Shown piece by piece: positions 1 through 64,000 of a stretch of 64,000 bases of DNA (the stretch's first letter is position 1; every line of letters begins with the position of its first letter). The notes beneath the pieces were generated by a model. It was not told the DNA's origin, ran no database searches, and saw only the letters and a list, made by a program, of their open reading frames with translations. Origin of the DNA: Aestuariispira ectoiniformans (lineage in GTDB: Bacteria; Pseudomonadota; Alphaproteobacteria; UBA8366; Aestuariispiraceae); contig NZ_CP062788.1 of NCBI RefSeq assembly GCF_025136295.1, positions 1,457,001 to 1,521,000 of the forward strand, read 5' to 3'. The position numbers were made by a program, and so were the translations under genes.

Positions 1-715
1 CGATCACTTCGTAATCAATCACCAAGCCAACACTCGCGCCGTCTGGTGTGCCGGTGCCGGACTGGAGGTAGTCCTGCGCCGGGCCGCCGAAAATGATGCT
101 GCCTTCCGGCTCTACCCCGATGACCGTGATGGCCGGATTGGCCTGTTTCAATGCGCGCGATGTGCCGCACAGAGAACCGCCGGTTCCGATCGCGGCAAAA
201 AAATGTGTGATGTTCGGGCCGATCTGATTGAGAAGTTCCCCCGCCAGGGCGGTATAACCGTCCGCATTGGCTGGATTGTCGTGCTGTGCGGTACAGTAGG
301 TATTGTCGTCTTCGGCTGCCAGGCGATGCGCAATTTCGTCCCTTTCGGCCGTTGCAAGACGGCCCTCGGCAGCCCCGATCAATCTGACTTCACCGCCGAG
401 CGCGCGTACAGCGCTGACCTTATCCGCAGCGGCGTGACCATCCATGATGGCGGTGAATTTATAGTTTCGCTCGGTGCATAGCATGGACAGAGCCGTTGCC
501 GTATTGCCAGATGAGGATTCGACAATATGCAACTGGTCTGGATCGCCTGCCTGCTGTTCTACCCTGTTCAGCATGCTCAAAGCCATGCGGTCTTTCATTG
601 ATCCGCAGGGATTGAAGATTTCCAGTTTAATGAACAGTTCGACTTTGTTGCCTTGAAAGGGGATGCGGAGGATCGGGGTGTTGCCGATCAATTCGCTCAG
701 GGATGATACGATCAT
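1..715 (-). CDS. Cysteine synthase-like PLP enzyme (SbnA-type candidate), 3' end outside window
   Basis: A fold-type II PLP enzyme of the cysteine synthase/cystathionine beta-synthase family, with 238 residues visible. The N-terminus has the family's LSELIGNTP stretch. The Schiff-base lysine is Lys41 in NPCGSMKDR. The substrate loop ESSSGNTAT lies at 66-73, and the phosphate-binding GTGGS at 177-181. The start ATG (713-715) overlaps the TGA of the upstream decarboxylase gene as ATGA, so the two are translationally coupled. Known relatives make cysteine from O-acetylserine or O-phosphoserine, or, like SbnA, use O-phosphoserine in 2,3-diaminopropionate synthesis. The serine-kinase-like gene two places upstream makes an O-phosphoserine user more likely (inference). 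An ordinary biosynthetic CysK/CysM is less likely in this gene neighbourhood but is not excluded. Confidence 0.85.
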   Translation of the reverse strand, partial: MIVSSLSELIGNTPILRIPFQGNKVELFIKLEIFNPCGSMKDRMALSMLNRVEQQAGDPDQLHIVESSSGNTATALSMLCTERNYKFTAIMDGHAAADKVSAVRALGGEVRLIGAAEGRLATAERDEIAHRLAAEDDNTYCTAQHDNPANADGYTALAGELLNQIGPNITHFFAAIGTGGSLCGTSRALKQANPAITVIGVEPEGSIIFGGPAQDYLQSGTGTPDGASVGLVIDYEVI

Positions 716-2052
716 AATCCAGTGAAACTCCCGATATTGACCTCAGAATCAAGCTGGCATGCAGGGGTGCTCCCGGCAAAGAATATGGATGCTTTCCGAG
801 GTAGGGGAATCCGGTGGAACGGACTTTCGTTCGAATCCATCTGATAACCCGCCGTGTTGTGGAAATAGAACAGGTCGCCAGGCTGGGGTTGGCTCCCGAA
901 CTGTTCAAGCCGCCAACGGATGATATCCCGTTCCAGGCAGGAGCGCCCGACCAGAACGTAATGTTGGTTATTGGGTTCGCTGGTCCGCCCGGAGAGCAGC
1001 ACAGGCTTTGGAACAAAATCGGAATTGAACCAGGTCTCGGACAACGAGAAACTCATGCCTTCCAGAATGGCGGCATTCGCTCCGCTTGATGTTGGTTTGG
1101 TGCCGGTCACGGAAAAAAGAGTGCCGCCACATTGATCAAGCAAGGCGCGACCCGGTTCCAGTAAAAGCCGGATATCATTTTGCAAAAGGGTCTCGCGGCT
1201 TTCCGGATCGGACAGGATGCCGTCGAGAATGGAGGCAGCCTGATGTTCCGCGCAGGTCTTGCCTGCATAGGGGTAGGTGTCTTCGATGGACTTGTTATGC
1301 CAGTAATTCTCCGGTTCGAAGGTTTGGCTATCCATCGGCTCGTCCAGGTAGCGCATCAGATAACCGCCGCCAATGCTGAGACTTTTTACGGCGATCCCAT
1401 GCGCCCGCATTTCCCGGATAAGGCCAAGTGCTTCTCTAGCCACACGAATTCGCGCGTTACTGTCATATCTGGACAGATGGAACGAAAGCCCCTCAATATC
1501 GCTTCCTGCCGCCTTGAGATCACGGGCGGCGGAAAGCAGGTCACCTGCGCCGAAGCCAAATCGCGACTCTGCCTGTTCCGCCGGGCGCAGCCGCAGCACC
1601 GGTCTGCCTTTGCGGCTCAGCATCTTCTGCAGGTCGAGAAAGCGTTTCAATTCACAAGTGCTGTCAAGGTTCACACCGACGCCATGGACAATGCACATGG
1701 CCAGGTCATGGCTGGGCTTGTCCGGTCCGGTAAAGGAAATGCGGTCCCCGCAGGCGTAGGCCTCCAGCGCCGCGGTCAATTCCTGCGCGCTGGAGACGTC
1801 CAATCCCAGGCCGGCAAGGGTAAAGGCCTTTGCCAAGGCGTCGCTTTTGCAGGCCTTCATGCTGAACCGGATATCCGTGTTCGGGTAAACGGCTGTTACT
1901 GTGTCCCGCCAGCGCCGGGCGTTCTCCACACCGATTTCCGGAAATGTCAGGTTGAGTGGCGAGCCAAAGCAATCCACCCATTGCCTCATTTGTGACCGGT
2001 CGGCCAGCAGGTCCCTGATCCTGTCGTCAATGATCGGGTTGTTGTCAGGCAT
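712..2052 (-). CDS. PLP-dependent decarboxylase of the ornithine/diaminopimelate decarboxylase family (SbnH/BtrK-like)
   Basis: A 446-residue fold-III (alanine racemase-like) decarboxylase. The PLP lysine is Lys66 in FSMKA. SIGGGY and the phosphate-binding EPGRALLD follow, and the second-subunit catalytic cysteine is Cys372 in GRSCLERD (GxxCxxxD pattern). The frame is open for another 31 codons upstream, but ATG 2052 has a GGGGAA ribosome site about 8 bases before it and is preferred. The last bases overlap the cysteine-synthase-like start. Family members decarboxylate free amino acids (LysA, SpeC), siderophore intermediates (SbnH), or aminoacyl groups on a carrier protein (BtrK). With a carrier protein and ATP-grasp ligase encoded alongside, either the SbnH or the BtrK role is possible. 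The substrate cannot be told from sequence. Confidence 0.85.
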   Translation of the reverse strand: MPDNNPIIDDRIRDLLADRSQMRQWVDCFGSPLNLTFPEIGVENARRWRDTVTAVYPNTDIRFSMKACKSDALAKAFTLAGLGLDVSSAQELTAALEAYACGDRISFTGPDKPSHDLAMCIVHGVGVNLDSTCELKRFLDLQKMLSRKGRPVLRLRPAEQAESRFGFGAGDLLSAARDLKAAGSDIEGLSFHLSRYDSNARIRVAREALGLIREMRAHGIAVKSLSIGGGYLMRYLDEPMDSQTFEPENYWHNKSIEDTYPYAGKTCAEHQAASILDGILSDPESRETLLQNDIRLLLEPGRALLDQCGGTLFSVTGTKPTSSGANAAILEGMSFSLSETWFNSDFVPKPVLLSGRTSEPNNQHYVLVGRSCLERDIIRWRLEQFGSQPQPGDLFYFHNTAGYQMDSNESPFHRIPLPRKASIFFAGSTPACQLDSEVNIGSFTGL

Positions 2053-2193
2053 TGTAATATTCCCCGTTTCCCATGACGGCAACGATCTGCGGCTTGATCC
2101 TGTGAAGGACTTTCTTTCCGCCAACTGGATGCTGGTTTCCGTCAATCGCCAATGTTTTGGTGGTGAGAGGCGCTCCCTGTGCGCCGGACCAGT

Positions 2194-2646
2194 TCACGCC
2201 AAGGCATCAAGAGAGACCGGTGGGCAGGAGAAATCACCGCTCAAGACATGCTTTGTTGTCTTGTATTCGAGCAGTTCCCCGCTCAGCGCTGCGGCGATAA
2301 CCACTTCGGGGTGTATTTCGCTACCGCCGTCCCATCGTGACAGGGTGAGATTCTTATGGTCATACGACAGAAGAAGGCAGGGAACATGTCGCAGCCCCAG
2401 ATTTTGCGCCACCCACAGCCGGTGATGGCCGTCCATCACCACCATGTGCTTTTTCTCGACCAAAATCGGTTTTGTCCAAACCCCTTCGGACTTGATCTTG
2501 TCCAATAGGGATTTTGCGCGACCAATATTTATCTTTTCCGATATTAGTATTTCCTTAATAGAGCAATTTACTAATTTAATATTATCAATTTTGTCAGAAC
2601 TATTTGAAGAATTGGCATTATTCTTTCTGGATACAACTGTTTGCAT
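2194..2646 (-). CDS. ParB-fold protein of the SbnI/SerK free-serine-kinase type
   Basis: A 150-residue protein whose middle carries the ParB/sulfiredoxin-fold signature ILVEKKHMVVMDGHHRLWVA (residues 61-80), with Asp72, His74, His75 and Arg76. A C-terminal GELLEYKTTKH stretch follows, similar in type to that of serine-kinase members. DGHHR marks the branch containing SbnI and archaeal SerK, which phosphorylate free L-serine to O-phosphoserine; partitioning ParB proteins have a different motif and context. It is shorter than those two (about 240-255 residues), so the kinase assignment is inference. The first 40 residues are encoded by AT-rich DNA unlike the neighbours. It leads the minus-strand operon; AAGGGGAA precedes the ATG. 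The product could feed the cysteine-synthase-like enzyme. Confidence 0.65.
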   Translation of the reverse strand: MQTVVSRKNNANSSNSSDKIDNIKLVNCSIKEILISEKINIGRAKSLLDKIKSEGVWTKPILVEKKHMVVMDGHHRLWVAQNLGLRHVPCLLLSYDHKNLTLSRWDGGSEIHPEVVIAAALSGELLEYKTTKHVLSGDFSCPPVSLDALA

Positions 2647-2875
2647 CAGGAAGTTCCCCTTTTACCCCTGTTCATCAGCTTTTAATGCTGCGATTTAAAA
2701 AATGGATATGCACTTAAGGTAGATATGTCAATGTCAATATCTATTATGTGTTCATTAAATTAAACTTTAAGATTTTTATGTGTTGACAATTACAATTAGA
2801 AATTGTGATGGTTTGAGTGAAAAAAGTAAATTCTAAATAGTTTTAGAGTGAACAACACTAAAGACGGGGTGAGTT
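2647..2875. promoter_or_regulatory. AT-rich divergent control region of the biosynthetic locus, with two inverted repeats
   Basis: This gap separates the two divergent operons and is clearly richer in A+T than its surroundings. It contains TAGATAT-N10-ATATCTA (2720-2743), whose spacer carries tandem TTGACA hexamers read on the minus strand. It also contains ACAATT-AGA-AATTGT (2792-2806), next to a plus-strand TTGACA at 2783-2788 and an extra ACAATT at 2786-2791. The positions fit a shared promoter and operator zone. No good -10 element could be fixed, and no regulator gene of the cluster lies in the window, so the binding protein is unknown. Confidence 0.45.
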
Positions 2876-3241
2876 ATGTATTTGGAACCGATTAGGGAAA
2901 TAGCTGCAAGTGTACTCTATCTTGATGACCCATCGGAACTGGGTGAGGGGCAGCCTTTAGCGGAGCACGGCTTTAGCTCTATTGACTATATTGACCTGTG
3001 TTTTGAGATGAAGGGGCAGATTTCGGACAAAATTACGCCGGAAAATCTTTGGCCTTTCAACGCGATGGCAACGCAACAAGAGTATTTTGACGGCGAAAAC
3101 TGGACGGAAGCGGGGTGGAATAAGGTCAGCGGTTTGCTTGGGTTGGACGAGCGGCAGGAGCGGCTGTCCCCGGCAGAACTGGTTGTGTTCTTCACGCCGA
3201 AGACTCTTTCCAGGCGCATCGAACAGATCCTCAGCGACTGA
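2876..3241 (+). CDS. Acyl carrier protein with an internal insertion
   Basis: A 121-residue carrier protein and first gene of the plus-strand operon. The phosphopantetheine site is GFSSIDYIDL, with Ser35 as the expected attachment serine (canonical GxDSLD). Helix II (IDLCFEMKGQI) follows normally, but about 45 residues rich in Trp and Asn/Gln (roughly 50-95) come before the usual last helix, FTPKTLSRRIEQIL. Typical ACPs have about 80 residues. A GGGGTGA ribosome site precedes the ATG. The ketosynthase pair directly downstream implies that it carries the growing acyl chain. It could also carry an amino acid if the ATP-grasp ligase works on it; that is inference. Confidence 0.75.
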   Translation: MYLEPIREIAASVLYLDDPSELGEGQPLAEHGFSSIDYIDLCFEMKGQISDKITPENLWPFNAMATQQEYFDGENWTEAGWNKVSGLLGLDERQERLSPAELVVFFTPKTLSRRIEQILSD

Positions 3242-3246
3242 CAATC

Positions 3247-4401
3247 ATGGAAGACATTGCTGTCACAGGCGCCGGGCTGTTGCTCGGCGGCCTGAGGACG
3301 TCGCATGTGCGTGCGCATATCGCGGCGAACCAGGAAAAAACGGAAAAATCAGCGATCAGCGAGGAGTTTCTCCACAGCTATCAGAAAGAAGTCGCACGGA
3401 AGATTGCGCGCGAGGACCGCTCCATCCTGACGAATGCGGCCGCCCAATGCCTGATAACCGCGATGGATGCCTTTGACATGGCCGAGGCCGCAACGTCGAT
3501 TGCACCGGATGTCAGAGAGGCGTTTGGCGTTTTTACAAGCGCAGAGCGCGACAGGGAATTTCCAGTGGATCTCTGGCGCTTGGTTCATCATCAGGAATGG
3601 GATGAGCCGCCCACAGTCGAAACTGTCATCGCCAGATACGGTGAATTGAGGGAGCGTATTCATCCTCTGGGGTTATTCAAAAAGCTCCCGACGAACCCGC
3701 TGTACCATCTCTCCAAGTATTTTCAATGCCGTGGTGGCGGCTATCCCGTTCAGCGGATGTCGCTGGGCGGGCTTTGCATATTGGAGGAGGCAAGCGCCAA
3801 AATCGGAAATCGCTCAATGGCCGGCGCCATATTGAGCGCTTACGGCAATATGGCGAGCCTCGATAATACTCTGGCTTTTGAGAAAATGGGCCTGATCCGT
3901 AACAAAGGCAGTCAGGACGGCATTGTACCTGCTGCGGGGTCAGCATCTGTTGTCCTGGAGCCGGTGGATCAGATCGAGGCACGCGGTGGGACCTGCCTGG
4001 CAAAGATTCAACGTGTCCGTACCAGCTATAATGGTCTGATGCATGCGGGAGAACGGGAATGGCTGCGTTTCTATGACAGCCATTTCTCCGATGTTGCAGG
4101 GACGGAACCCGTGGTCATCCTCTATGACAACGGGAATTTGGCTGCCGGAGAACAGGAACGTTCAGCCATCGAGCGGTTTTTCGGTCGAACCACGCAGGTC
4201 AGCTACAAAAAATTGACGGGATATACCGGCCAGGCCAACAACCTGATTGATCTGGTTTTTACGCTTGCCGATCCGGCTGTGCCTGCCGGACGGCCAATTC
4301 TGATGAACGGCATAGGCTCTTCCGCAGGTATGGGGGCGATGATGTTTGAAAAATGTATCAGTTCACTCCCGGTACCCTCCACTGGGGAGGCAGAAGAATG
4401 A
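3247..4401 (+). CDS. Degenerate beta-ketoacyl synthase (chain-length-factor-like)
   Basis: A 384-residue thiolase-fold protein alignable along its length with the ketosynthase encoded next door. All three catalytic positions are changed. The nucleophile cysteine is Ser172 (QRMSLGGL). The HGT histidine is replaced in the DNGNLAAGEQE segment. The second histidine is replaced by Tyr in KKLTGYTG. This matches partner subunits such as chain-length factors, which dimerise with an active ketosynthase and shape the tunnel. It starts 5 bases after the carrier protein and ends in an ATGA overlap with the active ketosynthase gene, as expected for a KS heterodimer. Direct condensation activity is unlikely. 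Confidence 0.8.
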   Translation: MEDIAVTGAGLLLGGLRTSHVRAHIAANQEKTEKSAISEEFLHSYQKEVARKIAREDRSILTNAAAQCLITAMDAFDMAEAATSIAPDVREAFGVFTSAERDREFPVDLWRLVHHQEWDEPPTVETVIARYGELRERIHPLGLFKKLPTNPLYHLSKYFQCRGGGYPVQRMSLGGLCILEEASAKIGNRSMAGAILSAYGNMASLDNTLAFEKMGLIRNKGSQDGIVPAAGSASVVLEPVDQIEARGGTCLAKIQRVRTSYNGLMHAGEREWLRFYDSHFSDVAGTEPVVILYDNGNLAAGEQERSAIERFFGRTTQVSYKKLTGYTGQANNLIDLVFTLADPAVPAGRPILMNGIGSSAGMGAMMFEKCISSLPVPSTGEAEE

Positions 4402-5666
4402 CCAACGGAAATGACATTGTCATCAGCGCCTTTGGTGCCGTTACGCCACTTGGTTCCAGCTACGAGGAAATCAAGGAAGCCCTGGCGCAGGGCAAATCGG
4501 GCGTCAGGGAAATCAAAAAATACGATACCGGCTCTTTCAAAAGCAAATATGCCGGGGTTCCGGAAATCGGCAATGAACGCATTCACTGGCCGCATAAAGG
4601 GGCACCGGTCATTGGCGACATCATCTACACAAGAACTGCCCTGAAAGGGTTGATGGGGCATGACGGCTATGCGCTTGATCAATACCCGGACAGCCGCGTC
4701 GGCTGTTATCTGGGGGTAGACGAGCCGGTGGCCGATACTGTTCAGATCGTGAAATGCATGCTGGACAGCAAGCCTGACGAGATGAGTGAGGAACATAGGG
4801 CTGCTGTCATTGCCCGTTATTTCCGGGTCAGTGATTTCCTTAACTTCAGCCCGACGTCGGCAATGAAGCAGGTACAGGAAGCGATTGGCTTTGCCGGCCC
4901 CGCCTTCAGTCATATCGGTCTTTGTTCTGCGTCACTGCAGGCAATCGGAAGCGGACTGCAGGCAATCAGGGATGATCGTGCGGATGCTGTCGTTGTCGGC
5001 GGCGTTTCCGCCAAAATATCACCCGAGCACTATATTGGACTTGAAGCTGCCGATGTAATCGCAACCGACGCCAGTGTGCCGCCGGAGGAAAGGTCCCGCC
5101 CCTTTGATCAATGGCGTTCGGGATATGTTCCGGCGGAAGGGGCCGTGCTGTTTACGCTGGAGCGGCGGGGTGCTGTTGAAAAAAGAGGGGCGAAGCCGCT
5201 TCTGGAAATTCTGGGATACGGCACGAGCCTGAATGCCTCGCATATCGTGAAGCCGCACGAAACATCGCTTGAAATGATTCTTTCAATGAAACGCGCGATC
5301 CAGGATTCTGGCCTGGCGGCCGATGATATCAATCTCGTGAATGCACATGGTACCTCCACGCAGTTGAACGATTTCCATGAATCCAAAGCCGTAAATGAGG
5401 TCTTCGGGCGACGCGTTCCCGTTACGGCGAACAAATCCATGCATGGGCATATGATCGCGGCGGCCGGGGCCATGGAAACCCTGAACACGCTGATTTCATC
5501 GCAGGAAGGCTTCGTGCCGGGAACGATCAACCTCCGTCAGCAGGACCCATCCTGTGATGTCGACGTTGTCAGCGAAACCCGCGAGATGCGTGATCAGGTC
5601 ATCCTGAAGAATTCCTTTGGCATGGGGGGGCTGGCCGCGACAGCCATCCTCCGGTCCTGTCATTGA
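4398..5666 (+). CDS. Beta-ketoacyl-ACP synthase (FabF-like / KS-alpha)
   Basis: A 422-residue condensing enzyme with a complete Cys-His-His triad: Cys176 in GLCSAS, His317 in NAHGTST and His351 in MHGHM. The ATG at 4398 has GGGGAGG a few bases upstream and overlaps the stop of the degenerate partner, so the longer frame opening at 4353 was not used. The enzyme performs decarboxylative Claisen condensation on the carrier protein. The arrangement ACP, inactive KS, active KS, then FabG-like and FabZ-like genes recalls type II systems for reduced polyenes (aryl polyene or ishigamide type), though the rest of the gene set differs from those clusters. Confidence 0.9.
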   Translation: MTNGNDIVISAFGAVTPLGSSYEEIKEALAQGKSGVREIKKYDTGSFKSKYAGVPEIGNERIHWPHKGAPVIGDIIYTRTALKGLMGHDGYALDQYPDSRVGCYLGVDEPVADTVQIVKCMLDSKPDEMSEEHRAAVIARYFRVSDFLNFSPTSAMKQVQEAIGFAGPAFSHIGLCSASLQAIGSGLQAIRDDRADAVVVGGVSAKISPEHYIGLEAADVIATDASVPPEERSRPFDQWRSGYVPAEGAVLFTLERRGAVEKRGAKPLLEILGYGTSLNASHIVKPHETSLEMILSMKRAIQDSGLAADDINLVNAHGTSTQLNDFHESKAVNEVFGRRVPVTANKSMHGHMIAAAGAMETLNTLISSQEGFVPGTINLRQQDPSCDVDVVSETREMRDQVILKNSFGMGGLAATAILRSCH

Positions 5667-5697
5667 GATAAACACCTGAACCACAGGGAGAGAGCCC

Positions 5698-6954
5698 TTG
5701 GAAATGAAAAGTCATTCAAGGTTCGATGTTGAGAGATTCAACCACATGGTTGCGGATTATCACGAAGACGATCCGCAGTGCACCTTGATGCAGGTCTCCA
5801 GCTATGAGGACTTTTGCCGGAAATATCCCTTGTCTGCGCGGGAAGACCTGCGCGAGGTCAGTGAAACACTGCTTAATAACGGAAAGCTGGCCGGATGTTA
5901 CGTGGTTTCAACATCGGGAACCACGTCGGCCCCGTTAATGATGGCCAACCGGATCTGGAAGAAATCCACGGAAGATTGCTATCCAATACAGTTTTTTCAG
6001 TATCTGGTTGAGAATGTTTTCACGCCTGACGATGTCGTCGCCAACTTGTTCTTTCCCGGCGGGTTTGGCCTTCTCTATGAAGGTGCTTGCCGGTTCCTGG
6101 AGCCGATCGGCGGGACTGTTCTCCCGATCGGACGTCTGGACTCTTTCGAACATGACCACGCCCATTTCGATGTTTTCCGGCGTCTTGGCCTGAACGCGTT
6201 GATCGGCACGCCTGCCAGTATTGCTGAATTCGCGCAGGCTTCTCAGGAGGCCGGTGTTGAGCTGGATGTCAGGAAACTGGTTTTTTCGGGTGAAAGCTTC
6301 TATCCCGCCAAACGGAAATGGATCCGGGATATCTGGCCGAATGTGGAATTCTACAGCCTGTATGGCGCCACGGAATGCGGGCTTGTCGCCGTCGGAACAC
6401 CGAAAGATAGAGACGAACAGCATTTCATATTCGAAGACTGGTTTATGCTGGAAGAGGCGGCTGATGGCGGCCTTTACGTGACCGATCTGAAAGGCCCTTT
6501 GATCCCGATCATCCGATACCGCATCGGTGATAGCGGCAGCCTTGTCAAATTGGATGATGGCTCAACCCAATTGCGGCTGAAGGGCCGAAGCGACGCTTCC
6601 TTCAATTGCGGCGGTGCCCTGATCAAACATGAAACCGTTGTGGAAAAAGTCCGGGGTGTTTCCGGACTGGAAGACGTGAGCGTAAATGACGTCCAAGTCA
6701 TTCTGACCAATGGAGCGAAAGGCGAGGATATCCTCAAGGTTGTCGTCAATCATCAGGCGGCCGATGGCGAGGACCTTTTGCGGAAGCTCTGGGACAAGGT
6801 CCATTCGATCAAGGAGATTGCCGAGGATGTCGGCAGGGGGGCTGTGGAGCTTCTGACTGCCGGACCGCCGGACCTTGTTGTCACCCGGCGCACCAAGACC
6901 CCGATGGTGATTGACTACCGACATGAAGATGCATCGCAGGGGGAGGCAGGTTAA
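5698..6954 (+). CDS. PaaK-like adenylate-forming enzyme, first of a tandem pair
   Basis: A 418-residue member of the phenylacetate-CoA ligase/coenzyme F390 synthetase branch of ANL enzymes. It has the ATP-binding loop STSGTTSAP near residue 69, the adenine-site YGATECG, and RYRIGDSG before the C-terminal lobe. Compared with PaaK the extreme N-terminus is short. The TTG at 5698 follows a GGGAGAGAG ribosome site; the ATG at 5704 is an alternative. It overlaps the next gene, an obvious homologue, by one base. Family enzymes activate carboxylates as acyl-adenylates and load CoA or a carrier. A starter acid or an amino acid are both reasonable substrates here; the sequence does not decide. Confidence 0.8.
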   Translation: MEMKSHSRFDVERFNHMVADYHEDDPQCTLMQVSSYEDFCRKYPLSAREDLREVSETLLNNGKLAGCYVVSTSGTTSAPLMMANRIWKKSTEDCYPIQFFQYLVENVFTPDDVVANLFFPGGFGLLYEGACRFLEPIGGTVLPIGRLDSFEHDHAHFDVFRRLGLNALIGTPASIAEFAQASQEAGVELDVRKLVFSGESFYPAKRKWIRDIWPNVEFYSLYGATECGLVAVGTPKDRDEQHFIFEDWFMLEEAADGGLYVTDLKGPLIPIIRYRIGDSGSLVKLDDGSTQLRLKGRSDASFNCGGALIKHETVVEKVRGVSGLEDVSVNDVQVILTNGAKGEDILKVVVNHQAADGEDLLRKLWDKVHSIKEIAEDVGRGAVELLTAGPPDLVVTRRTKTPMVIDYRHEDASQGEAG

Positions 6955-8198
6955 TGGGACATACAGCTTTCCGGCGTGCGCCGTTCAACCGGATGATCCA
7001 GGCTTATAATGAGACGGGGAATTTACCCCCACTGCCGGAGGTAAGCTCCCTCGAAGACTTCCGGGAAAAATACCCTGCCAGCGGTAAAAATGATCTACGC
7101 CGCACCAGCAAGCGCTTCATTGCAGAAGGTCGGCTGAAGGGCAGCTATATCATCTCCACCTCCGGCACGACGTCCGAGCCGTTGGTCCTGGGGCATAAGC
7201 TGTGGGAAGATACATCCGAAGGCACCTATCCCCATCAGTTCGTAGTCCAGTTGATGACCCATGTCTTCGCCGAGGACGATGTGGTGATAAACCTGTTTAC
7301 CCCTGGTGGGTTAGGGTTTCTGTATGAGGGGGCCTGCCGCTTTCTGGAACCGATCGGTGTAACCATTCTGCCTGTGGGGCTTCTTGACTCCCTGAGTGGC
7401 AACCCGGACGTCCTGACCATTTTCCGCGATTTGGGACTGAATACCGTCATGGGCGCGCCCTCGAGCGTTGTTCAGTTCGCAAAGGAAGCGGAGCGCAGAC
7501 AGATTCCGCTGGATATCCAAAAGATCGTCTACACGGGTGAGGAATTCTTTCCCGGTAAAAAAGAGATTGTTTCGCGAATTTGGCCCAATGCCTCTTATTA
7601 CAGTTTGTTCGGGGCGGTAGAATACGGATTTGCCGCGATCAATTCGCCGGAAATGCCCGAAGGTCTTCATGAGATTTTGGAGGACTGGTATTTCGTCGAG
7701 ACGGATGAGGATGACAATATCCTGGTGACGGACTTAACGGCCCCGCTCCTTCCGGTGATACGCTACCGTATCGGGGACAAGGGGGCTGTCAGGGAAATGC
7801 CCGGCACGGAAAACAGGCACGGCCTCATCCTTGAAGGACGTAGCGACAGCAGTTTCAATATTACCGGAAATGCGGTCAGCCATAAGCGGGTCTGCGATGC
7901 CGTAGGCGCGGTTACAAAGATCACAGACAGTCTCCAGATCATTCTCGAAACGGATGATGACGGACGCGATCTGCTAACTGTAGCGTTTGCCGGGTCGGTC
8001 CATGATGACCCTACCTTGATGGAGCGGGTCCGCGCCGCCGTGGCGACCATTCCTGAAATCGCGGAAGGCATTGACCGCGGGACATTGATTACCGCTGTTG
8101 CCGGAGGGGAAAGTCAGAAAAAGAATTGGCGCAACAAAACCGGCAACATCATTGATCTGCGGGGGCGTCAGCCTGCAGCCGATGGGGAGGCTGATTGA
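6954..8198 (+). CDS. PaaK-like adenylate-forming enzyme, second of a tandem pair
   Basis: A 414-residue paralogue of the preceding protein, sharing long blocks (for example YEGACRFLEPIG in both). It has STSGTTSEP, FGAVEYG in place of YGATECG, and IRYRIGDKG. The Thr-to-Val change in the adenine-site motif may alter activity, but the following Glu is kept. Translation starts in a TAATG overlap, and the stop codon shares one base with the next ATG. Two diverged copies may activate different acids or form a heteromer. Neither carries a fused carrier domain, so transfer to the separate ACP or to CoA is expected. Confidence 0.8.
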   Translation: MGHTAFRRAPFNRMIQAYNETGNLPPLPEVSSLEDFREKYPASGKNDLRRTSKRFIAEGRLKGSYIISTSGTTSEPLVLGHKLWEDTSEGTYPHQFVVQLMTHVFAEDDVVINLFTPGGLGFLYEGACRFLEPIGVTILPVGLLDSLSGNPDVLTIFRDLGLNTVMGAPSSVVQFAKEAERRQIPLDIQKIVYTGEEFFPGKKEIVSRIWPNASYYSLFGAVEYGFAAINSPEMPEGLHEILEDWYFVETDEDDNILVTDLTAPLLPVIRYRIGDKGAVREMPGTENRHGLILEGRSDSSFNITGNAVSHKRVCDAVGAVTKITDSLQIILETDDDGRDLLTVAFAGSVHDDPTLMERVRAAVATIPEIAEGIDRGTLITAVAGGESQKKNWRNKTGNIIDLRGRQPAADGEAD

Positions 8199-8719
8199 TG
8201 CTGGAAATCCTGCGTCACACGCCGTCCTGGGTCTACATCGTATTCACGGCGATCCTCTATCTCGGCCTTTCAGCCTGTTTTTCGCAACGCCTTGAGATCA
8301 GACGGATCCTGTATTTGCCTGCTGTTTTCATTGTGCTTTCCGTTTATGGACTGATCATGGGCCAGACTTCGTCGTTTCTGGTGCCCCTGTCATGGGTCGG
8401 CGGCTTCGCGGTGGCCACGGGCGGAATGTACTATCTGACCCTGGCGAGGCGTCATCGCTACAGTCGCGACGGTGACTATCTGGTTGCCCCTGGAGATCCG
8501 GGCATCCTGATTGTGAGCATGTTCTTCTTTGCCGTTAAATTCTGGTTTGGCTATACCGCCGCGACCCGCCCGGAATGGACGGCCATGCCTTTGTATCCGA
8601 TATCCGACAATCTGTGTTCCGGATTGGTGGTCGGCTTCTTTGGCGGACGGGGATTGGCGCAATGGTCCATTGCAAAAAAAAGAACTCCTGAAGAGTTGGT
8701 GGCCCCCAATGGCGCATGA
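8198..8719 (+). CDS. DUF6622-like integral membrane protein
   Basis: A 173-residue protein with about four to five hydrophobic segments (near 10-28, 38-58, 62-80, 103-122 and 135-155). Its opening, MLEILRHTPSWV, is characteristic of the DUF6622 proteins of proteobacteria, whose function is unknown. ATG 8198 overlaps the upstream TGA. The reading frame also has a TTG one codon earlier. Its place inside the biosynthetic operon suggests a role in membrane anchoring or export of the product, but nothing in the sequence shows this directly. Confidence 0.6.
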   Translation: MLEILRHTPSWVYIVFTAILYLGLSACFSQRLEIRRILYLPAVFIVLSVYGLIMGQTSSFLVPLSWVGGFAVATGGMYYLTLARRHRYSRDGDYLVAPGDPGILIVSMFFFAVKFWFGYTAATRPEWTAMPLYPISDNLCSGLVVGFFGGRGLAQWSIAKKRTPEELVAPNGA

Positions 8720-9122
8720 AGATTTTCCCGGCCAGGATTGCCGCGACTATCTCGACCTCTGCCCGACGACACTGTCAGGGGCAGAACAGAACAGTTGCCG
8801 TTCTCCTATCAGTTGGCAGCGGGCGGAAAAATTGCGTGAGCAATATAGTGACTTCACAATTGTCGTGGAAACACTGAACCAGTTTGCCGTGCGGGCCACC
8901 CGCCAGGTTTTTCGCGAGAAGCTACTGGATGGGCTGAGGTTCATCCCGGCCAGTCTCCGTCATCTGAACATTGGTGATTTCGAGCGTGTCTCCGAATTGC
9001 GGGGAACGGTGGAGCAATCCGGCGAGTTCTATCGGGTGTCCATCATGGGATTGGATGCCAACCGGGAAGAGACCAACACGTGGGGAGAAATCCATGTGGC
9101 GCTGGTTTCCGAGGGGGGATAA
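8709..9122 (+). CDS. Small protein of unknown function in the biosynthetic operon
   Basis: A 137-residue soluble protein I do not recognise. The start ATG at 8709 lies 11 bases inside the preceding gene, and the stop TAA overlaps the next ATG, so it is firmly part of the operon. The N-terminal 35 residues contain four cysteines (CRDYLDLC, then NSC and a nearby single Cys at 10). The second half, with alternating strands (RGTVEQSGEFYRVSIMGLD, then WGEIHVALV), looks faintly like the end of a hotdog or MaoC-like fold, which would fit a dehydratase or thioesterase partner. That resemblance is weak and should not be used as a function. Confidence 0.6.
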   Translation: MAHEDFPGQDCRDYLDLCPTTLSGAEQNSCRSPISWQRAEKLREQYSDFTIVVETLNQFAVRATRQVFREKLLDGLRFIPASLRHLNIGDFERVSELRGTVEQSGEFYRVSIMGLDANREETNTWGEIHVALVSEGG

Positions 9123-9676
9123 TGCTGCAGATCATTAAACCATTCATAATATGGGCGCTATATCCCGCCATCGTAGAGCAGACCGGCAATAACCACCTTT
9201 TGGCAGCGGCGGCCTGCCTTATCCTGATCGTTGTCATTGCCCATGACAATCTCAGGCGTGGGTTTTTGATCGACTGGACCGCGTTTACCTATTTCGTTGT
9301 CGTCATTTTGCTGTCTCTGACAATCAGCGATCATTGGATTGTGGTTTATCCGATGGTGGCGATATCACTGGCATACACTCTGGCGTCAGGGCTCTCGCTT
9401 CTGTTCAGGCGGCCCTACACCTTGCAGTATGCCAAAAGCCAGACCTCGCCAGAGGTATGGTCGGACCCGCATTTCATCACCATCAATTTCCATCTGACCG
9501 GCATTTGGACGGTCATCTTTCTGCTGTGTTTCCTGTTGTCACTGGGGGCGGCTCTCTTTGAACCGTATTGGCCGATCTTTGTCCTGGTCAGGAACTGCCT
9601 GATCGCGGTCGGGCTTGTGATACCTGAGCAGTATCCCCGCCTCTATCTGGAAAAAGTGGAGGCGAAGCAGATATGA
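9122..9676 (+). CDS. Membrane protein of unknown function in the biosynthetic operon
   Basis: A 184-residue protein with about five transmembrane segments (near 5-20, 26-42, 50-66, 71-90 and 130-155). A conserved-looking cytoplasmic stretch, RRPYTLQYAKSQTSPEVW, precedes WSDPHFITINFHLTGIW. I know this pattern only from uncharacterised alphaproteobacterial membrane proteins. The start overlaps the upstream TAA, and the stop overlaps the next start as ATGA. With the DUF6622-like gene it gives the operon two small membrane proteins of unknown purpose. Confidence 0.6.
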   Translation: MLQIIKPFIIWALYPAIVEQTGNNHLLAAAACLILIVVIAHDNLRRGFLIDWTAFTYFVVVILLSLTISDHWIVVYPMVAISLAYTLASGLSLLFRRPYTLQYAKSQTSPEVWSDPHFITINFHLTGIWTVIFLLCFLLSLGAALFEPYWPIFVLVRNCLIAVGLVIPEQYPRLYLEKVEAKQI

Positions 9677-10050
9677 ACGCACTGAACAACCTGTTCATCC
9701 CGGGGGAGACCCATAGAGGCGCCGCCGACTATGAAACCACGGTCGAGATTAATCCCGACGACGCACTTTTCGATGTGCATTTCCCAAACATGCCAATCGT
9801 GCCCGGGGCCTGCCTCATTGGCTATGCGGCGCATTGCATAAGCCAATGGGCTGAGGGCGATAGGATTACTGTTCAATCTGTCCCGCGTGCGGTTTTCAAC
9901 TCGCCCGTGGTTCCCGGCATGAAGTTAAAGCTGCAGGTGGTTTTGTCGAGCAAGGCAGACGGGCAGGGGAAAGCTGTGTGCCGGTATCTATCCGACCAGG
10001 GAATGAGCGCCCAGGTCGTTTTGGAATTTTCATCCGCCGGAGGGGAATGA
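9673..10050 (+). CDS. FabZ/ApeI-like hotdog 3-hydroxyacyl-ACP dehydratase, atypical
   Basis: A 125-residue hotdog protein with the FabZ-type motif VHFPNMPIVPG, in which His36 matches the catalytic histidine of FabZ (GHFPxxPVxPG). The glutamate or aspartate normally carried on the following helix (IEAMAQ in FabZ) aligns with Gly50 in LIGYAAH and is missing. It may therefore be a weak dehydratase, an isomerase, or a binding partner. It follows a membrane protein gene with an ATGA overlap and precedes the ketoreductase gene. The reduction and dehydration pair would give a polyene or saturated chain if both are active. Confidence 0.75.
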   Translation: MNALNNLFIPGETHRGAADYETTVEINPDDALFDVHFPNMPIVPGACLIGYAAHCISQWAEGDRITVQSVPRAVFNSPVVPGMKLKLQVVLSSKADGQGKAVCRYLSDQGMSAQVVLEFSSAGGE

Positions 10051-10052
10051 TC

Positions 10053-10775
10053 ATGACGAATTGTGCAGTTGTCACTGGCGGTGTCCGGGGGATTGGACGC
10101 CAGATTGCACTGAAACTGGCAGATGCCGGATTTCAGGTTTTCGCAACCTATCGAAGCAACCGGGAGGCAGCGGAAAATGTGGAACGGGACTCCGGCGGGC
10201 GGATCAAGGCCATTCCGGTGGATGGCGGCGACATCCGCGCTGTGGAGGAATTCAGGGCGGTAGTTTTGCAAACTGGAACGCCGACGGTCCTGGTCAACAA
10301 TGCCGGTGTGACCGGCGATGGCCTGTTGATGGAAAACGGTATTCAGCGGATTGCCGAGAGCATGAACAACAACTTCATGGGAACGGTCAATTTCACGCTG
10401 ACCTTTCTGGACGATATGATGAAAAAGCGCGAAGGCAATATCATCAACCTGTCGTCCAGTGCGGCTCATAAAATTAAGCCCGGAAATGCGGCCTATGGCT
10501 GTTCCAAAATTGCCATTGAGCGTTTCTCCAAGGGCCTCGCCAAGGAAGTTGGCCGGTTCAACATCTTCGTTAACTGCGTTGCGCCCGGCTGGGTGGAAAC
10601 GGAAATGTTCAAGACATTTGCCGGGCCGCAGCGCAAAGAAATCCTCAAGGATATCCCGACAAGAAAGATTCTTCAGCCCGAGGAGGTTGCCCAGGTCGTG
10701 ACGGACCTGGCCATGCGCAGGACCAATACCACCGGTTCGGTCCTGACCTTAGGGAACGGCGAACAGATTATCTAG
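10053..10775 (+). CDS. FabG-like 3-oxoacyl-ACP reductase (SDR family)
   Basis: A 240-residue classical short-chain dehydrogenase. It has the NADP-binding TGGVRGIG at 8-15 and NNAG at 82-85, with a catalytic Ser135, Tyr148 and Lys152 (YGCSK). ATG 10053 is preferred because GGAGGGG lies 7 bases upstream; an in-frame ATG at 10047 overlaps the preceding stop. Reduction of beta-ketoacyl-ACP formed by the ketosynthase pair is the natural role. NNFMG after the active-site region and PGWVETEM are typical FabG blocks. Confidence 0.88.
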   Translation: MTNCAVVTGGVRGIGRQIALKLADAGFQVFATYRSNREAAENVERDSGGRIKAIPVDGGDIRAVEEFRAVVLQTGTPTVLVNNAGVTGDGLLMENGIQRIAESMNNNFMGTVNFTLTFLDDMMKKREGNIINLSSSAAHKIKPGNAAYGCSKIAIERFSKGLAKEVGRFNIFVNCVAPGWVETEMFKTFAGPQRKEILKDIPTRKILQPEEVAQVVTDLAMRRTNTTGSVLTLGNGEQII

Positions 10776-10787
10776 GGGGCGGTCGCG

Positions 10788-11642
10788 ATGACCACAGTGG
10801 CTGGAAGGGACGGTGTCTGTGAAGACCTGATGGGGTGGTTGTCAATTTATCAGCAGCGAATTGGCGTGACATTCCCATCTTCAGAGCCGACGGTCAGTGA
10901 TCTGAACCGGCTGACGCTGGCTCATATTCAGGCTTTTCCCTTCGAGATGCTGGACTATTTCCTCGATACGGCGCCTACGGTCGATTTGGACATCATACGC
11001 CAGAAGTTCCTTCTTGAATGTCGCGGGGGAGGCTGTTCCCAGCAAAATGCCCTGTTTGCAGAAGCGCTGCGCTTCCTGGGTGTGCGCTGTCATTATGGTA
11101 TGGCGCGTGTTCCCCGGGAAGATGGCCGCCCCAGTCCACGGGCCCATATGATTTTGTTCCTGGAATATCGGGGGCATACAAATTGGCTATGCGATGTCGG
11201 ATACGGCATGGGCGGGCCGCTTTATCCGTTGAGGATGGATCTTGGGGTAGTGCAAAAACAGGGGTGCCACGAATTCAGGATTGTTGCCGCCGACGCACAA
11301 TTTCTTGCCTTGGAGCGCTATTCCCAGGAGAGATGGAAGCGCTTGTATGTCTTCGATCTCCGCCACTACGATTTGCAGGATTTTGAACCGGCCAACTATT
11401 TCAATACGCTGTCACCGAAATCCATTTTTACAAGAAACCTTATCGTCAGCCGTCCGACCCTGGAAGGCGGAGTTCTGATCCGAAACCGAAATTTTATCTT
11501 TTGGGACGGCGAGGAGTACCGCAAGGAGGCGATCCAGTCCCTTGACCACCTTGTCTACCTTTTGCAAAGCCAGTTTCTGATCCGGGTTGAGCCGCTCGAT
11601 TTTGTGAACCTGCCGACAATGTTCAGGAGAATGGCCTCATGA
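10788..11642 (+). CDS. Arylamine N-acetyltransferase family protein (amide synthase candidate)
   Basis: A 284-residue NAT-fold protein with a cysteine-protease-like triad: Cys83 in CRGGGCSQQN (family RGGxCxExN), His120 in PRAHMILFL and Asp136 in LCDVGYG. The glutamate after the cysteine is replaced by Gln. Besides detoxifying acetyltransferases, this family includes amide synthases (RifF type) that release polyketide chains from carrier proteins onto an amine. The ACP, the KS pair and the amino-acid genes in the same locus favour a releasing or cyclising amide synthase. It starts 12 bases after the reductase gene. Confidence 0.8.
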   Translation: MTTVAGRDGVCEDLMGWLSIYQQRIGVTFPSSEPTVSDLNRLTLAHIQAFPFEMLDYFLDTAPTVDLDIIRQKFLLECRGGGCSQQNALFAEALRFLGVRCHYGMARVPREDGRPSPRAHMILFLEYRGHTNWLCDVGYGMGGPLYPLRMDLGVVQKQGCHEFRIVAADAQFLALERYSQERWKRLYVFDLRHYDLQDFEPANYFNTLSPKSIFTRNLIVSRPTLEGGVLIRNRNFIFWDGEEYRKEAIQSLDHLVYLLQSQFLIRVEPLDFVNLPTMFRRMAS

Positions 11643-11719
11643 CCGGCTGTCCTGATTTTTTCTGCTGCAGATGAGCCTGCGGCTGCCTTTAAAAATTTTG
11701 GTTCAATAGGGAGATTGCA

Positions 11720-13012
11720 ATGCCTAAATGTCTTCTGACAAACCCTGTGACAAATGACAACCTGCTTGCGCGCGACCTGAACAGGCGTGGGGTGGAATGC
11801 GCGGCCTTTATTGAAATGGACAAGATCAGCAAGGTGACGCAGGGTGCGGAGAACCGGGAACGGCAATTCGACCAAAGTCTTTACAGTGACTTCTACTTCT
11901 CTTTGGACGAACTTCCATCTTCTGAGGAACAGCCGTTTGATGCTGTCATTGCTGGGGGAGAACATGGGGTGCAGTCGGCTGAATTGATCAGCAGTCTTTT
12001 CGGGTTGCCCGGCAATGACCCGGAAACCACGGATTGGCGGCGCGACAAGGAAAGCATGCAGGCCCGCCTCTGCGATGTTGGACTTCCACAAATCAGGAGC
12101 GTGGGGATCGGTCCCGGGGACGGTGTGGACAAGGTCCTGTCCGTAATACCGGAAGGTCCTTATATCCTCAAACCTGTCTCGGCAGCCGGGGGGCAGTCAT
12201 TCCGTTACTGCGATACCCCGCATTCTTTGGAGGAGGCGATCTCCGGCATCGAATGGGGTGGATACAATTGCACCTGGAGCAGCAACGACAAGTTTCTTGT
12301 GCAGGAGTATATATCAGGGCCGGAATTTGCGATCGACCTGGTGATACGCGGTGACGAAATGGTTGTGGCGGCGATTAGCCGCTATGTCCGCCTATCCGAT
12401 ATGGGCCATTGGGACTTTCCGCAGGTAAAACGGTTTCTGGTTATCGAGGACCCGGAAAATCCTGAATTTGAGCCGATGAAAGAAAAGGCGCGCAAATGCG
12501 CTGCGGCCCTTGGTATCCGCCAGGGGGCGGCGCATATGGAATTCCTGCGGAGCGATCACGGCTGGCATATGGTCGAGGTTGGCGCCCGTCTGCACGGTCA
12601 CTTGGTGCCCGATCTGTTTTCCAGTTGCTACGAAAATGACCTTCTGACCAGTTTCTATCGATGCTATTTCGAACCTTCCAAGGCGCTTGAACCGGGGCGT
12701 TTGAAAAAGCATGCGATGCAGTCTTTCGTGGTCTCGGAACTGTCCGGCATCTCAAGCGGTTTTGCGCCTGCAGAGGATGCCTGGATGAAAGAATGCGATA
12801 GTCTCGTCACCAAGGAAATCCTCTACCATGCGGGTGAGAATTTCCCGCGCACCATCGACAGTATCACCACGCCCGCCCATGGTTTTCTGGCCCATCCCGA
12901 ACAGAAACGCCTGCTAGAAGATGTCTGTGAGTTCGACCGGATCATGAACAATCAGTTCAACGGCAGGCCATACAGCATCGATGAGCTGACGCAATGGGTA
13001 ACAGGGCAATAG
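11720..13012 (+). CDS. ATP-grasp carboxylate-amine ligase
   Basis: A 430-residue ATP-grasp enzyme. The ATP lysine is Lys151 in ILKPVSAAGGQS. The second conserved segment is FLVQEYISGPEFAIDLV, and the metal-binding end is MEFLRSDHGWHMVEVGARLHG. Enzymes of this build join a carboxylate, via an acyl phosphate, to an amine. Relatives include bacilysin synthetase (BacD) and BtrJ, which loads glutamate on a carrier protein. A 77-base gap with AGGGAGA before the ATG separates it from the NAT gene. It is the last gene of the locus; the next feature is a convergent tRNA. It could join the unusual amino acid to the acyl chain, to the ACP or to another amino acid. Confidence 0.85.
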   Translation: MPKCLLTNPVTNDNLLARDLNRRGVECAAFIEMDKISKVTQGAENRERQFDQSLYSDFYFSLDELPSSEEQPFDAVIAGGEHGVQSAELISSLFGLPGNDPETTDWRRDKESMQARLCDVGLPQIRSVGIGPGDGVDKVLSVIPEGPYILKPVSAAGGQSFRYCDTPHSLEEAISGIEWGGYNCTWSSNDKFLVQEYISGPEFAIDLVIRGDEMVVAAISRYVRLSDMGHWDFPQVKRFLVIEDPENPEFEPMKEKARKCAAALGIRQGAAHMEFLRSDHGWHMVEVGARLHGHLVPDLFSSCYENDLLTSFYRCYFEPSKALEPGRLKKHAMQSFVVSELSGISSGFAPAEDAWMKECDSLVTKEILYHAGENFPRTIDSITTPAHGFLAHPEQKRLLEDVCEFDRIMNNQFNGRPYSIDELTQWVTGQ

Positions 13013-13069
13013 ATATCTGCACACAAAGCCAGGATGGCACGGATTGTGGCGAGCTGTTTGGGAGGAAAA

Positions 13070-13159
13070 TGGCGGAGAGACAGGGATTCGAACCCTGGGT
13101 ACTGTTGCCAGCACAACGGTTTTCGAGACCGCCCCGTTCGACCACTCCGGCACCTCTCC
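13070..13159 (-). tRNA. tRNA-Ser(CGA), CCA encoded
   Basis: Read on the minus strand, the gene begins GGAGAGGTGCCGGAGTGGTC and ends in CTCTCC, a discriminator G and an encoded CCA (13070-13072). The anticodon arm is GCGGT-CTCGAAA-ACCGT, giving anticodon CGA for UCG codons. The long variable arm and the GGTTCGAATCC T-loop are typical of serine tRNA. Its 3' end faces the biosynthetic locus. Confidence 0.95.
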
Positions 13160-13476
13160 GCAAAAATCAGAAGTGTTTTCTGTGGTCCATCGGTGGACGC
13201 GCGGGAAACTACTCGAAGCGGACCGGGCCTGCAAGAGTGGATTTGATGCTTTCATGGCGCTTTTTTGCGTTCAGTGACGCCAGGGGGGCGGAAAGCGTGG
13301 GAGAAACGTTGACTCCGACAGCGCAATGCGTATATAAGCGGCGCAAGCGCGAGGCGGAGTTCTCGCGTGCTTTTGTTTGCGCAGCTCGAGGTATCCGGCA
13401 TGGGGCCGGCCGAAAGGCAAGTATTTCCGGGGTTTCCGGAGGTCACCGAAGGGCGCGGAATTAAGAGAGAGTTGAT
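13160..13476 (+). promoter_or_regulatory. rplU promoter (13309-13336) and leader
   Basis: The gap between the tRNA and rplU holds a good sigma-70-type promoter: TTGACT at 13309-13314 and TATATA at 13331-13336, spaced 16 bp. Transcription from it gives a leader of about 130 bases containing small GC-rich hairpins (around 13390-13445), and an AGAGAGAG ribosome site before rplU. Ribosomal-protein leaders are often autoregulated, but no known leader fold was recognised here. The tRNA promoter must lie in the left part, on the minus strand. Confidence 0.65.
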
Positions 13477-13899
13477 ATGTTCGCAGTAGTTAAGACCGGC
13501 GGCAAGCAGTACCGCGTCGCCAAAGACGATGTCATCAAGGTCGAAAAGCTGGAAGGCGAAGCCGGCAGCAAAATCGTCCTCGAAGACGTCCTGATGGTTT
13601 CCGACGGCGACAAGCCGACCGTTGGGTCCCCGCTCGTTGAAGGCGCTGCCGTTGAGGCAGAAGTCCTGGAGCAGGGTAAAGGCGAGAAGATTATTGTCTT
13701 CAAGAAAAAGCGCCGTCATAACTATCGCCGTAAACGCGGTCACCGCCAGGAACTGACGGTTCTGCGCATCACCGACATCACCGTTGGTGGCGCGAAGAAA
13801 GCGAAAGCCAAAGCGGCTGAAAAGAAAGCTCCGGCCAAGAAGGCAGCTGCCAAAAAGGCAACCGCCAAGAAAGCCGCGGCTAAGAAGTCTGACGATTAA
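13477..13899 (+). CDS. rplU: 50S ribosomal protein L21 (bL21)
   Basis: A 140-residue protein beginning [18 protein letters not shown], the L21 signature, with [17 protein letters not shown] later. The core ends near residue 103. A Lys/Ala-rich tail of about 35 residues (repeats of the AKKAA type) follows, as is common in alphaproteobacterial L21. It binds 23S rRNA in the large subunit. rpmA follows after 17 bases with an AGAGGAG ribosome site, the usual operon. Confidence 0.98.
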
Positions 13900-13916
13900 G
13901 AGAGGAGCATTAAACC

Positions 13917-14183
13917 ATGGCTCATAAAAAAGCAGGTGGTAGCTCACGTAACGGTCGCGACTCAGCAGGTCGCCGCTTGGGCGTGAAAAAGTTCGGTGGC
14001 GAAAGCGTCGTTCCGGGCAACATCATTATGCGTCAGCGCGGCACGAAAGTGCACCCGGGTGCAAACGTTGGTATGGGCAAGGACCACACCCTGTTTGCGA
14101 CGGTTGAAGGTAATGTGCAGTTCCGCAAAACGCGGGCGCGCACGACCGTATCCGTTACCCCGTTGCCGGAAGCCGCTGAATAA
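13917..14183 (+). CDS. rpmA: 50S ribosomal protein L27 (bL27)
   Basis: An 88-residue L27 beginning [16 protein letters not shown], with LGVKKFGGE and the [10 protein letters not shown] block typical of the family. The N-terminal arm reaches toward the peptidyl-transferase centre. It is second in the rplU-rpmA operon, and a strong intrinsic terminator follows 30 bases after the stop. Confidence 0.98.
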
Positions 14184-14212
14184 CGGCCTTCCCGCGCGCG
14201 GATAATTTCGAG

Positions 14213-14245
14213 AAAGGGAATGGCCACAGGGCCATTCCCTTTTTC
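14213..14245 (+). terminator. Rho-independent terminator after rplU-rpmA
   Basis: A perfect 13-bp stem AAAGGGAATGGCC / GGCCATTCCCTTT (14213-14225 and 14230-14242) with a 4-base loop, ending in a run of five T (14240-14244). It separates the ribosomal operon from obgE. Confidence 0.88.
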
Positions 14246-14281
14246 TGTCTTCGAAGTTTAGTAGACCCTGCGGGGTTGTGA

Positions 14282-15364
<1,083 letters not shown>

Positions 15365-15451
15365 CCGCCGATGAGGTGTCGGCGGCCAAATGCCTGATGG
15401 ATCAGGCGCGGTTTGATACTGGAATTGGTTGCTCATTCACGGGACGGAAAA

Positions 15452-16579
15452 ATGTCCGGATTTTCACTAGAACAGGCGAAACGTGTTGTCATAAAAATCG
15501 GGTCGGCTCTGCTGGTCGACGAACAGGGCGTTGTCCGGCAGGCCTGGCTGGACGCGCTTGCGGATGATATCGCGGCCCTTCGGGCAGCGGGGAAGGACGT
15601 GCTGATTGTCTCATCCGGCTCCATTGCGGTCGGGCGTCGTCATCTGCGGCTTGGCGCAGGTGCGTTGAAGCTGGAGGAAAAGCAGGCCAGTGCGGCAACG
15701 GGGCAGATTCGGTTGGCGCATGCCTATCAGGAGGCCCTGGCGCGGCACGATGTGACGGTTGCGCAGATTTTGGTAACCCTGGCGGATACAGAGGAACGCC
15801 GCCGTCATCTCAACGCCCGCAATACGGTTCTACAGCTTCTGAAGCTTGGGGCGGTGCCGGTGATCAACGAAAATGACACGGTCGCAACGGAGGAAATCCG
15901 TTATGGCGATAACGACCGGCTGGCCGCACGCGTGGCGACCATGGTCAGTGCGGATGCGTTGATCCTGCTGTCTGATATCGATGGTTTGTATACGGGCGAC
16001 CCGCGCAGGGACCCGAATGCGCGTCACATTCCCGAGGTAAACCAGATCACGCCAGAGATCGAGGCCATGGCGGGTGATGCTCCGGAAGGTATTTCGACCG
16101 GTGGCATGGTAACCAAGCTTGCGGCGGCGAAAATCGCGGTGACAGGTGGCTGTAACATGGCGATTGCGCTGGGCAAGGAAGCACATCCGATACAGCATCT
16201 GCTGGATGGTGGGCGCTGTAGCTGGTTCACACCTTCCATGAAGCCGCTGGTGGCGCGCAAGCGCTGGATTGCAGGTGCAATCAACCCGACGGGTGAGATT
16301 GAGGTGGATGCGGGTGCGGAAAAGGCCCTGGGCAGCGGTAAAAGCCTCTTGCCGGCTGGTGTTACAGGCGTAATCGGCAGTTTTGACCGCGGCGATGCCG
16401 TGCTTTTGAAGTCGGCGGACGGGCGTCGCCTCGGTGTCGGGCTCGCTGCCTATTCCGCCGAGGATGCGGCAAAGATTGTCGGGCGAAAGTCGTCGGAACT
16501 GAAGGCAATCCTGGGATATGATGGCCGTTCCGAGATGGTGCATCGGGATGATCTGGCCTTGGAAGGTCACGGCGGCTGA
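15452..16579 (+). CDS. proB: Glutamate 5-kinase
   Basis: A 375-residue ProB: amino-acid-kinase domain ([12 protein letters not shown] at the start; [26 protein letters not shown]-type block [15 protein letters not shown]) followed by a C-terminal PUA domain (after about residue 285). It phosphorylates glutamate, the first step of proline synthesis. ATG 15452 has GGGACGGA just upstream; the open frame extends to 15413 but lacks a better start. proA follows after 59 bases. Confidence 0.97.
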
Positions 16580-16638
16580 CGCCGGGCTTTTGTAAGATGT
16601 TGTAGGGCGCTGGGTAGAGCGCGATCGGGAGACGAGAG

Positions 16639-17925
16639 ATGGGTATGTCGGCAGAAGTGAAGCAAGGGCAGGATGTAGAGGCGCTGGTGCGCGATATGGG
16701 TGTCAGGGCGCGTGAGGCGTCGCATGCGCTGGGGCTGGCCTCTTCTGAGAATAAGGCGCGGGCGCTGAAGGTCGCAGCGCGTATCCTGCGCGAACGTCAG
16801 GCGGAGATCATTGCCGCCAATGAAAAGGATATGGAATTTGGCCGTGCCAAGGGCCTGTCCGCGGCGATGATGGACCGTCTGATGCTGGATGCAGCACGGG
16901 TTGAGGCCATGGCCGCCGGTGTCGAATCCATTGCCGATTTGAAAGACCCCGTGGGGGACGTTCTCGCGGAATGGGAACGCCCGAACGGGTTGAAGATCGC
17001 CCGTGTGCGGGTGCCGCTCGGTGTCATCGGCGTGATCTATGAATCCCGCCCCAATGTGACGGCTGATGCCGGGGCGCTTTGTGTGAAGGCGGGGAACGCC
17101 GTGATCCTGCGGGGTGGCTCAGAGAGCCTGAACTCCTCGTCTTTGATTGCGGATTGCCTGCGCGCCGGGATGCGCGAAGGCGGCCTGCCGGAAGATGCGG
17201 TACAGATGATCCCGACCCGTGACCGTGATGCGGTTGGCGCGTTGTTGCGGATGAACGAACATGTGGACGTGATTGTGCCCCGTGGTGGGCGCGGCCTGAT
17301 CGAACGGGTGATGACGGATGCCCGCATGCCGGTTTTTGCCCATCTGGAAGGGCTCTGCCATCTCTACATCCATGAAAAGGCCGATCCGCAGAAGGCGCTG
17401 GACCTTGCCCTGAATGCCAAAATGCGCCGGACGGGAATCTGTGGCGCGATGGAAACGCTGTTGGTGGACCGGACGGTGGCACAGGATCTGCTGCCGCCGA
17501 TTCTGGACGGACTGGCCGGAGTAGGCTGCGAATTGCGTGGTGACGAGGCCGTGCAGGTGCTGGATGCGCGGGTGAAGGCCGCGACATCGGACGACTGGAC
17601 CACGGAATATCTGGATGCAATTCTGTCGATCAAGGTCGTCGATGGCCTGGATGATGCGGTGGACCATATCAATCATCTTGGTTCTCACCATACGGATTCC
17701 ATCGTTACCGAAGATGCAACGGCGGCGGAGGCTTTCCTGCAAAAGGTCGATAGCGCGATCGTCATGCATAACGCCTCCACACAATTTGCCGATGGCGGTG
17801 AATTCGGAATGGGGGCGGAAATCGGGATTTCCACGGGCCGTATGCATGCCCGTGGCCCGGTCGGTGCGGAACAGTTGACAAGCTTTAAATATCTGGTGCG
17901 CGGCACCGGCCAGACCCGGCCGTAG
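16639..17925 (+). CDS. proA: Gamma-glutamyl phosphate reductase
   Basis: A 428-residue ProA of the aldehyde dehydrogenase superfamily. Blocks seen include [17 protein letters not shown], the nucleotide-binding GNAVILRGG, and [15 protein letters not shown], which contains the catalytic cysteine. The C-terminal [13 protein letters not shown] is characteristic. It reduces glutamyl-5-phosphate to the semialdehyde. ATG 16639 follows GGGAGACGAGAG; a second in-frame ATG lies two codons later. Confidence 0.97.
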
Positions 17926-17955
17926 GCGGGGAAAGCCGGACGGGGGGCGATTGCG

Positions 17956-18570
17956 TTGGTGAAAAAGCGTTCCTACAGGAAGGTCGGTTTGCTGGGCGGG
18001 TCGTTTAACCCTGCCCATGCGGGCCATCGCCATATTTCAATCGAGGCATTAAAGCGACTTGGCCTGGATGAGGTCTGGTGGCTGGTCAGCCCCCAAAACC
18101 CCTTGAAATCCGAGGCGGGGATGGCCACATTCGCGGCGCGACTGAATCGGGCGCGCGGCGTTGCCAATCACCCCCGTATCCGGGTAACGGATGTAGAGGA
18201 AAGATTGGGAAGCCGCTTTACCGCGGATACCGTGGGCTGGATGTCGCAACATTACCGCAATCATCGCTTTGTATGGTTGATGGGCGCGGACAATCTGACC
18301 CAGTTCCATAAGTGGGACCGGTGGCGGGAAATCGCAGGGACTGTTCCCATTGCTGTATTTGCCCGTCCGGGGTATGATTTAAGGGCATTGTCCGGGGTGG
18401 CAGCCCATGCATTGGCTGGGTCGCGAATACCGGAAAGTCGGGCGCGATCCCTGGCCGGGCATAAGCCGCCAGCCTGGGTGTTTCTGGCGATACGCCGTCA
18501 TCCTGAATCCGCAACCAGATTGCGGCAAGCAGGAGCGGCATTACATGACGGAGAGGAAAGTCATAGCTAG
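17956..18570 (+). CDS. nadD: Nicotinate-nucleotide adenylyltransferase
   Basis: A 204-residue NadD with the nucleotidyl-transferase motif GGSFNPAHAGHRHIS at 14-28 and FVWLMGADNLTQFHKW. It makes deamido-NAD from nicotinate mononucleotide. No ATG fits. TTG 17956 or the adjacent GTG 17959 is the start. The last 26 bases overlap the start of rsfS in another frame, a common arrangement. Confidence 0.94.
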   Translation: MVKKRSYRKVGLLGGSFNPAHAGHRHISIEALKRLGLDEVWWLVSPQNPLKSEAGMATFAARLNRARGVANHPRIRVTDVEERLGSRFTADTVGWMSQHYRNHRFVWLMGADNLTQFHKWDRWREIAGTVPIAVFARPGYDLRALSGVAAHALAGSRIPESRARSLAGHKPPAWVFLAIRRHPESATRLRQAGAALHDGEESHS

Positions 18571-18943
18571 CAAAAATGGGAAGGCCAATCCTTCCAACGC
18601 CTTGTTGAAACTCGTTGAAACGTCATTGGACGACGACAAGGCCCAAGCCGTTACGGTCATTGATCTGGCCGGAAAATCCAGCATTGCCGATTATATGGTC
18701 ATTGCCTCGGGTACTTCATCCCGTCAGGTGGCCGCGATGGCTGACCACATTCTGGAAAAAGTCAAGGAAAGTGGCCAGGAAGGCGCGACCATTGACGGTA
18801 AGACCCAGGGTGACTGGATTCTGGTCGATGCCGGTGACGTTATTGTTCATCTTTTCCGCCCGGAGGTTCGTGCCTTCTATAATCTGGAGAAGATGTGGGG
18901 CATCGAAATGCCTGAGGAAATCGCGATCTACGCCCAGGCGTGA
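18545..18943 (+). CDS. rsfS: Ribosome silencing factor RsfS
   Basis: A 132-residue RsfS/Iojap protein. Core blocks are VIDLAGKSSIADYMVIASGTSSRQV and DWILVDAGDVIVHLFRPEVR, followed by FYNLEKMWG. It binds L14 and keeps 50S subunits from joining 30S. ATG 18545 has AGGAG about 9 bases before it and lies inside the end of nadD; the frame is open further upstream but lacks a better start. Confidence 0.95.
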   Translation: MTERKVIASKNGKANPSNALLKLVETSLDDDKAQAVTVIDLAGKSSIADYMVIASGTSSRQVAAMADHILEKVKESGQEGATIDGKTQGDWILVDAGDVIVHLFRPEVRAFYNLEKMWGIEMPEEIAIYAQA

Positions 18944-18972
18944 TGGCCGGTTGATTGTAATCGGGTAACGTC

Positions 18973-19431
18973 ATGCGTGTTCATGTAGTCGCGGTCGGCC
19001 GCGCCAAGCGCGGGCCGGAAAAGGTCCTCTTTGACGCTTATGTAGAGCGTATCCGCTGGCCCTTTCAGTTGCATGAAGTTGAAGAAAAGCGTCCGCTCTC
19101 CGGTCCTGAGCTCAAGGCCCGGGAGGCGGATTTGCTGTTGGGTGTTGTTCCTGACGGTGCGGTCGTGGTCGCCCTGGATGAGCGTGGCAAGGCCATGGGA
19201 AGCGAAGACCTTGCGGATCGTGTCGGTCAGTGGCGCGACGAGGGGCGTGGCGACCTCGTCTTTATCATCGGCGGTGCAGATGGGCTGGATGAGCGCGTGC
19301 GCGCCCGTGCGGACCTATGCCTGTGTTTCGGCAAGCTGACCTGGCCGCATATGCTGGTGCGTGGAATGCTGGCGGAACAGGTCTACCGCTGTCAGCAGAT
19401 TCTGGCGGGTCACCCCTATCATCGGCGCTGA
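18973..19431 (+). CDS. rlmH: 23S rRNA (pseudouridine1915-N3) methyltransferase RlmH
   Basis: A 152-residue SPOUT methyltransferase. It has VVALDERGKAMGSEDLA, the SAM-binding knot FIIGGADGLDERV, and the C-terminal KLTWPHMLVRGMLAEQVYR region. It methylates pseudouridine 1915 of 23S rRNA. It ends the rsfS-rlmH run; the next gene is convergent with only 9 bases between the stops. Confidence 0.97.
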   Translation: MRVHVVAVGRAKRGPEKVLFDAYVERIRWPFQLHEVEEKRPLSGPELKAREADLLLGVVPDGAVVVALDERGKAMGSEDLADRVGQWRDEGRGDLVFIIGGADGLDERVRARADLCLCFGKLTWPHMLVRGMLAEQVYRCQQILAGHPYHRR

Positions 19432-19440
19432 CGGGGCGTA

Positions 19441-21021
19441 TCAGTCCTCAAGACGAAGATAACGGGTGGCGTTGGGGGCCATGACATGCTCTGACCAGCC
19501 TTTGATCCGGGTTGATAGCAGGGCGTGGGTGACCCGCGAATAGAGCGGCACCGTCAAATAGTCCCTCATCAAAAGAAGTTCGGCCTCTTTCAGATATTTC
19601 ATCCGCAAGTCGGGGGTGCTTTCTGCCAGGTCGAAAAGCCTCTCTACCTCCTGGTTGCCCGTTGGATACAGAGCCCGGTTGGAGCGGGGACTGTATAGAT
19701 ACAGGAAATTATAGGGGTCCTGATAATCGGCGCGCCAGGACCGGCGGATTATCTGGAAGTTACCATTGCGGATATCGGCCACAACCTGGTTGAAGGGTTT
19801 TTGGGTGATCGACAAATCCACAAAGATGTTCATCCAGAACCGTTTGGCGAGAACGGCCAGCCGTCGGCTTTGTGTGCTGTCTATGGTTGTCAATGTCAGG
19901 TGCAGCGGGCGGTCTTTGCTGTAACCGGCCTCTTTCATGAGCGCCACTGCCTGCGTCAGGGCGTCTTGCTGGGACCGGGCGGGGGCTGCTTCGGCGGCGT
20001 AGTCATGCATGCCGGGCACCAGACCGTAGGCAGGCGTTTCCTTGCTGTTGCGCGTGCGGACAAGGGCGTTGCGGTCAATGGCCAGATAGAGGGCCTGGCG
20101 GACCCGGCGATCACTAAGCGCGGTTACGTTCGGGTTCAGCAGAAACATGCTGAGCGATAAAACAGGCTGTGAGTGCACAACAAAATCATTGGCGTGATGC
20201 AGGCTGTCCACCTGGAAATAGGGGATAGCCTCCGCAAGGTCGGCATGTCCTCCAATTACAAAACGACCGGCGGATTGGCCTTCCGGTACATGGAGGAATT
20301 GTACCTCGTCAATGGTGACGCGACTGTTGTCGAAGAATTCCCTGTTGCGCGTTAGTGCGATCTTATCCTTGGAAATATACTGCAGCCGATAGGCACCGTT
20401 GCTGAACATATTTTCCGGTGCAGCCCAGCGGCTGCCTTTGCTGCGATACAGGTGGCTTGGCACCGGAAAGGCGGGCGGGCGGGCAAGTAATTCCAGAAAA
20501 TACGGGGCGGGCGAGGTCAGCCTGATACGCAGTGTCTGATCGTCAAGAGCCGCCACGCCTGTTTTAAGCGATGCCAGCTTTTCCAAGCTGATCGGCTCCG
20601 CCAGTTCGGCGAAATTCTGATGGTTTTCTATGATGCTGTAGTTTCCAGACAGGGATGCCTTCGGACCGATGGCGAACAGCCGTGCGAAGGCCAGTTGGAA
20701 ATCCCCTGCCGTGACGGGTGTGCCGTCCTGCCAGCGGGCGTCCGGCCTGATATGGAAGGTGTATTGGCGACCGTCTTTGGAAATGTCCCAGGATTCCGCC
20801 GTGCCCGCAATGATGCTACCGTCCGGCCCAAGAGCTGTCAGACCCAGGAAAAGATCGTTGAGGACGCGGGAGTCCATGCTGGTCTTCTGGCGTTGGGGGT
20901 CGAGGCTGGTCGGCATGCTGTTGGTCGCGCGGCGTAGCGTGCTATCCGCGAAGGAGGGAGATGACCACATCAGATTCCCTGCGATCAACAGGGTAATAAA
21001 CCATACTGCCTTGAATACCAT
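19441..21021 (-). CDS. Periplasmic oligopeptide-binding protein (SBP_bac_5 family)
   Basis: A 526-residue extracytoplasmic solute-binding protein of the OppA/MppA type. The signal peptide is MVFKAVWFITLLIAGNLMWS with cleavage near SFADS. Family blocks are TSLDPQR, FHIRPDARWQDGTPVTAGDF and RQALYLAIDRNAL. ATG 21021 fits the signal peptide better than the GTG at 21060, which would add 13 residues before it. No permease or ATPase gene is nearby, so it works with a transporter encoded elsewhere or alone in peptide recycling. Confidence 0.88.
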   Translation of the reverse strand: MVFKAVWFITLLIAGNLMWSSPSFADSTLRRATNSMPTSLDPQRQKTSMDSRVLNDLFLGLTALGPDGSIIAGTAESWDISKDGRQYTFHIRPDARWQDGTPVTAGDFQLAFARLFAIGPKASLSGNYSIIENHQNFAELAEPISLEKLASLKTGVAALDDQTLRIRLTSPAPYFLELLARPPAFPVPSHLYRSKGSRWAAPENMFSNGAYRLQYISKDKIALTRNREFFDNSRVTIDEVQFLHVPEGQSAGRFVIGGHADLAEAIPYFQVDSLHHANDFVVHSQPVLSLSMFLLNPNVTALSDRRVRQALYLAIDRNALVRTRNSKETPAYGLVPGMHDYAAEAAPARSQQDALTQAVALMKEAGYSKDRPLHLTLTTIDSTQSRRLAVLAKRFWMNIFVDLSITQKPFNQVVADIRNGNFQIIRRSWRADYQDPYNFLYLYSPRSNRALYPTGNQEVERLFDLAESTPDLRMKYLKEAELLLMRDYLTVPLYSRVTHALLSTRIKGWSEHVMAPNATRYLRLED

Positions 21022-21148
21022 AGCGCCCCAGCCATACTGTATTTGGTATCTCGTTACCACTTTTGGATATTCATGATAAAGGCTAATTAGCTAAAAACGT
21101 AAATTTTATACATCTGTATGGCAGCAGCTTGCCTTTGCGCCGGCTGAC

Positions 21149-21185
21149 AAAAAAAAGGCCCGGGGCGGATAACCTGCCCCGGGCC
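21149..21185 (-). terminator. Rho-independent terminator of the bacterioferritin operon
   Basis: On the minus strand, GGCCCGGGGC and GCCCCGGGCC form a perfect 10-bp stem with a 9-base loop, followed by eight T (21149-21156 as A on the plus strand). It lies just after the downstream bacterioferritin gene. Confidence 0.92.
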
Positions 21186-21216
21186 GATTGACTGGCTGAT
21201 GTAAAGGCGTGCGCCG

Positions 21217-21687
21217 TCAGCTCATCTGGTGCTGCATATAATTCTGCAGGCCCGCCTTGTCGATCAGGCCCAGCTGCTGTTCCAGCCAATAGGCGTGATC
21301 TTCCTCGGTATCCTTCAGCAGGGGCATCAGGATGTCGCGGGTACCGTAATCCTGTTCCTTTTCGCAAAGCGCGATGGTGTCTTTCAGGGCTTGTGCGACC
21401 TGATACTCATAGTCCAGGTCGCTTTGCAGCATCTCGGGAACCGTCTTGCCGATATTCAGGGCGTCGCGGCTGGCGACATCCGGCATGCCTTCCAGGAAGA
21501 GGATGCGTTCGATCAGCACGCGCGCATGTTCCAGTTCCTCTTCGCGCTCATGCTCGAGGCGCGTATACAGCTTCTCCAGGCCCCAGTCCTTATACATCTG
21601 GGAGTGTACGAAATATTGGTCGGAAGCGGACAATTCACCGGTCAGCAGCTTGTTCAGCGCGTCGATAACCTGCGGGGAGCCTTTCAT
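21217..21687 (-). CDS. bfr: Bacterioferritin, subunit lacking the heme-ligand methionine
   Basis: A 156-residue bacterioferritin. The ferroxidase residues Glu18, Glu51, His54, Glu94, Glu127 and His130 (E. coli numbering) are present in GELSASDQYF, EELEHA, DLDYEYQ and DTEEDHAYW. The heme-binding Met52 is Leu. Such subunits form iron cores but cannot bind the inter-subunit heme unless paired with a Met52 subunit. The upstream gene encodes exactly that partner, so a mixed 24-mer is likely. It is second of two genes in the operon, 86 bases after the first. Confidence 0.93.
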   Translation of the reverse strand: MKGSPQVIDALNKLLTGELSASDQYFVHSQMYKDWGLEKLYTRLEHEREEELEHARVLIERILFLEGMPDVASRDALNIGKTVPEMLQSDLDYEYQVAQALKDTIALCEKEQDYGTRDILMPLLKDTEEDHAYWLEQQLGLIDKAGLQNYMQHQMS

Positions 21688-21773
21688 GGCAAACCTCTTG
21701 ATGCGTTATTGTGTTGAGCAGGGGAAAGGGGCGGCTGCACGGTCGGCAGCCGCCGGGTAGAAGATGTTTGCTG

Positions 21774-22241
21774 TCAGGACATCTGGGACTGGTGGTAGTT
21801 CTGTTCGCCAACCATGTCGATCAGGCCAAGCTGCGTTTCCAGGAAGTCGATATGTTCTTCTTCCTCTTCCATGATGTGTTCCAGCAACTCGCGGCTGACA
21901 TAGTCCTTGATGCTTTCCGCATAGGCGATTCCGTCCACCAGATCCTTGCGGTTCGCCATTTCCAGTTTCAGGTCGCTTTCCAGCATTTCGCGGATGGTCT
22001 CGCCGATCATCAGCTTGCCCAGGTCCTGCAGGTTCGGCAGACCTTCCAGGAACAGGATACGATCGATCAGCTTGTCCGCATGTTTCATTTCATCGATGGA
22101 CTCTTTGACTTCCTTTTCGCCCATCTCTTCCAGCCCGCGGTCCTTCAGCATCTTACCGTGCAGGTAATACTGGTTGATCGCGGTCAGTTCATTAAACAGC
22201 ACCTTGTTGAGGTGCTTCAGCATTGTTTTGTCGCCCTTCAT
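21774..22241 (-). CDS. bfr: Bacterioferritin, heme-binding subunit
   Basis: A 155-residue bacterioferritin with all ferroxidase residues (Glu18, Glu51, His54, Glu94, Glu127, His130) and the heme ligand Met52 in IDEMKHAD. The frame is open to 22349, but ATG 22241 starts the standard MKGDK sequence with GGTGGAG upstream. It leads the two-gene bfr operon. Two Fur-like sequences lie 120-175 bases upstream, so iron control is likely. It stores iron as a ferric mineral and releases it through Bfd. Confidence 0.94.
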   Translation of the reverse strand: MKGDKTMLKHLNKVLFNELTAINQYYLHGKMLKDRGLEEMGEKEVKESIDEMKHADKLIDRILFLEGLPNLQDLGKLMIGETIREMLESDLKLEMANRKDLVDGIAYAESIKDYVSRELLEHIMEEEEEHIDFLETQLGLIDMVGEQNYHQSQMS

Positions 22242-22574
22242 CCGTCCGTCTCCACCTATTTGATTATATGCCAATCCGTCTCCGCGTCCTGTGGAATGGA
22301 TGCGGCTTCGATCCTGTACCCAATCTACGCCGGAAAATATTGATTTCAATAGAAAAGTAAGTAATTGATAATCGTTTTCAATATTTTTTTATTTTGAAAC
22401 CGATAATCGTTATCATATTTAAAATAATGAGAAGTATAGGGGGAAATACTTTATTTAATTTTACTTTGAGGAAATGTGCTTCTTGATCGGTTGTTTGCAT
22501 TTTTCTTGATATAAAGAAGGCCTCCGCAGCCGGGCTGGGAGACCTCAAAATAAAACCTGTCTGATCAGGGGGCG
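22242..22574. promoter_or_regulatory. bfr upstream region with two Fur-like boxes
   Basis: This 333-base gap is AT-rich. It holds ATTGATAATCGTTTTCAAT (22364-22382, arms ATTGA/TCAAT) and the palindrome GATAATCGTTATC (22402-22414), both close to the Fur consensus GATAATGATAATCATTATC. Nothing coding was seen. The left end also contains the bfr leader. Confidence 0.7.
22508..22544 (-). terminator. Possible terminator after bfd
   Basis: On the minus strand an imperfect hairpin GGTCTCC...GGAGGCC (22519-22544) with an inner CAGC/GCTG stem is followed by CTTCTTTATAT. The position, about 30 bases after the bfd stop, fits, but the T-run is broken. Confidence 0.5.
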
Positions 22575-22784
22575 TTAGACTTTACTGGGGGCCAGCAATG
22601 CATTGCCGCCAGCGCAGGCGCTGCCTGCATCCTCGCGCAGCATATCCTTGATATGACAACCGCATTTTCCACATTGCGGCGCACATTCATGGGCGCGGTA
22701 TACGGCCGCCACAGTGCGCGCACCACTGTCGGCGGCGCTTCGGATATCACGGTCAGTCAGACCATTACAAAGGCAGATGTACAT
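22575..22784 (-). CDS. bfd: Bacterioferritin-associated ferredoxin
   Basis: A 69-residue [2Fe-2S] protein with the Bfd cysteine pattern Cys4, Cys6, Cys38 and Cys41 (MYICLCNG and CAPQCGKCGC). It passes electrons to heme in bacterioferritin so that stored iron is released. ATG 22784 gives the conserved MYICLCNG start; a TTG two codons earlier is possible. It lies upstream of the bfr operon on the same strand, with a separate promoter region. Confidence 0.93.
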   Translation of the reverse strand: MYICLCNGLTDRDIRSAADSGARTVAAVYRAHECAPQCGKCGCHIKDMLREDAGSACAGGNALLAPSKV

Positions 22785-22799
22785 ACTCAATTACCTGCA

Positions 22800-22835
22800 A
22801 TTGCGAACAGGTCGCAATATTAGCTGTAATTGCGA
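22800..22835. promoter_or_regulatory. Repeated ATTGCGA sites before bfd
   Basis: ATTGCGA-ACAGG-TCGCAAT forms a 7-bp-arm inverted repeat (22800-22818), and a third ATTGCGA follows at 22829-22835. Directly upstream of bfd, it looks like an operator. The binding protein is not known; it does not match the Fur, RirA or IscR consensus I know. Confidence 0.5.
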
Positions 22836-23051
22836 GTCAGAGTCAATACGAAAGTGTGATTTAAAATGTTATGGCGACGGTATGGCAATTAAGGTTTTGT
22901 CGTGTCGCGCAAGCGGGAACCATTGTACGGCTGTATCTATCTGATAAAGTGACTAAAGGGGCTTGCTGCATCATGGTTTGATGCCCATTTTCCGGTGGTT
23001 TCAGGGGAATGGGCAGGCGCATTTGGAAGGTGGGCTTTCTTTTTGGGTATA

Positions 23052-24926
23052 TTGGTCAAGCAGTTTGGTTCTTTGCGGAAGGGTGGATTTCCGGCCCTTC
23101 TTCTGGCCTTTGCCTTAGGCGGCTGCAGTCTGTCCCAATCCCTGTTGCCGGAAGAAAAAGACAGCTCTCCCGTGGCCCTGGAAGATGCCCAGCGTCAGTC
23201 CCTGCCTTATGAAGTCCATATCAACGGCGTCGAGCAGGAAGACGGGGCCTTGCTGGCGCAGTTGCAGGAGGTGAGCAACGCGATCCGGCTTGAGGACCGG
23301 CCACCGTCGAGCCGTGTCGGGCTGCAGAGGCGGGCAGAAGACGACCAGGAGCGCTTTGTCACTGTTCTCAAATCTTTCGGATTTTACGATGCGACTGTCG
23401 ATTTTGATGTGTCGCCGGAAACCTCGGCAGCGGAAAAGGTTCAACTGACCTATCGGATCGACCCGGGATCGGTCTATTTGCTGGCGGAGGCTGAGATCGC
23501 CTTGGTCCGCGACGGGCACAGTGAACGCCGCCCCCTGACGGATGCGCAAATGGAAAAGACCGGCCTGCAACTTGGTATGCCGGCGAAGGCCGACCCGATT
23601 ATCGAGGCGGAAAAACAGGTTGTGGAATTCGTTCGCCGTGAGGGCTTTCCCCTGGCGCATGCGCAAAAGCGAAGCGTGATTGCCGATACCGAGAGGAAGA
23701 CGCTTTCCGTTACCTATCGGATAGAGGCGGGAGAAAAGGCGGTCTTCGGGGACACGAGGGTTTTCGGGGCGACGGAGGTCGATAGCGACTTTATTGCCAG
23801 CTACCGGGAGTGGGAGCGTGGCGCGCAGTTCGATCCGGAGCAGGTGTCGGACATGCGAACTCAACTGGCCCGATCCAACCTGTTTGAATCGGTTACGGTC
23901 AAACCTGCCAAGGCGGTTACGCCTGACGGCGAAATCCCGATGGAGGTCGAGGTTGTCGAACGGAAGCACCGGACCATTGGTGGTGGCGTGGACTATTCGA
24001 CGGCTGACGGGCCGGGTGCCAATGCGTTTTGGGAGCACCGGAACCTGATGGGCGCGGGGGAGCGTTTGAGGCTTCGCCTGAAGGCATCCGCGCTTGAACA
24101 GGGCGGCGAGGCCGATTTCCGCAAACCGCAATTCCTCAGGGACAGGCAGCGTCTGGTGGCGGAAGGCGAGGCAAAGAATTTCGATACAGAAGGCTATCAG
24201 GGGGTGCTCGCCAGCGGTTTTCTGGGCGTGGAACGTGAATTATCGAAAACCTGGTCTGCTACGGTCGGTGGTGTTCTTGAATATTCCGACCTTGCCGGGG
24301 CAAACTCGCCGAATGAACAATTTTATCTCGGCGGGCTTCGGACGATGTTGCGCCGGGACAGTACGGATAACCTGCTTGATCCCAGCAAGGGCAGCCGGTC
24401 GGAGATCGAAGTCGCGCCCTATACCAGCCTGACGGGGAAATCCTCCCAGTTTGTGCAGGTGGCATTGGGCGGTTCTCGCTATTACTCCATTGATGAGGAT
24501 AAGAAGTGGATTATCGCCGGGCGCGGGCGTGTGGGTATGATTTTCGGCGATGAACTGGAGGCACTGCCCTCGAACAAACGCTTCTTCTCCGGTGGTGGTG
24601 GGACCGTGCGTGGCTATGAGTTCCAGTCCATCGGGCCGCTTGACGGGGAAAACGAGCCGACCGGAGGCCGCTCCACCATTGACCTGGGGGTGGAGCTTCG
24701 CGCACGCCTTACAGAAGATATCGGCCTTGTTCCCTTTATCGAGGGCGGCAATGTCTTTGACACCAGCACGCCAGACAGTTTCGATTTGTTCTGGGCCGCC
24801 GGACTGGGCATTCGATATTACACCGCGGTGGGCCCGTTGCGCTTCGATGTCGCGATCCCCCTGGATAAGCGGGACAATATCGACGACGATTTCCAACTCT
24901 ATTTCAGTATCGGGCAGGCGTTTTGA
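23052..24926 (+). CDS. tamA: Outer-membrane translocation protein TamA (BamA/Omp85 family)
   Basis: About 624 residues. A signal region (GGFPALLLAFALGGCSLSQ, with a lipobox-like LGGC) is followed by POTRA repeats (to about residue 300) and the C-terminal Omp85 barrel (VGGGVDYSTADGPGANAFWEHRNLMGAGERL; ending LYFSIGQAF with the terminal Phe of outer-membrane proteins). The TTG at 23052 places the signal peptide at the N-terminus; a GTG at 22995 would add 19 residues. tamB begins inside its stop codon, so the two make the inner-to-outer membrane TamAB complex. Confidence 0.9.
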   Translation: MVKQFGSLRKGGFPALLLAFALGGCSLSQSLLPEEKDSSPVALEDAQRQSLPYEVHINGVEQEDGALLAQLQEVSNAIRLEDRPPSSRVGLQRRAEDDQERFVTVLKSFGFYDATVDFDVSPETSAAEKVQLTYRIDPGSVYLLAEAEIALVRDGHSERRPLTDAQMEKTGLQLGMPAKADPIIEAEKQVVEFVRREGFPLAHAQKRSVIADTERKTLSVTYRIEAGEKAVFGDTRVFGATEVDSDFIASYREWERGAQFDPEQVSDMRTQLARSNLFESVTVKPAKAVTPDGEIPMEVEVVERKHRTIGGGVDYSTADGPGANAFWEHRNLMGAGERLRLRLKASALEQGGEADFRKPQFLRDRQRLVAEGEAKNFDTEGYQGVLASGFLGVERELSKTWSATVGGVLEYSDLAGANSPNEQFYLGGLRTMLRRDSTDNLLDPSKGSRSEIEVAPYTSLTGKSSQFVQVALGGSRYYSIDEDKKWIIAGRGRVGMIFGDELEALPSNKRFFSGGGGTVRGYEFQSIGPLDGENEPTGGRSTIDLGVELRARLTEDIGLVPFIEGGNVFDTSTPDSFDLFWAAGLGIRYYTAVGPLRFDVAIPLDKRDNIDDDFQLYFSIGQAF

Positions 24927-27900
24927 GTAGCGGGCCCAAGGATGTCAGCCATGACGTGATCGCCAAGCCCTCCGTCTGGCGGAAGGGTGCTGTCTATGTG
25001 GCCGCGGCCCTTGTGGCGCTGGCGGCTCTCATCGCCATCGCGGGAAGCGGCCCCGTTCTGCGACTGGCCCTGCCGACGGTCAACCATCTGCTGTCCGGGG
25101 CTGTGGACGGGCGGTTTGAGTTGCGCGGCCTGTCCGGCAGTCTCTGGTCCCGGCTTGCGGTGGAAGAAATCAGCCTAGAACAGCCCCAATCCGGATTGGC
25201 CGTGGATGGTGAGGGCTTTGTGCTGGACTGGTCGCCGCTGGCGCTTTTCACAGGTGTTCTTCGGGTTGATCAACTGGAGTTGGGAAGGCTGGCGGTCACA
25301 TTGCCGACAGCCTTCGACAGTGGCAGCACCAAGACGCAGGACGGGGGCGGTATGCCGGTTCTGCCGTTGTCACTGCGAATTGGCCGGGTGGATATACCCG
25401 AGATTGCGGTTACAAAACCGGATACGGGGCAGGTCTATTTATACTCGCTGTCTGCTGCCGCACAGGTCGAGGATAATCAGGATGCACGACTTCATCTGAA
25501 CCTTGAACCCAGCGGAGATGAGGCGGATTTTCTTCGGGCCGAGGTTGGCTACGAGGCTGATGCTCGCAATCTGGATATAGATGTTAAGGGGGCATTTGCC
25601 CGGGACGGCCTCGTCATGGCGTTGGCGGGGTTGCCGCCTGCGCAGGCAACGGACGTAGATTTCACGCTTGCGGGGAAGGGTGCGCTTGAAGATTGGCACG
25701 GTGCCGTGCGGGCCGAAGCGGCGGACAGGGGAATGCTGTCGGGCGATGTGACCCTTGGATATCGCGAGACGGGTTTCCCCTTTTCCTTTCAGGGAGAGGC
25801 GAGTGTCGCCGAAGGCCTGACGCCTGATATCCCGGTGGCCCTGACCCAGGGCATTGCGGTTGAGGCTGCTGGTCAGATGTCAAAGTCCTTCGGCCAAATC
25901 CGTGATATCAAACTCAATATCCGCCAGGGTGACTATGTCGATACGGAGGTTTCAGGAAACCTGAATCTTGAAGACAGCCGCCTTTCGATCAGACTTCGCA
26001 CAGACCTTGCCCCCGGCCTTGCGCCTCTGCTTGCCCTGCCGGTTTCCTGGCAGGGGATGACACTGAATGCCGGGGCGGAAGGGCCGCTTGCTGCACCTGT
26101 CATCAATGCCGATGTTACCGGTTTGGATGTGGTGGCGGATGGCGTTTCCGCCGATGCGCTGTCTGTCATCGGTCAGGCGTCGCCTGCTGAGGATGGCTGG
26201 GCCGTGGCGCTGGACCTTGCATCGACAGGGCAGGAATGGACATCTCAACCCCTGAACGACCTGCTGCCAAAGGCCTTGACGGCCGCGTTGGCGGCCCGGC
26301 TGTCTGAAGATGGACGTCATATTGACCTGACAAATCTTGATCTGCCTGCCCTGGCGCTTTCCGCCAGCGGTTCGGCGGAACGCGACAGCGACGGAAATAT
26401 CGCGGACCTCGCCCTGACGGCGGATATGGCCGACCTGTCGCGGGTGGCCCCGCTGACCGGCCTTGACTTGAGCGGTGCGGGCAGCCTGCGCCTCACAAAG
26501 GCGCATTGGACGCCTGACGGTGGTAATGCGCAGCTCAGCGTGAGTGGACAGGGCCTGTCCTGGGGGCTGGCGGAACTGGATCACATCATCGGCGAGGCTC
26601 CTGACCTGCAGGCGGTTTTATCCCTGACCAAAGACTTTGATCTCATTGTTCCGCAGTTCGACGGGACCGCGGCACAGGCAAAGCTACAGGGTAATCTCAG
26701 GCTGACGGATGCTTTCGGTCGGATCGGGACGGATTTCACCGTAGATGCCGCACCCGGGATCGTGCCGCCCGGCATCGACGTCGGGCTTGCCAAGGGGGCG
26801 ACGGTTATCGGCAAGATCGCCGGGCCGGTTGCGGCCCCGACCGGAGCCGTCGATGTCAATCTCCCTCAGATCTCTGCCGGCGGTGAAACGCTTGATGCTG
26901 TGACAGTTCACAACGTGCTCACGTGGTTGGACGATGGCAGTCCCAAACTGGCCTCCGAAGGAAAACTCAAATTGCGCGGGCGTGCTTTTGCGGCCTCTGC
27001 ACAGAGCGTCTTTGCGCCGGACCGGTTACAGGTGGATAAACTTTCCCTGACGTCGCAGGGGATGGCCGTTTCCGGGGCGCTGTCCATGCCTGATTATGGT
27101 CTGCCGATGTCGGGAAGGCTTTTGGTCGGGGAGCTCGACGCCGGCCTGCTGGCGCTGTGGGGCATCCCGGTCAATAAAGGGGCCACGCGGGCGCAGATTG
27201 ATTTCCTTCCCGACGGTGTGCGCCAGTCCATTAAGGTTACGGCCTCGGTGCGGGACCTGGAGGCCCTCTCGGGGGAGGGGCCGTCGGTGCATATTGGTGC
27301 CGTCGGGCTGGACGGGCGCGTCGATGATGCTTTTGGCTCCCCCTATATGGATTTGGACGGTTCGACGGAAAACCTTGCCTATGGTGACGTGAAACTGGAT
27401 CAGGTCAAAGTCGGGGCCAAGGGCACTTTGATCAATCTTGCGGTCGATACGGACCTGTCCGGCCATTTTGCCGGGGACTTGCCCCTGACCTTGAAGGGCC
27501 ACGCGGCTGTTGCTCTGGACAAGGGGCAGAAAGTAACACTTCCCGACGTTCGGATAACCATAGGTGATCAGGCGCTAAGAAACGACGGGCCTATAGAGTT
27601 CAGCAGCGGAAAGGCGGGCGATCTCAACCTGTTGGCGGCGATCGTGGAAGAGGGCGGTGGCCGCCTGTCGATGGATATGTCTGTTCGCCCCTCGAAATCA
27701 GCCGTGCTGCGGGTTTCGGGCAAGGAAATCCACCTGGGGCCTTGGGCGAAGTTATTCCAGGCCCCGGCGATCAGCGGCCAGGGGGCGGTAGAACTGGACT
27801 ATCGCGAAACAGCAGGACAGACGCCTGAGGCCCATGTCAACGCCAGCATCAATGAAATCGGTCTGGATCGTGCTGGTGACATGCCGTCTTTTGATCTGCG

Positions 27901-29314
27901 CCTGAATGGCAATTTGGCGGGACAGGCATTTGATGGAACAGTGACCGTCAGTCATGCCGCTATGCCCATTGCGCAGGCAGAGGCGCATATGACGATCGGC
28001 CTGTCATTGCTTGCGCCGAAACTGGTGTTTTCGGAGACCGATCCGGTGTCGGCGACGGTGATGCTGGATACGGAAATCGGTGATTACTGGCAATATGCGC
28101 CTTTGCCGGACCATGTCCTGTCCGGTCATCTGACCATGAATGCACGCCTGTCGGGAAGCCTGAAACAGCCTGAGGTCAACGGGTCGCTGGCTCTCAAGAA
28201 TGGGCAGTATGAGCATCTTCATTATGGAACGGTGTTGCGCGATATCGATCTGTCCGGCGTGATCGAGACCAACAGGCTGATGATCGACAGGTTGAGTGCC
28301 AATGACGGTGGCGGCGGCGAGGTGACAGGCAATTTCGACCTGACACTGGGGCAGGATTGGAAGCCGTCATTTAAAGGACATCTGCAGACGAGAGACGCCG
28401 CCCTTGTCCGCCTGGACGAATTGCGGGCATGGGCGGATATCGACCTGGATGTGACGGGAGATGCCGCGGGTGCCAATCTGAAAGCCCAGACGACCGTGCG
28501 GCGGGGTGAGGTGGACCTTGCCGTTGCCCTGCCGTCGACCGTGCCAAGCCTGGATGTACAGAACCTCAAGGATGTAAATCAGGAAGCGGAGAAACCCAAG
28601 GAAGCCGGTTATCCGGTCACGCTGGATGTGACCGTTGATATCCCCGGTCAGATGTTCGTGCGGGGCAAGGGGCTGGATTCGGAATGGCAGGGTAACCTTC
28701 GCATTACGGGCGCGGCCGATGCCCCGCAGGTGGTCGGCAGTATGAAAGCCCTGCGGGGGCAACTGGATGTGATCGGCAAGACATTCACGGTTGGGGATTC
28801 CGTCATCGCCTTCACCGGTGCCCAACCGGTTGATCCGTTGTTGAATATTGCGGGCGTCCACCGCGCCGATGATCTCACGGTAACAGCGGCCTTTACAGGG
28901 CCTGCCAGCGCACCTGAACTGGCGCTGACATCCGATCCCGCCCTGCCGCAAGACGAGATTTTGTCGCGAATTCTATTCGGCAAATCCCAGGGCAGCCTGA
29001 CTGCGGTCGAGGCGGTTCAACTGGCCAATGCGGCAGCGGAACTGTCAGGGGGCGGCAGTGGGCTGGACGTGATCGGATCGATCCGGCGTTTGATCGGTGT
29101 CGACGTGTTACGCGTCGAATCCGGAGACGAGGGACCGACGGTCCGCGCCGGGGAATACCTGACGGACGATATCTATGTCGGCACCAAACAGGGAAGCACG
29201 ACCGGGTCGACGGGGGTTGAGGTGGAAATAGAACTGACGCCGCATATCAAGGCCACAACGGAATCCACGGCCGAAGACAGCAAGGCGGGCCTGCAATTCA
29301 AATATGACTACTGA
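24923..29314 (+). CDS. tamB: Translocation and assembly module protein TamB
   Basis: 1463 residues: an N-terminal membrane anchor (VYVAAALVALAALIAIAG, about 29-46), a very long repetitive beta-taco body, and the C-terminal TamB (DUF490) domain (PEVNGSLALKNGQYEH, RGQLDVIGKTFTVGDS, ILFGKSQGSLTAVEAVQLA). The TTG start at 24923 overlaps the tamA TGA. It spans the periplasm to TamA; the family also takes part in phospholipid transport to the outer membrane. Length is usual for alphaproteobacteria. Confidence 0.95.
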   Translation: MSSGPKDVSHDVIAKPSVWRKGAVYVAAALVALAALIAIAGSGPVLRLALPTVNHLLSGAVDGRFELRGLSGSLWSRLAVEEISLEQPQSGLAVDGEGFVLDWSPLALFTGVLRVDQLELGRLAVTLPTAFDSGSTKTQDGGGMPVLPLSLRIGRVDIPEIAVTKPDTGQVYLYSLSAAAQVEDNQDARLHLNLEPSGDEADFLRAEVGYEADARNLDIDVKGAFARDGLVMALAGLPPAQATDVDFTLAGKGALEDWHGAVRAEAADRGMLSGDVTLGYRETGFPFSFQGEASVAEGLTPDIPVALTQGIAVEAAGQMSKSFGQIRDIKLNIRQGDYVDTEVSGNLNLEDSRLSIRLRTDLAPGLAPLLALPVSWQGMTLNAGAEGPLAAPVINADVTGLDVVADGVSADALSVIGQASPAEDGWAVALDLASTGQEWTSQPLNDLLPKALTAALAARLSEDGRHIDLTNLDLPALALSASGSAERDSDGNIADLALTADMADLSRVAPLTGLDLSGAGSLRLTKAHWTPDGGNAQLSVSGQGLSWGLAELDHIIGEAPDLQAVLSLTKDFDLIVPQFDGTAAQAKLQGNLRLTDAFGRIGTDFTVDAAPGIVPPGIDVGLAKGATVIGKIAGPVAAPTGAVDVNLPQISAGGETLDAVTVHNVLTWLDDGSPKLASEGKLKLRGRAFAASAQSVFAPDRLQVDKLSLTSQGMAVSGALSMPDYGLPMSGRLLVGELDAGLLALWGIPVNKGATRAQIDFLPDGVRQSIKVTASVRDLEALSGEGPSVHIGAVGLDGRVDDAFGSPYMDLDGSTENLAYGDVKLDQVKVGAKGTLINLAVDTDLSGHFAGDLPLTLKGHAAVALDKGQKVTLPDVRITIGDQALRNDGPIEFSSGKAGDLNLLAAIVEEGGGRLSMDMSVRPSKSAVLRVSGKEIHLGPWAKLFQAPAISGQGAVELDYRETAGQTPEAHVNASINEIGLDRAGDMPSFDLRLNGNLAGQAFDGTVTVSHAAMPIAQAEAHMTIGLSLLAPKLVFSETDPVSATVMLDTEIGDYWQYAPLPDHVLSGHLTMNARLSGSLKQPEVNGSLALKNGQYEHLHYGTVLRDIDLSGVIETNRLMIDRLSANDGGGGEVTGNFDLTLGQDWKPSFKGHLQTRDAALVRLDELRAWADIDLDVTGDAAGANLKAQTTVRRGEVDLAVALPSTVPSLDVQNLKDVNQEAEKPKEAGYPVTLDVTVDIPGQMFVRGKGLDSEWQGNLRITGAADAPQVVGSMKALRGQLDVIGKTFTVGDSVIAFTGAQPVDPLLNIAGVHRADDLTVTAAFTGPASAPELALTSDPALPQDEILSRILFGKSQGSLTAVEAVQLANAAAELSGGGSGLDVIGSIRRLIGVDVLRVESGDEGPTVRAGEYLTDDIYVGTKQGSTTGSTGVEVEIELTPHIKATTESTAEDSKAGLQFKYDY

Positions 29315-29329
29315 CAGCAGATGAGAGAA

Positions 29330-29350
29330 CGAGGGCGTTTTCGGCCCTCG
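29330..29350. terminator. Hairpin between tamB and choX
   Basis: CGAGGGC and GCCCTCG (29330-29336, 29344-29350) pair around a 7-base loop between two convergent genes. There is no clear T-run on either strand, so termination is only suggested by position. Confidence 0.4.
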
Positions 29351-29380
29351 ATCTCCTGATCGGTGTAGCAAGGCTTGAAC

Positions 29381-30334
29381 TTATTCGGCGAGGGCCTGCC
29401 TGACCTTGCTGAGGCCGTCGTTGCCGTCGCGGGTCATCACATCCTTCAACCAGCCTTCAAGGGCGTCCGGGTGCTTCTGGAGCCAGGCTTTCGCGGCGAC
29501 ATCAGGCTCTTCGCCTTCGGCAATGAGCCCCATGATCTCATTTTCCATCTTCAGGGAATAGGTTAGCTGTGACAGCAGCTTTCCGACATTGGGGCACAGA
29601 TCGCTATAGCCTGCGCGGGTGACCGTGTGAACCGTGGCTCCGCCATAATTCGGGCCAAACCAGTCGTCACCGCCATCCAGATAGGTCAGGTCAAGCTGCA
29701 CATTCATCGGATGTGGTTCCCAGGCCAGCATGACATAGGGCTGCTCACGCCGGTTCCTGCGCAAGGCGGCTGACAGCATTCCGGCCTCCGACGACGGGGT
29801 GACGCTGAAATCCTTAAGGCCGAATGTATCGGTCTCTATCATTTTGAGGATTTTGGCATTGCCCTGATTACCGGATTCCAGTCCCAGGATCTGACCATCC
29901 AGCTCGTCCTTGAACTTGGCGATATCGGCAAAGCTTTTCAGCCCTTTGTCTGCCAGATAGGTCGGCACCGCCAGGGTATATTTTGCACCGTCCAGGTTCT
30001 TTTTCACATGCTCTACTGTTCCCTTGTCCATATAGGGTTTGATGAGCTTCTGCTGGGCGGGCATCCAGTTGCCGAGGAAGATGTCGATATCGTTGTTCTG
30101 CAGGCTCTGATATGTGACCGGCACGGAAAGTGTTTTCAGGTCGACGTCATAGCCAAGCGACGTCAGCAGGAAGTTCGCCACGCCGTTTGTCGAGGAGATA
30201 TCCAGCCATCCGACATCCGAAAGCCGCACTGTCTGACATTGCTTTGGGTCCTGTGCCCAAGCGCCGGTGCTGGTGGCGATTACTGAAGCGGCAAATGCGG
30301 ATGCCGCGAAAAGGCCTTTGATTGTATGCTTCAT
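29381..30334 (-). CDS. Choline/glycine betaine-binding periplasmic protein (ChoX/ProX-like)
   Basis: A 317-residue OpuAC-family solute-binding protein with a clear signal peptide (MKHTIKGLFAASAFAASVIA, cleaved near AWAQD). RLSDVGWLDISSTNGVANFLL and DIFLGNWMP carry the aromatic ligand residues typical of choline binders. Divergent from betC, it probably supplies choline or choline sulfate. No permease or ATPase gene of this system lies in the window. Confidence 0.85.
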   Translation of the reverse strand: MKHTIKGLFAASAFAASVIATSTGAWAQDPKQCQTVRLSDVGWLDISSTNGVANFLLTSLGYDVDLKTLSVPVTYQSLQNNDIDIFLGNWMPAQQKLIKPYMDKGTVEHVKKNLDGAKYTLAVPTYLADKGLKSFADIAKFKDELDGQILGLESGNQGNAKILKMIETDTFGLKDFSVTPSSEAGMLSAALRRNRREQPYVMLAWEPHPMNVQLDLTYLDGGDDWFGPNYGGATVHTVTRAGYSDLCPNVGKLLSQLTYSLKMENEIMGLIAEGEEPDVAAKAWLQKHPDALEGWLKDVMTRDGNDGLSKVRQALAE

Positions 30335-30598
30335 TTATTCCGTCCCTATTCTGATTCTTGTGCCTGACTGGCCGCCAGAAAGGGTAGCGGTCGAATTTGT
30401 TTGAAAAAGCGATATTACTTGACCGTATTAATCGGAAATTTAGATGCAACTATAAGCCTTTAGCGGTTAATCGGAAAAAGCGATTATATTCCCAAATATA
30501 AATCGCTTTTTTTGTGGGCTGAATGTTGATCACTAGAGGGATGCAGATGTGGTTCCCGTGAACCATCCGGATGGCTCAGTTCAGTGTTAGGCATAATC
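30335..30598. promoter_or_regulatory. choX/betC divergent control region with repeats
   Basis: AAAAAGCGAT occurs at 30404-30413 and 30475-30484 and inverted at 30502-30511. The last two copies form the arms of a long AT-rich hairpin with a T-run. TTAATCGGAAA is repeated directly at 30428-30438 and 30467-30477, 39 bp apart. These are candidate operators for the LysR regulator encoded after betC. Confidence 0.5.
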
Positions 30599-32158
30599 AT
30601 GGCGAATAGAGAAGACAGCGGCCCGATGAATATCCTTATTCTCATGGCAGACCAGCTTTCCGCTTTCGGGGTCGGCGCATATGGCAATTCAGTCGTCAAA
30701 ACTCCGGTGATGGATCGCCTGGCGGGCGAAGGCGTTGTCTTCGACAATGCCTATTGCAACAGCCCGCTTTGCGCACCGGCGCGCTTTACCATGATGACGG
30801 GGCAGAACGCGCATCGGATCGGCGCCTATGACAATGCTGCGGAACTGCCTTCGCAGGTTCTGACCTATGCCCATTATCTGCGTTACATGGGCTACAAGAC
30901 CAGTCTTGCCGGCAAGATGCATTTCATCGGCCCGGATCAGTTGCACGGCTTTGAACGCCGTTTGACGACCGATATCTATCCGGCTGACTTCGGCTGGGCG
31001 GCGGACTGGGAAATGACCGACGACCGCTTCGACTGGTGGTATCACAACATGTCCAGCGTCAAAGAGGCCGGGGTGGCCCATGTCACCAACCAGTTGGACT
31101 ATGACGACGAGGTAGGCTACCGGGCTGTCCGGGAACTCTATGACTTTGCCCGCGACAAGGACCCGCGCCCTTTCATGATGACTGTGTCTTTCACGCACCC
31201 TCATGATCCCTACACAACGCGGGAAAAATACTGGAACCTGTATGATAACGACGAAATCGACCTGCCGTCGGTTCCGGCCATTCCCTATGAAGACCAGGAC
31301 CCGCACAGCAAGCGCCTGTACCATGTGAGTGCGATCAACGATGTGGAGATTACCGAACAGGATATCCGCAATGCGCGGCGGGCCTATTACGGTAACACCT
31401 CCTATGTGGATGAATGGTTCGGCAAGATTATGGACGCGCTGGAGAATACAGGCCAGGCGGACAACACCATTGTTATCGTGTTGAGCGACCACGGCGATAT
31501 GCTGGGAGAGCGCGGCCTGTGGTATAAGATGTCCTATTTTGAACGCTCGTGCCGAATTCCTTTCATCGTTCATGCACCGGGCCGGTTCGAGGCCAAACGG
31601 GTTGCCAATAATGTGTCCCATATTGACCTGCTGCCCACGTTGGTGGATCTGGCGGGCATGACTGGCGGCGTGGAAAAACCGGACTATCCGGACCCGGTGG
31701 ACGGGCGCAGCCTGCTCGGCCTGTTGAATGGTAAGGCGAGCGACGACGAGGATGAGGCGATCGGCGAATATATGGGCGAGGGTTCCGTTGCCCCGGTCTT
31801 CATGATCAGGCGCGGCCGCTACAAATATATCTCCTGCGACTGCGATCCGGCCCAGCTTTATGACCTGGAGGCCGACCCGAATGAACTATCCAACTTGTCC
31901 GGCCATTCCGACTATGCGGATCTGGAAGCCGCCTTCGAGGCGGAGGTGGCGGAACGCTGGTCCGTGGAAGAAGTGTCCGAGGCCGTCATGCGAAGCCAGC
32001 GTATACGTCATCTCATCTTCAAGGCAATGACCAAGGGCGAATTCACTCCTTGGGATTTCCAACCCTTTAGCGACGCCTCCCAACAGTTCATGCGTAATCA
32101 CATGGACCTGAACAAGGTGGAGGCGGAACGGCGGTATCCTCCGGCGAAAGGCGTATGA
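30599..32158 (+). CDS. betC: Choline-sulfatase
   Basis: A 519-residue type I sulfatase. MNILILMADQLSAFGVGAYGN starts the metal-binding fold. NSPLCAPARFTMMTG carries the CxPxR formylglycine site (here LCAPAR, Cys58), and SDHGDMLGERGLW the second metal ligands. The C-terminal PFSDASQQFMRNHMDLNKVE block is typical of choline-sulfatases. It releases choline and sulfate from choline-O-sulfate. ATG 30599 was chosen; an ORF start 15 bases upstream has no better ribosome site. A strong terminator follows. Confidence 0.95.
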   Translation: MANREDSGPMNILILMADQLSAFGVGAYGNSVVKTPVMDRLAGEGVVFDNAYCNSPLCAPARFTMMTGQNAHRIGAYDNAAELPSQVLTYAHYLRYMGYKTSLAGKMHFIGPDQLHGFERRLTTDIYPADFGWAADWEMTDDRFDWWYHNMSSVKEAGVAHVTNQLDYDDEVGYRAVRELYDFARDKDPRPFMMTVSFTHPHDPYTTREKYWNLYDNDEIDLPSVPAIPYEDQDPHSKRLYHVSAINDVEITEQDIRNARRAYYGNTSYVDEWFGKIMDALENTGQADNTIVIVLSDHGDMLGERGLWYKMSYFERSCRIPFIVHAPGRFEAKRVANNVSHIDLLPTLVDLAGMTGGVEKPDYPDPVDGRSLLGLLNGKASDDEDEAIGEYMGEGSVAPVFMIRRGRYKYISCDCDPAQLYDLEADPNELSNLSGHSDYADLEAAFEAEVAERWSVEEVSEAVMRSQRIRHLIFKAMTKGEFTPWDFQPFSDASQQFMRNHMDLNKVEAERRYPPAKGV

Positions 32159-32187
32159 ATGCTCCCTGCTGAATTCGCCGGATGAGG

Positions 32188-32222
32188 ACGGTCAGCCCCC
32201 GCTGTGGGGCTGACCGTTTTTT
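32188..32222 (+). terminator. Rho-independent terminator after betC
   Basis: ACGGTCAGCCCC / GGGGCTGACCGT forms a perfect 12-bp stem (32188-32199, 32206-32217) with a 6-base loop and six T. Confidence 0.92.
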
Positions 32223-32276
32223 ATCCATGGTGTAAGGATGCCTGTATAATTGCGTGGCAGGAGGCGCGTTTCGGCG

Positions 32277-33158
32277 ATGAATATTGAACATGTGCGGACC
32301 TTTCTCGATGTGATGGAGACCGGTAATTTCAACCGGACGTCGGAACGTCTCCACGTTACGCAGTCCACCGTCAGCGCGCGGATCAAGGCATTGGAGGATT
32401 CGCTTGGCGGGCATGCGCTTTTCACGCGTGGCCGTCATGGGGCGGCCCCAACGGATTATGCACGAAAGTTTCAGACACATGCGGTTCACCTGGTCAGAAT
32501 CTGGCAGCAGGCCCGCCACGAACTGGCCTTGCCCCGGGACTATGAGGCCGTTCTACGCATCGGCATCCAGTTCAGTTACTGGGATCGTGTTGTCGACGAG
32601 TGGGTTATTTCCATGCGCAGGTCCCATCCAAAGGTCGCCGTGCATATGGAGGCGGACTATTCACCGGCGATCTTGAACCAGATTGGCGAGGGGGCTTTGG
32701 ATATCGGTATCCTCTATCGCCCGGATTATGCGCAGGAAGTGACGATCGAGAATCTGGGTGTGGAACGGTTTATCATGTATTCCACCGATACCGATCACTA
32801 TGCCGGGATCGACCCGGAGCGCTATTTGTTCATCGACTGGAGCCCGCATTTCAAGGCGGCCCATCTCAACCTCTATCCTGAACTGCAATCCAGTCCGGTT
32901 TCCATGGGGATCGGTTCCATGGCGATGTCCTATCTGGGAAGGGCGGGAGGGACAGCCTATCTTCCGGCCCGTATGGTCCGCCGCGATGGAAGCGACATCT
33001 CCCTGAGGCGCATTGAGGATGCTGAAGTAATCGAACAGCCGGTTTATGCTGTTTACCCCCAGACGTCGGAAAAGATGGCCATCGTGGAAAGTGCCATAGA
33101 GCAATTGAAGGCGATTATCGGACAATCGGAGCCAACCGGCGACGTGAGTGTTAAATAA
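32277..33158 (+). CDS. LysR-family regulator linked to choline sulfate use
   Basis: A 293-residue LysR protein. The winged helix is MNIEHVRTFLDVMETGNFNR with SERLHVTQSTVSARIKALE at 19-37, followed by a substrate-binding domain. GGCAGGAGG lies about 11 bases before ATG 32277; the frame opens upstream from a TTG without merit. Regulators next to betC commonly control choline-sulfatase, so control of the divergent choX/betC region is inferred. Confidence 0.88.
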   Translation: MNIEHVRTFLDVMETGNFNRTSERLHVTQSTVSARIKALEDSLGGHALFTRGRHGAAPTDYARKFQTHAVHLVRIWQQARHELALPRDYEAVLRIGIQFSYWDRVVDEWVISMRRSHPKVAVHMEADYSPAILNQIGEGALDIGILYRPDYAQEVTIENLGVERFIMYSTDTDHYAGIDPERYLFIDWSPHFKAAHLNLYPELQSSPVSMGIGSMAMSYLGRAGGTAYLPARMVRRDGSDISLRRIEDAEVIEQPVYAVYPQTSEKMAIVESAIEQLKAIIGQSEPTGDVSVK

Positions 33159-33208
33159 GTTTATGATATGGCGTTACGGGATGGCCGAGGCTGATGAGGA
33201 GGCGATGC

Positions 33209-34630
33209 GTGACGACAATTGTCTGGTTCCGGCAGGATTTGCGGCTGGCTGACAACCCGGCCCTGCTGCAGGCGGCGGCGCGTGGGGAAATTCTGCCTGT
33301 CTTTATCCTGGATGAAGAGACGCAACCCCTGGGCGGGGCGTCGAGATGGTGGTTGCATCACAGCCTTGAGGCCCTGTCCGACAGTCTGGGCGGGTTGTGC
33401 CTTTTTAAAGGAAATCCCGGGGAAATTCTGCCAGGGCTGGTGACGGAGGTCGGTGCAGATGCCATCTACTGGAACCGCCTGTATGAACCGGCGGCGATCA
33501 GCCGGGACAAGGCGCTGAAATCTGCGCTGGGCAATCTAGATATTGAAGTCCACAGCTTTAATGCTGCCCTGCTGCATGAACCGTGGGAGGTCCAGACCAA
33601 GACCGGTGGTCCCTATAAGGTCTACACCCCCTATTGGCGTGCGGCTCAAGTGCTGGAGATGCCCTATCCGACGTCGAAACCCCAGAGCCTTGAGGTGATG
33701 TCTTTCGACGGGGGCGACGCCTTGTCGGACTGGGCCTTGTTGCCGAGTGATCCGGACTGGGCGGCTGGATGGCGGGACCTCTGGCAACCGGGAGAGGCTG
33801 GTGCCTGTGCCAGGCTGGAACAATTTCTGGAGAAAGGGCTGCAAGGGTACGGCCAACTTCGGGATCGTCCGGACCTGCCCAATGTCTCCCGCCTGTCGCC
33901 GCATCTGCATTTCGGGGAAATCTCTCCGCGATTGCTTTTTGCCCGTTTGGATTTCGTGTTGGATCAGGGGGCAGCCCCTCCGAAGGACGTGGAGAAATTC
34001 AAGGCGGAGCTTGGCTGGCGGGAGTTCGCCTATCATCTGCTTTATCATTTCCCCGACCTCCCAGGGCAGAACTGGCGACGGGAGTTCGACAACTACCCAT
34101 GGGCGGATGACGACAGGGCCTTGCGGGCCTGGCAGCGGGGGCAAACAGGTTACCCGATCGTGGATGCCGGAATGCGGGAGCTATGGCAAACCGGCTATAT
34201 GCATAACCGGGTGCGTATGATTACAGCCAGCTTTCTGATAAAACACCTGCGCCTTCACTGGAAGCATGGGATGGACTGGTTTGCGGATACGTTGTTGGAC
34301 GCCGATCTGGCGAATAATGCCGCCGGGTGGCAATGGGTGGCGGGCAGCGGTGCCGACGCCGCACCCTATTTCCGGATATTCAATCCCATGACACAGGGTG
34401 AGAAATTCGACCCCGACGGCACCTATATCCGCCGCTGGTGCCCGGAGCTGGCCGACCTGCCGACAGACCATATTTATGCGCCGTTCGATGCGCCGCTCAG
34501 TGTTCTGACGCAGGCGGGTATCGTGCTGGGGGAGACCTACCCGCGCCCCATCGTCGATCATGCGCAGGCACGCGCGGCGGCTTTGGCTGGCTATGATGCG
34601 GTCAAGGCGGGAGGGCCTTCATCAAATTGA
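33209..34630 (+). CDS. phrB: Deoxyribodipyrimidine photolyase (class I)
   Basis: A 473-residue photolyase/cryptochrome. It begins with TTIVWFRQDLRLADNPALL. The FAD domain has FGEISPRLLF, KFKAELGWREFAYHLLYHFP, GYPIVDAGMRELWQTGYMHN and DADLANNAAGWQWVAG. It splits UV cyclobutane dimers using light. GTG 33209 with GAGGAGG 7 bases upstream is preferred over the ATG at 33194. The gene stands alone. Confidence 0.93.
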   Translation: MTTIVWFRQDLRLADNPALLQAAARGEILPVFILDEETQPLGGASRWWLHHSLEALSDSLGGLCLFKGNPGEILPGLVTEVGADAIYWNRLYEPAAISRDKALKSALGNLDIEVHSFNAALLHEPWEVQTKTGGPYKVYTPYWRAAQVLEMPYPTSKPQSLEVMSFDGGDALSDWALLPSDPDWAAGWRDLWQPGEAGACARLEQFLEKGLQGYGQLRDRPDLPNVSRLSPHLHFGEISPRLLFARLDFVLDQGAAPPKDVEKFKAELGWREFAYHLLYHFPDLPGQNWRREFDNYPWADDDRALRAWQRGQTGYPIVDAGMRELWQTGYMHNRVRMITASFLIKHLRLHWKHGMDWFADTLLDADLANNAAGWQWVAGSGADAAPYFRIFNPMTQGEKFDPDGTYIRRWCPELADLPTDHIYAPFDAPLSVLTQAGIVLGETYPRPIVDHAQARAAALAGYDAVKAGGPSSN

Positions 34631-34723
34631 CTTGCATTAAGGTGATATTGGGGCGGTTGCCGTAAACCCTTGTGTCTGTGATATAACTTTTGTGTTTCGC
34701 ATCAGACCCGTTGAGGCTTTTTC

Positions 34724-37417
34724 ATGTCCGTCCGCAATCTTGAGTTTCTGTTCCGTCCATCATCCATTGCGGTGATCGGCGCGTCTCAGGAAAACAACAC
34801 CATCGGTTTCACCGTGATGCGAAACCTGTTGGCAGGCGGCTTCAACGGACCGATCCTGCCGGTCAGCAGCCAGTGGGAAACCGTGGGCGGCGTGCTTGCC
34901 TACGCGGATGTCGCCGCATTGCCGCTGACGCCGGAACTGGCGATTATCTGTAGGCCGCTGGAAGAAGTCCCGCAGTTGATCTCTTCTCTGGGTGAGATCG
35001 GAACGCGTGCGGTTATGATCCTGTCAGACGGGTTCGACACACCGGATAGCAACACAAACCGAGAATTACGCGATGCCGCGCTACAGGCGGCCCGTCCCTT
35101 CCTGATCCGCGTGCTGGGGCCGAACAGTGTCGGTTTCCTGGCACCCCACATCCGGCTGAACGCAGGCTTTGCGCCGTCGGATGCAAAACCCGGCAAGATG
35201 GCCTTCATTTCACAGTCGTCCGGGTTGGCGACTTCGGTGCTGGATTGGGCGGACAGCCGCGGTATCGGCTTTTCCCACTTTATCTCGCTGGGCCAGGGAT
35301 GGGACGTGGATTTCGGGGATGTGCTGGACTATCTGGGTGGCGATCCCAACACCCATGCAATTCTGCTTTATATCGAGACGCTGGACCGGGCGCGGAAATT
35401 CATGTCTGCGGCGCGGGCGGCGGCGCGCAACAAGCCGGTGATCGTGGTTCGTTCCGGTCGTTATGAGGACAGCGCCGGTGTCGCGGCCTCCCACACCGGG
35501 GCCCTCGCGGGAACGGATGACGTCTATGATGCCGCGATCCAGCGCGCGGGCATGCTGCGCGTGGATACGGTGGAGGAATTGTTCAACGCGGCGGAACTAT
35601 TGGGCCGTGGTATCCGGGTGCGCGGCAACAGGCTCGCCCTTGTCAGCAACGGCGGGGGGATCGGTGTTCTGGCGGCGGACGCCCTGGGGCGGCATGGCGC
35701 GCGTTTGTCCCCCTTTGCGCCGGAAACCAAGGCCGCGCTGGAGGAGGTCCTGCCCGGTGACTGGCCCAAGGTCAATCCGCTGGACCTGGCGGGCGATGCG
35801 TCGATCGAGCGTTACCTCGCCTGTTTCGACATACTGGTGAAGGCGCGGGAGATTGATGCAATCCTGCTGTTGCATGTGCCCAGTGCCCTGGTGGATGGGG
35901 AGGCCCTGGCGCAGGAACTGGCGCCCAAGCTGCGCAAATACCGTATCCCGGTTCTGTCCTGCTGGCTGGGTGGGGAGCTTGCCCATAACGCGGAGGCTGT
36001 GTTCTTCCAGGCTGGTATTCCGACCTTCAAGACGCCGGAAGAAGCCGTGAACGCCTTCATGCAACTGGTGGCCTATCAGCAGAACCAGTCGCTACTGTCC
36101 GAGACGCCGGAAACGGTGCAGCTGGATGATCTGGTTGATCAGGACGGCGCGCGCAGGATCATAGCCGATGCTCGCTCTTCCGGGCGATCGGTTCTAAGCG
36201 AGCCGGAGGCGAAGGCGCTACTGTCCTGCTATGGAATTCCGACGGTTGAGACGCGCGTGGTGCAAAGCGATGAGGAGGCACTGTCGGCGGCGGAAGAGCT
36301 GGGTTATCCGGTTGTGGCGAAAATCATGGCGCATGGGGTGCCGCATAAATCCCATGTGGGCGGGGTAAGTCTCGAGCTGGAAGATGCGGTGCAATTGCTC
36401 AAGGCCCTGTCGACGATGAAGGTAAAACTGCAGCAGAAAGCACCGGATGCGGTCTTTGAAGGATTTACCATTCAGCCGATGATCCGGCCTGCCACGGCGC
36501 AGGAACTGATCCTCGGCGCCAAGACGGACCCGGTTTTCGGACCGGTGCTGCTGTTCGGGCAGGGCGGTACGGCAGTGGAATTGATGCAGGACCGCGCCAT
36601 TGCCCTGCCGCCGCTGAATATGGCGCTTGCGCGTCAGATGGTGGACAGGACACGGGTTGGCAGTCTGTTGAAAGGCTATGGTGGATTGCCGGGCGTCAAT
36701 CTGGATGTGGTTTACACCAGCATAGTAAAGCTGTCCCAACTGGTGATCGACCTGAGGGACGTCGAGGAACTGGATATCAACCCGTTGCTGGCGGACGAGC
36801 GTGGGGTTCTGGCTCTCGACGCCCATATCTCCCTGCTGCCGGAAGAGGTGGTGACGGCACGCGTTGGCACGCGGCTGTCGATCCGCCCCTACCCCAGTGA
36901 ACTGGAAGAGGATATCGATCTGAAAGGTATCCCGGTCCATATTCGCCCGATCCGACCCGAGGACGAGGGGCAGCATCTGGGCTTTCTGGAAAACCTGGAG
37001 CCGGAGGATGTCTACTTCCGTTTCTTTGGCATGATCCGCCGCTTTGAACATTCGCAGCTTGCCCGGCTGACCCAGATTGATTTCGACCGGGAAATGGCCT
37101 TCATCGCCGTGCGTGACGACGCCGAAGGCCAGCCCCAGACCGTGGGCGAGGTGCGTGTTGCGATCCATCCGGACAAACAGGTTGCGGAATTTGCCATTAT
37201 TGTCAGTTCCGCCATCAAGGGGCGTGGCCTTGGCGCGATCCTGATGAACAAGATGATCGACTATTGCCGGTCCCGGGGTATTGCGACCATCCAGGGGCAG
37301 GTTCTGCAGGAAAACATGCGGATGCTGGCCCTGACCCGGAAGATCGGTTTCGTGGCAAAGGCCAGCGATGAGCAGGGTGTCCTGCTGGTCGAACTGGACC
37401 TCAAGAAAAAGAGTTAA
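34724..37417 (+). CDS. ADP-forming acyl-CoA synthetase fused to a GNAT domain (Pat-like), copy 1
   Basis: 897 residues. CoA-binding domain (1-130, IAVIGASQENNTIG), succinyl-CoA-ligase-like domains to about 450, ATP-grasp lobe (about 480-690, with PHKSHVGGV and EDVEELDINPLLAD), and a C-terminal GNAT domain (about 730-897, AIIVSSAIKGRGLGAILMNKMI). His257 in SHTGALAG matches the phosphorylated histidine of ADP-forming synthetases, so the synthetase part may be active. Proteins of this build acetylate lysines (for example acetyl-CoA synthetase). Its stop overlaps tail-to-tail with the permease stop. A close paralogue lies at 58134-60815. Confidence 0.9.
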   Translation: MSVRNLEFLFRPSSIAVIGASQENNTIGFTVMRNLLAGGFNGPILPVSSQWETVGGVLAYADVAALPLTPELAIICRPLEEVPQLISSLGEIGTRAVMILSDGFDTPDSNTNRELRDAALQAARPFLIRVLGPNSVGFLAPHIRLNAGFAPSDAKPGKMAFISQSSGLATSVLDWADSRGIGFSHFISLGQGWDVDFGDVLDYLGGDPNTHAILLYIETLDRARKFMSAARAAARNKPVIVVRSGRYEDSAGVAASHTGALAGTDDVYDAAIQRAGMLRVDTVEELFNAAELLGRGIRVRGNRLALVSNGGGIGVLAADALGRHGARLSPFAPETKAALEEVLPGDWPKVNPLDLAGDASIERYLACFDILVKAREIDAILLLHVPSALVDGEALAQELAPKLRKYRIPVLSCWLGGELAHNAEAVFFQAGIPTFKTPEEAVNAFMQLVAYQQNQSLLSETPETVQLDDLVDQDGARRIIADARSSGRSVLSEPEAKALLSCYGIPTVETRVVQSDEEALSAAEELGYPVVAKIMAHGVPHKSHVGGVSLELEDAVQLLKALSTMKVKLQQKAPDAVFEGFTIQPMIRPATAQELILGAKTDPVFGPVLLFGQGGTAVELMQDRAIALPPLNMALARQMVDRTRVGSLLKGYGGLPGVNLDVVYTSIVKLSQLVIDLRDVEELDINPLLADERGVLALDAHISLLPEEVVTARVGTRLSIRPYPSELEEDIDLKGIPVHIRPIRPEDEGQHLGFLENLEPEDVYFRFFGMIRRFEHSQLARLTQIDFDREMAFIAVRDDAEGQPQTVGEVRVAIHPDKQVAEFAIIVSSAIKGRGLGAILMNKMIDYCRSRGIATIQGQVLQENMRMLALTRKIGFVAKASDEQGVLLVELDLKKKS

Positions 37418-38544
37418 TCCAGGGTCTGGCGATAACGCATCATGGCAAGGGCGGTTACCGCAACCATGATGATGCCCAGGGCGGATAGTTCCGGCAGGAT
37501 ATCTGCCAGACCGGCCCCTTTCAGCATCACTTTGCGTACGATCCGCATGAAATGGGTCGTGGGGATGATGTTGCCCAGGAACTGTGCCCAGGCAGGCATT
37601 CCGGCAAAGGGGAACATGAAGCCCGACAACAGGATGGTCGGCATGATGTAGAAGAAGGACATCTGCATGGCCTGCATCTGACTGCGGGCGACGGTGGAAA
37701 AGAGAAAGCCCAGCGCCAGATTGACGACAATATAGGCGTTGAGTGCCGCCAGAAAGGCGATGGGCGAGCCTTCGAAGGGAACCTGGAACAGGATCAGCGC
37801 CATCATGATAAAGACGGCGGTCTGGACGTATCCCACCAGGACATAGGGCAGGATTTTGCCCAGCATGACTTCGATTGGCCGCGCCGGGGTCGCCAGCAGG
37901 GTTTCCATCGTGCCGCGTTCAAATTCCCGCACAATCGCGATCGAAGTGATCATCACCATGGTCATGGAAAGGATGATCGCCAGCAGGCCGGGCACAATAT
38001 TGAAACTGGTGACGCCCGCCGGATTGAAATGTTTGTGGACGATGACATCAAAGGCGTCGGTTTGTGGCGCCAGTGATGCCAGCGGTCCGACCGTCAGACT
38101 GCGCAGGCTGGTTTCGACAAGATGGTTGAGGGAGGCGACGGCATTGCCGGTGGCGGACGGGTCGGTTGCATCGGCGGAGACCAGGATGGATGGTTTTTCT
38201 CCACGGATGATATCGCGTTCAAAATTCTGCGGGATGGTGACAATGAACAGTGCCTTGCCCTGCAGCATCGCCTTTTTCGCCTCGTCATTGCTGACAATGC
38301 CCTTGAAGTCGAAATAGGCGCTGTTGCGCATGGCGGCAAGAAAACTGCGGGAGAAGGGGCCGCTGTCGGCCACTTCCACCAATGTCGGCAGATGTTTGGG
38401 GTTGGTGTTGATGGCGTAACCGAACAGGATCAACTGGATAATGGGCAGGCCGATCATCATGGCAAAGGTCATCCGGTCCCGGCGCATCTGGATGAATTCT
38501 TTAACCAGGATGGCCAGGAAACGGCCGATGGAATAATACATCAT
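37414..38544 (-). CDS. ABC-2 type exporter permease
   Basis: A 376-residue ABC-2 permease of the YbhR/YhhJ kind. One N-terminal transmembrane helix (MTFAMMIGLPIIQLILFGYAI) precedes a periplasmic domain, and five C-terminal helices contain the ABC-2 block ERGTMETLLATPARPIEVMLGK. It is the last gene of TetR-HlyD-ATPase-permease, all overlapping by 4-8 bases. It should export a drug or lipid-like compound. Confidence 0.9.
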   Translation of the reverse strand: MMYYSIGRFLAILVKEFIQMRRDRMTFAMMIGLPIIQLILFGYAINTNPKHLPTLVEVADSGPFSRSFLAAMRNSAYFDFKGIVSNDEAKKAMLQGKALFIVTIPQNFERDIIRGEKPSILVSADATDPSATGNAVASLNHLVETSLRSLTVGPLASLAPQTDAFDVIVHKHFNPAGVTSFNIVPGLLAIILSMTMVMITSIAIVREFERGTMETLLATPARPIEVMLGKILPYVLVGYVQTAVFIMMALILFQVPFEGSPIAFLAALNAYIVVNLALGFLFSTVARSQMQAMQMSFFYIMPTILLSGFMFPFAGMPAWAQFLGNIIPTTHFMRIVRKVMLKGAGLADILPELSALGIIMVAVTALAMMRYRQTLD

Positions 38545-39497
38545 TTGGACGTCCCGGTTATGCCGTTGAAATTATCTTCCGCGCCCGCCATGAGATGAAT
38601 GAAGACCTCTTCCAGGCCGGCTGGCTGGCGTGACCATTTCTGGGGCCCATGGTCGATATAGGAATGTGCCGTTGCGTCCAGGGCCTCCGGGTCGGTTCCC
38701 GAAATATGCAGCGCAGTGCCGAACCGGGCGATCTGTTCGATGCCTGGTTTGCCCTGCAGTTCCTCCGCCAGGGCGGTTAATCCGGTCCCTTCAACGCGCC
38801 AGGTGACAAGGCCCACGGTGGTGGAAATCTGGTCGGCGGGGCCGTCGATCAGCTTTCGGCCATAAGCGATATAGGCAATGGAATCGCATTGAATGGCCTC
38901 GTCCATGTAATGGGTGGAGACCAGAACGGTGACGCCGTTTTGTGACAGGCGGCGGATTTCGTTCCAGAAATCTCGCCGGGCCTTGGGGTCGACGCCCGCG
39001 GTGGGCTCATCCAGAAGCAGCAGGGCCGGATCGTGCAACAGACAGGCGGCCAGTGCGAGGCGTTGTTTCCAGCCCCCCGACAGTTGTCCTGCCAGTTGAT
39101 GCGACCGGTTTGCCAGCCCCAGGTCCTCCAGGGCATCCTGAACGCGTTTCTTCGGCGACGAAATCCGGTACATGCGGGCCATGAATTCCAGATTTTCCCG
39201 GATCGAAAGATCGCTGTAGAGGGAAAATTTCTGTGTCATATAGCCGACCCGTTCCTTGATCCTGGCGGCCTGCGTGCGGATGTCCAGGTCCAGGCAACGG
39301 CCACTTCCGCTATCGGGCGTCAGCAGGCCGCACATCATGCGGATTGTCGTGGTCTTGCCGCTGCCGTTGGGGCCGAGAAAGCCGTAAATGGCGCCTTTGG
39401 GAACGGTCATGTCGAAGTCGTTCACGACCTTCTTGTCGCCAAAGGATTTGGTCAGACCCTCTACGGCAATTGCCGGGGCTTGTTCGGCGTCCGTCAT
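38541..39497 (-). CDS. ABC exporter ATP-binding protein
   Basis: A 318-residue ATPase with Walker A GPNGSGKTTT, signature LSGGWKQRLALA and Walker B LLLLDEPTAGVDP, followed by the DrrA-type C-terminal region. It has one ATPase domain, unlike YbhF which has two. It overlaps its neighbours by 4 bases on each side, so it belongs with the permease and HlyD subunits. Confidence 0.93.
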   Translation of the reverse strand: MTDAEQAPAIAVEGLTKSFGDKKVVNDFDMTVPKGAIYGFLGPNGSGKTTTIRMMCGLLTPDSGSGRCLDLDIRTQAARIKERVGYMTQKFSLYSDLSIRENLEFMARMYRISSPKKRVQDALEDLGLANRSHQLAGQLSGGWKQRLALAACLLHDPALLLLDEPTAGVDPKARRDFWNEIRRLSQNGVTVLVSTHYMDEAIQCDSIAYIAYGRKLIDGPADQISTTVGLVTWRVEGTGLTALAEELQGKPGIEQIARFGTALHISGTDPEALDATAHSYIDHGPQKWSRQPAGLEEVFIHLMAGAEDNFNGITGTSK

Positions 39498-40447
39498 GGC
39501 TTAAGGCTCACATCGACCGGTTGGCCGGGATGCCAGCGGGTCGGTTCCTGCGGGATGGCTTCCACCATGAAGACCAGCTTGTTTCGTTCTTCGCGGCTGA
39601 AGATGACCGGGGGCGTGTATTCCGCGTCCGAGGCAAGAAAGGATACCCGCGCCCCGTAGGATTGTGGGCAGCCGCTGCAACTGATGGCGATGGTATCGCC
39701 GACATGAATCTGGGCGAAAACCGGTTCCGGCACGTAGAATCTGATCTTTATACGGTCCGGGGGCAGAAGGGAGAGGACGGGCGTTCCCGCCTTTGCGAAT
39801 TCTCCGGGGTAGAGGAAGACCTGATCGACGCGGGCGGGGGCGGGGGCGAAGAGGCTGCGGTCACTGAGATCGGTTGCGGCACGTGAGACGTCGGCCTCTG
39901 CGGCACTGATTGCTTTGCGCGACATTTCCATTTGGTCGTTGCGGGCGGGCAGGCGGGCAGCGGCCAACTGTGCCTGCGTTTCGGCCAGCGTCGCTCTGGC
40001 CTCATTCAGGGCCGCCTGGTCGGTGTCGAGACGGCTTACCGGAAGGGCCTTGCGCGTAACCAGTTCTCTGGTGCGTTTGAAGGTGATGCGGGCCAGGGCC
40101 AGATTGGCTTCTGCTTGTCGTTGGCGGGCCTTGATCTCTGCCAGTTCCTCGCTGCGCGCACCGTAGGATTTGTCGGCCAGGTCGGCCTTTTTGGTATCCA
40201 GATTTGCCTGCGCCTGGGCCAGGGCATCGGCCTGTCGGCTGCTATCCAAAGTGAAAAGCAAGTCGCCTGCAGAGACGGTCTGGCCGTCCTTGACCTCCAT
40301 CAGGTCGATGTAACCGTCCTGACGGGCAGCCATGTAGAGGTAGTCGCCTTCCACATAGCCGAAATAGATGTCTTGCTGCGGGGCGTTTGAAAACAGGGCC
40401 ATAAGTCCGAATAGGGCGGAGGTCAGGCTGTCCAGAATGCTATCCAT
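39494..40447 (-). CDS. HlyD-family periplasmic adaptor of the ABC exporter
   Basis: A 317-residue membrane fusion protein. An N-terminal hydrophobic anchor (LTSALFGLMALFS) is followed by a lipoyl-like half (AARQDGYIDLMEVKDGQTVSAGD), a long alpha-helical hairpin (about 60-190), and the beta-barrel part (FLYPGEFAKAGTPVLSLLP). ATG 40447 has GAAGGAGATAGGA directly before it, which rejects the longer frame. It overlaps the TetR gene by 8 bases. Confidence 0.9.
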   Translation of the reverse strand: MDSILDSLTSALFGLMALFSNAPQQDIYFGYVEGDYLYMAARQDGYIDLMEVKDGQTVSAGDLLFTLDSSRQADALAQAQANLDTKKADLADKSYGARSEELAEIKARQRQAEANLALARITFKRTRELVTRKALPVSRLDTDQAALNEARATLAETQAQLAAARLPARNDQMEMSRKAISAAEADVSRAATDLSDRSLFAPAPARVDQVFLYPGEFAKAGTPVLSLLPPDRIKIRFYVPEPVFAQIHVGDTIAISCSGCPQSYGARVSFLASDAEYTPPVIFSREERNKLVFMVEAIPQEPTRWHPGQPVDVSLKP

Positions 40448-41099
40448 TCCTATCTCCTTCTCTTTCGGCGAGAAGGCCGTTGAAGAGAATATCCAGATGG
40501 CTGTCGACGAATTCATCAATTGCAACGATATCGGTGCTGCCGATTTTGAAGACGCTGCTTAGAAGTGAATGGGCGAGAATCGGCCCCACGATATTGCGGA
40601 CGGCAAGTTTGGAGTCTACCGGGCGGAAAACGCCCAGTCTTACACCTCGCTCAATGATGTGACCCAGCACGACGAAGCCTCGCTCAATGACCTCTTCGCG
40701 ATACATGTCAGCGATCTCCGGGAAGTTGCCTGCTTCGGTTATGACCAGGCGGGGCAGGGCTGCGACGCGATTATCGCAAAGCCGTCGTGCAACCACGCGC
40801 ATCATAAGACGTACGGTTTGTTCGGGCGTGTCACTGGTATGTTTGGCCATGCTCTCGCCGTCTTCGACCATGGGTACGATGGCTCGGCGCACCAGGGCCT
40901 TGAAGATGGCCTCTTTGCTGTCGAAGTAGAGGTAGAGCGCGCCTTTGGAAAGGCCAGCGCGATGGGCGATATCCTGGACGCGTGTGGCGGCAAAACCCTT
41001 TTCTATAAACAGGTCCAGGGCCGCGTCCATCACTTCGTCCGGGCGGTCGTCGGCGCGGCGTCGCCATTTGGGAGAGGAGGCATTGTTGTCTTTTGTCAT
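40440..41099 (-). CDS. TetR-family repressor of the exporter
   Basis: A 219-residue TetR protein. The HTH is ATRVQDIAHRAGLSKGALYLYFDSKEAIFKAL at about residues 38-69, and the ligand-binding domain is C-terminal. ATG 41099 is preferred to the TTG at 41108 because that TTG lies in a 22-bp palindrome that is surely the operator. It leads the exporter operon, so autorepression relieved by the exported compound is likely. The layout matches CecR-ybhGFSR. Confidence 0.92.
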   Translation of the reverse strand: MTKDNNASSPKWRRRADDRPDEVMDAALDLFIEKGFAATRVQDIAHRAGLSKGALYLYFDSKEAIFKALVRRAIVPMVEDGESMAKHTSDTPEQTVRLMMRVVARRLCDNRVAALPRLVITEAGNFPEIADMYREEVIERGFVVLGHIIERGVRLGVFRPVDSKLAVRNIVGPILAHSLLSSVFKIGSTDIVAIDEFVDSHLDILFNGLLAEREGDRNG

Positions 41100-41107
41100 G
41101 CCCAACA

Positions 41108-41129
41108 AATAAATGACCGGTCATTTATT
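41108..41129. promoter_or_regulatory. TetR operator, 22-bp perfect palindrome
   Basis: AATAAATGACC / GGTCATTTATT is a perfect 22-bp palindrome 8 bases before the tetR ATG. TGACCGGTCA-type centres are typical of AcrR/TetR operators of exporter operons. Confidence 0.85.
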
Positions 41130-41137
41130 TACAAGGT

Positions 41138-41162
41138 AAAAAAGAACCCCGGAAATCCGGGG
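41138..41162 (-). terminator. Rho-independent terminator after putA
   Basis: On the minus strand, CCCCGGA / TCCGGGG (7-bp stem, 2-base loop, possibly opened by one pair) is followed by TTCTTTTTT. It lies about 90 bases after the putA stop and just before the exporter promoter. Confidence 0.7.
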
Positions 41163-41249
41163 CAAGGGGAAGGTGTCAACAAAAGACCTCCATCCCGCCC
41201 GAGATGCCGATGCTTTTACCGGACGGGCGGGATGGAGTTGGGGGAGATG

Positions 41250-44200
41250 CTATGCCTCCAGCGACATCAGGCTGGCGTTGCCACCTGCGGCAGTCGTATC
41301 GACGCTGACCGTGCGTTCGGCTGCAAAGCGGTAGAGGTAGCGCGGCCCACCGGCCTTCGGCCCGGTGCCGGACAGGCCTTCACCGCCAAAGGGTTGTACG
41401 CCGACGATGGCGCCGATCTGGTTCCGGTTTACATAGGCGTTGCCCACATGCAGGCGGTCCACGATGTGGTTGACCGTGGACTGGACGCGGCTGTGAACCG
41501 CCATGGTCAGGCCGTATCCGGTTGCGTTAACCGCATCGATCACCTTGTCTAGGTCGCTGGACTTATACCGGATCACATGGAGGATCGGCCCGAAGACCTC
41601 GCGTTCCAACTGGTCCAAGCTTTTAAGCTCATAGGCGCATGGGGCGAAATAGGTGCCGTTCAGGCCGTCCGGCAGCGGCGTTTTGAACAGGAGTTTGGCT
41701 TCCTTGTCCATCCGTGCCGCGTGGCTGTTCAGCATGTCCCGGGCTTCGGCGTCGATCACCGGGCCGATATCGTTGGCCAGAATGGTCGGATTACCGATGC
41801 GCAGTTCTTCCATCGCCCCCTTGATCATTTCGATCTGTCGGTCGGCGATATCGTCCTGCAGGAACAGAACCCGCAGGGCGGAGCAGCGCTGACCGGCGCT
41901 TTGGAAGGCGGAAATCAGGACGTCGCGCGTCACCTGTTCCGGCAGGGCGGAACTGTCGACGATCATGGCGTTCTGGCCGCCGGTCTCCGCGATCAACGGT
42001 GCGATCGGGCCATCCCGGTCCGCCAGTTTCCGGTTGATCAGGCGCGCCGTTTCGGTGGAGCCGGTGAAGGCGACACCCGCAAGGCGTGGATCGCTCAGCA
42101 CCGCGTTGCCGATCACGGGGCCGTCACCCGGCAGCAAATGCAGGACATCGCCGGGCACGCCTGCCAGATGCATCAGCTTCACCGCTTCATAGGCGATCAG
42201 CGGTGTCTGTTCTGCGGGCTTGGCGAGAACGCTGTTGCCGGCCGCGAGGGCGGCGGCGATCTGTCCGGTGAAGATTGCCAGCGGGAAGTTCCACGGGCTG
42301 ATGCACAGGAAAGCGCCACGGCCATGCAGGGCGATGCTGTTGTCTTCGCCGGTCGGTCCGGGCAGCGGCATGGGCGCACCGAATTCCGCCTCGGCGCGGG
42401 CTGCGTAATAACGCAGGAAGTCGACTGCCTCGCGCAGTTCCGCCACGGCGTCGGCCAGGGTTTTGCCTGCCTCGCGTTGTACGACGGCCATCAGGCGTGC
42501 GTCATGTTCCTCAAAGAGGTCCGCGACCTTGTTCAGGATTGCCGCGCGCTCTGCTGCCGGGGTCTTGTCCCAGCCAATTTGTGCCCGGATGGCGCGTTCC
42601 AGGGCCTGCTTGGCTGTTTCCGCATCGGCCTTGACCACGGTGCCGACCTGTTCCGACAATTCGGACGGACTGAAGACGGGTTTCGCGTCGCCGTCTATAT
42701 CGACACCGCCGACCAGCGGACGGGCAATCGGGGCGGTTTTTATGGCGGCGTCCATTTTTTCTTGCATGCTGGTGAGAAGGGTCGGATCAGTCACGTCATA
42801 ACCTTTTGAGTTGGGGCGTTCTTTACCGAAGAGGTCCTTCGGCAGAGGAATATTCGGGTGATAGGCAGGGCTGTTGCGCTTTGCCTCTTCCAGCGGATCG
42901 GCGATTATGGCGCTGATCGGGGCCTTGTCGTCGACAATACGGTTCACGAAAGAGGTGTTGGCGCCGTTCTCAAGCAGACGGCGGACCAGATAGGCCAGCA
43001 GGTCCTCATGGCTGCCCACCGGCGCATAGATGCGAACCGGGTAGCCTTTGCCGGGCTTGCCGACGACCTGGTCGTAGAGGGCGTCACCCATGCCGTGCAG
43101 GCGCTGGAATTCAAAGCCCTCAACCTTTTCCTGTTTCGCAAATTCCGTAATGGCCGCCAATGTGTGGGCGTTATGGGTAGCAAAGCAGGGGTAGAAGGCG
43201 TCGGGCGCCGCCAGCATTTTCCGGGCGCAGGCGAGATAGGACACATCCGTGTTCACCTTGCGGGTGAAGACCGGATAGCCGTCCAGACCGGCTTCCTGGG
43301 CGCGTTTGACTTCCGTATCCCAATAAGCGCCTTTCACCAGGCGCACCATCAGGCGGCGTCCGGTACGCCGCGCGACCTCGGTCAGCCAGTCGATCAGCGG
43401 GGCGCAGCGTTTCTGATAGGCCTGAATCGCAAGGCCCAGGCCCTGCCAGTCTTTCAGGTCCGGGTGGGCGCAGACGGTCTCGATAATGTCCATGGACATG
43501 TCCAGGCGGTCTGCTTCCTCTGCGTCAATGCACAGGCCAATGTCGTATTGCGCAGCCAGTTTGCACAGGTCGATCAGGCGCGGCAGCATCTCTTTTTGGA
43601 TGCGGTCCTCATGGGCGAACTCATAACGCGGGTGCAGGGCGGACAGTTTGACTGAGACGCCGGGGGCTTCGATGTGCCCGCGTCCCTTGGCGGCCTTGCC
43701 GATGGCGTGGATTGCCGCCGTGTAGTCTTCATAAAAGCGGATCGCATCATCCATGGTGCGGGCGGCCTCGCCCAGCATGTCATAGGAATAGCGATAGCCG
43801 AGTTTCTCATTGTCGCGGGCGCGTTTCAGGGCCTCTTCGATGTTCCGGCCCATGACGAACTGGCGGCCCATGACGCGCATGGCCTGGACCACGGCCTGGC
43901 GGATCACTGGCTCGCCGGATCGGTGGACCAGCTTGCGGAAAACGTTCCAACCCTTGTGTTCGTCATCCATTTTGACAACACGGCCCGTCAGCATCAGCGC
44001 CCAGGTGGAGGCGTTGACGAACAGGGATTCGGATTGGCCCAGATGGGATTCCCAGTTTGCGCCGCCGATCTTGTCCTTGATAAGGGCGTCTGCGGTATCG
44101 GCATCGGGGATGCGCAACAGGGCCTCGGCCAGACACATCAGGACAACGCCTTCCTGGCTGCTCAATTCATACTCATGCATGAAGGCGTCGATGCCGGAGG

Positions 44201-44390
44201 ATTTGACCCGCTCCGTGCGGACTTTCTCGACCAGATGTTTGGCGCGATCCTCAATGCGGTCGCTCATGTCGGCGGGAATGGCAGCCTGTTCCAGGCGTTC
44301 GTTAAGGCAGGCGGTCTCATCCATGCGATAGGCGTCACGGACCGACTGGCGCAAGGCTGACGGTTTCGGCAGCGGTTTGTCGAAGATCAT
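41250..44390 (-). CDS. putA: Bifunctional proline dehydrogenase/P5C dehydrogenase
   Basis: A 1046-residue PutA. The FAD proline-dehydrogenase barrel fills about 150-470 (RLMVRLVKGAYWDTEVKRAQ; FATHNAHTLAAI), and the aldehyde dehydrogenase domain about 520-1040 (LAGVAFTGSTETAR; catalytic Cys in SAGQRCSALRVL). No N-terminal ribbon-helix-helix domain is present, so it does not repress itself as in E. coli. ATG 44390 starts MIFDKPLP; the 12 codons before it lack a ribosome site. It oxidises proline to glutamate and is divergent from the Lrp-type gene that should activate it. Confidence 0.96.
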   Translation of the reverse strand: MIFDKPLPKPSALRQSVRDAYRMDETACLNERLEQAAIPADMSDRIEDRAKHLVEKVRTERVKSSGIDAFMHEYELSSQEGVVLMCLAEALLRIPDADTADALIKDKIGGANWESHLGQSESLFVNASTWALMLTGRVVKMDDEHKGWNVFRKLVHRSGEPVIRQAVVQAMRVMGRQFVMGRNIEEALKRARDNEKLGYRYSYDMLGEAARTMDDAIRFYEDYTAAIHAIGKAAKGRGHIEAPGVSVKLSALHPRYEFAHEDRIQKEMLPRLIDLCKLAAQYDIGLCIDAEEADRLDMSMDIIETVCAHPDLKDWQGLGLAIQAYQKRCAPLIDWLTEVARRTGRRLMVRLVKGAYWDTEVKRAQEAGLDGYPVFTRKVNTDVSYLACARKMLAAPDAFYPCFATHNAHTLAAITEFAKQEKVEGFEFQRLHGMGDALYDQVVGKPGKGYPVRIYAPVGSHEDLLAYLVRRLLENGANTSFVNRIVDDKAPISAIIADPLEEAKRNSPAYHPNIPLPKDLFGKERPNSKGYDVTDPTLLTSMQEKMDAAIKTAPIARPLVGGVDIDGDAKPVFSPSELSEQVGTVVKADAETAKQALERAIRAQIGWDKTPAAERAAILNKVADLFEEHDARLMAVVQREAGKTLADAVAELREAVDFLRYYAARAEAEFGAPMPLPGPTGEDNSIALHGRGAFLCISPWNFPLAIFTGQIAAALAAGNSVLAKPAEQTPLIAYEAVKLMHLAGVPGDVLHLLPGDGPVIGNAVLSDPRLAGVAFTGSTETARLINRKLADRDGPIAPLIAETGGQNAMIVDSSALPEQVTRDVLISAFQSAGQRCSALRVLFLQDDIADRQIEMIKGAMEELRIGNPTILANDIGPVIDAEARDMLNSHAARMDKEAKLLFKTPLPDGLNGTYFAPCAYELKSLDQLEREVFGPILHVIRYKSSDLDKVIDAVNATGYGLTMAVHSRVQSTVNHIVDRLHVGNAYVNRNQIGAIVGVQPFGGEGLSGTGPKAGGPRYLYRFAAERTVSVDTTAAGGNASLMSLEA

Positions 44391-44524
44391 CCCCAATACT
44401 CCAGAAAAGGATGTTTTTACTCTCAATGCTATAATACCAGACGAATAGCGAAATATGCTTCTATTTTGCTTAAAAAGACGATATATTCTCCAAGATTTTG
44501 TAAATTTAGTAGAGAAAATATCTG
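44391..44524. promoter_or_regulatory. putA/putR divergent promoter region
   Basis: An AT-rich gap with an inverted repeat GCGAAATA-N6-TATTTTGC (44448-44469, one mismatch), a fair Lrp/PutR binding site. TATTAT on the minus strand near 44430-44435 could be the putA -10 element. Confidence 0.45.
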
Positions 44525-45007
44525 ATGGTTGAGCGTAAACCCCTGGATCGTATAGACCGCAATATTCTGCGGATCCTGCAGGATAATGGCCGCCTGTCGA
44601 ATGTTGAACTGGCCAAGAGAATCCACTTGAGCCCTACCCCCTGCCTGGAACGCGTTCGCAGATTGGAAAGTGCCGGCTATATTTCCGGCTATCGGGCGGT
44701 TCTCGACCCCTCAATGCTGGGCCAGGATCTGATGATCTTCGTTCAGATTACGTTGGACCGGACGACACCGGATGTGTTCGATATCTTCAAGGACCGGGTA
44801 TTGGAACTGCCGGAGGTGGTGGAATGCCATATGGTGGCCGGCGGGTTCGATTATCTGGTGAAAATCAGGGTGAACGGCATGTCGGCCTTCCGGCATTTCC
44901 TGGGAGAGCAGCTGACCAGTCTTCCAGGCGTCCTGACCACGCACAGCTATGTGGTGATGGAGGGCGTCAAGCAGGGGGACCATGTGAATGTCCCCGATGC
45001 GGATTAA
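44525..45007 (+). CDS. putR: Lrp/AsnC-family activator of proline use
   Basis: A 160-residue Lrp-type regulator. The HTH is LDRIDRNILRILQDNGRLSNVELAKRIHLSPTPCLERVRRL, with the RAM ligand-binding domain after about residue 70 (GGFDYLVKIRV). It is divergent from putA. In alphaproteobacteria such Lrp proteins (PutR) activate putA with proline as inducer. The gene symbol rests on this position. Confidence 0.88.
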   Translation: MVERKPLDRIDRNILRILQDNGRLSNVELAKRIHLSPTPCLERVRRLESAGYISGYRAVLDPSMLGQDLMIFVQITLDRTTPDVFDIFKDRVLELPEVVECHMVAGGFDYLVKIRVNGMSAFRHFLGEQLTSLPGVLTTHSYVVMEGVKQGDHVNVPDAD

Positions 45008-45082
45008 GATAAAACCGCGTGACGGATGTGGCGCCCGGCGCTAGTTTCTGCGGCCAAAGCATGATGACGAGTGTTTGGTTCC

Positions 45083-46231
45083 ATGACCGATAAGCCGCTG
45101 GCAGGCCGCAAAATTCTCTATCTGGTGACCGAGGACTGGTATTTCTGGTCCCATCGTCTTCCCATGGCACGCGCCGCGCGAGCCGCCGGGGCCGATATTG
45201 TTGTGGCCTGTCGGGTGAGCAATCATGGTGACCGGATTCGTGATGAAGGCTTTGAACTGGTCGAAATCCCGTTTGACCGAAGCGGTCTGAATCCTGTTCG
45301 GGACTTTGGCACAGTCCGGCATATTCTGAGTTCCTATAAAACCGTGCGTCCCGATCTTGTCCATCATGTGGCATTGAAACCCTCCCTTTATGGTGCGTTG
45401 GCCGCCTGGCTGGCCGGGGTGCCTGCTGTGGTCAATGCGATGGCGGGCATGGGTTTCATGTTCATTTCCGATAGTTTCAAAGCCAGGCTGCTTCGCCCGG
45501 TGATCAAACAGGCCTTTCGCTGGTTCAACAATCGCAGAAACACCCGCGTTATCGTCCAGAATGGAGACGATGCCGCGCTTTTTGAACGGGATTTCGGTGT
45601 AAAAGCCGATCATATCCGGATCATTCCGGGATCTGGCGTCGATATAGAAAAATTCCAGCCAAGTCCTGAACCGTCCGGGGCGCCGGTCGCCGTTTGCATA
45701 AGCCGTATGCTGTGGGACAAGGGGATTGGTGAACTGGTCGAGGCGGCGCGCCTGCTGAAGAAGCGCGGCGTGGCCCTGACAATAAGGCTCGTCGGCCCGA
45801 CGGATGCAAATCCTGCCAGCGTCAGTCCCGATCAGCTTGCCCGGTGGCAGCAGGAAGGCGTGGTAGATGTCGCGGGGGCCAGTGACGATGTTTCCGGCGA
45901 ATATGCCCGTGCGCATATCGCCGTTCTGCCGTCCTACCGCGAGGGGTTGCCGAAATCGTTGTTGGAGGCGGCTGCCTGTGGGCGGCCCATGGTAGCAACG
46001 GATGTTCCGGGTTGCCGGGAGGTCTGTCTGGACGGGCGGACCGGTCTGCTGGTGCCGGCGCAATCCGTGGATGCACTGGCGGATGCCCTGCAGCGTCTGG
46101 CGTCAGACCCGTCCCTGCGCCAGCTGTTTGGTGCGGAGGCACGGCATTTGGTGGAAACAAAACTGGCCGATCATGTGATTGCCGGTCAGACAGTCGACCT
46201 CTATGTCGAACTTGTCGGCCAGGGCAGGTGA
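45083..46231 (+). CDS. Glycosyltransferase family 4 protein
   Basis: A 382-residue GT4 enzyme. The N-lobe begins KILYLVTEDWYFWSHRLPMA and contains HHVALKPSLYG. The C-lobe has the donor-site ISRMLWDKGIGELVEAA and LPSYREGLPKSLLEAAACGRPMVATDVPGCRE. This resembles nucleotide-sugar transferases of surface polysaccharide synthesis. ATG 45083 was chosen over a TTG four codons upstream. It has no polysaccharide genes around it, so its acceptor is unknown. Confidence 0.87.
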   Translation: MTDKPLAGRKILYLVTEDWYFWSHRLPMARAARAAGADIVVACRVSNHGDRIRDEGFELVEIPFDRSGLNPVRDFGTVRHILSSYKTVRPDLVHHVALKPSLYGALAAWLAGVPAVVNAMAGMGFMFISDSFKARLLRPVIKQAFRWFNNRRNTRVIVQNGDDAALFERDFGVKADHIRIIPGSGVDIEKFQPSPEPSGAPVAVCISRMLWDKGIGELVEAARLLKKRGVALTIRLVGPTDANPASVSPDQLARWQQEGVVDVAGASDDVSGEYARAHIAVLPSYREGLPKSLLEAAACGRPMVATDVPGCREVCLDGRTGLLVPAQSVDALADALQRLASDPSLRQLFGAEARHLVETKLADHVIAGQTVDLYVELVGQGR

Positions 46232-46239
46232 CGCCGTCG

Positions 46240-47757
46240 CTATTCCTGTTCGGAAGGGGGAGGCATATCGGGGAAGATCAGGGAGACGGTGGTGCCGTGC
46301 CCGACCTGACTTGTGATGTCTATACGCCCCTTATGCAGTTCCATCAGTCCCTTTACCAGGGCCAGTCCGATACCGACGCCCGGGTGTCTGCGGTCCGCGC
46401 CCTCGTCGATCTGGCGGAACAGGTCCGTGACACCGTCGATATATTCTTCTGCGATGCCTGTGCCGGTATCTTTGACTGAAAAGACGACTTCGCCTGTATC
46501 ATTGTAACGGGCGATAATGCTGACCTCCCCGTCTGCAGGCGTGAATTTGACAGCGTTGGTCAGGAGGTTAACCAGCATCTGTCGCAGGTAATGCTCATCC
46601 GCCGTTATGGTTTGCGGCGCTGTTTCCGGCAGGTCCACAGTAACGGCGAGGCCACGGGCATGGGCCCGTTCCTCGACACGGCGGATCGCATTGGTGATGA
46701 CCTCCTGCACAATGACCGTGGTCGGGGTGATTGTGGTTTCGCCGGACGTCAGCCGTGCGACGTCGATAATATCGTTGATCAGCTCCAGTAGATATTTCCC
46801 AGCCTGACGAATGTCGGAGGCATAGTCCCGGAACCGCAGGTGCGTTTCAGGCCATTCCTGGTGGGCCTCGATGACCTCGGCAAAACCGATAATGGCATTG
46901 AGCGGAGAGCGCAATTCGTGGCTGATATTGGCGAGGAAGTTGGATTTGGTTCTGGACGCGATATCGGCCGCTTTCTTTGCCGCCTCGAGCTTTTCCTGCA
47001 TCAGGTAGGTCTCTGTCATATCGCTCTGGATGCTGACGAAGCCGCCACCTGCCGTGCGCCGGTCCCGGGTCAGAATACGCCGGCCGTCTCTCAGATGCAC
47101 CAGAAAGGAGCCTTGCAGGTTATGGCGATAGGCGTCCTTTCTCGCCAGATAGTCTTCGTCGTCCGAACCCCGGACATCCACGTTCCCGCGTTTTACGTCG
47201 ATTTGGCCCAAAGTCCTGTAATGGGTGCCGGGTTTGGTTTCCTCCACGGAATAATTGTACATATCCCGAAAGTTCTGGTTGCACATAACCAGCCTGCCCA
47301 CAGCGTCATAAATGACAAAGGCTTCGGGGATGTCCTCGATGGCATTGGTCAGAACTTCGTGCAGCAACCGCCAGTCGGTTTCCTTGCGGTATTGCGTGAT
47401 GGTGCCTCCGCCGGGCAGCGGATGTCTGGTCACCTCCAAAAATATGCCGGGTGCGGGGGCTTGCTCACATTTCATGGCAGCGCCTTCGCGCATCCGGTTT
47501 ATCTCGGCTGTCACGAGAGAATCCAGATCATCTTCGGAAGGTACAGTCTTGGGAAGCAGATGGCGGATGATTGCCTCGACGGGGGTGCCGGGTCGTTTCA
47601 GGTCATCGGGAAGACCGAGAAGGTCCGCCGCGGCAGAGGTCATCCGACCGATCTGATCATCCGCATCGCATATCAAAAATGCCAGCCCCGCGCTTTCCAG
47701 GGCATGGCTAAACCCTCCGGTTTCATCTTGATTTGAATGCGCTTTTTCCGCTGTCAT
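46240..47757 (-). CDS. Soluble PAS-domain sensor histidine kinase
   Basis: A 505-residue kinase. PAS-like segments lie near 16-110 and 130-250 (FVIYDAVGRLVMCNQNFRDMYN), with HisKA containing His280 in NISHELRSPLNAIIGFAEVIE and a C-terminal HATPase (QMLVNLLTNAVKFTP; DTGTGIAEEYID; GVGIGLALVKGLMELHKG). No transmembrane segment is seen, so it senses a cytoplasmic signal. There is no response regulator next to it, so it is an orphan. Confidence 0.9.
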   Translation of the reverse strand: MTAEKAHSNQDETGGFSHALESAGLAFLICDADDQIGRMTSAAADLLGLPDDLKRPGTPVEAIIRHLLPKTVPSEDDLDSLVTAEINRMREGAAMKCEQAPAPGIFLEVTRHPLPGGGTITQYRKETDWRLLHEVLTNAIEDIPEAFVIYDAVGRLVMCNQNFRDMYNYSVEETKPGTHYRTLGQIDVKRGNVDVRGSDDEDYLARKDAYRHNLQGSFLVHLRDGRRILTRDRRTAGGGFVSIQSDMTETYLMQEKLEAAKKAADIASRTKSNFLANISHELRSPLNAIIGFAEVIEAHQEWPETHLRFRDYASDIRQAGKYLLELINDIIDVARLTSGETTITPTTVIVQEVITNAIRRVEERAHARGLAVTVDLPETAPQTITADEHYLRQMLVNLLTNAVKFTPADGEVSIIARYNDTGEVVFSVKDTGTGIAEEYIDGVTDLFRQIDEGADRRHPGVGIGLALVKGLMELHKGRIDITSQVGHGTTVSLIFPDMPPPSEQE

Positions 47758-47832
47758 TCCGGTAAGCTTTACCCATCATTTTTGCAGCCCAGCATCAGCA
47801 ATAGCAGCGAATAAGCGTTTGGTGAAGTAAAA

Positions 47833-48717
47833 CTATGTCTGTGCCGGAGGCGGTTTGGCACTGTCGATGCGCCCCCTATGAATAAGGTAAAGACCGGAGA
47901 GGATTACAATACCGCCACCCATGAACGCATACTGGTCCGGCAGGTTGCCAAACAGGACCCAACCCAGTCCAAGCGCCCAGAAGACCTGGGTATACATGAA
48001 GGGGGCGACTGTGGAGGCCGGGGCGTATTTATGGGAGGCAACCATCAGGCTGTGGGCGATGCCGCCGAAAAGACCGATACTGACAAAGGCTGCCCAGGCC
48101 ATGGGGGTGTCCGGGGTCTGCCAGAAGAATGGCAGGGCCAGGCTGCTGGCGATTGCACCCACGAGAGCTGTGTAGAACAGGGTGACGGGCATGGGGTCAT
48201 CATTGGCCAGCTTGCGTGTGGTGACATTGAACAGCGCCACGCAGCAGGCCGCCCCGAAGACCAACAAGGCACCCAGCCCCAGTCCGTCGAAGCCGGGCCG
48301 GATGATTACCAGTGTGCCCGAAAACCCGACCATGATTGCAAGGAGCGATCGAATGCCGACCCGCTCTTTGAGAATAGGAATCGCCAGGGCCGCAACCAGC
48401 AAGGGGACGGTAAAGAAGATTGCCGTCAACTCCGCAAGGCCGATCATGGTCAAACCCCAGAATGCCAGCGAGGTATCAATTAAAAGCAGGAGGGAGCGGC
48501 CGATTTGCATGAATGGCCGGTTGGCGCGCAGCAGGCTGCTGCTGTGTTTGGGCCACAGCCAGACCACCATCAAAGACAGATGGCCTATATAGCGGGCCCA
48601 GACAACCTGGGGGATGGGCATCGTCTGGCCCAGATATTTGGCGAAAGCCTCCTGGACGGAGATCATCGCCATGGCCGCCAGCATGCAGCCAATCCCTAGC
48701 AACCTATTGTCCTGCAT
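47833..48717 (-). CDS. EamA-family (DMT) membrane transporter
   Basis: A 294-residue protein with ten predicted helices in two EamA repeats (CMLAAMAMISVQEAFAKYL; then GALLVFGAACCVALFNVTTRK). DMT-family exporters move metabolites such as amino acids. A related copy lies at 51797-52705. The direct substrate is unknown. Confidence 0.85.
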   Translation of the reverse strand: MQDNRLLGIGCMLAAMAMISVQEAFAKYLGQTMPIPQVVWARYIGHLSLMVVWLWPKHSSSLLRANRPFMQIGRSLLLLIDTSLAFWGLTMIGLAELTAIFFTVPLLVAALAIPILKERVGIRSLLAIMVGFSGTLVIIRPGFDGLGLGALLVFGAACCVALFNVTTRKLANDDPMPVTLFYTALVGAIASSLALPFFWQTPDTPMAWAAFVSIGLFGGIAHSLMVASHKYAPASTVAPFMYTQVFWALGLGWVLFGNLPDQYAFMGGGIVILSGLYLIHRGRIDSAKPPPAQT

Positions 48718-48851
48718 TGGTTTTCCCCATTTTTTGGAAAGCTGCGACGAAACCGCACGCCGGTCAAGCCGTTATGAGGCGGTGGTTGTTTTAATCGTTT
48801 TTAGTTGTTATTGAGAAGCTATCGCAACTAGACGATTGGGCTCTTTGAATT

Positions 48852-50246
48852 ATGCAAGTGAACCGCCGCCGCTTCATGCAATATTCCGCCTGTGCCGCCG
48901 CCGGGGCACTGCTGGGTTGTAATTCGCCAAAGCAGCCGGACGAGGAGGCCATTGCCTATCAATTGACGGCGGCGAAAAAGAAGTTTCAGCTTTTGCCCGA
49001 CCGGCCAGCGACGGAAGGGGTCGGGTATCTCGGTGGGCCGCCGCTACGCGTGTTGCGTGCGAAACAGGGACAGCCGCTCCGCGTCACGCTGGACAATCAG
49101 TTGGGTGAGGTCACAACCATTCACTGGCACGGGCTTCGCCTGCCGAACCCTATGGATGGCGTGCCCTATCTCACCCAGGAGCCGACTGCGGATGGTGAGA
49201 AATTCGTCTACGAGTTCACGCCGCCGGACGCGGGCAGTTTCTGGTTCCATCCCCATGCCAACAGCCTGCAACAGGCCGGGCGCGGTCTCGCCGGGGCATT
49301 GATTGTGGAGGAACCCGAACCGGTTGGCTTCGACCTTGATATTCCGCTCATCATCAAGGATTGGGTGATTGACGAGGAAACCGGCCAGTTCGGGGAACTG
49401 ACAACGCCGCGCGGAGCTTCCCGGGCCGGTACTTTCGGCAATGTTCGCACCGTGAATGGGGAAATCCTGCCGCAATATCATTTGCCGGCGGGGGGCTGGG
49501 TGCGCCTGCGCCTGATCAATGTGGATGTGACCCGCATTTATAAAGTGATGATGAAGGGTGATGACGAGGCCGAGGCCCATATTATCGCCATGGATGGCAT
49601 GCCGCTTGCCACACCGCGGCCCCTGGGACGGGAGCCGATTGGCCCCGGCATGCGCGTGGACCTTGCCGTCCATATTCCCAACCGTATCGGCGCGCAGTTC
49701 TGGCTGGAAAATACCTCGACTTCAAGCCCGTGGAAGATGGTGAATTTCACTGCGGTTACCAGCCTGACTCCTGTTGCGACGGATCGGCCGAAACTGCCGA
49801 TGAACCCCATCCCGGCCTTTGATTTGCAGGGCGCGCCGGTGATCCCGTTCCGTTTTGATACAGGTGTCGGCGAAGGTTATCTGATCTGCGGTGGCTCCAA
49901 GACCAGGGAATATCCGGTCTATTGGACCGTCAACAACACCAGCCTGCCGAAAACCCCGGTGCTTGCAGCACCTCTGGAAACCCTGAAAAAGGGGCAGACG
50001 GCAATCTTCGAGCTGCACAACAACACACCGCACAGTCATCCGATCCACCTGCATGGATATTCCTTCACGATCCTGGAATCGAACAAACGCAAGGTCGACC
50101 CCTATCATGCGGATACGGTTCTCCTGCGCCCGAAAGAACGGGTGAAACTGGCCTTCCTGGCCGACAATCCCGGCGACTGGATGTACCACTGTCACATCAT
50201 TGAACACCAGGAATCGGGGATGTCCGGCCATATTCGTGTTGTGTGA
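48852..50246 (+). CDS. Tat-exported multicopper oxidase
   Basis: A 464-residue multicopper oxidase. The N-terminus MQVNRRRFMQYSACAAAGALLGC has a twin-arginine motif and a lipobox-like cysteine. The copper sites are IHWHGLRLPN and SFWFHPHANS in the first cupredoxin domain, and HPIHLHGYSF and MYHCHIIEHQESGM in the last, giving the T1 Cys, two His and Met. It probably oxidises cuprous ions or phenols in the periplasm or at the membrane. It stands alone, convergent with the sigma factor gene. Confidence 0.93.
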   Translation: MQVNRRRFMQYSACAAAGALLGCNSPKQPDEEAIAYQLTAAKKKFQLLPDRPATEGVGYLGGPPLRVLRAKQGQPLRVTLDNQLGEVTTIHWHGLRLPNPMDGVPYLTQEPTADGEKFVYEFTPPDAGSFWFHPHANSLQQAGRGLAGALIVEEPEPVGFDLDIPLIIKDWVIDEETGQFGELTTPRGASRAGTFGNVRTVNGEILPQYHLPAGGWVRLRLINVDVTRIYKVMMKGDDEAEAHIIAMDGMPLATPRPLGREPIGPGMRVDLAVHIPNRIGAQFWLENTSTSSPWKMVNFTAVTSLTPVATDRPKLPMNPIPAFDLQGAPVIPFRFDTGVGEGYLICGGSKTREYPVYWTVNNTSLPKTPVLAAPLETLKKGQTAIFELHNNTPHSHPIHLHGYSFTILESNKRKVDPYHADTVLLRPKERVKLAFLADNPGDWMYHCHIIEHQESGMSGHIRVV

Positions 50247-50264
50247 ACCGGAACCCGGTTTCGC

Positions 50265-51158
50265 CTAGACCAGCCCCGGTATCGCCAATTCGTAAGCGTC
50301 CATCCGCGCCGGATCGCCGACGGCGTGGATGCCGCTGATCCGGCCATCGACAATTGTGAATTCCAATACCACATAGAGCCTGCCCATCGGGGCCACGACC
50401 GCACCAATCGCACCATCGACCAGAACGGTCCGGGCCGCCACTGCCAGGCCATCGTAGAAGCGGGCGACCGCGTCTGCGCCGCGCAGTTCGGATACGCCGC
50501 CGGCCTTGGCTGCAAAACTGTCTGCACTGAGCACCACATTCGGGTCCAACATGGAAACCAGCGCGGCCACGTCACCGCCACGGGAGGCGGCGAGGAAAGC
50601 ATCAATAATATGGTGATGATCCGATAAATCCGCATCGGCAAGCGTCGCTGCGCCCTGTACGCGACGCCTTGCCCTGCTGGCCAATTGCCTCGTGGCCACA
50701 AGGGTTTTGTCAACAACGGGCGCGATGTCCTCAAAGGCGAAATCGAACATGTCGTGCAGGACAAAGGCAACCCGTTCCGCAGGCTTGAGGCGTTGCAGGA
50801 CAACGAGAAGGGCAAGCCCGACGGAGTCCGCCATGGTCATTTCTTCTTCCGGCGTGATGGTCGGTGCGGCCTGGAAGGTTGTCGGTTCCTGTTCATCAAT
50901 CGGTTCCTGTTCATCAAGTGGTGTTTCGCCCCGGGTTTTCTGGCGGCGTAAGTGATCCAGGCAGAGACGTGAGGTAACGGTTGTCAACCAGCCGCCAAGA
51001 TTGCCGACGTCATGAAGGTCCGTTTGACTGAAGCGAAGCCAGGTATCCTGCACAATGTCGTCGGCCTCGCTGAGAGAGCCAAGCATGCGATATGCCAAGG
51101 CCCGCAACCGGGGGCGTTCCGCCTCAAAATCAGCTTGTTTGAATTTTTTTGCACGCAT
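50265..51158 (-). CDS. ECF41-type sigma factor with SnoaL-like C-terminal domain
   Basis: A 297-residue sigma factor. Sigma-2 is at about 10-80 (ALAYRMLGSLSEADDIVQDTWLRF), sigma-4 at about 115-165 (PAERVAFVLHDMFDFAFEDIAPVVDKT). A SnoaL-like domain of about 110 residues (from LSDHHHIIDAFLAASRGGD) replaces an anti-sigma factor and tunes activity in ECF41 proteins. The genomic partner expected for ECF41, a carboxymuconolactone decarboxylase gene, is divergent beside it with the matching promoter. Confidence 0.92.
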   Translation of the reverse strand: MRAKKFKQADFEAERPRLRALAYRMLGSLSEADDIVQDTWLRFSQTDLHDVGNLGGWLTTVTSRLCLDHLRRQKTRGETPLDEQEPIDEQEPTTFQAAPTITPEEEMTMADSVGLALLVVLQRLKPAERVAFVLHDMFDFAFEDIAPVVDKTLVATRQLASRARRRVQGAATLADADLSDHHHIIDAFLAASRGGDVAALVSMLDPNVVLSADSFAAKAGGVSELRGADAVARFYDGLAVAARTVLVDGAIGAVVAPMGRLYVVLEFTIVDGRISGIHAVGDPARMDAYELAIPGLV

Positions 51159-51160
51159 CC

Positions 51161-51187
51161 TGTCACATTTTCCTTCGCTGCTTCGTC
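51161..51187 (+). promoter_or_regulatory. ECF41 promoter, TGTCACA-N16-CGTC
   Basis: TGTCACA (51161-51167) and CGTC (51184-51187) are separated by exactly 16 bases, the consensus reported for ECF41 promoters. It faces the carboxymuconolactone decarboxylase gene, about 100 bases upstream of its start, and lies 3 bases beyond the sigma factor start. Confidence 0.85.
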
Positions 51188-51286
51188 ATGAGGGTAACGG
51201 ACGGTGCCCGACCAAGGAACAACCCACGATATGTGGGGAGAGCCGTCTGAAAACGCAACCAAACTGGAATGACAGGAGTATTTATT

Positions 51287-51742
51287 ATGGAAGCAAGAAT
51301 GAAAAGCCCGGCTATGGTTCTCCCGGATGCCTTGCAGGCGTTGCTGGCCCTGAACAAGGCGGTGGAAACCGATGATATGCCCTACACGACGCATAAGCTG
51401 GTGCAGCTTCGCGCCAGTCAGATCAACGGCTGCGGCGTCTGTGTTCACATGCATGCCAATGAATTGCGCAAGGTGGATGAAACTGATGAGCGGATTTATT
51501 CGGTGGCCGGTTGGCGTGATACGCCCTTCTACACGGAGGCCGAACGTGCGGCCCTTGCCCTGACCGAGTCGATGACACGGCTGGCCGATCAGTCGGATGC
51601 CGTGCCCGATCCGATCTGGGATGAGGTCTGCCGTCATTATGATGAAAGGGCGCGGTCGTCGCTTATCCTGTCGATTGCGATGATCAACCTGTGGAACCGT
51701 GTGAATGCGGCAGTGCGTCAGGTGGCTGGCGACTGGGGCTAA
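51287..51742 (+). CDS. Carboxymuconolactone decarboxylase/AhpD-like protein
   Basis: A 151-residue AhpD-fold protein with the redox motif Cys49-Gly-Val-Cys52 followed by His56 (NGCGVCVHMHANEL). ATG 51287 has AGGAG 8 bases before it; the open frame upstream starts only 18 bases earlier. It is the classical ECF41 target, a peroxidase-like or oxidoreductase protein. The substrate in this organism is unknown. Confidence 0.93.
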   Translation: MEARMKSPAMVLPDALQALLALNKAVETDDMPYTTHKLVQLRASQINGCGVCVHMHANELRKVDETDERIYSVAGWRDTPFYTEAERAALALTESMTRLADQSDAVPDPIWDEVCRHYDERARSSLILSIAMINLWNRVNAAVRQVAGDWG

Positions 51743-51754
51743 GAAGGTGATCGG

Positions 51755-51789
51755 CGGGCATTCTCCGTTGTCCCTGTGGGGAATGCCCG
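51755..51789 (+). terminator. Possible terminator after the AhpD-like gene
   Basis: CGGGCATTC / GAATGCCCG (9-bp arms, 51755-51763 and 51781-51789, 17-base loop) is followed by TCCTTTCC, only a weak T-run. Confidence 0.45.
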
Positions 51790-51796
51790 TCCTTTC

Positions 51797-52705
51797 CTAG
51801 GCCCGCCTTTTGGTCCGTTTTTCGCGAGCCATCAGATAGAGGCCGCTTGCAATGACGACGCCCGCCCCGGCAATGGTAAACCCATCCGGCTTGTCGCCAA
51901 AGGCGATGAAACCCACCAGAACGGACCAGACAATCTGGGTGTAATAGAACGGCGCCAGCAGGCTGGCGGGGGCATATTGATGGGCGATGATGATCAGGAA
52001 ATGGGCAAAGCCGCCAAAAATTCCGGTCAACAGCATGAAGGCCCAGGCCTGACCCGTCTCCGGCGTCTGCCAGACCCAGGGCATCGGCAAAGACATGAAG
52101 ATCGCACCGAAAAGGGCGGTATAGAACACCGATGTGACCGGGTCTTCCTTGCCCGCAATCTGCCGGGTCAGGATGAGATAGAAGGAATAGCAGGTAATCC
52201 CGCCCAACAGGACAAGCATCGCCCAATGCATGCCGTCCATCCCCGGACGGACGACCAGAAGGACACCGAGGAAGCCGACCAGGATCGCACTCCAGCGGTG
52301 AAAGCCGACCACTTCCTTGAGGATCGGCACAGAAAGTGCCGCGACCAGCAGGGGCGTGGCGAAGCCGATTGACGTGACCTGCGCCATTTGCAGATGCTTC
52401 AGGGCCAGGAAGGACGCCAGTGTCATCAGGAGAAGCAAAAGGGAACGGGCAAGCTGAATCTTCAGGTTGGCGGTTGCGATCAGATTCTTGCCCATGCGCG
52501 GGCCAAAAATAAGCGCGAAGGCCAACAGGTGAACGGCGAAACGGACCCAGACAGTCTGCGCGACGGGCACACCGGCCGCCGCCGCGCTCTTGGCGCTCAT
52601 CTCCAGCAGGATCAGCGTCGCCACGCCAATACACATAAGCAGGATACCCCGGCCGGGGCGGTCACTTCGTCGGTCGATGATTTCGGTTGCTGCCTGAGAC
52701 GCCAT
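51797..52705 (-). CDS. EamA-family (DMT) membrane transporter, second copy
   Basis: A 302-residue ten-helix DMT exporter with two EamA repeats (GILLMCIGVATLILLEMSAKSAAAAG; then GGITCYSFYLILTRQIAG). It is recognisably related to the protein at 47833-48717 (both have a VGFLGVLLVVRPG-type block). Substrate unknown. Confidence 0.85.
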   Translation of the reverse strand: MASQAATEIIDRRSDRPGRGILLMCIGVATLILLEMSAKSAAAAGVPVAQTVWVRFAVHLLAFALIFGPRMGKNLIATANLKIQLARSLLLLLMTLASFLALKHLQMAQVTSIGFATPLLVAALSVPILKEVVGFHRWSAILVGFLGVLLVVRPGMDGMHWAMLVLLGGITCYSFYLILTRQIAGKEDPVTSVFYTALFGAIFMSLPMPWVWQTPETGQAWAFMLLTGIFGGFAHFLIIIAHQYAPASLLAPFYYTQIVWSVLVGFIAFGDKPDGFTIAGAGVVIASGLYLMAREKRTKRRA

Positions 52706-52798
52706 TGTTTCCCCCTATCACGGAAAGGCTAGACAGAAAGACGCCGCAGGACAAACCGTTTGCCCGCCGCGAGCGGGCACAACACTTGTGACCGGTCT

Positions 52799-53554
52799 CT
52801 AGGACTGATCCAGGATTTTCCTCAGGAAGCGTTGGGTGCGTTCGCGTTTCGGGTTGGTGAACAGGTCCTTTGCGGCGGCCTCTTCCACGATAACGCCGTC
52901 GGCCATGAAAATTGCCCGGTCCGCCACGTCGCGGGCGAAGGCCATTTCATGGGTGACGATGATCATGGTGCGATGTTCCGATGCAAGGTCGCGGATGACG
53001 GACAGGACTTCGCCGACCAGTTCCGGGTCAAGGGCGGATGTCGGTTCGTCGAACAGGACCACGTCGGGTTCCATCGCCAGGGCCCGTGCGATGGCGACAC
53101 GTTGTTGCTGGCCACCGGAAAGGGCGGACGGATAGGCATCTGCCTTGTCAGCCAGGCCGACCTTGGACAAAAGCTTTTCTGCGCGCTGAACCGCTATTTC
53201 CCGAGCTTCTTTTTTGACGATAATCGGACCTTCGATCACATTTTCAAGAACGGTCTTATGCGGGAACAGATTGAAGTTCTGAAAGACGAAGCCGGCGTGC
53301 TGGCGCAGGTCCCGGATTTTTGCTTTCTGCCCTTTCAGCGGCTTTGATGCGTCAATCGAGACTTCTGCAATCCTGATGGTGCCCGCGCTTGGCTCCTCAA
53401 GGACATTCAGACAGCGAAGCAGGGTTGTCTTGCCGGAGCCACTGGGCCCGATAATGGCAAGAACCTCTCCCTTGTCGACGGTCAGGTCAACGCCTTTAAG
53501 GACTTCGTTATCGCGGAAGGACTTCTTAAGTCCCTTCACTTCGATCATCGACAT
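52799..53554 (-). CDS. tcyN: L-cystine ABC transporter ATP-binding protein
   Basis: A 251-residue amino-acid ABC ATPase: Walker A GPSGSGKTTLL, signature LSGGQQQRVAIARAL, Walker B VVLFDEPTSALDPE. It follows the permease with one base between. The binding protein of the same operon is of the cystine-specific FliY type, which sets the substrate. Confidence 0.9.
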   Translation of the reverse strand: MSMIEVKGLKKSFRDNEVLKGVDLTVDKGEVLAIIGPSGSGKTTLLRCLNVLEEPSAGTIRIAEVSIDASKPLKGQKAKIRDLRQHAGFVFQNFNLFPHKTVLENVIEGPIIVKKEAREIAVQRAEKLLSKVGLADKADAYPSALSGGQQQRVAIARALAMEPDVVLFDEPTSALDPELVGEVLSVIRDLASEHRTMIIVTHEMAFARDVADRAIFMADGVIVEEAAAKDLFTNPKRERTQRFLRKILDQS

Positions 53555-53555
53555 G

Positions 53556-54221
53556 TCAGTTTGCCCTCACATGGCGGTTGGCGCGAATTTCCATACGGTT
53601 CTGGACATAGGACAAGCCGGTGGAAAGCAGCCAGTATAGCGCCGCTGCGGCCAGATACATGGTAAAGACCTCATAGGTCCGCGCGGTGATAAGCTGTGCC
53701 TGACGGAATAATTCCGGCACCTGGATGGTGGCGGCGAGCGAGGTATCCTTCACCAGGCTGATAAACGTATTGCCCAGGGGCGGCAGGGCGACGCGCATGG
53801 CCTGCGGCAGGATCGACCGGCGCATGGCCTGTGCCGGTGTCATGCCGATGGAATAGGCGGCTTCCCACTGGCCCTTGTCGATGGAGGCGATGGCGCTGCG
53901 CAGGATTTCTGAGGCATAGCCACCGATATTCATGGTAAAGCCGATCAACGCCGAGGTAATCGGGTCCAGCCGCAGCCCATATTGGGCAAGACCGTAATAG
54001 ATCAGGAAAAGCTGCACGATCAGCGGCGTGCCGCGGATGAAAGACACATAGGCGCGCGCGGTCCATTGCAGGGGCTTTACCGGTGAAAGCCGCATCAGGG
54101 CAATCAGGAAGGCAAGTGCCAGGCCCAGGACCATGCCGCCGATGCTGAGTCCCACCGTGTAGACGGCCCCCTTCACCAGGAAGGGAGCCGACTGCATCAC
54201 CAATTCGATGGCTTTGTCCAT
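53556..54221 (-). CDS. tcyL: L-cystine ABC transporter permease
   Basis: A 221-residue HisM-type permease with about five transmembrane helices and the EAA-loop region YASEILRSAIASIDKGQWEAAYSIGM. The signature fits YecS/TcyL. It is the middle gene of three. Confidence 0.9.
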   Translation of the reverse strand: MDKAIELVMQSAPFLVKGAVYTVGLSIGGMVLGLALAFLIALMRLSPVKPLQWTARAYVSFIRGTPLIVQLFLIYYGLAQYGLRLDPITSALIGFTMNIGGYASEILRSAIASIDKGQWEAAYSIGMTPAQAMRRSILPQAMRVALPPLGNTFISLVKDTSLAATIQVPELFRQAQLITARTYEVFTMYLAAAALYWLLSTGLSYVQNRMEIRANRHVRAN

Positions 54222-54236
54222 CTGTCTGTCGACCGC

Positions 54237-55037
54237 TTATTTGGTCACGTCCAGCCCGAACCATTTCGTGGAAATGGCGGCCAGGGTGCCGTCTGCGCGC
54301 AGATCGTCGATGGCTTTGTTCAGGGCGGCGAGCAGGTCTTCATTCCCCTTGCGGAGAGCGACGCCCATGCGTTGCTTGTCGAAGGGGTCGCCTGCGGCCA
54401 CGACCTTGCCGTCGGACTGCTGCAACAGGTAGTTCACGGCCAGACGGTCGTTCAGGAATGCATCGATCCGGCCAACGCGCAGGTCTTGCAGCTTGTTGGC
54501 GTTTTCGTCATAGGTGGCGACTTCTGCGTCGGGTACGTTTGCCTTCAGCCAGTCTTCGTAGTTGCTGCCAAGACCTACGCCGACAACCTTGCCTGCCAGG
54601 TCGGCCGGGCTTTTGAAGTCGTTCTCTTTGTCCTTGGTGGTGATCACCTGAATGCCGGAGACGGTATAGGGCTGGGTGAAATCATATTTCTCCTGGCGCT
54701 CTTTTGTGATCGTCACCTGGTTGGTGATGATGTCAAAGCGCTTGGTTTCCAGGCCGGCCAGCATGCCGTCCCATTTGGTGGGAACGAATTCGGCCTTCAC
54801 GCCCAGCTTCCCTGCCAGTGCCTTGGCGAAATCGACCTCATAGCCGACCAGTTCGCCATTTTCATCCTGATAGTTGAACGGCGGGTAGGTGGCTTCCAGG
54901 CCAACCTGGATGCTGCCGCGTTCTTCGATCTGTTTCAGAAGGCCGGTATCTTCAGCGGACGCGGCCGTAAAGCTGCTGAGCAGGGTGGCGACAACGGCCA
55001 CCGGTGCCAGAATGTCCCGCAGGTTGGACAAGGTCAT
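54237..55037 (-). CDS. tcyJ: L-cystine-binding periplasmic protein
   Basis: A 266-residue solute-binding protein. The signal peptide is MTLSNLRDILAPVAVVATLL with cleavage near ASAED. The body (TYPPFNYQDENGELVGYEVDF, KWDGMLAGLETKRFDIITNQV, YDENANKLQDLRVGRIDAFL, ending STKWFGLDVTK) is closely similar in layout to E. coli FliY/TcyJ. ATG 55037 has GGAGAG upstream. It leads the tcyJ-tcyL-tcyN operon on the minus strand. Confidence 0.9.
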   Translation of the reverse strand: MTLSNLRDILAPVAVVATLLSSFTAASAEDTGLLKQIEERGSIQVGLEATYPPFNYQDENGELVGYEVDFAKALAGKLGVKAEFVPTKWDGMLAGLETKRFDIITNQVTITKERQEKYDFTQPYTVSGIQVITTKDKENDFKSPADLAGKVVGVGLGSNYEDWLKANVPDAEVATYDENANKLQDLRVGRIDAFLNDRLAVNYLLQQSDGKVVAAGDPFDKQRMGVALRKGNEDLLAALNKAIDDLRADGTLAAISTKWFGLDVTK

Positions 55038-55339
55038 TTTGACTCTCCAGGCTTGATTGATTGTCTTTCATCAAGGGCTCCTATGGCCCTTGTTCGGGGG
55101 TGGCGCAACTTACTTTTACAAATTCATTAAGTCAAATATTAAATACAACATGAAAATTGGTGTGTTATTGCTAAAGATACACCCATACGGCATAAGATTG
55201 AATATCTCAAGAAATATATACCTATACGTGTAAAACCTGCAGAAAACATCGGTTTTTATGCATTCCCGCTACGCGGTAGTCGGGCGTTATGGTTTCTTCC
55301 ATATGCTGATTGTTTCAGCCGTATTGTTAGGAGAAAACG
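55038..55339. promoter_or_regulatory. Divergent region between tcyJ and the GNAT/LuxR pair
   Basis: 302 bases, AT-rich in the middle. It contains a 13-bp direct repeat with 2 differences (55177-55189 and 55216-55228, 39 bp apart), an inverted AAAACC/GGTTTT (55232-55256), and a small hairpin around CTACGCGGTAG (55265-55284). AGGAG lies 7 bases before the GNAT start. No coding signal was seen. Confidence 0.4.
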
Positions 55340-55915
55340 ATGACTAAAATGCAGACTATCGAAGTGAAAATCGCTGAAACCCTGGAGGACCTGGAGGCGG
55401 TTTACGCAGTTCGCCGAAAGGTTTTCATGATGGATGATGACAATGAACCCGAGGAAGAGCAGTTCGACGGTAACGATCTGGTTGCCACGCATCTGCTGGC
55501 AATGATGGACGGAAATGTTGTCGGCACCATGCGTTTGCGCATTATCTCCGCTGCCTGCGGCGGGGTGATGATCTGGGAGCGCCTGTCAATCCTGAGGGAA
55601 GTACGAGAGTCAAACCCTTGGGTTTTTAAGAAACTTGTGAATGCTGCCCAGGAGTATAGGAAGATGATGGGCGTTGAGAGCGTCATTGGGATTGTCGAGA
55701 ACCCCCGTTTAATGGCTGTTTGGAGGCGAATGGGCTTTCATCAAACCGGTGAACAACCTTTGGTTTATCGTGGGCATAAGTATGTGCCTATGGCTCAACG
55801 CTTTGGAGCCGAGTTAAAGGTTGAAGAACTTCCATCTTTACGCGAAGCTGTATTGACGGTACCTAAAGTATTTTCGGAACGGCAATTGCTTCAGGGTGAA
55901 ACGAGGGCTCATTGA
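55340..55915 (+). CDS. GNAT-fold acyltransferase, LuxI-like candidate
   Basis: A 191-residue GNAT protein. VRRKVFMM (Arg25/26, Phe29), EEEQFDGNDLVATHLL (Asp43, Asp46), GTMRLR (Arg65) and WERLSI (Glu80) lie where AHL synthases have R..VF, E.D.FD, GT.RL and E.xR. A conserved tryptophan of LuxI is missing, and the C-terminal GNAT block VESVIGIVENPRLMAVWRRMGF is of ordinary type. It overlaps the LuxR-type gene, the usual layout of a synthase and its receptor. An N-acyl-amino-acid or AHL-like signal synthase is possible; a plain acetyltransferase is the other reading. Confidence 0.7.
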   Translation: MTKMQTIEVKIAETLEDLEAVYAVRRKVFMMDDDNEPEEEQFDGNDLVATHLLAMMDGNVVGTMRLRIISAACGGVMIWERLSILREVRESNPWVFKKLVNAAQEYRKMMGVESVIGIVENPRLMAVWRRMGFHQTGEQPLVYRGHKYVPMAQRFGAELKVEELPSLREAVLTVPKVFSERQLLQGETRAH

Positions 55916-56610
55916 CGAGTAGCGCTGAAATGCTTGCGAGATTTGCTCGGGCGGAAACGCCCGAGCAAATCCGTGACCTGTTTTTGGAGATGGGGTTCTC
56001 AGGAGTTCTGTTCCAGCGTTGGTACGCTGGGGTCATGGACAACTGGGAAGGCACGATGCCGCCAGGGTTCCTTGAACATTATTACGCTACCCAGCTTTAT
56101 AAATGGTGCCCGGTTGCACGTGCCATTCATCAGTGGCGGCGCGACTATACCTTTGCCGAGGCCCGCGCCGCAATTCTGGTTGGGGACCCCCGAGCGGAAA
56201 AAGCTGAACGGCTTTTTTCCAATTTCGGTATTAGTGATGGCGTGGTGTTATTCTCCGGGCGAAACTCGCTGCGTTCCGCCACAGTGCTGATGTCGCGCTT
56301 ACCCGTTGAGCAGACCTTCACAACGCACGGCCCCATGCTGGCCTATGCGGCGCGCTGTCTTGAGCGGATTCTGCATAGTGGTAACGCGACCCTGGAGCGC
56401 ATTACCCGCGATGACCCGCGTTTGTCTGAAACGCAGGAACGTATCCTGCAGATGCAGATCGAACATCCCGAATTCACGATGGCGGAGATGGCCGAATTGT
56501 TGGGGATGTCGGTGAAGACCTTGCGGTCCCATCATGAGAAGATTGCCAAGAAGACGAATGTCAGCAATTTCGCCGGTGCGGTTGTAGAGCGCATGACGCG
56601 GGCGCTTTGA
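55912..56610 (+). CDS. LuxR-family regulator with an autoinducer-like binding domain
   Basis: A 232-residue protein. The C-terminal LuxR HTH is FTMAEMAELLGMSVKTLRSHHEKIAKKTNVSN (about 184-215). The N-terminal part aligns with the TraR/LuxR ligand pocket: Tyr57 and Pro67 match Tyr61 and Pro71 of TraR, while Trp57 becomes Phe53, Asp70 becomes Cys66, and Trp85 becomes Phe81. Asp70 normally binds the AHL amide, so the ligand is probably not a standard AHL. The TTG 55912 start overlaps the GNAT stop; ATG 55930 is an alternative. Confidence 0.8.
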   Translation: MTSSAEMLARFARAETPEQIRDLFLEMGFSGVLFQRWYAGVMDNWEGTMPPGFLEHYYATQLYKWCPVARAIHQWRRDYTFAEARAAILVGDPRAEKAERLFSNFGISDGVVLFSGRNSLRSATVLMSRLPVEQTFTTHGPMLAYAARCLERILHSGNATLERITRDDPRLSETQERILQMQIEHPEFTMAEMAELLGMSVKTLRSHHEKIAKKTNVSNFAGAVVERMTRAL

Positions 56611-56712
56611 TCAGGGCGTTTCAATGGATATTCCTGATTGTTTCCATACGATTAGATAGACTATAAACCTTTGAATTTCGTATTTTCGTACAAAGGTTTA
56701 GGGGGGATGTGG

Positions 56713-57477
56713 ATGAAGCGGATTTCAATCTGGGCGGTTGCCTGTCTTTGTCTCTTTGGTTTTGTGGGTGCTGCGCAGGCGGAAGAACCGTTGCGTGTTG
56801 CCATCGAAGGGGCATTCCCGCCGTTTTCCTATATCGCGCCGGATGGATTGCAGGGCTTCGATGTTGATATCGCCCATGCCCTGTGCGAGGCGCTGGAGCG
56901 GCCCTGCGAATTGAAGCAGCAGCCCTGGGATGGAATGATCCCCGGCCTGAGAGCCCAAAAATACGACGCAATCGTCGCGTCCATGTCGATCACGAAAGAG
57001 CGCCAGAAGCTGGTTGATTTTACCCGGCCCTATTGGTTCGCTGCATCGCGTTTCATTGGTTTGAAAGACACTTTTGAGGGTGACAGTCCCGCGGATTTTG
57101 CCGGTAAGACCATCGGCGTACAGCGCGGGTCGATCCAGGATGATTACATCAGCGCGATGTACAGCGATGTGGACCTGCGCCGCTATGAGAGCCAGGACGA
57201 TGCGTTGCTGGACCTGACGTCCCGCCGTCTGGATGCCGTGTTGGCCCCGTCCATTTCCGTGCTGGACTTTCTGGCGTCCGAGGACGGCAAGGCGTTTGAC
57301 TTCTTCGGGAAAGAACATTCCGACCCGGCGTATTTCGGTATCGGGGCAGGCATTGCCGTCCGCAAAGGGGATAAGGCTTTGAAGGAGGCGCTGAATGACG
57401 CCCTGGAACGCCTGATGTCAGATGGCCGTTATAAGGCCATCAACGCGAAATATTTCGCCGAAAGCATCGCCCCTTAA
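56713..57477 (+). CDS. Periplasmic amino-acid-binding protein (HisJ/ArtJ type)
   Basis: A 254-residue solute-binding protein with a signal peptide (MKRISIWAVACLCLFGFVGA, cleavage near AQAEE). FDVDIAHALCEALERPCELKQQPWDGMIPGL and SMSITKERQKLVDFTRPYW are typical of binders of Arg, Lys, Orn or His. ATG 56713 has GGGGGG ahead of it; an ATG two codons earlier is possible. It has no permease gene nearby. Confidence 0.85.
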   Translation: MKRISIWAVACLCLFGFVGAAQAEEPLRVAIEGAFPPFSYIAPDGLQGFDVDIAHALCEALERPCELKQQPWDGMIPGLRAQKYDAIVASMSITKERQKLVDFTRPYWFAASRFIGLKDTFEGDSPADFAGKTIGVQRGSIQDDYISAMYSDVDLRRYESQDDALLDLTSRRLDAVLAPSISVLDFLASEDGKAFDFFGKEHSDPAYFGIGAGIAVRKGDKALKEALNDALERLMSDGRYKAINAKYFAESIAP

Positions 57478-57581
57478 GGAAAATAAGGCCGTCACGACGC
57501 AGGGATGGATTCAGAGGCAGCCCGCGTCGCGACGGATACCGGTCAGGAAGGCAGGTGCCTCACCCTGGCTGGCGGTCGGTC

Positions 57582-57920
57582 TTATTTGTTCAGGGATTTG
57601 ATCAGATTCAGAATCTGGTTCCGGACAACCTGGTCTTCAATGGATTCGATCTGATGGGCAAGCTGGATGGTCCGGCGCGGCAGCACCTTGTCGTCATGCG
57701 CCTCGTCCAGGCCATCGAAGAAATAGCTTACCGGCGTCTGAAGGTGCTGGGAAATTTCATAAAGACGGCTGGCACCGATACGGTTGGTGCCTTTTTCGTA
57801 TTTCTGGACCTGCTGGAAACTAATGCCCAACTTCTTGCCAAGCTGTTCCTGGCTCATGCTTCTTGCAGCGCGGGCTTCACGTACTTTACGTCCGACATGG
57901 ACATCGGTCGGGTGCGGCAT
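57582..57920 (-). CDS. XRE-family transcriptional regulator
   Basis: A 112-residue Cro/CI-type protein. The HTH is GRKVREARAARSMSQEQLGKKLGISFQQVQKYEKGTNRIGASRLY at about 10-54. The HTH plus the trailing helix (RTIQLAHQIESIEDQVVRNQIL) is a common alphaproteobacterial build. ATG 57920 has AAGGAG with 6 bases to spare. Target unknown. Confidence 0.85.
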   Translation of the reverse strand: MPHPTDVHVGRKVREARAARSMSQEQLGKKLGISFQQVQKYEKGTNRIGASRLYEISQHLQTPVSYFFDGLDEAHDDKVLPRRTIQLAHQIESIEDQVVRNQILNLIKSLNK

Positions 57921-58133
57921 CATATACTCCTTCGGCGGCAATGCACCAGAAAGTGGCATCGCGGTTTTTCAACTGACTATGAAAAAAGCCGAAGGATTTC
58001 CCAACGGACTACGGTCGCATCGAGAAAATTTCGACGCACTGTAGCTGTAGCTGAACAAAACACAACCTAAGGAAAGCTTCAAGTTTTATTTCCGAAGGGG
58101 GGGCGCCACGCCGGAAAATCGAATATCAGTCTG

Positions 58134-60815
58134 CTATTCTTCCGTCTTCAGGTGCAGCTCCACAGACCAGATGCCACTTTCCTCCGTTGCATGTTTTTCG
58201 AAGTCCAGGCTGTTTGCCAGGGCGAGCATACGTTTGTTTTCCGCCAGGACCTGACCTTTGATTGTGGCGATGCCCTGGCTGCGGCAATGGTCGATCATCT
58301 TGTTCATCAATAGCTTGCCCAGACCGCGTCCTTTGATTGTCGAATTCACAATGATCGCGAATTCGGCCGTGACGCGATCGGGGTCGCTGACCAGGCGCAC
58401 GACGCCCAGGGTTTCTTCCTGGCCCTGCGCATTGTCTGCCACGGCGATGAAGGCCATTTCGCGGTCATAGTCGATCTGGGTCAGGCGGGCCAGTTGGGTG
58501 TGTTCGAACTGCCTGATGGCGCCGAAGAAACGGAAATAGATATCCTCCGGCGTCAGCTTGTCGAGAAAGGCGCGATGCTGGGCCTCGTCTTCCGGTCGGA
58601 TCGGCCGCAGGACCAGCGTCATGTCATCCAGGGATACGCTTTCCTCCAATTCCTGGGGGTAGGGATGAATGACGAGGCGGCTTTCTTCCGGCGCGCAGTC
58701 AACGCAGACCCGTATGCGGGCGTCGAGGGCGATGACGCCCTGCGCGTCTGCCAACAGCGGATTGATGTCAATTTCCTCGATATCGGGAAGGTCAATGATC
58801 AGTTGGGACAGTTTGATCAGGCTGTCATGGATGGCATCCAGATCTGCGGATTTATGATCACGATATCCTTTCAGGCGCAGACCGATGCGGGTGCGATCCA
58901 CCAGTTGCCGCGCCAACGACAGGTTCAGCGGCGGCAATTCAATGGCCCGGTCGGCTGTAATCTCGGTCGCGGTGCCGCCATGCCCGAACAGGATCACCGG
59001 GCCGAACACCGGATCGGTCTTTGCACCTACAATGATTTCTTCCGATTGCGGGCGTCGAACCATCGGTTGCAGGGTAAATCCTTTGATCGTTGCGTCCGGT
59101 TTCAGGCGTTGAACCCGGTTGCGCATGCCGTCCATCACATTGCACAAAATGGGCGCGCTGGTGATATCCAGCACGACACCGCCCACGTCGGACTTATGTG
59201 AAATCTCGTCTGACAGGATTTTCAGGGCGACCGGGTAGCCCAGCTTCTGGGCGATCTCGACGGCTTCGTTTTCGTCTGTGACAACCCTGGTCTCCACGGT
59301 TGGAATGCCGTAATGCGTAAGGATTGCCTTGGCTTCCGGTTCGCTCAACATCTCACGCCGCTCCGCCTTGGCGTGATCCAGAATGGCACGGGCCGCCATT
59401 TTGTCGGGCTGTGTATGATCGGTAATGGACGGCGGCGTTTCTGTCAGCATGGTCTGGTTTTGGTTGAACTCAACCAGTTGCATGAAGGCGTCGACTGCGT
59501 CTTCCGGCGACGGGAAGGTGGACAGGCGTGCCGCAGAGAATATCTGCGCGGCCTTGCGCGCCGGTTCCCCGCCCAGCCAGCAGGACAGGACCGGTATCCG
59601 GAAGTCTTTCAGTTTTTCTGCCAGTGCCTCGGCAATTTCCGTGGTCGGGACAATGGCGGTCGGGGCCTGCAATAAAAGGACGGCGTCGATCTCCTTGGCC
59701 TTTGTCAGGGCATCGAAACAGGCCGCATAGCGTTCTGCCGGGGCGTCGCCGATAATGTCGATCGGATTGCCTCTGGACCAGTTGGACGGCAGGACCGCAT
59801 CCAGCTGTTGAATTGTATCGTCCGACAGCGGTGCAAGACGGGCGTCGTGACGGCTCAGCGCGTCTGCAGCCATCACGCCGATACCACCCCCGTTGGTGAC
59901 GACGGCGAGACGATTGCCATGCAGCCGGATGCCCCGGCCAAGCAATTCTGCCGCATTGAACAGGTCCTCGACCCGATCAACCCGGAGAAGGCCGGCACGG
60001 CGAATGGCGGCTTCGTAAATGTCGTCCGCACCGGCCAGGGCGCCGGTGTGGGAGGCCGCGGCTGCCGCACCGTCGGCGTCGCGTCCGGATTTCACGATGA
60101 TGACCGGCTTGTTTCGGGCCGCGGCACGGGCGGCGGACATGAACTTCCGCGCGGAGGTGAGCGATTCCATATAGAGAAGCACGGCATGGGTATGCGGATC
60201 GCCACCCAGGAAATCGAGAACGTCGCCGAAATCCACGTCCCAACAGTTACCAAGCGATACGAAATGGGAGAAACCGACTTCCTTTTCCTTCGCCCATTCC
60301 AGGGCGGCGGTGGCCAGCGCGCCCGACTGTGACACAAAGGCGACCTTGCCCGGCGCGGAAATGGTCGGGGCAAAGCTTGCGTTCAGGTTGATATGAGGGG
60401 AAAGGATACCGACGCAATTGGGGCCGAGGATACGAAGGAGGTAGGGCTTTGCGGCGTCCAGGCATTCCTGACGGAAATCCCTGCCGTCTTCCTCGATCAT
60501 CTCGAAACCGGCGGTCAGGACAACGGCGGCGCGGGTGCCCCTTTCGCCCAATTGTCTGATCAGGTCCGGTACCGTCTTCGGTGGTGTGCAGATTATGGCA
60601 AGGTCGGGCGCAAGAGGCAGGCTTGCCACATCCGGATAGGCGAGGACGCCGGAAACCGTATCGTAATGCGGATTAACCGGCAGGATCGGTCCGTCGAAGC
60701 CGGAGATCAACAGGTTGCGCATCACGGTCTGGCCCACGCTGTGCGGGCGTTTGGATGCGCCGATTACGGCGACGGATGCCGGATTGAACAAATGTTCCAG
60801 ATTGCGGATGGTCAT
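58134..60815 (-). CDS. ADP-forming acyl-CoA synthetase fused to a GNAT domain (Pat-like), copy 2
   Basis: 893 residues with the same order as copy 1 (CoA-binding, ligase domains, ATP-grasp, GNAT). The phosphorylated-histidine motif SHTGALAG near residue 256 is kept, as are SHKSDVGGV and IKGRGLGKLLMNKMI. The two copies share long blocks but differ throughout, so the duplication is not recent. Role as for copy 1: lysine acetylation and/or acyl-CoA synthesis; which substrates each uses is unknown. Confidence 0.9.
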   Translation of the reverse strand: MTIRNLEHLFNPASVAVIGASKRPHSVGQTVMRNLLISGFDGPILPVNPHYDTVSGVLAYPDVASLPLAPDLAIICTPPKTVPDLIRQLGERGTRAAVVLTAGFEMIEEDGRDFRQECLDAAKPYLLRILGPNCVGILSPHINLNASFAPTISAPGKVAFVSQSGALATAALEWAKEKEVGFSHFVSLGNCWDVDFGDVLDFLGGDPHTHAVLLYMESLTSARKFMSAARAAARNKPVIIVKSGRDADGAAAAASHTGALAGADDIYEAAIRRAGLLRVDRVEDLFNAAELLGRGIRLHGNRLAVVTNGGGIGVMAADALSRHDARLAPLSDDTIQQLDAVLPSNWSRGNPIDIIGDAPAERYAACFDALTKAKEIDAVLLLQAPTAIVPTTEIAEALAEKLKDFRIPVLSCWLGGEPARKAAQIFSAARLSTFPSPEDAVDAFMQLVEFNQNQTMLTETPPSITDHTQPDKMAARAILDHAKAERREMLSEPEAKAILTHYGIPTVETRVVTDENEAVEIAQKLGYPVALKILSDEISHKSDVGGVVLDITSAPILCNVMDGMRNRVQRLKPDATIKGFTLQPMVRRPQSEEIIVGAKTDPVFGPVILFGHGGTATEITADRAIELPPLNLSLARQLVDRTRIGLRLKGYRDHKSADLDAIHDSLIKLSQLIIDLPDIEEIDINPLLADAQGVIALDARIRVCVDCAPEESRLVIHPYPQELEESVSLDDMTLVLRPIRPEDEAQHRAFLDKLTPEDIYFRFFGAIRQFEHTQLARLTQIDYDREMAFIAVADNAQGQEETLGVVRLVSDPDRVTAEFAIIVNSTIKGRGLGKLLMNKMIDHCRSQGIATIKGQVLAENKRMLALANSLDFEKHATEESGIWSVELHLKTEE

Positions 60816-60991
60816 CGCAAAGTCTTCCCCGTTGCTTAGGCAGCCATATCTTGGACCAGCACTATTACACTGATTTGATGGGGAGGACCTGAACCTGGAT
60901 CAATTCTTTCGGGGCGTTTAGATGATTTTCCCGCGGCGGAAGGGAAGGGCAGAAAACTGCCCGCCCTTGAGCCACGATGTCGTTTCCGATG

Positions 60992-61366
60992 TTACAGCGT
61001 AGAATCGGCAGTCTCGTTCAGGTCGCGTTGGAGCCGGGCGACATCCGCCTCGATTTCATAGAGCAATTGGGACAGGCGTTGCTGCATCCCCAAAGCCTGC
61101 TCGACCTTTTGGGCGATATGGCTTGTTTCGGTCATGGTGTCATCGATGGACGGATGGTCCACGCCACCTTCCAGAAGCCAGCGGGTGGAGATACCCAGCA
61201 CGCCGACCAGCATGCTCAACTTGTTCGCGCGCGGTTCGCTGCGGTCGCTTTCCCAGTTTTTCAGGGTCGACGGTTTGACGGCCATGCGGCGGGACAATTG
61301 GGAGATCGTATAACCCTTTGCAATTCGTGCCTGTTCGATGCGGCTGCCCAATGTGTCGTGGTCCAT
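60992..61366 (-). CDS. XRE-family regulator with C-terminal coiled coil
   Basis: A 124-residue protein. The HTH is SRIEQARIAKGYTISQLSRRMAVKPSTLKNWESDRSEP (about 8-45). A heptad-like C-terminal helix (AQKVEQALGMQQRLSQLLYEIEADVARL) suggests dimerisation. Unlike the XRE gene at 57582 it lacks the same tail. Target unknown. Confidence 0.85.
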   Translation of the reverse strand: MDHDTLGSRIEQARIAKGYTISQLSRRMAVKPSTLKNWESDRSEPRANKLSMLVGVLGISTRWLLEGGVDHPSIDDTMTETSHIAQKVEQALGMQQRLSQLLYEIEADVARLQRDLNETADSTL

Positions 61367-61650
61367 GGTGATACTCCCTAAATAAAATTTCTCTTATAGC
61401 GTGTGCCGAACTTGCGGTTCAGACACGCGTAAAAGCGTCTGATTTTTGTGAATTTGGGTTTTGCGGTCGGGAAAAGGTGTCGGCAAAGATAAGTGCGTGG
61501 TTCACGCAAGGCCGATTTCGAATGTCCCGCAGAAAGACTGGAAGGACATGCCCGTATGGGTTCCCCTTAGAGGTCATGGCCGTACCCTAGAATTACAACC
61601 AATGCCTGTCAAGGGAAGGTCCGTGAATTAATTGTTATGGTATCTTTTCT
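61367..61650. other. Noncoding gap between an XRE and the GntR gene
   Basis: 284 bases with no credible gene. AT-rich at the ends; only the XRE promoter zone near 61370-61400 is expected. Nothing else was recognised. Confidence 0.5.
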
Positions 61651-62361
61651 TTAATTATCAATTGGTTGATCGATTTGTTTTTGTTCTTCGTAGCGTCTCA
61701 GGCGGAAGAAACTCATCGAGACATGGCTGCGCCACAATAGCCCGACGCTGACATAGTCACCCAGTTCCATGGCCGTCAGAAGGTCGGAGATCTCGCCACG
61801 GAATCGGGCAATTTCTGCGGGTAGTTCTTCGACGGGAACGGTGGTCAGCCAGATGCGGGTCGTCAGGAGGTGAAGTCGTATCGTGACTTCGCGTAAAGGT
61901 TTGTTTCCGATCAGGTCGGAGACCTCGTTGAAGACATCCAGGTTCAACCGGGCAAAGCCTTTCGGGTCGGGCGCGCTGACAAGTGTGTCGCAATGGCGAA
62001 GGCAGGTTCGCAGGCGTTCAATATCCCGGCGCGTACGCGGGCGTGGGTCCAGCAGGCCGATCTGTTCGGCCAGCGCCATCCTGAATTTGTACACTTCTTC
62101 CAGAGCCTTGAAATCCACATCGGTGACAAAGGTGCCGACGCCATGGCGGCTTTGGACAAGTCCTTCGACTTCCAGGCGGTTCAGGACACTGCGGATTGGT
62201 GTACGGCTGACGTCAAAATCCTCCGCCAGTTCGTCTTCCGACAGGCGTTCGCCCGGCTGATAGTCCAGCAGGCAGATCCGGTCGCGAATTTCGCCATAGA
62301 TTCTATCGAACCTTTCCTGGGCTTTGCTGCGGCGCTGTCTTGGCGTGACGTTATTTGGCAT
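61651..62361 (-). CDS. GntR-family regulator (FCD type)
   Basis: A 236-residue protein. The GntR winged helix is YGEIRDRICLLDYQPGERLSEDELAEDFDVSRTPIRSVLNRLE (about 19-62), followed by an all-helical FCD-type domain (ALAEQIGLLDPRPRTRRDIERL). Divergent from eutB, with a perfect GTATAC-centred palindrome between them. It probably represses eutBC and responds to a ligand of that pathway. Confidence 0.9.
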   Translation of the reverse strand: MPNNVTPRQRRSKAQERFDRIYGEIRDRICLLDYQPGERLSEDELAEDFDVSRTPIRSVLNRLEVEGLVQSRHGVGTFVTDVDFKALEEVYKFRMALAEQIGLLDPRPRTRRDIERLRTCLRHCDTLVSAPDPKGFARLNLDVFNEVSDLIGNKPLREVTIRLHLLTTRIWLTTVPVEELPAEIARFRGEISDLLTAMELGDYVSVGLLWRSHVSMSFFRLRRYEEQKQIDQPIDN

Positions 62362-62384
62362 TTTTTGTCGCTTTTAAGATAGAA

Positions 62385-62458
62385 GTATACATTGTGAGTG
62401 ATTTTGGAAGAAAATCGCGTAGAAAATGGTTGAATACGGATAATGATGTATACATCAT
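62385..62458. promoter_or_regulatory. GntR operator sites between the regulator and eutB
   Basis: ATGATGTATACATCAT (62443-62458) is a perfect 16-bp palindrome with the GTATAC centre typical of FCD-type GntR sites. A second GTATAC lies at 62385-62390, close to the regulator start. The palindrome overlaps the more distant ATG in the eutB frame, which rejects that start. Confidence 0.75.
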
Positions 62459-62487
62459 GCGTCCGTCACAGCCAAGAGGGTCGGGCG

Positions 62488-63462
62488 ATGATTACCTTGC
62501 AGTCTGTTTTTTCGGCGCGGGAACGCATTCGGGATGTCGCGGTTCAAACACCGCTGACGCCGGCGCATAGTCTTTCAGTGAATGGACGGGATGTTCGGCT
62601 CAAGCTGGAGACGACCCAGCCGATCGGCGCCTTTAAAATTCGCGGCGCAGCGAATGCAATCGCCTGTCTTAATGATAAAGAGCGCGCCGCCGGGGTTGTC
62701 TGTACCTCCACGGGTAATCATGGACGTGCCGTTGCCTATGCCGCCGCCCGGATGGGGATCAAGGCAACCATTTGCATGTCTTGTCTGGTGCCCCAGAACA
62801 AACTGGATGCGATTGCGGCGCTGGGCGCGGAAATTTCCATTATCGGTAACAGCCAGGACGAAGCGCAATTAGAGGTCAATCGCCTCGTGGCCGAAGAAGG
62901 TATGACGGAAGTCCCGCCCTTCGACCATGCCGATGTGGTGGCCGGGCAGGGCACGATTGCCCTGGAAGTTATGGAGCAATTTCCTCAGGTCGACACCTTT
63001 CTGGTGCCGTTGTCGGGCGGTGGATTGCTGGCGGGGATCGCGATTGCGGCCAAGGCGATCAATCCGGATATCCGGATCATTGGCATTTCGATGGAACGCG
63101 GCGCGGCGATGGCGGCCAGCCTGAAGGCCGGAAAGCCCGTGGAAGTACGGGAAGAGGAAACGCTGGCAGACTCGCTTGGCGGCGGCATCAACCTGAACAA
63201 CGCCCATACATTTGAGCCGGTTCGCCGCCTTGTCGATGATGTGGTCCTGTTGAGCGAGGCGCAGATTGCCTATGCCATGGGGCATCTCTTCTGGAAGGAA
63301 GGCTGGGTCACCGAAGGGGCAGGGGCCGTGGGCGCCGCCGTCCTGCTGGACGAATTAAGTGATAAGATGGGTGGGAATGTTGCCGTCATCCTCTCGGGCA
63401 AGAATGTGGATATGACCGTCTTTCACCGGGTGGTATCGGATTGGGAGGAGCGCAATGCCTGA
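62488..63462 (+). CDS. eutB: Hydroxyectoine utilisation dehydratase EutB-like (threonine dehydratase family)
   Basis: A 324-residue fold-II PLP enzyme. The PLP lysine is Lys50 in GAFKIRGAANA; TSTGNHGRAVAYAA and the phosphate loop SGGGLLAG follow. ATG 62488 has AGAGGG upstream. Overlap by 8 bases with an ornithine-cyclodeaminase-type gene is the eutB-eutC arrangement of hydroxyectoine degradation. Other members of the family are threonine dehydratase and beta-hydroxyaspartate dehydratase (BhcB); the latter is linked to an aldolase and IclR regulator, which are not seen here. Confidence 0.75.
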   Translation: MITLQSVFSARERIRDVAVQTPLTPAHSLSVNGRDVRLKLETTQPIGAFKIRGAANAIACLNDKERAAGVVCTSTGNHGRAVAYAAARMGIKATICMSCLVPQNKLDAIAALGAEISIIGNSQDEAQLEVNRLVAEEGMTEVPPFDHADVVAGQGTIALEVMEQFPQVDTFLVPLSGGGLLAGIAIAAKAINPDIRIIGISMERGAAMAASLKAGKPVEVREEETLADSLGGGINLNNAHTFEPVRRLVDDVVLLSEAQIAYAMGHLFWKEGWVTEGAGAVGAAVLLDELSDKMGGNVAVILSGKNVDMTVFHRVVSDWEERNA

Positions 63463-64000
63463 TATTACGATTCTGACCGAAGACCAGCTACGCGAACAGG
63501 TGCATCTGGATCGCAGTCTGGTGGACGTGGTTGCCGGTGCGTTCAGCCGCTTGGCGGAGGGCGGCGTTGTCATGCCCCCGATCCTCAGCATGGAAATCGA
63601 GGAAAAACACGGCGAGGTCGACGTCAAAACCGCCTATGTACCGGGGCTGGATGGCTTTGCCATCAAGGTCAGTCCTGGGTTTTTCGACAATCCAAAACTG
63701 GGCCTGCCGAGCCTGAACGGCCTGATGGTCCTGTTCAGTTCGGAGACCGGCCTTGTGAAGGCGGTCCTGCTGGACAATGGCTATCTGACTGACCTGCGCA
63801 CGGCGGCCGCCGGTGCCGTCGCGGCCCGGGCGCTTGCCCCGGAAAAGATGACGACGGCGGGTGTGATCGGTACGGGCCTGCAGGCGGAACTGCAGATCAA
63901 GGCTTTGAAGCTGGTGCGCGACTTCGACGACCTCGTTGTCTGGGGCCGGGACCGGTCCAAGGCTGAAGATTATGCGAAAAAGATGACCGCAGACCTGGGC
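63455..64000 (+). CDS. eutC: EutC-like ornithine cyclodeaminase family protein, cut by window end
   Basis: 182 residues are visible of an expected 320-330. It has the family's GGVVMPP, VKTAYVPGLDGFAIKVSPG and YLTDLRTAAAGAVAARALAP blocks, and the NAD-binding VIGTGLQAELQ. ATG 63455 overlaps the eutB stop region by 8 bases. Paired with eutB, it should reduce or deaminate an intermediate of hydroxyectoine breakdown. The 3' part and any following eut/doe genes are outside the window. Confidence 0.78.
   Translation, partial: MPDITILTEDQLREQVHLDRSLVDVVAGAFSRLAEGGVVMPPILSMEIEEKHGEVDVKTAYVPGLDGFAIKVSPGFFDNPKLGLPSLNGLMVLFSSETGLVKAVLLDNGYLTDLRTAAAGAVAARALAPEKMTTAGVIGTGLQAELQIKALKLVRDFDDLVVWGRDRSKAEDYAKKMTADLG

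Follow-up and report, generated by a model that had tools for sequence, protein, structure and literature searches.

The GNAT–LuxR locus and its surroundings

The window analyzed here, a 64,000-nucleotide stretch from the alphaproteobacterium Aestuariispira ectoiniformans (genome of 4.36 Mb in one contig), contains a gene for a GNAT-fold enzyme followed by one for a LuxR-type regulator, with the two open reading frames overlapping by 4 bp (Table 1). Neither protein was named by Pfam above cut-off: the top match of the GNAT was FeeM (PF21926; 22.5 bits, cut-off 27), followed by plain GNAT models, and the regulator reached 16.9 bits against Autoind_bind, under the cut-off of 23, and also matched HTH models. 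A whole-genome search revealed that the same genome carries one true LuxI (PF00765, E = 1.7e-41), whose gene adjoins a LuxR gene about 1.03 Mb from the window pair (G000:C1, approximately 2542800-2544300) and which serves as an internal contrast to the GNAT–LuxR pair.

Table 1 Features of the GNAT–LuxR locus, in window coordinates
Feature	Position	Strand	Remarks
Intergenic region between a divergent solute-binding-protein gene and the GNAT gene; promoter/leader region	55038..55339		No strong dyad in the window
GNAT-fold enzyme gene, candidate ligand/signal synthase	55340..55915	+	191 aa, ATG start; ElaA/YjcF-like by sequence and fold, without the CoA P-loop
LuxR-type regulator gene	55912..56610	+	232 aa, TTG start; N-terminal domain of autoinducer-receptor fold and LuxR-type HTH
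Phe53 codon, at the TraR Trp57 position	56068..56070	+	Phe in 14/14 aligned regulators
Cys66 codon (TGC), at the TraR Asp70 position	56107..56109	+	Cys in 14/14 aligned regulators and in distant L117
Phe81 codon, at the TraR Trp85 position	56152..56154	+	Phe in 13/14 aligned regulators (His in L010); Trp in L117
XRE-type HTH regulator gene	57582..57959	-	About 1 kb downstream of the pair, with a solute-binding-protein gene between

We looked for a lux-box-like dyad common to the regions upstream of the GNAT genes and found none. A hairpin over the GNAT ribosome-binding site was present in all four Kiloniella (z = −1.98 to −2.44), and the window GNAT gave no such signal (z = −0.29). The amino-acid transporter genes that surround the window pair were not seen at Kiloniella locus L033, and reading the neighborhoods of the different pair groups by eye revealed no metabolic gene common to them.

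The XRE-type gene downstream belongs to a family with three copies in the window genome: the first near the pair, a second 42 bp away from the true luxR and a third elsewhere. Members of one XRE family thus lie near both the pair and the genome's own luxI/luxR, and by our own arithmetic a copy would fall within 1 kb of a given spot by chance in about 0.2% of cases. The family also occurs near the pairs of G003, G007, G009, G010 and G011, but not in the flanks examined of the G004, G012, G013 and G082 pairs or of the second pair of G010; Kiloniella locus L033 has a different XRE-type gene in its surroundings. The XRE gene is possibly associated with the module rather than a proven part of it. 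Its window product presumably resembles PraR. PraR acts in Rhizobium leguminosarum as a repressor of two LuxR-type genes, raiR and rhiR (excerpt of PMC4149787), and a PraR of Methylobacterium is placed below an AHL system (excerpt of PMC10790750).

Distribution of the pair across genomes

Using a GNAT profile (E ≤ 1e-50), we identified 17 GNAT–LuxR pairs. They come from 15 species of Alphaproteobacteria, represented by the window genome, nine more genomes from the same family (of which two have two pairs each), one genome from another family (G082) and four Kiloniella records, one of them also present as G297. All 17 members of the GNAT subfamily are followed by a same-strand LuxR-type gene, with the GNAT always first; 14 of the pairs overlap or are separated by no more than 25 bp, and the remaining three have spacings of 124, 190 and 215 bp. 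The partner regulators carry Cys at the Asp70 position in 16 of 17 cases, with a canonical pocket in the other. The GNAT reading frame of G005, close to the end of a contig, is interrupted by a stop codon, and one of the 17 pairs may thus be broken; at locus L028 of G001, a Cys-type regulator occurs without a GNAT. Loci L037-L043 duplicate DNA that is already represented by loci of the G genomes, and L113 (G297) matches L035 over 600 bases; each was counted once. An initial contig search with a single GNAT sequence as query had found nothing.

Among GNAT loci of the next tier (L165-L186; n = 22, E ≥ 1e-36), no LuxR-type gene was found within flanks of about 1.5 kb per side. The Cys-type regulator was also absent from 69 further EEFDGND loci (L044-L112), where one weak LuxR match lay about 2 kb away; these loci come from the best 80 of 376, the other 296 being lower-scoring with contexts outside the count, and members like L117 and L017 would escape the motif used for the 376-locus search. 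The EEFDGND loci that we read often had a divergent LysR-type gene and some had an isochorismatase-like gene, with Pfam confirmation for L053 and L110.

The window proteins are nearest to those of Kiloniella (49-53% identity for the GNAT and 48-51% for the regulator), compared with 25-37% for the other pairs compared. Distance matrices of the GNATs and regulators were correlated (r = 0.94 for 16 pairs and 0.93 for 11 less redundant ones; permutation p = 1e-4), which shows joint descent and not function, as joint inheritance of an operon gives the same result. Among the four Kiloniella, both genes are under strong purifying selection, with dN/dS of 0.06-0.11 for the GNAT (6/6 species pairs) and 0.05-0.08 for the regulator (4/6, the others being saturated).

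Overall, the spread of the pair is narrow. Within the family, 12 of 14 genomes had a regulator match (E ≤ 1e-3), and 11 of these matches were strong. An even draw of the class gave a match in 7 of 385 genomes (E ≤ 1e-15), and a phylum-wide draw of 398 gave one in a single genome, the window's own. Mobile spread as a general explanation was rejected after searches of plasmids, phages and viral contigs: the regulator had no match in any of these, and the GNAT had none in phages, while its two plasmid matches (Paracoccus and Aureimonas, 32-33% identity) were weak and partial. Location on a contig with a ParA-type gene holds for the second pair of G004 alone.

By its layout and the fold of its receptor, the GNAT–LuxR pair is a conserved, LuxI/LuxR-like module. 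The literature searched, with most subscription journals and every bioRxiv-only preprint outside its scope, held no report of such a pair, and the module is, to our knowledge, new in description.

Fold and residues of the two proteins

The best solved relative of the regulator-family profile is TraR (E = 1.2e-5), and hhalign of the family against nine canonical LuxR proteins gave E = 1.1e-16 over 220 columns. An AlphaFold model of the window regulator (pLDDT 88.7) had the AHL receptors CviR, SdiA, RhlR, TraR and QscR as its first Foldseek matches (E = 7e-9 to 1e-6), and comparison by VIA gave Z = 16.6 and r.m.s.d. 2.5 over 150 residues for CepR2, with LasR alike. Judged from this model, the window regulator combines an AHL-receptor fold with a LuxR-type HTH, which places it among the LuxR-type receptors.

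The ligand pocket is different. In TraR, W57 holds the lactone and D70 the amide of the AHL. Aligned through the regulator-family profile, TraR W57, Y61, D70, P71, W85 and G113 correspond to F53, Y57, C66, P67, F81 and G110 of the window regulator, which therefore reads FYCPFG (TraR numbering) in place of the AHL-pocket motif of LuxR-type receptors, WYDPWG (as given in excerpts of PMC4414361 and PMC10134790), and so does not belong with them on this motif. C66, F53 and Y57 are unvarying in all 14 aligned regulators, and also in a 12-row alignment (A5) that includes the distant L117 regulator, which comes from another family and has 24% identity to that of the window, keeping Cys66 and Phe53 with Trp at position 81. 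At the position of P67 (TraR P71), several of the Cys-type regulators have Ala. One alignment gapped the Asp-Pro of L017, the regulator with a canonical pocket, out of register, and two others have it in register.

By its fold, then, the regulator belongs to the LuxR-type receptors, and its pocket is consistently rebuilt rather than decayed. LuxR-type proteins with altered pockets include PluR, the signal of which is made by a ketosynthase. PluR and PauR of Photorhabdus have a substituted six-residue motif and non-AHL ligands, and retain Tyr61 and Asp70 while changing the other four positions (TYDQCS and TYDQYI), according to an excerpt of PMC4414361; in contrast, the window regulator has Cys at Asp70 and keeps P71 and G113. 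A sequence-only reading of the window had described an overlapping GNAT and LuxR-type pair with a quorum-sensing-like layout and a changed pocket, in which Asp70 is Cys and two tryptophans are Phe. This description holds: both reading frames and their overlap are present, the profile alignment gives C66, F53 and F81, and the arrangement is kept well beyond the window genome, with a receptor whose model takes the fold of AHL receptors.

The GNAT is not a LuxI, but is ElaA/YjcF-like by sequence and fold similarity. PF00765 (Autoind_synth) gave no match to the window GNAT at E ≤ 1. Among solved structures, the GNAT profile matched SACOL1063 (E = 6.9e-11), YjcF (2e-6), PA0115 (6.7e-5) and ElaA (0.034), and these were also the best fold matches by VIA, with Z from 20.1 to 16.9 (SACOL1063, Z = 20.1 and r.m.s.d. 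1.8 over 142 residues; YjcF, 18.8). No LuxI synthase was among the 50 fold matches listed, although the two may share a fold. FeeM, an N-acyl amino acid synthase and the top, below-cut-off Pfam match of the window GNAT, has a GNAT fold too. Its structure (2g0b) gave Z = 15.4 and r.m.s.d. 2.8 over 153 residues, compared with 17-20 for the best plain GNATs; we know of no LuxR partner of FeeM. By hhalign, the paired GNATs were closer to three ElaA-like rows (E = 6.2e-20) than to LuxI (1.5e-8), where 'ElaA-like' is our own label for rows that reach 29-59 bits against NCBIfam PRK10314, under the cut-off of 171.

A tree of 50 GNATs, which included 8 of 11 LuxI matches, 5 of 29 listed FeeM matches and 17 of the 69 EEFDGND loci, revealed a similar picture. 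A 99/99 branch separates the eight LuxI rows from all others, and a 99/98 branch, apart from LuxI, brings the paired GNATs together with the ElaA-like and other EEFDGND GNATs. Branches are long, and the order of the paired, ElaA-like and LysR-linked GNATs within the 99/98 part is not settled; the paired GNATs do not form one clade. The five FeeM-model matches sit across the 99/98 branch from the paired GNATs, and two that were checked are OlsB-like, with FeeM itself outside the tree. The sequence-only reading had set against itself a GNAT that groups with ribosomal or general acetyltransferases and makes no new acyl product; half of this, the grouping with general (ElaA-like) acetyltransferases, is what the tree gives.

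Nine residues are, we presume, typical of LuxI (R24, F28, W34, D45, D48, R70, F84, E101 and R104). Six of them (R24, F28, D45, D48, R70 and R104) are kept in the window GNAT, in agreement with the earlier remark that it retains several AHL-synthase positions but not all. W34, F84 and E101 are missing from it and from all 16 aligned paired GNATs but are carried by 7/8, 7/8 and 8/8 LuxI rows, respectively, and the R104 position is Lys in 3 of 14 rows and Gln in L117. The identical six residues occur in all three ElaA-like GNATs and in most EEFDGND GNATs as well (with Tyr at the F28 position in 10 of 17). Because ElaA-like GNATs carry the same residues, these do not point to AHL synthesis, and we dropped them as a sign of it. 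Membership of the LuxI family was rejected on the Pfam search, the tree, the lack of W34, F84 and E101, and the closer hhalign match to ElaA-like rows. A likeness to LuxI in the residues of the GNAT therefore finds no support, as these are common to ElaA-like enzymes. The earlier statement that residues indicate a different signal fits the regulator, in which W57 and D70, the lactone and amide holders of TraR, are invariantly lost.

The paired GNATs also differ from ElaA/YjcF-like enzymes in lacking the CoA pyrophosphate loop ([QR]xxGx[GA]), and in being fixed beside LuxR-type genes. The pattern is found in none of 16 paired GNATs, all three ElaA-like rows and none of eight LuxI; elsewhere it occurs in 3 of 17 LysR-linked rows, in L013 (1/1) and in one of five FeeM-model rows (inside an insertion). 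LuxI and FeeM use acyl-ACP, and loss of the loop is the main reason to consider an unusual acyl donor for the paired enzymes. A GNAT without the loop could be inactive, since inactivity would give the same loss; this is counter-weighed by ten residues that are invariant in a 12-row subfamily alignment (R25, F29, D43, D46, L52, R65, A103, Y106, G117 and W128) and by the low dN/dS. Together, loop loss and the fixed link to LuxR-type genes argue against a plain house-keeping acetyltransferase.

A candidate signaling module and its rivals

PF00765 was searched in 12 pair-bearing genomes, a set that leaves out Kiloniella L033, L034 and L036, and matched in two: the window genome, with its true LuxI, and G003. 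The G003 match passes only with its neighbors (26.3 bits, cut-off 24) and was rejected as a LuxI, being an exosortase-system acyltransferase according to NCBIfam (175.5 bits, cut-off 112). A true LuxI is thus missing in 11 of the 12 genomes searched. One of these, G004 (99% complete), had no LuxI match to PF00765, and its sole LuxR above the Autoind_bind cut-off (E = 1.3e-18) overlaps a GNAT of the subfamily by 4 bp. This LuxR keeps W57, Y61, D70, P71, W85 and G113 (aligned to RhlR and SdiA), and the pair, the second in this genome, lies on a contig of 29 kb that also carries the gene of a ParA-type ATPase. The GNAT lineage therefore appears to stand in LuxI's place, beside two kinds of receptor. 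This arrangement is the strongest single fact in favor of signaling, although it argues from position and is no proof that the GNAT makes the ligand.

We consider it about evenly balanced whether the GNAT makes the ligand of its partner receptor, such that the pair would be a LuxI/LuxR-like signaling module with a non-LuxI enzyme. Under this mechanism, a GNAT of ElaA/YjcF-like descent without the CoA pyrophosphate loop would make a small acylated compound, probably not an AHL, and its LuxR-type partner would bind the product in its pocket, remodeled around Cys66, Phe53 and Phe81. The ligand-bound regulator would then control transcription, probably including that of its own operon, and the product would leave the cell, making this quorum sensing rather than internal sensing. 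As in LuxI/LuxR systems such as TraI/TraR, the gene of a GNAT-fold enzyme adjoins that of a LuxR-type protein with a receptor fold; unlike in those systems, the enzyme has no PF00765 match and falls in a separate clade, and the regulator has FYCPFG rather than WYDPWG. A more specific and more tentative proposal, which we hold at somewhat short of even, is that this is a second, independently evolved LuxI/LuxR-like system, with an ElaA-derived GNAT synthase and with receptors adapted to its non-AHL N-acyl product by replacement of Asp70 with Cys and of Trp57, and mostly also Trp85, with Phe. Against the GNAT as a ligand synthase, ElaA-like GNATs are annotated as ordinary acetyltransferases and the best fold matches are plain GNATs.

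The serious rivals are sensing of an intracellular metabolite and control at the protein level. For the former, the GNAT would acylate a metabolite of the cell (an amine, an amino acid or a drug-like compound) and the regulator would sense substrate or product as feedback, with no cell-to-cell signal. The nearest folds of the GNAT, which are small-molecule or protein acetyltransferases, are in keeping with such a role, as are the rarity of the pair (regulator in 7/385 genomes of the class draw) and the ability of altered LuxR pockets to bind non-AHL compounds, exemplified by PluR and PauR (excerpt of PMC4414361). However, the CoA P-loop is missing in 16/16 aligned paired GNATs, the G004 partner is a LuxR with a canonical AHL pocket and the pair neighborhoods, read by eye, have no metabolic gene in common, and we judge this explanation unlikely, if well worth keeping in play. 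Loss of the loop would instead suit a degenerate or protein-modifying GNAT that binds or acetylates the regulator in the manner of PqsE and RhlR, without making a ligand, but it is established that LuxI, which lacks the loop too (0/8), is active. The presumed core residues of the GNAT (R25, F29, D43, D46, R65, Y106 and W128) are moreover invariant and selection is strong, which leaves protein-level control rather improbable in our view despite the tight coupling of the genes through 4-bp overlaps, their joint divergence and the PqsE-RhlR precedent, in which catalytically inactivated PqsE still binds (excerpt of PMC13043044).

Plain AHL quorum sensing, in which an AHL made by the GNAT along a route other than that of LuxI would still bind to the Cys-type regulator, is very unlikely. 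Six AHL-synthase residues are kept in the window GNAT, the hhalign match to LuxI is significant and one paired LuxR retains all six AHL-pocket residues, but W34, F84 and E101 are missing in 16/16 aligned GNATs, the GNAT is closer to ElaA-like rows and outside LuxI on the 99/98 branch, and W57 and D70 are lost in every aligned Cys-type partner. We give least credence to an ordinary operon of two unrelated genes, without a common pathway, that are kept together by chance or translational coupling. What has been shown so far, adjacency and joint divergence, would be compatible with it, yet adjacency holds in 17/17 cases from 15 species versus none of the 22 nearest related GNAT loci, and the pairing persists at 24-37% identity and in differing genomic contexts.

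The receptors referred to as LuxR solos are considered to detect signals in whose synthesis no partner LuxI takes part. The LuxR-type receptors described here form a distinct group that has an enzyme of its own, drawn from a different branch of the GNAT superfamily, and searches for LuxI therefore overlook the entire system, as in the 11 of 12 pair-bearing genomes that were searched and have no true LuxI. If the GNAT makes the ligand, the module would offer a route to a new class of signaling molecules among Alphaproteobacteria that are mainly marine, and a natural experiment in which a LuxR pocket has moved from AHL to another ligand. Under the more tentative proposal of a second, independently evolved system, relatives that lack LuxI (Kiloniella, Pacificispira and Marivibrio) would use a chemical language not yet characterized, and the canonical-pocket pair of G004 may reflect an earlier or parallel use of the same enzyme.

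Kinship and variants of the pair

In the window pair, a GNAT gene overlapping a LuxR-type regulator (55340-56610), each gene resembles its counterparts in four Kiloniella species (L033-L036), members of a different family, more than those in the remaining pairs of its own family; this may reflect joint transfer of the two genes or differential loss. Genome G001 carries two regulators with Cys at TraR position Asp70 and no accompanying GNAT, one of which (L031) looks shortened or broken, and no match to the paired-GNAT subfamily (profile E <= 1e-50) was found in that genome. The paired GNAT of L010 (G005:C9) has an in-frame stop 5' of its conserved part, close to a contig end, and is possibly broken, or the stop is possibly an assembly error. 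In genome G004, a subfamily GNAT overlaps a LuxR whose AHL pocket is fully canonical; the pair lies on a 29-kb contig that also carries a ParA-type ATPase gene, and no LuxI match was found in the genome.

Neighbouring genes and an upstream hairpin

An EamA-type (drug/metabolite) transporter gene lies downstream of the pair at four loci (L003, L004, L008 and L025), and another lies 2.6 kb upstream of the window pair; such a gene could encode an exporter or be a chance neighbour. The window genome holds three copies of one XRE family, two of which lie beside its two LuxR-type signalling loci, one copy each, while the third neighbours a gene of unknown function. In all four Kiloniella species the GNAT ribosome-binding site is covered by a hairpin (arms TTATYCTRRCG ... 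CGTTAGGATAA, varied in L036), which could switch translation on and off or serve as a DNA operator.

Features at the window pair and related loci
Feature	Location	Strand	Remark
XRE-family gene copy	window 57582-57959	-	
XRE-family gene copy	L190 3932-4297		
XRE-family gene copy	L189 4420-4761		
EamA-type transporter gene	L003 2883-3435		follows pair; Pfam
EamA-type transporter gene	window 51797-52705	-	2.6 kb upstream of pair; Pfam
Cys-type regulator without GNAT	L028 (G001:C2)		
Cys-type regulator without GNAT	L031 (G001:C29)		
Subfamily GNAT and LuxR	L017 / L195 (G004:C15)		overlapping
Hairpin	L033 about 5945-6020		equivalent position in L034-L036

Lower-scoring EEFDGND GNATs

Among the best 80 of 376 loci, 69 (L044-L112; for example, L053, L058, L073 and L110) encode lower-scoring EEFDGND GNATs, a broad and for the most part alphaproteobacterial set with one Nostoc record. 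Most lack the CoA P-loop and some have a long N-terminal extension. A divergent LysR-type gene is a frequent neighbour, and an isochorismatase-like gene lies beside some of them.
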